DNA of 20,625 nt from a virus: positions 1-20,625 of IMG/VR virus record IMGVR_UViG_3300033997_000287. One strand, given 5' to 3'. Below are positions 1-20,625 of the stretch, piece by piece (positions within the stretch are counted from its first letter, which is position 1; each line of letters opens with the position of its first letter). A program made the position numbers and the translations under genes. A model generated the notes under the pieces. That model did not search any database and had not been told where the DNA came from. It saw only the letters and a program-made list of their open reading frames with translations.

Positions 1-11
1 GCCCTGACCTA

Positions 12-34
12 GGAGCCGCCGCGCAGGCGGCTCC
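12..34 (+). terminator. GC-rich hairpin upstream of the tRNA
   Basis: A perfect 9-base inverted repeat, GGAGCCGCC and GGCGGCTCC, around a GCGCA loop. No T-run follows, so this is either a weak terminator of a gene ending left of the window or a processing hairpin ahead of the tRNA. Too little upstream sequence is present to decide. Confidence 0.4.
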
Positions 35-45
35 CCCAAGAACCA

Positions 46-132
46 GCGCGGGTGGCGAAATTGGTAGACGCACCAGGTTTAGGTCCTGACGCCAGCAATG
101 GTGTGGGGGTTCGAGTCCCCCCCCGCGCACCA
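46..132 (+). tRNA. tRNA-Leu (anticodon UAG), probable attachment site
   Basis: The acceptor stem GCGCGGG (46-52) pairs with CCCGCGC (122-128), followed by A and an encoded CCA (130-132). A D-loop GGTAGACGC, a class II variable arm and the T-arm GGTTCGAGTCCCC are visible. The anticodon loop TTTAGGT at 78-84 gives anticodon TAG at 80-82. The sequence closely resembles E. coli tRNA-Leu(UAG). An integrase gene lies just downstream in the same direction, so the 3' end of this gene is the likely integration target (attL); the matching attR is outside the window. Confidence 0.95.
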
Positions 133-168
133 CAATAAAAACCCGGTGTAATCCACCGAAACCCCCTC

Positions 169-202
169 AAGCCCGTTTTCTCCTATGAAAACGGGCTTTT
201 TT
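169..202 (+). terminator. Rho-independent terminator between tRNA and integrase
   Basis: The arm AAGCCCGTTTTC is exactly complementary to GAAAACGGGCTT across a 6-base loop and is followed by a T-run. It should end the tRNA transcript and insulate it from the integrase. Because the stem begins and ends in A- and T-tracts, it may also act in the opposite direction. Confidence 0.85.
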
Positions 203-326
203 CTTGGTTCGACGCCTCTGTGCGTACCGGCCGAAGCTGGCAGGATCTGGCGCAAAATCACATCCCAATCCCGCACGGTTCCCGCATGCGATCCCGCATG
301 ACCTGGCGCGGGTAAAGGGGGCGTGG

Positions 327-1343
327 GTGGCGTATTTCCGAAAACTCAAAACGGGGTGGCGCGCAGAGGTTGAGCGAATGGGCGTGCGGCGCACAGCAGT
401 GCGGCCGACAAAGGCGGAGGCTCAGGCATGGGCTGTCGCCGAAGAGGCTGCGATTTTGGCCGGCGCAAGGGGTGAGTTTCCCCGGCGCACCCTGGCCGAG
501 GCCGTAGAGCGATATCGGTGCGAGGTCACGGACAAGAAGCCGTCATCGACGGCGCGGGCCGACAACCTGCGTTTCGACGCTTGGCTTCGCGAATTCCCCG
601 AGCTGGCGGCCAAGGTCTTTCATGAGATCACGGGCGACGATTTGGCGCGCTGGCGTGATGCCAGGCTCAAACAGGTGTCCGGGTCCAGCGTGCTGCGTGA
701 AGCACAGCAGTTTCGGCCTATCTGGTCGCTGGCCGTCAAGCAGTGGAAATGGGCGGGCAAAAGCCCGTGGCCAGAAATCAAGCTCCCCGGGAAGGCCCAC
801 GCACGACGGCGCACGGGGCAGTGGTCTGAAATCCGGCTGATGCTGCGATCTGCAATGGTTTCCCCGCGTGTGGCTCCCGTGGCCCCCATGCAGCAGGCTG
901 CGTGGGCCATGCTGGTGGCCCTGCATACCGGCATGCGCAGCGGCGAAATCCTGCGCATGTCGCGCAGCAACGTGGATTTGCGGCGCAAGGTCTACGAGCT
1001 GCCGCACCACAAGACAGAGGCCATCGTAGGGGCGCGGCGCGTACCACTGACAAGCCGCGCCGTGCGCCTGCTGCGCGTGCTGGAGGCTTCAGCCGAGGCT
1101 GCTGGGCGTGACGCCTATTGGACCATCAGCGATGCGAGCCGCGACACGCTCTACCGAAAGCTGCGCGATCGGGTGATGGTTGAGGGCCTGCGCTTCCATG
1201 ACCTGCGCGCCACGGCCCTGACATGGCTCAGCAAGCGCGTGGACGTGATGACGCTGGCCCGCATCAGCGGCCATGTGGATATCAATGAGCTGTTCAATAC
1301 CTACTACCGGGAATCGGCCGAGGACATCGCCGCACGGCTTTAG
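327..1343 (+). CDS. int: Tyrosine recombinase, phage integrase
   Basis: Site-specific recombinase expected to integrate the phage at the adjacent tRNA-Leu and, with a directionality factor, excise it. From the chosen start the protein has 338 residues, usual for this family. An N-terminal arm-binding segment (about 1-45) is followed by a SAM-like core-binding domain (about 52-145) and a catalytic domain (about 165-338). The catalytic set is visible: Arg204 in TGMRSGE, a Lys at 229 in the beta hairpin, His291 and Arg294 in HDLR, His316 in GH, and the nucleophile Tyr326 or Tyr327 in NTYYRES. The GTG at 327 is preferred because AAAGGGG lies 6 bases upstream; the frame stays open back to TTG at 204, but that stretch is rich in Pro and Arg and looks non-coding. 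The position directly behind a tRNA is typical of prophages and integrative elements. The exact start is the main uncertainty. Confidence 0.93.
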   Translation: MAYFRKLKTGWRAEVERMGVRRTAVRPTKAEAQAWAVAEEAAILAGARGEFPRRTLAEAVERYRCEVTDKKPSSTARADNLRFDAWLREFPELAAKVFHEITGDDLARWRDARLKQVSGSSVLREAQQFRPIWSLAVKQWKWAGKSPWPEIKLPGKAHARRRTGQWSEIRLMLRSAMVSPRVAPVAPMQQAAWAMLVALHTGMRSGEILRMSRSNVDLRRKVYELPHHKTEAIVGARRVPLTSRAVRLLRVLEASAEAAGRDAYWTISDASRDTLYRKLRDRVMVEGLRFHDLRATALTWLSKRVDVMTLARISGHVDINELFNTYYRESAEDIAARL

Positions 1344-1352
1344 GCCATTTCA

Positions 1353-1394
1353 TAACCCATCGGTTATTTTTTGCTTTTATCACCTATGGGTGAT
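1353..1394 (+). promoter_or_regulatory. Paired palindromic operators ahead of the HTH gene
   Basis: Two imperfect palindromes share the core ACCYATSGGT: TAACCCATCGGTTA at 1353-1366 and ATCACCTATGGGTGAT at 1379-1394. Their centres are 27 bases apart and they lie 14-55 bases before the start codon of the HipB-like protein. The arrangement fits autoregulation by a dimeric XRE protein binding two sites; the pairing with that protein is inference. Confidence 0.6.
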
Positions 1395-1407
1395 TTTGGA
1401 GCACGCC

Positions 1408-1698
1408 ATGGATTACTTGTTGCAGTTGCCGCACCAATTGGCCCCACAACTCAAGTCATTGCGCAAAGCGGCCGGCATGAGCCAGGCCCGACTGGCTCAC
1501 CTGCTTGGAATCTCCCAGGCCCGCGTGGCTGTGATAGAGCGCGATCCGCTGGCTGTCAGCGTCGGCCAGCTGGCGGAAATTTTGCGGCTGCTGGATGTTC
1601 AGTTGGTGCTGCGTGCCAATGATGTGCCGGGCTCTGGGCGCGAAGCCTTGGAGCTGCCGCCCGGCTGGCAGCGGCGCAAGCCACAAGGGCGCTGGTAG
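1408..1698 (+). CDS. HipB-like XRE family regulator, without a HipA partner
   Basis: A 96-residue DNA-binding protein with an XRE-type helix-turn-helix at about residues 12-65 (helices around LKSLRKAAGMSQARLAHLLG and SQARVAVIER), followed by a short hydrophobic strand VQLVLRA, as in HipB-like antitoxins. The ATG at 1408 has GGAG 6 bases upstream and begins at the family's usual position. In true hip operons a HipA kinase follows; here the next gene is convergent and unrelated, so this is an orphan. It probably represses itself through the two palindromes just upstream and may also affect the integrase or the end of the early operon. A plain XRE regulator is an equally safe name. Confidence 0.85.
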   Translation: MDYLLQLPHQLAPQLKSLRKAAGMSQARLAHLLGISQARVAVIERDPLAVSVGQLAEILRLLDVQLVLRANDVPGSGREALELPPGWQRRKPQGRW

Positions 1699-1711
1699 GC
1701 CCATGCAACGC

Positions 1712-1906
1712 TCAATGGCGCCCCTCTGCCCATGCTTTCACGTCAGCCACTCGCCAATAACGAATGCGGCGGCTGGCGTTGATGAAGGGCTTGGGAAAAT
1801 CCGGGCGCTTGGTCAGGCGCGCGGTGACGTGCTCGCGGCTCAGGCCGAGGTATTCGGCAATTCCTTGAGTGTCCATACGGGGTGCGGTGCTCAGATGCGG
1901 GTTCAT
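1712..1906 (-). CDS. AlpA-like DNA-binding regulator or excisionase
   Basis: A 64-residue protein with a MerR-like winged helix of the AlpA/excisionase type: GIAEYLGLSREHVTARL forms the helix-turn-helix and RRIRYWRVADVKAW is the typical C-terminal end. Such proteins act as transcription factors or as directionality factors for integrases. Being last in the early operon and facing the integrase across 0.4 kb, it is a good candidate for the excisionase of this phage; that role is inference. ATG 1906 is chosen because AAAGGA lies 9 bases upstream. An alternative ATG at 1966, in ATGA overlap with the preceding gene, would add a Lys/Gln-rich 20-residue leader. It ends 13 bases from the convergent HipB-like gene. 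Confidence 0.85.
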   Translation of the reverse strand: MNPHLSTAPRMDTQGIAEYLGLSREHVTARLTKRPDFPKPFINASRRIRYWRVADVKAWAEGRH

Positions 1907-1962
1907 TTCGTTGGTTCCTTTGGGTGGTTTTTGAGACTGGTTTTTTTTGGGCTGGTTCGCAC

Positions 1963-2424
1963 TCATGGGCTTACTTCTGGTGGCGCCGGCTCGATGGCAT
2001 CGGCCCGGATGGTGCCGGCCAGGATGTGCGCGGCCAGCTTGTGAGCGCCGTCGAACACCTGGCCGGCGATGTCGCCGTTTTCGACAAGCAGATCGGCAGA
2101 CAAGTCCGCAGCCGTTGCCAGCTGCGCGGCCCATGCTGAGTCCCAGCGGTTGCCATCGCATGCCATCTGCACCACCACTGCCAGGGAGTGGTGCAGGCCG
2201 TGGGCGTTGCGTTTTTCGGGCGGCAGGCGGGCCGCCACCTCGGCGCCGACGCCCACCAGCTTGGCCAGGTAGGCCAGCAGCTCCCGCTGCTCGCTGCCGT
2301 GGTCTGCCATGAGCATTGCCACGGACTTGTCGCACAGCTCGCGGGCCATGGCGCGCATTGCGTTGCCGCGCCAGATGGGCGCCGCGTGGGGGTTGTAGTG
2401 CTTGCGCCTGGTGTGCTTTTTCAT
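1963..2424 (-). CDS. Hypothetical phage protein, 153 residues
   Basis: I do not recognise a family. The protein starts with a basic stretch (MKKHTRRKHYN) and is mainly predicted helical. The middle (about 45-95) has a hydrophobic helix, LLAYLAKLVGVGAEVAARL, and the end is acidic and Pro-rich. No signal peptide or catalytic motif is visible. It lies within the early operon: its start is 5 bases after the stop of the preceding gene (2429) and its TGA overlaps an ATG at 1966 of the next frame. Purine-rich AAGAAGG about 9 bases upstream supports ATG 2424. Coupling to early genes suggests a role in early lytic growth, but nothing more specific can be said. Confidence 0.8.
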   Translation of the reverse strand: MKKHTRRKHYNPHAAPIWRGNAMRAMARELCDKSVAMLMADHGSEQRELLAYLAKLVGVGAEVAARLPPEKRNAHGLHHSLAVVVQMACDGNRWDSAWAAQLATAADLSADLLVENGDIAGQVFDGAHKLAAHILAGTIRADAIEPAPPEVSP

Positions 2425-2428
2425 GTTC

Positions 2429-2671
2429 TCAGCCCTTCTTTGGTGCCTTCGCGTTGCGTGCCGCCATCAGGTGCTCTCCCATAGCCCAGCGCGTCTGCAG
2501 CAGCGGTGCAATCACGCTGGGCGGCAAGGTATGCAACCTGGCCTGTTGCGGTTGGCCGGCCTGCATTGCAGGCAGCATCCGCACGAACACGTCTGCCATT
2601 TCCTCGCTGATGAACGCAGCGCATTGCATGCCGTCCACCTCAATGAACACGTTGATTGCTGTGATGGTCAT
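2429..2671 (-). CDS. Hypothetical phage protein, 80 residues
   Basis: A small protein starting MTITAINVFIEVDG, with an N-terminal beta-strand-like segment followed by the helix ISEEMADVFVRMLPAMQ and a basic tail, ARNAKAPKKG. I do not recognise the family. The ATG at 2671 overlaps the methyltransferase stop as ATGA, so its translation is very likely coupled to the methyltransferase. The pairing may mean that the two are co-inherited, but no function can be assigned from the sequence. Confidence 0.8.
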   Translation of the reverse strand: MTITAINVFIEVDGMQCAAFISEEMADVFVRMLPAMQAGQPQQARLHTLPPSVIAPLLQTRWAMGEHLMAARNAKAPKKG

Positions 2672-4116
2672 GCCGTGGTCCCCATGGCCAGCCCCAGGGC
2701 AATCGGCCGCACCCAGACCGGCTGCGCCGACAGGATGAAGGTTTCGCCACTCAACGCGAGCAGCAGCGTTTCGCCCATGACGTGGGCGATGGCTTCGCCG
2801 GCCTCGCTGGGCACGGCATTGCCGATGCGCTCGCGCTTGGCCTGGTCGCTGGTGCCGTCCAGTTCCAGCAGCTCGTCGGGTTCGACCAGGCTCTGCAGGT
2901 GCGCCAGCTCCAGGGTGGTGAAAGGGCGGTGCCATGTGCCGTCCTCGGACACGATGCGGCAAACGAGCTTGTCAGCAGCTGCCGGCATGCGCGGATCTGC
3001 CACGCTCCAGCGGCCGTTGTCGTGGCATGCCGCGCCGCTGACGGCGCCGGCCTGGCTGTCCCAGGGCACCACTCCGTAGTGGCCGCCCGTGGTGTACGCG
3101 GTGCGCTCGGCGTCCATGCCGCTGCGCGGGTCGGCCACGGCAAACGCGCCCTGGCCCGTGGTGCTGCCGCTGATGACGGTGCCGGCGTGCGTGCCGTAGG
3201 GCGTCACGGCGTACTTGCCGAAGCTGGGTCCATCGCGGCGCGGGTCTGCGACGGCCTGGCCGGTGCCGTGGGCGCTGGTCACTGCCATGGCGGCACGGTC
3301 CCAGCGCACCACGCGGTACTCGTTCGAGTGCTTGGCGGGGCCGTGGTGGCGCGGGTCGGCCACGCTGTACGCGCCCTGGCCAGGGCCTTGCTGGCCGGCC
3401 ACGGTGCCCGTGCTGGCATCCCAGCGGCGCACGCCGTAGGCCTGGCCATCGGACCACAGGGCCGACTGCTCGAATCGAGGGTCGGCCACGGCGAAATTGC
3501 CGCAGCTCGGCCGGCCCTTGCCGGTCACGGTGGAGCTGTGCCGTGTCCAGTCCTGCACGCCCAGCATGCCGGCGCGCAGCAGGGCCACGATCTGGTCCAG
3601 CAGGTGCCGGCCGCGCGTGGCGATGCGCGGCACGTTCTCGAAAATCACCAGCTCGGGCGGATCATCGCTCCATGCCTCCAGCATCAGCCACACGCCGCGC
3701 AGCGTCAGGCGGTTGAGGGCCTGGTACTTGTCGGTTTTGCTCTTGCCCTCGGACAGCAGGCCGCTGAATCCCTTGCAGGGAGCGGACAGAAACACGATGT
3801 TCGGCCGTTCGCCGCCAGCTGCGCGCTGGATATCCGCGGCTGTGGCTTCGCGCCAGTCCGCTGGCGGCTCGGCGCCGTGGAATGTGCGGTATTGCTCGCG
3901 GTCGAACAGGTCCAGCACGGTGCCGGGCACGCCGGCCAGGCGGCCGAAGTCCCGGATGCTGGCCGGGTCCACGTCGATGCCGCCCAGGCAGCGGAATTTC
4001 GCCTGCAGGTTGCCCACTCGGGGGCTGGCGCGGTTGAAACCACGCGCGCCGCCGCCCAGGCCGCAGAACAGATGGAAGTGGCGGATTTCCACGGGGGTGG
4101 TGGTTTGCATGGTCAT
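2668..4116 (-). CDS. C5-cytosine DNA methyltransferase with internal VADPR repeats
   Basis: Transfers a methyl group from S-adenosylmethionine to cytosine C5; phage copies usually protect phage DNA from host restriction. Numbered from ATG 4116 (482 residues), motif I is HLFCGLGGG (15-23), motif IV has the catalytic Cys114 in APCKGFS, motif VI is FENV (159-162) and the motif X region ends in IGNAVP (431-436). Between motif VI and motif X are five about 30-residue repeats that end in VADPR (210, 252, 289, 327, 372) and typically start with YGV..W. They occupy the place of the target-recognition domain. No QxRxR motif VIII is visible between ENV and the first repeat, so the protein may be internally shortened and its activity is uncertain. 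The start overlaps the upstream stop as ATGA; a second ATG at 4110 is better spaced from GAGGGAG. No restriction endonuclease gene is nearby, so it is an orphan methyltransferase. Confidence 0.9.
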   Translation of the reverse strand: MTMQTTTPVEIRHFHLFCGLGGGARGFNRASPRVGNLQAKFRCLGGIDVDPASIRDFGRLAGVPGTVLDLFDREQYRTFHGAEPPADWREATAADIQRAAGGERPNIVFLSAPCKGFSGLLSEGKSKTDKYQALNRLTLRGVWLMLEAWSDDPPELVIFENVPRIATRGRHLLDQIVALLRAGMLGVQDWTRHSSTVTGKGRPSCGNFAVADPRFEQSALWSDGQAYGVRRWDASTGTVAGQQGPGQGAYSVADPRHHGPAKHSNEYRVVRWDRAAMAVTSAHGTGQAVADPRRDGPSFGKYAVTPYGTHAGTVISGSTTGQGAFAVADPRSGMDAERTAYTTGGHYGVVPWDSQAGAVSGAACHDNGRWSVADPRMPAAADKLVCRIVSEDGTWHRPFTTLELAHLQSLVEPDELLELDGTSDQAKRERIGNAVPSEAGEAIAHVMGETLLLALSGETFILSAQPVWVRPIALGLAMGTTA

Positions 4117-4733
4117 GCTCCCTCGGTGTTTGCTGCGGGCGAAGCGGGTGCTGCTGCAGCGGCGCCTGGCCATATGTCGTCGCGGTATGCCCAATGTGTG
4201 CAGGCGCGGGCAACATCAGCCCCATCCCCATCGCCATCGGTGTGGAAATCACTCGCTCGGATGTCGTGGATCTGGACGCCGCCGAAGTCGTCGTGTGCTG
4301 TGACGGCAATCACGCGCACGGCCCTGTCATCCGTCCACGCCGGAATGCCGGTGCGCCAGGGCAGGGCCACGGTCGCGGGCATAGGCTGTATGTGTGTCCG
4401 CCATTGGTGCCCAGACGGATCGGCGAGCGCTTTTTTCAGGTCCGCCAGGCTCCCGCCAGACAAGTCCACGCCGCACACATAGACCGGCACCTGCTCCAGA
4501 TGCGGTGCAGCAGGAATTCCAGAGGCGGCGAAGGCACCGCGCATGTGGAGCATGTCGCCCAGCACCTGCATGGCTGTGTGCAAATCCTGCTCATGGTTGC
4601 GCACCTCGCGCACGGGGGCTGCGCCCCAATCGGCCACCGGCGTTTGTGCCAGGTTGCCGGCCAGGCCGGCGCGCGTTGCCTCGATGGTGGCAATCAGCCA
4701 CGCGAGGGTCAGTTGAGTGAGGGTCTGGGTCAT
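4113..4733 (-). CDS. Hypothetical phage protein, 206 residues
   Basis: I recognise no family. The N-terminal half is helical (LAWLIATIEATRAGLAG, then HEQDLHTAMQVLGDMLHM). The middle has the strands VPVYVCGVDLSGG and VRVIAVTAHDDFGGVQI, suggesting an alpha/beta fold, and the tail is Ala-rich (WPGAAAAAPASPAANTEGA). The ATG at 4733 follows the stop of the upstream small gene by 3 bases, and its TGA overlaps the methyltransferase start as ATGA, so it belongs to the early operon and may be coupled to methyltransferase translation. No strong ribosome site is visible, which also suggests coupling. Confidence 0.78.
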   Translation of the reverse strand: MTQTLTQLTLAWLIATIEATRAGLAGNLAQTPVADWGAAPVREVRNHEQDLHTAMQVLGDMLHMRGAFAASGIPAAPHLEQVPVYVCGVDLSGGSLADLKKALADPSGHQWRTHIQPMPATVALPWRTGIPAWTDDRAVRVIAVTAHDDFGGVQIHDIRASDFHTDGDGDGADVARACTHWAYRDDIWPGAAAAAPASPAANTEGA

Positions 4734-4736
4734 GGC

Positions 4737-4940
4737 TCAGGCTTCCAGACGTTCAACGCGCAGCACGGGGCGGCCGGTGGCCAGGTGCGCCAGGTTGCTG
4801 GCCGCGCTGGCGGTGGGTGCGCTCAAGTTGTGGGTGGGCAGCAGACCGGCGTCGGCCAGCTGCTCCAGCTCGGCGGCCTCGATGTGCGGGGGAATGATGG
4901 TGGCGCGATAGGTACGCATGGCAGGGGTGGCGTGTTGCAT
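4737..4940 (-). CDS. Hypothetical small phage protein, 67 residues
   Basis: A small protein with an N-terminal strand (MRTYRATIIPPHIEAAELEQLADAG is the recognisable core, here described by positions 8-32) and an Ala/Leu-rich end. No family is recognised. ATG 4940 has AGAGGA six bases upstream, a good ribosome site; an internal ATG at residue 8 is less well supported. It ends 3 bases before the next gene in the early operon. Confidence 0.72.
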   Translation of the reverse strand: MQHATPAMRTYRATIIPPHIEAAELEQLADAGLLPTHNLSAPTASAASNLAHLATGRPVLRVERLEA

Positions 4941-4970
4941 GTTGGTCCTCTGTGGGTGGTGGTTGCGGGT

Positions 4971-5198
4971 TCAGGCGACCAGCTGCAGCTGGGCGGGGTG
5001 GGTTTCGGGGGGTGTGGCGCGCGGCTTGCGGGCGCGGCGCGGCTTCGCTGCGGCCAGGCGCTCGCGCTCGGCGGCGAACACGTTGGCCAGGTGGTCGGGC
5101 GGCGTTCGGTCGCTGCGCACGTAGTCGCCATTGATGGATCGGGCCCAGCAGTGCACGCGGGGCTCAGTGCGGCGGGCGGCGAGGGTGATTTCGGGCAT
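4971..5198 (-). CDS. Hypothetical basic phage protein, 75 residues
   Basis: A small basic protein, rich in Arg, Ala and Pro in its second half (AAAKPRRARKPRATPPE). The first half has short strands (MPEITLAARR, RVHCWARSINGDYV). No family is recognised; the basic tail could bind nucleic acid. The start is well supported: AAAGGAGG lies 7 bases before ATG 5198. It follows the replication initiator by 21 bases and is probably co-transcribed with it. Confidence 0.75.
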   Translation of the reverse strand: MPEITLAARRTEPRVHCWARSINGDYVRSDRTPPDHLANVFAAERERLAAAKPRRARKPRATPPETHPAQLQLVA

Positions 5199-5219
5199 GG
5201 GGTGGCCTCCTTTGCGGGA

Positions 5220-7142
5220 TCAGCGGGAAAAAACGGGGGTGGGGGTGGTGGCGGCGGGCCGGTAGAGCACAGAATCGGGGCTGCTGGGACTGCTCCAGTC
5301 CTCTGCCTCGTGCCGTCCGCGCCCGAAAAGGGCTCGCAGCGTCTCGCCGCGCAGGCGGGCCGTACAGTTATTGAAACCAGTCCAAGGGCGCGCCAGCGGC
5401 GCGCGGTCAGCGCCCATCGCAAGCGCCTTGCCGCTATCTGCGTCCGTGCACGTTGCGGGGTCGAAAGTCTCGGTTTCCTTGGCCACGCTGCGCCAAGAAA
5501 TGCGGCGCGACACCAGCCAGCGGCCGGCGCGCGTTTCCAGGCCCACCACGCGGCCCTGGCCCGGGGCAATCTCTTCGCCGTACTGGTTCACGGCGCCGGC
5601 CGGCACGGGGCGGCGTGCAATGCTCAGGTGCCAGCGGCCACGGCCCACGCAGTGGCCGCCCATGGCCTCCATGTAGCGGCGCCAATCGGCCTTTATGTCG
5701 TCGCTGTGCTTGTGGCACGCGCCCCAGGCCTGCCAGGTGGCGCGGTCGCCGTCCAGGCGCATGGTTTCTATCTGGTCTTTGCCCACGCGGCGCAGCTCGC
5801 GCCACACGCACACGCTGGGCATGCCAATGGCCTGAAACTGGCGAATGCCCCAGCACGCGGCCCAGGCGTCCACACGGCGGTGGCCGGGCATATCACCCTG
5901 CTCCACGTCCCACAGCTGGCCCTGCACCACATCAAGGTGGTCAGCCAGGGCCGCATGGCCCACGCTCTTGGCGATGTACTTGGCCACATAGCCGGCCGCG
6001 CCGCCTGTGGTCATGCGCTTCACGTTCACCCGGTTTTTCGCCGCGCCGCGCTCGTCGCCATCGTCTTTCAGCCACCACTTGCGAATGGCCGCCTCGATGT
6101 GCTGGGCGTGGGCCTCACACTCGGCCCAGACCAGGGCGTGCCAGTGCGGTGTGGCGTCGTGGTGTGGCTCGGCCACGCGAATACCGTACATGGCAATGCC
6201 CACATTGCTCAGGTGCGCGCGCACCCGCGCCCACTTGTCGCGCAGCCACATCTGGGCATCGCGCGGCGTGCTCACGCCGTCATAGCGCGGGTTGGGGCGG
6301 GGCCGGCCGCCGCTGCCCAGCGTCACGGCATGGAAGCGGCTGGGCGCGGTCAGCGTCAGGAACAGGCCCACATGGTTGCGGGCGTCCGCGTATTCCTCGG
6401 CGCCGCGAATGCGCGTCATCAGCTCGCCGCCACGAATCACTGGGTTGGACGGGGACAGTGCCGCCAGCTCGGCCAGGGTGAACACCTGGCCTGCCTCATT
6501 CTTGAAAAGGCTGCGCTCCAGCGCCTTGGCGTTGCGCTCCACCTGCGCGGTGCGGCGGCGCACCGTGGCATTGCTGGCATAGCCGCCCGCAAAGCGATTG
6601 ACCACGCCCAGCTTGACGGCGCCGGCTTCCACCGTGCGCGTCACATGCTTGCGCAGCAGGCGCCGCCACCAGGCCGAATCCATGGCGCGGCGGATGGCGG
6701 GCTCACCCACCAGCGGCGCGGACTCCTGCACGCCCATCATGCGCAGCATCAGGCGCACCAGATCCACGCGCGCCGGCAGGTCGATTGCCTGGGCCTGGGC
6801 GCCTGAATCCAGCTCAGCCACTTCCTCGGCCAGGCGCTTTGCCATGGCGCATATCTCGTAGTCGCTCAGATTCCACTCGGCCGCATTGCCGTGGCGCGCT
6901 GCAAAGTCGTCAATGGCCACCAGCGCGTCAAAGCACGCTGCCCACTCGGGCAGATTGCCCGCGCCCAGCTTGCCCAGGCCCATGGCGCGGATGGGCTGCA
7001 GCCACTGCGGCGGCAATGCCTTCTCCAGCGCCTGCATGGCGGCTTGCACCATGTGCGGGCGGGGCTTGTGGCGCTTCCATTCCTGCTGCGATGCAGTGCG
7101 CAGGCGGCGCCCGGTGGGCTTGGCGTTGAGCAGCGCGGACAT
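5220..7142 (-). CDS. A: Replication initiator, gpA family rolling-circle endonuclease
   Basis: Phage replication protein of the P2 gpA type: a HUH endonuclease that nicks the phage origin, attaches covalently to the 5' end and primes rolling-circle replication. In the 640 residues, motif 1 is FLTLTAPS (261-268), the HUH metal-binding motif is in HHDATPHWHALVW (His333 and His335) and the paired nicking tyrosines are Tyr385 and Tyr389 in GYVAKYIAK. The N-terminal 250 residues are helical. The C-terminal 120 residues are less conserved and end in a Ser/Pro-rich tail. In P2 the origin lies inside the A gene and the protein acts in cis; the same is possible here. ATG 7142 follows the upstream stop by 2 bases. 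This is the largest early gene and identifies the element as P2-like. Confidence 0.95.
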   Translation of the reverse strand: MSALLNAKPTGRRLRTASQQEWKRHKPRPHMVQAAMQALEKALPPQWLQPIRAMGLGKLGAGNLPEWAACFDALVAIDDFAARHGNAAEWNLSDYEICAMAKRLAEEVAELDSGAQAQAIDLPARVDLVRLMLRMMGVQESAPLVGEPAIRRAMDSAWWRRLLRKHVTRTVEAGAVKLGVVNRFAGGYASNATVRRRTAQVERNAKALERSLFKNEAGQVFTLAELAALSPSNPVIRGGELMTRIRGAEEYADARNHVGLFLTLTAPSRFHAVTLGSGGRPRPNPRYDGVSTPRDAQMWLRDKWARVRAHLSNVGIAMYGIRVAEPHHDATPHWHALVWAECEAHAQHIEAAIRKWWLKDDGDERGAAKNRVNVKRMTTGGAAGYVAKYIAKSVGHAALADHLDVVQGQLWDVEQGDMPGHRRVDAWAACWGIRQFQAIGMPSVCVWRELRRVGKDQIETMRLDGDRATWQAWGACHKHSDDIKADWRRYMEAMGGHCVGRGRWHLSIARRPVPAGAVNQYGEEIAPGQGRVVGLETRAGRWLVSRRISWRSVAKETETFDPATCTDADSGKALAMGADRAPLARPWTGFNNCTARLRGETLRALFGRGRHEAEDWSSPSSPDSVLYRPAATTPTPVFSR

Positions 7143-7144
7143 GG

Positions 7145-7558
7145 CTAGTTCTTCACCGTCAGCGAATGCAGCTTCGCCATCTCGTCGGCCATGTAGCGGA
7201 TCTGGGCCTTGATGGCATTGCGCTCAGGCGGCGGCAGCTCGCGCCACTCGCGGCGGCCCAGCTCTTCCAGCTCGCCCTCGATGCCCGCCAGCAGCAGCAC
7301 CGACATGCGAATGCTGATGTGCAGCGTGGACCACTCGCGCGCCTCGGCATCGCTCCATCGGCCATTGCTGGAGCGGTACACGGCATCGTCTTTGAGACGG
7401 CGCAGATGCTCGCGGCACTCTGCGGGGGTCATGCGGGCAATGTGTGGCGCCACGGGCGGCGCAGGCAGGCGATGCAATGCAGGCGCCAGGGACGGGGCAG
7501 CGTTGTGCACGCCCACCCACTGCAGGAATTGCGGTGCGGAGATTTCGGAGAGGTTCAC
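7145..7558 (-). CDS. Hypothetical phage protein, 137 residues, GTG start
   Basis: A mostly helical protein of unknown function. A Pro/Ala-rich N-terminal region (about 22-40) leads into charged amphipathic helices (MTPAECREHLRRLKDDAVY, then LLLAGIEGELEELGRREWREL) that could form a coiled coil. No catalytic motif is visible. The GTG at 7558 is chosen because GGAGGT lies 5 bases upstream and because it overlaps the stop of the preceding small gene as GTGA. The frame stays open further upstream, but that extension overlaps two other coding genes. It ends 2 bases before gpA, so it may be translationally linked to replication. Confidence 0.8.
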   Translation of the reverse strand: MNLSEISAPQFLQWVGVHNAAPSLAPALHRLPAPPVAPHIARMTPAECREHLRRLKDDAVYRSSNGRWSDAEAREWSTLHISIRMSVLLLAGIEGELEELGRREWRELPPPERNAIKAQIRYMADEMAKLHSLTVKN

Positions 7559-7713
7559 CGGGCACCTCCGCTCAGGCGTACAGCCGTCATGAACCAGGGC
7601 ATGCCGTAGATGCGTTCCACGGCGTCCTGGGCGGCGGCTCGGCTTGCGGCGCTGAGCACCAGGCGGCGGCGCACATGCAGTGCGTCCACATGGGTGATGG
7701 CGTACTGGCTCAT
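7555..7713 (-). CDS. Very small phage protein, 52 residues
   Basis: A 53-codon frame starting MSQYAITHVDALHVRRRLVL and ending MTAVRLSGGAR. It is supported by junctions on both sides: its ATG overlaps the upstream stop as ATGA and its TGA overlaps the next GTG as GTGA, and it exactly fills the interval. The sequence suggests one strand and one basic helix. No family is recognised. It is easily missed by length cut-offs. Confidence 0.7.
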   Translation of the reverse strand: MSQYAITHVDALHVRRRLVLSAASRAAAQDAVERIYGMPWFMTAVRLSGGAR

Positions 7714-7937
7714 GCGGGAACCCCGTCGCTGATGCCCTGGTTGTCGGCGTCCGTCTTGTCCGCCACTTCCAGCAGCTCGGCGGCCAGCGCCCTGGCCTGT
7801 TCGGTGGTGATGGGCACCATGAATGAGGCCGCGCGCTCACCTTGCTGGTGCCACCAAAGCTCCATGCTCCACAGCCCATTGCCCGTGCGGCTACGGGTGG
7901 GGATCAGCTCGCGTTCAGGGTATTTCGCGCTGCTCAT
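7710..7937 (-). CDS. Hypothetical phage protein, 75 residues
   Basis: A small protein with a Trp-rich central strand region (GLWSMELWWHQQGERAASFM) followed by a helix that begins at ITTEQARALAAELLEVAD, a pattern seen in small phage regulatory or accessory proteins. No family is recognised with confidence. ATG 7937 overlaps the upstream stop as ATGA and its own stop overlaps the next start in the same way. The longer open frame upstream is an out-of-frame reading of the preceding gene. Confidence 0.77.
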   Translation of the reverse strand: MSSAKYPERELIPTRSRTGNGLWSMELWWHQQGERAASFMVPITTEQARALAAELLEVADKTDADNQGISDGVPA

Positions 7938-8344
7938 GCCACACCCCCTTGCGCCCCGGCCGCAGCTGCGCGCGGGTCCACGTAGAAGGCCAGATGCAGG
8001 CCACCCAGGTCCAGCTCCACGGCAAAGCCGCCATCCTTGAATGCGGCTTTGTTGCGGGCCTTGCCGCCCATGCCCATGAAGGCCTGCAGCATGCGGCCGT
8101 TGCGGGCGCGGTCCTGGCCGCCGTGGATGAACAGGCCGTTGATGTTGGCGCACTCGTGGCCGCCCAGCTCCACGCCGGCAGCGCGCAGCGCGGGCAGGTG
8201 CTGCTGCAGCCGCTGCAGGTCACTGGCGAGGCCGTCAATTTCCTTGAGCCGCGCAGCGTGCCGGGTGTGCTCGGCCCGCAGGGCCTCATCCACCAGGGTG
8301 ATCTGCTGCGCGGGCCGGGGCCTGCGGAGTTCAAAGAATTGCAT
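7934..8344 (-). CDS. Hypothetical phage protein, 136 residues
   Basis: Unknown function. The N-terminal third is a charged helix likely to form a coiled coil (VDEALRAEHTRHAARLKEID and LASDLQRLQQHLPALRAAG). The C-terminal half is a beta-rich domain (ECANINGLFIHGGQ, then FAVELDLGGLHLAFYVDP). ATG 8344 has AGAGGA 5 bases upstream. This start follows a 114-base gap, so it heads a run of overlapping small genes that leads to gpA. Confidence 0.8.
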   Translation of the reverse strand: MQFFELRRPRPAQQITLVDEALRAEHTRHAARLKEIDGLASDLQRLQQHLPALRAAGVELGGHECANINGLFIHGGQDRARNGRMLQAFMGMGGKARNKAAFKDGGFAVELDLGGLHLAFYVDPRAAAAGAQGGVA

Positions 8345-8458
8345 TGCGTCCTCTCGGGGTTGCGTTTTTCAGGGTGAGCACGTCCCGCAGGGCCTTCTTT
8401 CAGGCTCCGCAGGGACAGGGGAACGGGGTTGGTCAGGGCAGGGCGCGCGGCCCTGGTG
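8345..8458 (-). other. 114-base gap in the early operon
   Basis: No convincing gene is seen. The stretch holds two copies of CCCTGCGG (minus-strand reading) and several short GC-rich inverted segments but no clear terminator with a T-run. It is the longest untranslated gap inside the early operon and could carry an internal promoter or RNA structure. Confidence 0.3.
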
Positions 8459-9001
8459 TCAGTCCGCTGGCGGGCTGGTGCCGAACAGCTCCAGGGTCAC
8501 AGGGGCGGTCTGGGTGGTGCGGTAGTCCGATGGCTGAGCGCAGGCCAGCTGCTCGCGCATCAGATCGCGGCGCACATGGGTGCTCAGGGGCAGGCGCACA
8601 GTGGGGTTGGGCGTGGCGCTGGGGCTCAAGGTGCGCGTGATTTCCATGGTCGCGCTGAAGGTGTGGCCGCACTCGAAATTGGTGCAGGCGAAGGCGTATT
8701 CGCGCGTCAGGTTCGTGACCTGCTGGCTGCGGCGGATGGTGGCCGGGCTCTCGCAGTGTGGGCAGGGGATGCGGTGGAATTCGGATTTCAGGCGCGGGCC
8801 ATCGTCCTGGGGCATCGTGTCAGCGGATGTTTCCGGCTTGGACAGGTTGTTACAGCCTTGCACGCCTTTTCGCACATTGGCGCGCGCCTTGGGGGCGGGC
8901 TTGCCGGCCCGGTGGCTTACACCCAGAGCGGCCTTGGTGAATCCAAGATTCGGCTGCGTGCCGAGCAGGGGCTGAAAGGGGTTTGCTGCTGCCTGTGCCA
9001 T
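8459..9001 (-). CDS. ogr: Ogr/Delta-like zinc-finger late gene activator
   Basis: Ogr-family proteins activate P2-type late promoters through contact with host RNA polymerase alpha subunit. The signature spacing C-x2-C-x22-C-x4-C is exact: Cys80 and Cys83 in CPHC, Cys106 and Cys111 in CTNFEC, the same spacing as P2 Ogr. From ATG 9001 the protein would have 180 residues, far more than the about 72 of P2 Ogr. The first 62 residues are a basic, Pro/Ala-rich extension, and about 65 residues follow the finger. An internal ATG at 8815 would give a 118-residue protein beginning MPQDDG. Neither start has a good ribosome site. The longer form is chosen because its codons look coding and it fills the interval to the upstream stop at 9012. 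It sits second in the early operon. Confidence 0.82.
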   Translation of the reverse strand: MAQAAANPFQPLLGTQPNLGFTKAALGVSHRAGKPAPKARANVRKGVQGCNNLSKPETSADTMPQDDGPRLKSEFHRIPCPHCESPATIRRSQQVTNLTREYAFACTNFECGHTFSATMEITRTLSPSATPNPTVRLPLSTHVRRDLMREQLACAQPSDYRTTQTAPVTLELFGTSPPAD

Positions 9002-9011
9002 GGCCGGACTT

Positions 9012-9260
9012 TCAGCGCTGCTCAGTGGTGGCGCCGGTGTCGGCTTGGCCCAGCACGATGCGGCCGTGCTTCTCGAATTGCTCCATCCCCATCAGGTGGA
9101 TCATTCGGGCGAAATTGCTTGCGCTGCGGCCTTCTTGCCGAGCACCACCCCACAGACGTGTGTTCTCACTCGTCGTGAGGCGCAGGGCGACAGGTTTGTC
9201 GTGCTGCAGGGGCTCGACCGTAGCCGAGCGGTGGCGGGTCATTTGCGCTTGGGTGGTCAT
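9012..9260 (-). CDS. Ribbon-helix-helix-like small protein, first early gene
   Basis: An 82-residue protein. Residues about 22-65 (PVALRLTTSENTRLWGGARQ, then RSASNFARMIHLMGMEQFEK) look like a strand followed by two helices, as in Arc/MetJ ribbon-helix-helix proteins. The similarity is by pattern only. It is the first gene of the early operon, directly divergent from the repressor, the position held by Cox in P2 and Apl in 186. A role in the lysis-lysogeny switch is therefore likely but inferred. No ribosome site precedes ATG 9260; a second ATG at residue 7 also lacks one. Confidence 0.7.
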   Translation of the reverse strand: MTTQAQMTRHRSATVEPLQHDKPVALRLTTSENTRLWGGARQEGRSASNFARMIHLMGMEQFEKHGRIVLGQADTGATTEQR

Positions 9261-9340
9261 GTAGTATCTGGAGCTAGGTTGTTACAAGGTGGTGCGACTT
9301 TCTCACACAAACGTGGGTCAGTCAACAATTTATTCATCAA
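9261..9340. promoter_or_regulatory. Divergent repressor/early promoter region
   Basis: The 80 bases between two divergent regulatory genes must hold both promoters and the repressor operators. It is clearly AT-richer than its surroundings. TTGTTACAA at 9279-9287 is a near palindrome, and GTCAACAA at 9321-9328 contains a reversed related half-site (TTGTTGAC). Possible elements are a minus-strand TTGACT (9325-9320) and a plus-strand TTTATT at 9329-9334 placed so that transcription would start at or near the repressor ATG. The assignments inside the region are tentative. Confidence 0.6.
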
Positions 9341-9904
9341 ATGGATGATTTTTGCGAAAAACTGCGTGAAGAGCGCAAGCGGTTGGCCCTGAGCCAAGAC
9401 GGCTTTGCAGAGCTTGCCGGCGTCTCCAAGAACTCGCAGTTCAACTACGAGGCGGGCACGCGTCAGCCGGATGTGGCGTACCTGAAAACAATCCAACAAA
9501 TGGGGGTTGATCTCGTTTACCTGTTCACGGGCGAGCGGTCGTTCGATCCCAGCGCCACGCAACACTCGCAACCGGCCGCCACGCTTGCGGCCCGCCTGGT
9601 TCAAGAGCGCAAGCGGCTGGAGTTGACCGTGGGCCAGCTGGCCGACAAGTCGGGCGTGGATCGCCTGGCACTGCTGAAATTTGAAGAGGGCGAGTTCGCG
9701 CCCGACGCCAAGGCGCTGCAGCAGCTGCACGCCGTGGGCGTGGATGTGGGCTATGTGCTGCTGTCGCTCCGCGCGGGCGGTGATGCCGGTGCGGCGGCCT
9801 CAGTCAGTTCTGAGTCACAGCAGCTGCTGCAGCACTACGAAAAGGCACCCGAAGAGGCACAGGCCGCATTGCGCACGCTGGCGGCCATGGTGGCCCGGGG
9901 GTGA
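9341..9904 (+). CDS. Phage repressor with two XRE-like HTH modules
   Basis: Likely lysogeny repressor, judged by position opposite the early operon and by fold. Residues 5-65 form an XRE helix-turn-helix (LREERKRLALSQDGFAELAG and so on, ending VDLVYLFTGE). Residues 84-144 repeat the pattern (LVQERKRLELTVGQLADKSG, ending VDVGYVLLSL), sharing the ERKRLxL start. The last 40 residues form a helical tail (SSESQQLLQHYEKAPEEAQA). There is no S24 peptidase domain, so it cannot self-cleave during the SOS response. No ribosome site precedes ATG 9341; a leaderless transcript, as for lambda cI, is possible. The second module may be a dimerisation domain rather than a DNA reader. Confidence is high in regulator, moderate in master repressor. 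Confidence 0.88.
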   Translation: MDDFCEKLREERKRLALSQDGFAELAGVSKNSQFNYEAGTRQPDVAYLKTIQQMGVDLVYLFTGERSFDPSATQHSQPAATLAARLVQERKRLELTVGQLADKSGVDRLALLKFEEGEFAPDAKALQQLHAVGVDVGYVLLSLRAGGDAGAAASVSSESQQLLQHYEKAPEEAQAALRTLAAMVARG

Positions 9905-9909
9905 CAGGC

Positions 9910-9932
9910 CTTGGCGCATTGATTGCGCCAAG
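9910..9932 (+). other. Perfect hairpin after the repressor gene
   Basis: CTTGGCGCA and TGCGCCAAG form a 9-base perfect stem around a TTGAT loop, immediately after the repressor stop and before the ribosome site of the next gene. No T-run follows. It may be an attenuator, an mRNA-stabilising 3' structure, or a protein-binding site. Confidence 0.6.
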
Positions 9933-9955
9933 AGTCGATGAACGAGGGGGGAACC

Positions 9956-10903
9956 ATGACAGAGCTAGAGTTCTGGCTGACGTTAGCGGCAATGTTCGCC
10001 GGCACTGCGTGGACATACCGGGTTGCCATGCAGGCCTTCAAGTCAAAGACTTGGGTAGCGCGTTGTCTGGCTGCGATCTTGAGTCTTGGCGGCACTTTTG
10101 CAGGCTTCTGCCTTGGGGCGGGGCAACGCACCATCGGCTTGGCAGTTCTGGGGTTGATCGTTCTTTCACCCTACGTTTATGTCGCTTGGCGCACTCGGCG
10201 GCGCGCAAAAACTCCAGAGCATCACAAGGCGGTGCCTGCCCCTCTGCCTGAAAACATCCCGCCCCCATCGGCCCTGGCTGATAGTCCCTCACCCACGCCT
10301 GCCGTGGCGCCCATCGTTCCCGAGCTGTTCCACCTTGTCGCATCGCCTGCCGGTGCCACGCAGCCCGGAGCTGCAGCCCGCAGCACATCCAACCCGCTGC
10401 CCCATCGCTACCGTTTCGCCTACCAAGGTTTTTCAGGCGATGAGGGCCAGCGCACGGTGCTGGTGCAAAGCATTGGCGAGAACGGCGCCAACACCTACCT
10501 TGAAGGCCGCTGCGAGCAGGCCCGGGCGCCGCGCACGTTCCGCACAGACCGCATCAGCGGCCCGCTGGTGGACATGGACACGGGCGAGCTGCTGCAGGTG
10601 CACGAGCTGCTGGCCCTGGTGCCGGAACGCAGCTATGTGGATGTGAGCCCGCCAGCATCGGCCCAGCGCAAACCCCAGGAGTGGCGCCAGGCCGTACTGT
10701 TCACGGGCTTTCCACAGAAGCGGCGCGATGAATTGGAAGAGATGGCCGAGGCGGCCGGCTGGCTGGTGCGCGGAAGTGTCGGGCCAACGCTCGATTACAT
10801 GGTGACAGGGCCAAGGGCAGGCACCTCAAAGCTGACACAGGCTCAGGAGCACGGCACGATTGTGGTGGGCGAGGCAGACTTTCTCGCCCTGCTTCACAGC
10901 TGA
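9956..10903 (+). CDS. Membrane protein with WYL-like and BRCT domains
   Basis: A 315-residue protein of unusual architecture. Three hydrophobic segments (about 5-25, 33-55 and 59-78) are followed by RTRRRAK, so the rest is probably cytoplasmic. A Pro/Ala-rich linker (93-148) leads to a WYL-like fold (150-222: YRFAY, RTV, YLEGRC, RTFRTDRI, D-x-DTGE). The C-terminus is a BRCT domain (244-313: AVLFTGFPQKRRDELEEMAE, YMVTGP, AGTSKLTQAQEHG, GEADFLALL) like the one at the end of bacterial DNA ligase. WYL domains sense nucleic-acid-linked ligands and BRCT domains bind nicked or phosphorylated DNA ends. A membrane-tethered DNA-damage or phage-DNA sensor is inferred, not shown. ATG 9956 has GGGGGG 5 bases upstream. 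It follows the repressor and ends at a strong terminator, so it is probably expressed in the lysogen. Confidence 0.85.
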   Translation: MTELEFWLTLAAMFAGTAWTYRVAMQAFKSKTWVARCLAAILSLGGTFAGFCLGAGQRTIGLAVLGLIVLSPYVYVAWRTRRRAKTPEHHKAVPAPLPENIPPPSALADSPSPTPAVAPIVPELFHLVASPAGATQPGAAARSTSNPLPHRYRFAYQGFSGDEGQRTVLVQSIGENGANTYLEGRCEQARAPRTFRTDRISGPLVDMDTGELLQVHELLALVPERSYVDVSPPASAQRKPQEWRQAVLFTGFPQKRRDELEEMAEAAGWLVRGSVGPTLDYMVTGPRAGTSKLTQAQEHGTIVVGEADFLALLHS

Positions 10904-10910
10904 CCAACCC

Positions 10911-10936
10911 AAGCCCGCTGCATGCGGGCTTTTTTG
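10911..10936 (+). terminator. Rho-independent terminator after the WYL-BRCT gene
   Basis: AAGCCCGC and GCGGGCTT pair across a TGCAT loop and are followed by a T-run. It starts 8 bases after the stop codon of the membrane-WYL-BRCT gene and closes the repressor transcript. Confidence 0.92.
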
Positions 10937-11004
10937 TGCGCCGTCGCGTGCGGGCCACGATGCCCCTGCGATAGAGATTTTCAAAAACGGTAGTGAGTGC
11001 TGAC

Positions 11005-11022
11005 ACTGTATATTTGTACAGT
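11005..11022 (+). promoter_or_regulatory. LexA box overlapping a -10 element
   Basis: ACTGTATATTTGTACAGT is CTGT-N8-ACAG with flanking A and T, very close to the E. coli and betaproteobacterial LexA consensus. TATATT at 11009-11014 inside the box is a good -10 hexamer; transcription would start near 11021, where a GTG codon begins the next gene. The -35 region is poor. The two genes after it should be repressed by host LexA and induced by DNA damage. Confidence 0.88.
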
Positions 11023-11470
11023 GAACTGCGAAATTACCTTCCTCCGCCGCAACGGGGTGCGCTTGCACCCCCGTGACTGGCCCGCGCCCGTGGCAGGCGA
11101 TCTGCGCATGGAGTATTCGGACGGCCGCAAGAACAACATGCGCCGCACGCTGCGCGAGTTCCGACTGTACGAGTGCTGGATATCGCTGGAGCATTCGCGC
11201 TATGGGCTGTCGGACCCCATCCCCGTGGACATCCTGGGCGATGCAATGCTGTGGCGCGGCTACACCACGGCCATGACGCCCGAGGGGCTGGCCGAGTTTG
11301 AGCAGCTGTGGCTGATCCGCCCCAGGCCCACGCTGGACGACACGCCGCTGCCGGCATTCGATTGGGCGGCGCATGTGGAGCAGCTGCCGCAAGCCATTGC
11401 GCCCACGCCCGAGCGGTCGGAAACCGTGGCAGAGCAGTGGCACAGGGAGCACGTCCGTGTATCCAGATGA
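11021..11470 (+). CDS. LexA-controlled protein of unknown family, possible antirepressor
   Basis: A 149-residue protein I cannot assign to a family. It has an N-terminal strand region (VNCEITFLRRNGVRLHPRDW), a central part with YECWISLEHSRYGLSDPIPV and LGDAMLWRGYTTAMTPEGLA, and a Pro-rich acidic C-terminus. The start is uncertain: GTG 11021 lies within the LexA box at the predicted transcription start (leaderless), GTG 10997 lies before the box, and ATG 11109 is internal; none has a good ribosome site. A LexA box directly at the start makes it an SOS gene. In coliphage 186 the LexA-repressed tum gene encodes an antirepressor that induces the prophage; a similar role here is inference. It overlaps the next gene by 14 bases. 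Confidence 0.75.
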   Translation: MNCEITFLRRNGVRLHPRDWPAPVAGDLRMEYSDGRKNNMRRTLREFRLYECWISLEHSRYGLSDPIPVDILGDAMLWRGYTTAMTPEGLAEFEQLWLIRPRPTLDDTPLPAFDWAAHVEQLPQAIAPTPERSETVAEQWHREHVRVSR

Positions 11471-11678
11471 TGACCCGCTCAACGTGCTGCACCCCACCCT
11501 GGTGCGGCCGCCGCTCTGGGCCAGGATGTGGGCTGAAAAAGTGCTGCCCCTGCGCCCCGAGGACTACCGCGTGGTGCACATCGGCCCGCACTGGACGCGG
11601 GTGTTTGCGCCCGATGGCGAAGTGGTCTATGACACCGTAGGCCCGGCTGAAGTGATTCGCTCAAATGCCCCGTTCTGA
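11457..11678 (+). CDS. Small partner protein in the SOS cassette, 73 residues
   Basis: A 73-residue protein starting at GTG 11457 with GGGAG 7 bases upstream. It overlaps the end of the LexA-controlled gene by 14 bases, so the two are co-expressed and probably coupled. The sequence has a helix with RPPLWARMWAEKVLPL and a compact strand pair, YRVVHIGPHWTRVFAPDG followed by EVVYDT. No family is recognised. The two proteins may act together. A strong terminator follows 7 bases after the stop. Confidence 0.75.
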   Translation: MYPDDDPLNVLHPTLVRPPLWARMWAEKVLPLRPEDYRVVHIGPHWTRVFAPDGEVVYDTVGPAEVIRSNAPF

Positions 11679-11685
11679 AAAGACA

Positions 11686-11710
11686 AAGCCCGCTGCGTGC
11701 GGGCTTTTTT
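11686..11710 (+). terminator. Rho-independent terminator after the SOS cassette
   Basis: AAGCCCGC and GCGGGCTT around a TGCGT loop, followed by a T-run. It is 24 of 25 bases identical to the terminator at 10911-10935, so the SOS cassette lies between near-identical terminators. The next gene is convergent and ends at 11716. Confidence 0.92.
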
Positions 11711-11715
11711 GCAGG

Positions 11716-11952
11716 TCAATCGTCGCTTGAAGTCGCAGCGGCGAGAGAGGCCGCCGCCTTGCGTTGGTCCAACATCGACGCGGCGCCGCCGCGCATCATG
11801 ACGAGGGCGCCGGTCTGGGTGTTGCGGGCCAGCGCGCCGATTTCGTGGCCGCGCTGCACGGTGCCCAGCATTTGCCAGCCCGGCAGCTCCACCCACTGGT
11901 AGAGACGCCACGGCCCCGTGGCGTCTACCGTCAGCTTTGCCCGCTGGCTCAT
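11716..11952 (-). CDS. Hypothetical small phage protein, 78 residues
   Basis: Unknown function. A beta-rich core (KLTVDATGPWRLYQWVELPG, then WQMLGTVQRGHEIGALARN) is followed by an Ala-rich helix and an acidic end. It shares the pattern W-Q-x-L-G-T with the protein encoded just upstream, so the two may be distant relatives. ATG 11952 is chosen because it overlaps the upstream stop as ATGA; the ATG at 11967 would overlap that gene further. It is the last gene downstream of the tail operon and brnTA. Confidence 0.72.
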   Translation of the reverse strand: MSQRAKLTVDATGPWRLYQWVELPGWQMLGTVQRGHEIGALARNTQTGALVMMRGGAASMLDQRKAAASLAAATSSDD

Positions 11953-12251
11953 GCCCGGCTGTACCAACCCAGCCGAACCACCTCGGCCACCTCGATGGGC
12001 GCCCCGTCCATCTCTGGCGTCTGCAGCTCGATGAAGTGGCCGTAATCGTTGCTGTAGCTGGCGCCCTTGGCGGTGCCCAGCAGCTGCCAGTCGCCGTACA
12101 GGCTTTCCTGATGCACCAGGCCCTGGGCGCCTGTCACGGGGACGGCCTGCAGGGCGCGGGGGGCGGCGGCGGTGTTGGTCGCCGCGTACTGCACGCCGTG
12201 CATGCCCGGCTCGGTCTGTTCTGCGGCCCAGATATAGGAAATTGCGGTCAT
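11949..12251 (-). CDS. Hypothetical phage protein, 100 residues
   Basis: Unknown function. The sequence begins MTAISYIWAAEQTEPGMHGV and has a second half rich in aromatic and small residues (YGDWQLLGTAKGASYSNDYG), consistent with a small beta domain. AGAGAGA lies about 7 bases before ATG 12251. It overlaps the following gene by ATGA and is probably co-transcribed with brnTA or with read-through from gpD. Placement after gene D marks it as an accessory addition to the P2 tail operon. Confidence 0.75.
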   Translation of the reverse strand: MTAISYIWAAEQTEPGMHGVQYAATNTAAAPRALQAVPVTGAQGLVHQESLYGDWQLLGTAKGASYSNDYGHFIELQTPEMDGAPIEVAEVVRLGWYSRA

Positions 12252-12314
12252 TGTGGTTCTCTCTTGCCCCTCATTGCCGGGAGGCGCCGGGCGGGCTGAA
12301 TGCCCTGTGGGTAA

Positions 12315-12608
12315 TCATGCGGCCAGCTTGCCCTTTTTCACGGCCTCCCGCAGCACTTCATTGACGCGTGATTGCCATCCGGCCCCCGTGGCCTTGATGG
12401 CCTCCAGCACATCGGCGTCCACGCGCATGGTCATGGGCATTTTTGGCTGTTCCAGTGGGGGCCGGCCACGCCGGGCCAGCGTTTGCATGCCGGCGAGCAT
12501 GTCGCCCGTGATTTCCATGGTGTCCGGGTCTTGTTCGATGCCCCGGGCAATGGCGGCATCTTCGGCCGCCGTGGGCTGGATCAGCCCCACTTTCTTAGAT
12601 TGCTTCAT
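12315..12608 (-). CDS. brnA: BrnA antitoxin
   Basis: Ribbon-helix-helix antitoxin that neutralises BrnT and represses their shared promoter. In 97 residues the N-terminal part (about 1-48) is the helical toxin-binding region, and the C-terminal part (58-92) is the DNA-binding fold with MTMRVDADVLEAIKATGAGW and SRVNEVLREAV. A basic Pro-rich linker (RRGRPPLEQPKMP) joins them, as usual for the BrnA family. It overlaps the toxin stop by 14 bases and follows it, the canonical brnTA order with the toxin first. ATG 12608 is the family start; the frame upstream is antisense-like noise inside brnT. The gene probably stabilises the prophage. Confidence 0.92.
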   Translation of the reverse strand: MKQSKKVGLIQPTAAEDAAIARGIEQDPDTMEITGDMLAGMQTLARRGRPPLEQPKMPMTMRVDADVLEAIKATGAGWQSRVNEVLREAVKKGKLAA

Positions 12609-12861
12609 AAGCCTTGACCTCTCTGGAGTTTGCCTTGCGGAGACTGACGATTCGCATGGTCTGCCCGCGCTGCACGAACACCACAACGTACAGCCGTTGC
12701 CCGATGACAGCGAAGCCGATTTCGCGGACTTCGCCGTAGTCCCGGCGCGCATCCGGCATGCACAGAACATCACTCCATTCGATGTGGCCCGCCATCTCCA
12801 GCGAAACGCCGTGCTTGTCGATGTTGGCCTGATTCTTGGCGGGGTCGAATTCGATGTCCAT
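12595..12861 (-). CDS. brnT: BrnT toxin, RelE-like ribonuclease
   Basis: Toxin of a type II system; BrnT proteins have a RelE-like fold and inhibit translation by cleaving RNA. The 88 residues begin with the typical MDIEFDPAKNQANIDKHGVS, carry the central EWSDVLCMPDARRDYGEVRE, and end with the conserved MRIVSLRKANSREVKAYEA. The length matches the family. The start ATG lies at the edge of the operator palindrome, next to the predicted transcription start, so the message may be leaderless. The intact gene and canonical partner indicate a functional pair. The location downstream of gpD is typical of accessory cargo in P2-like phages. Confidence 0.93.
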   Translation of the reverse strand: MDIEFDPAKNQANIDKHGVSLEMAGHIEWSDVLCMPDARRDYGEVREIGFAVIGQRLYVVVFVQRGQTMRIVSLRKANSREVKAYEAI

Positions 12862-12896
12862 GGGAATTATTGTACATACGATAATTCCCAGGTCAA
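12861..12896 (-). promoter_or_regulatory. brnTA promoter and operator palindrome
   Basis: A 30-base interval, 12861-12890, has perfect 10-base arms TGGGAATTAT and ATAATTCCCA around a centre containing TGTACA. On the minus strand, TTGACC (12896-12891) and TACAAT (12874-12869) are separated by 16 bases and form a good promoter. The palindrome covers the spacer, the -10 element and the start. It is the expected binding site for BrnA or the BrnT-BrnA complex. A related GTACATAC-type sequence lies just upstream around 12907-12914. Confidence 0.82.
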
Positions 12897-12914
12897 GGCT
12901 TTTTTGTATGTACG

Positions 12915-13994
12915 TTAATTGTCGTCGCCCGGTGTTTCCGTCGCCGCATCATCCGCATCATCCTGGGCCTGCGCATCGCCATCGCCCTGGCGCTCCAGCT
13001 CGATCTGCGTGGTGAAGCCGCCATCGCCCAGGGCGTGCTCCACGGACTTGACCAGCCAGCCCTCGCCGTCAATCTCGGGCTTGAAGCCCTCCACGGTCAC
13101 GGCCGCCTGCGGCATGAGGTGGGGCCGGCCCAGGGCCAGGGCCAGGCTCAGGGTGGCGGCGCCACGGTCCACGCGCTGCATCTCCGATTGTGCGGCCTGG
13201 CGCGCGGCCTCGGCGCTGGCGAAGGTGTCTTTCAGGGTCTTGATGCTGCCAGTCTTGGAGCCCGCCAGCACGCCCTTGCGGCGGGCGCGCTTGCCGTCCG
13301 TCCAATAGGCGCGCACGCCCGTGTAGTTGGTGCGGTCTGCGGTGTGCCAGCGGTGCTGGTCGCCCGATGCGCGGGTGATGTGCATGGGGGCGATGGGCTG
13401 GCCGCTGGCATTGGTGCGGCTGTTGGTGCGAAGAAAGATAAGCTGCCCCTTTTTGACCGTGGCCACGGCGTCGTGCTGGCGGGCCAGGCGCGAGAGGAAA
13501 TGCAGGTCCGATTCGTTGGTCTGGTCGATGTGCTGCACGCTGCGCGCGGCCAGCTCGGGGGCGATGCGCGCCGGCAACTTGTTGCGCGCGGCAATGTCTT
13601 GCACCACGGCGCCCACGGTGGTGTCGTGCCAGCTGCGGCTGGCGCGCTCGCGCAGGCTCTTGGCCATGTCTGCGCTGCGCGCACGTACGCTGATGCGGTC
13701 AGGGCTGCCGCCGTGCTCCACCTCATCCACCACAAAGCTTCCCTTGTCCACCAGGCCCTCATTGAGCCAGCCCAGGCGGATGGAGATGGTGGCGCCCTTG
13801 GGCGGGATGGCCATACGGCCGTCTGCGTCGTCCAGGGTAAGGTCCAACTGGTCGGCCTCTTCGCCGCGGCTTTCGCGCAGGCGCAATTCGATCAGGCGTT
13901 TGCCGACTTTGGGGGTGATGTTGACGCCGTTGATGGTGAGCTGATAGTCCGGCTGCTGGTAGGCGCCCGTGGCCTGGTTCTCGGTGCCTGCCAT
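12915..13994 (-). CDS. D: Tail protein gpD, baseplate hub (late control D family)
   Basis: P2 gpD-type protein, 359 residues (P2 gpD is about 387), part of the baseplate hub that joins the tail tube to the spike and structurally similar to T4 gp27. It begins near YQLTINGVNITPKVGKRLIE, carries the typical central SDLHFLSRLARQHDAVATVK region (about 175) and ends in GWLVKSVEHALGDGGFTTQI with a long acidic tail. The GTG frame upstream is avoided: ATG 13994 overlaps the gpU stop as TGATG. It is the last gene of the conserved FI-FII-E-T-U-D block. The acidic tail (DDADDAATETPGDDN) is a local feature. Confidence 0.94.
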   Translation of the reverse strand: MAGTENQATGAYQQPDYQLTINGVNITPKVGKRLIELRLRESRGEEADQLDLTLDDADGRMAIPPKGATISIRLGWLNEGLVDKGSFVVDEVEHGGSPDRISVRARSADMAKSLRERASRSWHDTTVGAVVQDIAARNKLPARIAPELAARSVQHIDQTNESDLHFLSRLARQHDAVATVKKGQLIFLRTNSRTNASGQPIAPMHITRASGDQHRWHTADRTNYTGVRAYWTDGKRARRKGVLAGSKTGSIKTLKDTFASAEAARQAAQSEMQRVDRGAATLSLALALGRPHLMPQAAVTVEGFKPEIDGEGWLVKSVEHALGDGGFTTQIELERQGDGDAQAQDDADDAATETPGDDN

Positions 13995-14455
13995 CACATC
14001 CACCAGTCCCAGAAATCGCCATCATCCCAATCTCCACCCGTGCCGCCATCGCTGCCGCCGCTGGGGTCGGCCTGGGCGTCGTCGACACGGGCCAGCTCCA
14101 CGCTGAAATCAATGCGGCGGGGCAGGCCTTCCTTCACGAACACGCTGCCGTTTTCGCTCAGGCGCTGGATGACCCAGGCGCCCAGGTTGTCCCCGGCCCC
14201 GTTGACCATGGCGTATGCGCTGCCGGCGTCGGCCATCTTGCGCAGTTCGTCCAGGGTCTTGCGGCCGCCACGGAATTCGGGGACGAAAAGGCCGGTGAAT
14301 GTGATGGTGTCATCACCCTGGCCCACGTACTGGCGCGCCGGCCGGGCGCCCACGCGGCTATTGCTGGGGTGGCGCCAGTCGGTGGCGCGCTGCATCTCTT
14401 GATACGCAACCGTATCGAGGCCAAAGACAAATTGGCCCAGGGTCATCATTGGCAT
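13994..14455 (-). CDS. U: Tail protein gpU
   Basis: P2 gpU-type tail terminator or tail-completion protein, 153 residues (P2: 159). The start MTLGQFVFGLDTVAYQEMQR, the SNSRVGARPARQYVGQGDD segment and GLPRRIDFSVELARVDD are directly comparable to P2 gpU. ATG 14455 (MPMMTLG) is preferred because AGGAG lies 7 bases upstream; ATG 14449 would match the family N-terminus equally well. The C-terminus is unusually rich in Gly, Asp and Trp (GDWDDGDFWDWWM). It starts 10 bases after the tape measure stop and overlaps gpD. Confidence 0.93.
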   Translation of the reverse strand: MPMMTLGQFVFGLDTVAYQEMQRATDWRHPSNSRVGARPARQYVGQGDDTITFTGLFVPEFRGGRKTLDELRKMADAGSAYAMVNGAGDNLGAWVIQRLSENGSVFVKEGLPRRIDFSVELARVDDAQADPSGGSDGGTGGDWDDGDFWDWWM

Positions 14456-14465
14456 GGGTGGGCTC

Positions 14466-16973
14466 CTATCCCTCGGTGTCACTGAGCTGGCTGAGCACGC
14501 GGGACTTTTTGGCGCGTTCGCGCTTGTCCAGCTCGGCCGCAACGGCGCGGGCTATGTCCTTGGGGTCCATGCCGGGCGCTGCGTGAATGGTGATGTTGAT
14601 GGGGCCGCTGGGCGCCGCCATGGGCGCGCCAGCGCCGGCCGCATTGCCGCCACGCCCCAGGGCGCTGCCGCTGGGCGCCATCAGCGGCGCGGGCGCCGTG
14701 ATGGGCATGGCCTGGACAGAGGCCAGTGCGTCGGTGCCGGCAGCGGCCATGGGTGCGGCGGTGACGCCGGCCAGGCCCACGGCAGCCGCTGCGGCCAGGC
14801 CCTGGCCCTTCTGGATGCCCAGGGCCGCGCCTTCGGACACCCAGCCGCCGTATTCCATGAAAACCCGGCTCGGGCTGGCAATGCCCAGCGTTTCCTTGAA
14901 CCATTGGCCCACGGATGTTGCGGCTCCCACCACGGTGTCTTTCAGCGCGGTGAGCTTGGCGGTCACGCCGCTGATGAGCCCATCGATCAGCTGTCCGCCA
15001 ATCTCCACGAACCGGCCCGCCAGGCCCTGCAGGTCAGTCCACAAGGACATGGCGCCGGCCTTGATTTCTTCCCAGCGCGTGACGATGAGATAGGCCGCAG
15101 CGGCCAGGGCCACCAAGGCGATGATGACCACGCCGATGGGGTTGGCCGCCAGGGCGGCATTCATGACCCATTGCGCGGCCGTGAATGCCTTGCTGACGAT
15201 GACCGCCGTGCGGCTGGCGGCCGCGCCTGCCACCATGGCCCCTGTGTGCAGCATCCAGGCCGCGCGCACGGCCACCAGCACGCCCTGCACGCCGAGCATG
15301 GCGCCCCGGATGAGGGCGAAACCGTAGCCGAAGGCGATGGCCGCCACCTTGCCCAGCACAAGCGCCGCGACGAACAGAACAATGCCGCGCGTGACTCCCG
15401 GGTAGGCCTGGGTGAGTGCGGCAAGTCGCTCCATCCACGGCGAAAGAATGGACAAACCGTCATTGAGCGCGGGCAGCAGGATGTTGCCCAAGGAGATGCC
15501 CATGGCCGCTGCCTGGTTGCTGGCCAGCTTCAGGTGGTTGGCGGTGGTGGCGGCGCGCTTTTCGTACTCGGCGCTGACGGCGCCGCTGTATTTCTTTTCA
15601 TCGTTGACCTTGGCGAAGTTCTCTTTCAGGGTGTCCAGCTGGCTGAGCAGCGGTGCAATGGCCTTGATGGACTCTTTTCCAAACTCGGTTTGCAGGGCAG
15701 CGGCCTGCTGGTATTTGTCCAGGCCCTTGACCTTCTCGAAGATGCTGAGCATGGTGCCGGCCGCATCTTTTTGCATGCTCTTGGCGACTTCCACCGAGTC
15801 CAGGCCCAGGGCTTTGAGTCCTTCACGCTGGCTCTTGGTGGCGCTTTCGCCGGCCACCAGGGCCAGCATCAGATTCTGAATGCCGGTGGCGGCCACTTCC
15901 TCCTGCACGCCCATGCCGGCCAGGGTGGAGCCCAGCGCAGCGATTTCGCCGGCCGCCACGCCGGCCACGCCGCCCAGCGGACCCACGCGCGTGACGATGT
16001 TCAGGATCTGCTTTTCATTGGCCGCGCCCGTGTTGCCCAGCAGGTTGATTTTGTCGGTGAGCGTGGCCACTTCGGGAACGGTCATGCCAAAGGCAGATTT
16101 CATCTTGGCCATGGCTTCGCCCGATTCCTCGGCCGTCATGTTGAAGGCCGTGCCCATCTTTACGGCGTGCTCCACAAAGCCCACCCCGCCCTCGTCGCCC
16201 AGCAGCTGCTTTTCGTCCAGGCCGGACTGGCCGCCGAGGGCCATGATCTGGGCAATGTCCTTGGCCGCCATGGGCAGGCGCTTGGACAGGTCAATGGCGC
16301 TTTGGGACATGCGCTCCAGGCCGCTTTTGTCCAGGTCCATGACCTTGTCCACATCGGCCATGGACGACTCGAAATCAATGGCCATCTTCAAGGGCGCGGC
16401 CAGCGATGCGGCCATGGCGGCGCCGTCGAACAGGGCGCCGCGCGCATCGCCCCGGGCGGCCTTGTTGGCGTCCACGGCGGCGCGGTGCTTGTTGGTCAGC
16501 TCCTGCGCTTTGCGCTGGCGTTCCAGGGCCTTGGTGGTGCGGTCCACGGCTTCGCGCAGCTTGCCTTCGGCCTGGGCCGCATTGGTAATGCCCATTTCAG
16601 CCAGGCCGGCGCGCAGGCGTTTGGTCTGGTCAATCTGCCGCTGATAGGTGGCCGCGAGCTTTTGCACTGCGTCGCCAGCGGCGCGGTACTGCCCGCCTGC
16701 GGCCTTGGCCGCCTCGCCGCCCTTGAGCATTTCTGCCACCAGCGCCGCCTTGGCCGTGCGCGCGGCCTGCAGTTTGGCCTGCGTTTCGCGCAGGCTGGCC
16801 TGCATGGCGTTGGCCTTGCCCACGGCGGCCTGCTGCTGCTGGAGCTTGCGCAGCACGTCCTGGGTGCTGCTCACATCCGTATTCAGCGCCCTGGCGCCCG
16901 CGCCTATGCGCTTGAGCGGGGCGGAAACCCGGTCGGCCAGGTCCAGCAGTACCTGCAGCTTGAGCTTATCCAT
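14466..16973 (-). CDS. T: Tail tape measure protein gpT
   Basis: Sets tail length and may pass into the host envelope during DNA delivery. The 835 residues are close to P2 gpT (815). The N-terminal 150 residues are a long coiled coil (KLQQQQAAVGKANAMQASLR, ETQAKLQAARTAKAALVAEM). A TP901-1-type tape measure domain is in the middle (about 335-375, GEIAALGSTLAGMGVQEEVA). Hydrophobic segments at about 525-560 and 610-632 (VVIIALVALAAAAYLIV) resemble the membrane-inserting part. The C-terminus is rich in Ala, Gly and Pro. It starts inside the end of the gpE' frame, as in P2. Confidence 0.95.
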   Translation of the reverse strand: MDKLKLQVLLDLADRVSAPLKRIGAGARALNTDVSSTQDVLRKLQQQQAAVGKANAMQASLRETQAKLQAARTAKAALVAEMLKGGEAAKAAGGQYRAAGDAVQKLAATYQRQIDQTKRLRAGLAEMGITNAAQAEGKLREAVDRTTKALERQRKAQELTNKHRAAVDANKAARGDARGALFDGAAMAASLAAPLKMAIDFESSMADVDKVMDLDKSGLERMSQSAIDLSKRLPMAAKDIAQIMALGGQSGLDEKQLLGDEGGVGFVEHAVKMGTAFNMTAEESGEAMAKMKSAFGMTVPEVATLTDKINLLGNTGAANEKQILNIVTRVGPLGGVAGVAAGEIAALGSTLAGMGVQEEVAATGIQNLMLALVAGESATKSQREGLKALGLDSVEVAKSMQKDAAGTMLSIFEKVKGLDKYQQAAALQTEFGKESIKAIAPLLSQLDTLKENFAKVNDEKKYSGAVSAEYEKRAATTANHLKLASNQAAAMGISLGNILLPALNDGLSILSPWMERLAALTQAYPGVTRGIVLFVAALVLGKVAAIAFGYGFALIRGAMLGVQGVLVAVRAAWMLHTGAMVAGAAASRTAVIVSKAFTAAQWVMNAALAANPIGVVIIALVALAAAAYLIVTRWEEIKAGAMSLWTDLQGLAGRFVEIGGQLIDGLISGVTAKLTALKDTVVGAATSVGQWFKETLGIASPSRVFMEYGGWVSEGAALGIQKGQGLAAAAAVGLAGVTAAPMAAAGTDALASVQAMPITAPAPLMAPSGSALGRGGNAAGAGAPMAAPSGPINITIHAAPGMDPKDIARAVAAELDKRERAKKSRVLSQLSDTEG

Positions 16974-17091
16974 GCTTGTTCATCTGTTGGAAGCGGTCTG
17001 CAGCCAGAGCGCGCCAGTGCATCAGCTCGGCCAGGTCCATGGGGTCCATGTCGGCCGGCCGCCAGTGGAAGATCGCGGCCACGTCGGCCAT
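16966..17091 (-). CDS. E': gpE' (GpE family tail protein), frameshift-reached frame
   Basis: A 41-residue frame beginning MADVAAIFHWRPADMDPMDL and ending with QQMNKHG, matching the short P2 GpE family. In P2 it is made mainly as a -1 frameshift extension of gpE, giving the E+E' tail assembly product needed to build the tail around the tape measure. Here its frame is open back to the slip site at 17169-17175. A separate start at ATG 17091 would also encode the family domain, but no clear ribosome site is seen. Its stop overlaps the tape measure start by 8 bases. Confidence 0.85.
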   Translation of the reverse strand: MADVAAIFHWRPADMDPMDLAELMHWRALAADRFQQMNKHG

Positions 17092-17099
17092 GGCGTCCT

Positions 17100-17474
17100 C
17101 TACACGCTCAGGGATTCCATGGCCATCGCCTGATTGGCCTTGGCCGTCTGCAGCTGCTGCGCCGGCACCAAAAAATTAATCACCTCCGTAGATAGAGCCA
17201 CTAGGTCCACGGGGTCAATGGCTGCCACTTCCTCCCGCGTCAGGGTGGGGGTGGTGATGCGCGGCAGCAGCAGCATCACCGACTCGGCGCGCAGGACCAG
17301 CAGCTCGGCCAGGTTGATGCCGCGCAGGGCGCCGGCCAGGGGCTTGCGCAGCTGCACCACGTCGATGACGCCAGCGCCACGCTGGATAGGCGTTTCCAGC
17401 GTGACGTTGACATGTGGGCGCGCTGCTGGGGCCTGGTCGGTGGTGCTGGTAGTGGTCTTGGCTTGGGTGTCCAT
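17100..17474 (-). CDS. E: Tail assembly chaperone gpE
   Basis: P2 gpE-type tail assembly protein, 124 residues. A Thr/Gln-rich N-terminus leads to the conserved part: VNVTLETPIQRGAGVIDVVQ, LAGALRGINLAELLVL, and EEVAAIDPVDLVALSTEVIN followed by FLVPAQQ. ATG 17474 has a GAGG/AGG site 5-8 bases upstream. The longer frame upstream reads through a terminator and is not used. Near its 3' end the codons AAT TTT TTG contain the slip sequence T TTT TTG, which allows a share of ribosomes to continue into gpE'. Confidence 0.92.
   Translation of the reverse strand: MDTQAKTTTSTTDQAPAARPHVNVTLETPIQRGAGVIDVVQLRKPLAGALRGINLAELLVLRAESVMLLLPRITTPTLTREEVAAIDPVDLVALSTEVINFLVPAQQLQTAKANQAMAMESLSV
17169..17175 (-). 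other. Programmed -1 frameshift site (T TTT TTG) joining E and E'
   Basis: On the minus strand, TTTTTTG lies in the gpE frame as AAT TTT TTG, the X XXY YYZ arrangement used by P2 at the same place. A -1 slip continues through GGT GCC GGC and stays open to the TAA at 16968-16966, adding 68 codons that include the whole GpE family domain. The combined product spans 17474 to 16966. Confidence 0.88.
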
Positions 17475-17500
17475 AGGTGCCTCGTTGGTTGGTTGTGGTG

Positions 17501-17540
17501 AAAAAAAAGCGCCGGCCAAGGTAGTGGCCATGGCCGGCGC
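17501..17540 (-). terminator. Rho-independent terminator between FII and E
   Basis: On the minus strand GCGCCGGCC and GGCCGGCGC pair perfectly across a 14-base loop and are followed by eight T residues. It lies between the tail tube gene and gpE, inside what is otherwise one operon. Confidence 0.88.
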
Positions 17541-17610
17541 GAAGGGCCTTTTCCCATGCGGCCGGAGACAGACGGGAGGGGCGAAGAAAACTGTTTGCAG
17601 GTGGCGGGCG

Positions 17611-18120
17611 TCAGATGCCCAGCGCGGTGCGGGTCTGGGCCATGCGGTCTTCGCCGTGGACCTTTTCCACCAGGTTGACCAGATCGATTTCCAGGATGGT
17701 TTCGCCGGCCAGCACTTCCTTGTAGTAGCTCAGGCTGTACTTAAAGGTCTGCTCCACCATGTCGCCAGCCTTGGAGCTGCCGGGGTCGCGCTCGGTCAGG
17801 CGCCCACGCATGACGACTTCGACGGCCTCCACGCCCTCGCTGTCATCGGTCTGCAAGGCGCCGGCAAAGCGCAGCATCACGGCATCGTGCTTGGCGGCGC
17901 CCCATTGCTTCATGAGGCCCTTCATGTAGCCGGCGGCCTTGAGTTCAGCTTCCATCTTGTCCTGGCCCATGTCCAGATCAATGGGGCCGTTCATGCCGCC
18001 CGCCCGGTATTCCTCCACCTTGCGGGTGAGGGTGGGCAGGGTGACTTCGGGCATTTCGCCCATGTAGTTCTCGCCGTCGATGAAGGTGGCGAAGTTCTTG
18101 AGTTTGCGGGGCAGTCCCAT
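17611..18120 (-). CDS. FII: Major tail tube protein gpFII
   Basis: Structural subunit of the inner tail tube, 169 residues (P2: 172). The conserved start MGLPRKLKNFATFIDGENYM, the EVTLPTLTRKVEEYRAGGM segment, and FKYSLSYYKEVLAGETILEI near the end match the family. ATG 18120 has AGGAGA 8 bases upstream. It follows the sheath gene by 36 bases and is followed by a strong terminator, so sheath and tube should be made in the largest amounts. Confidence 0.95.
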   Translation of the reverse strand: MGLPRKLKNFATFIDGENYMGEMPEVTLPTLTRKVEEYRAGGMNGPIDLDMGQDKMEAELKAAGYMKGLMKQWGAAKHDAVMLRFAGALQTDDSEGVEAVEVVMRGRLTERDPGSSKAGDMVEQTFKYSLSYYKEVLAGETILEIDLVNLVEKVHGEDRMAQTRTALGI

Positions 18121-18156
18121 GGTGTGGATCTCCTGTGTGCTGGAATGCGGCCGGGC

Positions 18157-19353
18157 TTACTGGCCGGTGCCCACGCGCATGGCGAAGTCGCCGAAATAGC
18201 GGTCGGTGATGCGCTGGCGGAATCCCAGGTCTTCCAGCGGCGGCACGGGCGTGTAGTCGTAGTCAAGCACCAGCTTGCCGGCCTTGAGCGCTTCGGTGGT
18301 GTTGACCTCGGCGTCAAACCAGGCGCGGCCGTCGAGGATGTAGCCCAGGGCCTTGAGTTCGCGGAACTTGGCATTGATGCCTTCCACGATGTCTTTCACC
18401 ATGCTGGGGTGCATGGGCTTGTCGACAAAGGCGAAATGACCCTCTGCCATGGTGTCGGCCAGCACCTGGGCGGTGCGCACGCTGGACTCGAAGCGGAACA
18501 GTTCGTCCGTGCTGCAGGTGCGCGAACCCCAGAAGCGATAGCCCTGGGAGTTGATCAGCGTGGTGACGTTGCCCTCGTTCAGCAGGTTTGCGTCCGTCTC
18601 CGAGCTTTGCAGGTCGAAATAGACGTCCTTGCTGATGCCCACCGGGCCATTGAGCGGCACGTTGGAGAGGGTCTTGTGCCAACCCTGCTCCACGTCGATG
18701 CGGGCGCGTAGCCCCATCGCATAGGCCACGGCCGGCGCATTGATGGCCTTGTTTGCCGTGGTGTTCCAGGCTTTGAAATCGGGCCAGATGACCATGGTTT
18801 CCCGGGCGCCGAAACTCCCTGCATACGCCAGGGCCTCGCTCACATCGTCGGCGCCGTGGGCCTGCACGTAGGCCATGGCGCGCAGCTGGGTGGCTGCGGC
18901 CGTGAGCGCATCGGCCACGGGCTTGGTGTCCAGGCCCGGGGCACCCAGGATGCGGGGCTTTACGCCCAGCTGCTGCTGCGCGGTGATCAGCGCCTGAATG
19001 CCGGAGCGCTTGCCGCCCACGTTGTCGCCAACCACGAGGCTGGTCTGGTCGGCCTCGATTTCTTCGGGTGTTTGGCCTGCGCCCACGGGCACACGCACGA
19101 TGACCAGCACGGGGCGGGACTGGTCCTTGATGAGCTTCAAGGCCTCGGGCAGCGTGCCCGTGGTGCCCGCCTTGTCCAGCGCTTTCTCGATGTTGGTGAA
19201 GAGGACCGGGGTATCGAGTGGGAAGGCTTCGGCGTCGGCCGTGGGGCCGGTGGCCACCAGGCCGATGACGGCCGTGGAGACGATGCGCAGCGTGGTGGTC
19301 CCGGTGTTGACTTCCGAGACGCGCACGCCGTGGTGGTAGCCGGCGAGTGACAT
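18157..19353 (-). CDS. FI: Tail sheath protein gpFI
   Basis: Subunit of the contractile sheath, 398 residues (P2: 396). The N-terminus GYHHGVRVSEVNTGTTTLRI and the segments IGLVATGPTADAEAFPLDTP, LGAPGLDTKPVADAL, YRFWGSRTCS and LEDLGFRQRITDRYFGDF are characteristic of P2 FI. ATG 19353 has AGGAG 9 bases upstream. It is separated from the tail-fibre genes by a 167-base gap with a hairpin, so it probably has its own late promoter, as P2 gene F does. A contractile sheath confirms a myovirus-type tail. Confidence 0.96.
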   Translation of the reverse strand: MSLAGYHHGVRVSEVNTGTTTLRIVSTAVIGLVATGPTADAEAFPLDTPVLFTNIEKALDKAGTTGTLPEALKLIKDQSRPVLVIVRVPVGAGQTPEEIEADQTSLVVGDNVGGKRSGIQALITAQQQLGVKPRILGAPGLDTKPVADALTAAATQLRAMAYVQAHGADDVSEALAYAGSFGARETMVIWPDFKAWNTTANKAINAPAVAYAMGLRARIDVEQGWHKTLSNVPLNGPVGISKDVYFDLQSSETDANLLNEGNVTTLINSQGYRFWGSRTCSTDELFRFESSVRTAQVLADTMAEGHFAFVDKPMHPSMVKDIVEGINAKFRELKALGYILDGRAWFDAEVNTTEALKAGKLVLDYDYTPVPPLEDLGFRQRITDRYFGDFAMRVGTGQ

Positions 19354-19469
19354 GGTGATGGGCTCCTGCAGGGGTTCGGTGGGTGTGCGGTGTGTGCCTG
19401 CATGTTCCCCCGCCCGCGCGTAGGCGGCCAGCGATAGGGCCGGTGCGAGCCGGTGCTACCCCAAAGACA

Positions 19470-19491
19470 AAGCCCGCCGAGTGGCGGGCTT
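19470..19491 (-). terminator. Hairpin between the tail-fibre genes and FI
   Basis: AAGCCCGCC and GGCGGGCTT pair perfectly across a 4-base loop; on the minus strand the downstream side reads TTTGTCTTT, an interrupted T-run. It lies 30 bases after the stop of the 154-residue protein and would end the fibre transcript. The rest of 19354-19520 should hold the FI promoter; I see no clear Ogr-type TGT-N12-ACA site in it. Confidence 0.7.
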
Positions 19492-19520
19492 GCGGTGGTG
19501 GTGCGGGTGGCGCGGCCAGG

Positions 19521-19985
19521 TCAGGCCGGCAGTTCGTCCGGGCGCGGCGGCGTGTCTGTGATCTGCAGCGCGCGGCCGTCTGCGATCAGGCCCACGGCTT
19601 CCAGAAGCTGCACGCCGGCCGCCACATCCTTGTCGTCCAAGTCGATGAAGCTGGCCAGCTCCTGATCCTTCAAGGTGCTGCGCAGCTGCGCAGCCTGCAT
19701 GCGCTCCATGGTGCCGGCCTCTGCGCGGTCCACGGCCGCCCATTCGATGGCGGCGCGCTCGATGGCGGTGAAGCGGCGGCGAAACGCCAGCGGCGTGATG
19801 CGCCGGCTGATCTTGGGCGGTGGCACGTCCACCCATTTGGCGCCAGTCCAGCGGCGGCCCAGCACGCTCGTGTCGTATTGGGGCAGGCGGTGCATGTCGG
19901 CAGCGGTGATTTCCTCGTGGGCTTGCGTCAGCGCCACAGCCACGCCAGATGCATTCAGTTGGGCATAGAAATAGGCGGCCATCAT
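19521..19985 (-). CDS. Tail-fibre-associated phage protein, 154 residues
   Basis: Probably a tail-fibre assembly or accessory protein. The N-terminus MMAAYFYAQLNASGVAVALT and SVLGRRWTGAKWVDVPPP look like small beta elements found in fibre-linked proteins. The C-terminal half (from ITPLAFRRRFTAIERAAIEW to LQITDTPPRPDELPA) is a helical module that recurs in P2-like tail proteins of GC-rich hosts. ATG 19985 has GGAG 5 bases upstream and overlaps the previous stop as ATGA; ATG 19982 is an alternative. The place between fibre genes and FI corresponds to gene G and accessory genes in P2. Confidence 0.75.
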   Translation of the reverse strand: MMAAYFYAQLNASGVAVALTQAHEEITAADMHRLPQYDTSVLGRRWTGAKWVDVPPPKISRRITPLAFRRRFTAIERAAIEWAAVDRAEAGTMERMQAAQLRSTLKDQELASFIDLDDKDVAAGVQLLEAVGLIADGRALQITDTPPRPDELPA

Positions 19986-20401
19986 TTGTACTCCACCAAC
20001 TCCCAAGACACCAAAATATTTGTCGCGTTAATAACCTGATTTCCCCAATCAAACTGTATTTGGCTACTGTTGATGAGCTTCGCGTAGGCAAATCGCCCGT
20101 ATCCGTTGCTGACAAATGCCGCACCGCCAATAAAGTGAAGCGATGTTCGCTCCATCGTTACAGGGCTCACATTCACAATTACAGGATTACTGCCCGAAGG
20201 CGTTTCCCCACTCATCGACACAACCCCGCGCTGCACGCTCTTTACCGCTCCGGTGTTGGCCACTTGGCTGCTCACCCACTGCACGCGGTTGTCCACGGTG
20301 GCGATTTCTGTCCGGGCAGCTGCCAGACTTTGATTCAGCGCCGTGATTTCCGCGCGGGCGCGCACCAGGTCACTGCTAATGACCATCTCCATGCTGCTCA
20401 T
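19982..20401 (-). CDS. Putative tail-fibre or receptor-binding tip protein
   Basis: A 139-residue protein with a helical N-terminus likely to form a trimeric coiled coil (DLVRARAEITALNQSLAAAR, then TEIATVDNRVQWVSSQV). This is followed by a beta-rich domain with KSVQRGVVSMSG, VIVNVSPVTMERTSLHFIGG and ILVSWELVEYK. That layout, stalk then small beta head, is usual for phage fibre tips. The head-coding part is clearly AT-richer than the rest of the window, suggesting recent exchange. ATGA overlaps on both sides tie it to its neighbours. The exact family is not recognised. Confidence 0.75.
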   Translation of the reverse strand: MSSMEMVISSDLVRARAEITALNQSLAAARTEIATVDNRVQWVSSQVANTGAVKSVQRGVVSMSGETPSGSNPVIVNVSPVTMERTSLHFIGGAAFVSNGYGRFAYAKLINSSQIQFDWGNQVINATNILVSWELVEYK

Positions 20402-20625
20402 GCCTGCACCTCCGATGCGTTGCTGCCGCTGACGCGCCCGGCCACATAGGCCAAGGTTTCGGTGCGCGTGCGGCCCCTGTAGTTGGTGGTCACGGTGTTG
20501 ACCGTGCCGTCTGCGTTGTAGGCCACGGTGGTGGTGGCCGGCTGTCCGTCCACGGTTTCCACGACGGTGGAGACGCGGCCCGAGCCGTCATAGGTGATGA
20601 CGGTTTTTGATGGGCCGTTGGCGGG
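20398..20625 (-). CDS. C-terminal part of a tail-fibre protein (cut by the window edge)
   Basis: The last 75 residues and stop of a gene that starts outside the window. The reading frame is open to the right edge with strong coding bias and ends at a TGA that overlaps the next start as ATGA. The residues form regular Thr/Val/Tyr/Gly-rich strands (VITYDGSGRVSTVV, TTTVAYNADGTVNTV, RTRTETLAYVAGRVSG), like YD-type or fibre-shaft beta repeats. It probably encodes a tail-fibre or fibre-shaft protein; the family cannot be set from this fragment. Confidence 0.75.
   Translation of the reverse strand, partial: PANGPSKTVITYDGSGRVSTVVETVDGQPATTTVAYNADGTVNTVTTNYRGRTRTETLAYVAGRVSGSNASEVQA

Follow-up and report, generated by a model that had tools for sequence, protein, structure and literature searches.

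The window, the whole 20,625-nucleotide stretch of viral DNA analysed here, is a dormant P2-like virus (prophage) of a Comamonas-type bacterium. The gene directly behind its repressor encodes a 315-aa protein. It begins with three membrane helices; a disordered linker then leads to a WYL barrel, and a single BRCT domain forms the C-terminal part. WYL and BRCT are known from DNA-damage control. Many P2-like phages carry them as a repressor-linked pair of nucleic-acid sensing domains, misnamed 'DNA ligase' or 'exonuclease', and one clade, a small and coherent subfamily that includes the window protein, has moved both onto the membrane. We tentatively explain the protein as a lysogen-expressed, Rex-like sensor of DNA structure that may serve exclusion or influence the lysis-lysogeny switch. 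If such proteins do play a part in exclusion or induction, a sensor of DNA damage or infection has gone unrecognised in a whole class of prophages.

Architecture of the anchored WYL-BRCT protein

The gene and its parts are as follows.

9956..10903, + strand: membrane-anchored WYL-BRCT gene, 315 aa (ORF list, Pfam, AlphaFold2, orthologue comparison)
9962..10042, + strand: TM helix 1, residues 3-29 (AlphaFold2; weak hydropathy in the window copy)
10052..10117, + strand: TM helix 2, residues 33-54 (AlphaFold2, hydropathy)
10133..10207, + strand: TM helix 3, residues 60-84, ending in basic WRTRRRAK (AlphaFold2, hydropathy)
10208..10402, + strand: Pro/Ala-rich disordered linker (residues 87-143 mostly with pLDDT < 50)
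10403..10573, + strand: WYL domain, residues 150-206 (Pfam, AlphaFold2, Foldseek, PafB alignment)
10691..10897, + strand: BRCT domain, residues 246-314, with pocket T250-G251, R257 and K292 (Pfam, profile search, Foldseek, VIA-align)

The ORF starts with ATG behind a strong Shine-Dalgarno sequence, GAGGGGGG, at 9944-9951 (read from the sequence). A sequence-only reading of this DNA had assigned it three membrane helices, a WYL and a BRCT domain, and Pfam matches above the cut-offs, AlphaFold2 and Foldseek concur. Structure prediction had been proposed as a check on the two folds; AlphaFold2, run on a 28-sequence alignment, and Foldseek found both, and the pTM of 0.36 means that the placement of WYL relative to BRCT is not predicted. 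The Pfam scan and the AlphaFold2 model contain no HTH in this chain, the HTH sitting in the adjacent gene, and the 315-aa protein has no enzymatic effector domain.

The WYL domain matches PF13280 over residues 150-201 (Pfam, E 1.7e-8, 34.8 bits vs a cut-off of 21.8) and is modelled as a five-strand SH3/Sm-like barrel at 150-206 with pLDDT 93-96. Foldseek against the PDB matched this part to BrxR, PafBC, CapW and DriD. Independently of Foldseek, a profile search of PDB sequences ranked the RFC1 BRCT, LigA and PafBC at the top. In the alignment to M. smegmatis PafB (7p5x chain AY), R166, Y181, R193, R196 and R199 correspond to PafB R181, Y196, R208, R211 and R214; the position of PafB R204 is taken by A189, which R190 adjoins. 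In PafBC, those residues fall in sets whose mutation abolishes ssDNA binding (PMC11804915). They are kept across the family (alignment of 28 sequences), with R196 and R199 in 28/28, R or K at 193 in 28/28, and Y181 as Y in 22/28 and H in 6/28; these conserved DNA-contact residues are in line with the sensor of DNA that had been proposed. By likeness to known families, the WYL domain of the window protein may bind ssDNA.

The BRCT domain matches PF00533 over residues 248-312 (Pfam, E 2.3e-8, 34.6 bits vs a cut-off of 21.3) and is modelled at 246-314 with pLDDT 92-97, lower just at the first residues. RFC1 p140 and LigA were its Foldseek matches in the PDB. VIA-align gave Z of about 11 to the BRCTs of RFC1 and TopBP1/Rad4, with Z 11.1 (rmsd 2.0, 74 residues) for 2ebu and Z 11.4 (rmsd 1.9, 73 residues) for 7u1a; all these rows are BRCT chains and bear on the BRCT alone, not on the WYL or TM parts. 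We take the BRCT pocket of the 5'-phosphate DNA-binding class (RFC1, LigA) to comprise T-G at the end of strand 1, an Arg/Lys at helix 1 and a Lys at the start of helix 2; in RFC1 these positions bind a 5'-phosphate. In the same 28-sequence alignment the pocket is kept (T250 27/28, G251 28/28, R/K257 27/28, K292 27/28). The sole exception, L090, has A in place of T250 and L in place of both R257 and K292, and retains the architecture; its gene (6791-7492) is a natural pocket variant and a possible loss-of-binding control. Again judged from known families, the BRCT of the window protein may bind 5' ends or junctions.

In the membrane part, TM1 is weak in the window copy (mean hydropathy 1.08) and clear in six orthologues (1.6-2.2). 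Across seven orthologues, K+R counts are 0 before TM1, 1-6 in loop 1, 0-1 in loop 2 and 2-6 after TM3, a distribution that by the positive-inside rule places the WYL-BRCT head on the cytoplasmic side. The predicted topology is N-out/C-in, in keeping with the membrane-anchored sensor layout suggested earlier. No Pfam family matches the TM module above cut-off (SCAMP, at E 0.11, is sub-threshold).

Three other viral contigs encode full-length orthologues at 70-78% identity. Compared with its three closest relatives, the window copy shows 84-93% identity over WYL+BRCT (dS 0.2-0.4, dN/dS 0.15-0.22). Over the TM part, identity falls to about 50% and dS nears saturation, with dN/dS 0.2-0.5 where estimable. 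The gene is probably a mosaic, its membrane module exchanged yet constrained. We considered whether this module is inherited together with the specificity half of the repressor and rejected the idea, since L002 and L004 have near-identical repressor N-termini and TM modules merely 66% alike.

N-terminal membrane helices precede WYL-BRCT in 11 sampled sequences: the window, L002, L003, L004, L162 (Comamonas testosteroni), L090, L163 (Glaciimonas immobilis), L191, L208, L210 and L211. The varied TM regions had suggested several independent gains of the anchor, but in a 53-row tree a single branch (support 100/98, 100% of bootstrap trees) separates all 11 from the other rows. Ten of the 11 lie in P2-like prophages or contigs, most of them in Burkholderiales P2-like prophages. 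The remaining one, L211 (the same place as L218), is chromosomal, by an hrpA-like helicase gene, and has one weak helix. This prophage context, with its one chromosomal exception, supports the sequence-only reading. At L218 (9060-10031; chromosomal, non-prophage) the protein consists of one helix, a middle region without assignment, WYL and BRCT, and the helicase gene adjoins. In L163, the gene upstream of the anchored WYL-BRCT (5497-6063) encodes a TM hairpin of similar kind, joined to a tRNA_anti-like domain (PF12869, 1.1e-14). Outside the anchored clade, L160 (6542-7768) has a soluble-type WYL-BRCT with, on its C-terminal side, an acidic stretch and then a strongly hydrophobic segment, a predicted second, independent membrane attachment.

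The repressor-side slot in the window and in other phages

Around the gene, the window contains the following features.

9341..9904, + strand: repressor-like protein with two HTH_3 and no S24 peptidase (Pfam HTH_3 4.6e-13, 2 stretches; PHROG transcriptional regulator)
9911..9931, + strand: short hairpin TTGGCGCA-TTGAT-TGCGCCAA without T-run, in the repressor/WYL-BRCT gap (read from the sequence; not scored as terminator)
10911..10936, + strand: intrinsic terminator AAGCCCGC-TGCAT-GCGGGCTT (10911-10931) with T-run, closing the repressor/WYL-BRCT unit (terminator scan)
11006..11021, + strand: LexA-box-like CTGTATATTTGTACAG, opening a separate downstream unit (1 match vs 0.18 expected)

The repressor gene ends 51 bases upstream of the WYL-BRCT gene, and the terminator scan found no terminator between them on the + strand; the two genes would form one operon. 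The LexA-box-like site marks the next two ORFs (10997/11021-11470 and 11373-11678) as a separate unit. These ORFs overlap, are conserved at 82-97% in L002-L004 and have a distant (30%) counterpart in L222 (9766-10095). The gene had been described as lying after the repressor and before an SOS cassette; the HTH repressor upstream and the LexA-box-like site downstream bear this out, while the cassette ORFs themselves have no Pfam or PHROG match. The segment 11006-11678 is probably an SOS-controlled phage module, possibly an antirepressor. Further along, a BrnT/BrnA toxin-antitoxin pair (12315-12861, - strand) separates the SOS-like ORFs from tail gene D, a position that it also has in L002, L162, L163 and L215. 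At the other end of the window, a tRNA-Leu gene (46-132) stands beside the integrase (204-1343), at what is probably the prophage attachment site.

A survey of the neighbourhoods of homologues, as had been proposed, covered 21 loci scored against annotated P2-like proteins, with upstream ORFs listed and Pfam run on ten upstream genes. An HTH/CI repressor lies directly upstream of the WYL gene and in the same direction at 20 loci, with the window and PV94 counted (window, L002-L004, L162, L090, L215, L216, L219, L220, L222-L224, L094, L105, L157, L158, L166, L084, L085); since the window and L002-L004 are closely related to one another, the number of independent cases is below 20. A CI-like repressor directly precedes the WYL gene in Mannheimia PHL101 and Vibrio PV94. 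The two genes overlap or are at most 3 bp apart in L090, L215, L094 and L084, and the upstream repressors are of unlike kinds (S24, CI_C and HTH-only by Pfam). Exceptions to the adjacency are L217 and L006 (one small gene between), L005, L163, L221 and L218. In L005, of the Escherichia clade, an integrase and a RES-annotated gene separate the repressor from WYL-BRCT; the latter gene (4493-5698 in Escherichia phage Cartapus, between the integrase and the soluble WYL-BRCT) has no Pfam match.

What stays constant in this slot is the WYL gene, on the repressor side. The genes downstream of it include a KAP NTPase (L157), DUF3800 (L084), DUF2971 (L105) and a 37-kD nucleoid protein (L156). In P2-related Vibrio phages, the stretch from cI to integrase is an antiviral hotspot according to Rousset et al. 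(PMC9122126). The sequence-only reading had placed the gene where P2-like phages carry lysogenic cargo, and the repressor-proximal slot, with defence-like genes in related phages, agrees with it. Among defence models, none matches the WYL-BRCT protein over its full length; the PADLOC candidate PDC-S48 matches residues 211-314 with positions 294-406 of its 411-aa model (E 7.2e-10), and no description of PDC-S48 was found in the papers searched.

Soluble WYL-BRCT proteins (about 160-185 aa) are common in Peduoviridae, where their gene usually comes right behind that of the repressor. A single scan of the viral contigs gave 66 loci with an Escherichia query sequence, a Pseudomonas query sequence gave 10, and 18 phage records contain such proteins annotated as DNA ligase, exonuclease or hypothetical. 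The statement that BRCT domains are rare in phage proteins was therefore overstated, soluble WYL-BRCT being a standard repressor-adjacent gene in Peduoviridae. No consistent membrane-protein neighbour of the soluble members was seen in the operons examined, and for lack of a consistent partner we rejected the idea that they work with a separate membrane partner gene of which the fusion would be the Rosetta stone.

A first pattern scan of species-representative genomes found no close relatives; a wider profile gave 19 loci there, of which 11 have WYL as well as BRCT, and a plasmid search gave no match. Matches were found in 10/399 genomes of the family of Comamonas (three BRCT-only), in 8/198 of the family of Pseudomonas fontis (three TM-WYL) and in 3/53 within Comamonas itself. 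Such sporadic occurrence fits prophage cargo. In the Burkholderiales L198, L213, L197, L199, L212 and L214, LigA-like and small (130-155 aa) proteins have a similar C-terminal BRCT, which comes after a short SKSPF...EGWxWVYAN segment, without WYL.

The WYL-BRCT fusion was already listed in a 2014 survey (PMC4012209), the only literature found with both 'WYL domain' and BRCT. The sequence-only reading knew of no described system with such an arrangement; the pairing is known and its soluble phage forms are plentiful, and it is the membrane-anchored form that is new. As far as the literature searched shows, neither the anchored subfamily nor the link to the repressor nor the mapping of the residues has been described. 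We know of no membrane-anchored WYL sensor or membrane-anchored BRCT with a described bacterial function.

Candidate functions

We infer DNA binding, trigger and output as follows. As a putative part of the operon for lysogeny (immunity) in a P2-like prophage, the gene would, judging from its position, be expressed with the repressor in the lysogen. Its three helices (N-out, C-in) would fix the protein in the inner membrane, and the flexible linker would let the head reach cytoplasmic DNA. There, WYL could grip ssDNA as in PafBC and DriD, and BRCT could recognise a phosphorylated DNA end or junction as in RFC1 and LigA. Such structures would build up when a second phage injects and replicates its DNA, or when the host chromosome is damaged. 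Binding might be relayed to the membrane module, to the neighbouring repressor or to both, so that the second phage would be excluded or the lysis-lysogeny switch pushed, in a manner functionally Rex-like and non-homologous. The superinfection exclusion or abortive defence that had been suggested for the gene may be one form of this output. It counts against exclusion that most family members have no membrane part or other recognisable effector, and against the explanation as a whole that L090 retains the architecture despite having lost the equivalents of T250, R257 and K292, that the chain has no enzymatic effector domain and that no defence model matches it over its length. As most relatives are soluble and without a consistent membrane neighbour, a pore-like output is unlikely as the function of the whole family; the shared function may be regulatory, with the membrane as an added localisation.

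In another reading, which we find doubtful, the protein is purely a partner of the repressor. WYL regulators normally have HTH and WYL in one chain; here the ligand-sensing half would be split from the HTH, and bound DNA damage products would alter repressor activity and tune induction, through antirepression, co-repression or sequestration at the membrane, with no phage exclusion. The adjacency across unlike repressor families and phages, including loci of the Pseudomonas phage SC_8 type (one small gene between), argues for it, as do the overlapping repressor and WYL genes at several loci and the nearest WYL folds, which are the HTH-WYL regulators PafBC, BrxR, CapW and DriD; soluble members would suffice for such a task. 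However, it has no need for membrane anchoring, no single-chain HTH-WYL form of the WYL-BRCT family was seen, and the Escherichia clade has an integrase and a RES-annotated gene between repressor and WYL-BRCT.

In its stricter form, the Rex-like explanation would make the protein a one-protein Rex analogue, a sensor of DNA ends and ssDNA with its own membrane effector, made together with the repressor, which senses foreign phage replication or DNA damage and perturbs the membrane or draws the repressor to it. We regard this version as unlikely.

It is improbable that the protein is a DNA-maintenance factor of the phage, tethering phage DNA that is broken or being replicated (nicking by gpA leaves 5' ends) to the membrane for protection, replication or packaging in the lytic cycle. 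Its BRCT most resembles those of RFC1 and LigA, proteins that work at nicks and 5' ends, and the window has P2-like rolling-circle replication by gpA (5220-7142). But WYL-BRCT is transcribed in the direction of the repressor, opposite to gpA and the late genes, so that it should be expressed in the lysogen rather than during lytic growth. Moreover, presence in a few per cent of genomes and absence from P2 itself indicate that it is no core replication gene.

An ordinary moron with no specific immunity role, such as a decayed fragment of DNA ligase type, is very improbable: PHROG (PHROG_2561) and RefSeq do call the soluble relatives 'DNA ligase' and some chromosomal LigA-like proteins (L198, L213) bear a similar C-terminal BRCT, but ligase identity was rejected since the BRCT alone is in common (no more than about the last 70-85 residues match LigA models, at scores of 25-29 vs cut-offs of 369-1051), there is no adenylation, OB or HhH domain, WYL is foreign to ligase, and the gene is under purifying selection (the dN/dS given above), with its architecture conserved across the clade.

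Comparison with known systems

The BRCT of RFC1 p140 and LigA is, like that of the window protein, a single BRCT; it is the best match in sequence and fold, with T-G...R...K aligned, but the window protein lacks the clamp-loader or ligase parts. PafBC, DriD, BrxR and CapW share its WYL fold and ssDNA-contact residues. In contrast to them, it has no HTH and no WCX, and adds the membrane anchor and the BRCT.

Closer relatives are found among phages. The soluble Peduoviridae proteins (Mannheimia PHL101 ORF34, Vibrio PV94 gp04, Escherichia Cartapus CARTA_32) have the same core at about 30% identity, the same contact residues and the same repressor-side slot, but not the membrane helices, the long linker and the WYL extension GxLxDxxTGE, all of which the window protein has. 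TM-WYL proteins of Dobby-like Pseudomonas prophages (L219, 8745-9329; L220, 9238-9777; L221, 8918-9337) occupy the same slot with an N-terminal membrane helix and the GxLxDxxTGE extension of the anchored clade; unlike the window protein, they have one helix and no BRCT.

The lambda rex genes are expressed with cI from PRM, and RexA, a non-specific DNA binder, biases the switch (PMC11077077). The membrane is where RexB-type effectors act, and in P. putida RexAB it is RexB that damages it (PMC12894663). No Rex family appears among the Pfam, PHROG, NCBIfam and PADLOC matches of the window protein. The likeness to lambda RexA/RexB and P. putida RexAB is one of layout: the gene lies directly behind the repressor and in the same direction, lysogenic expression is expected, and a predicted DNA sensor is combined with a membrane part. 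Rex systems achieve this with two genes and other proteins, whereas the window protein would do so in one chain, with WYL and BRCT.
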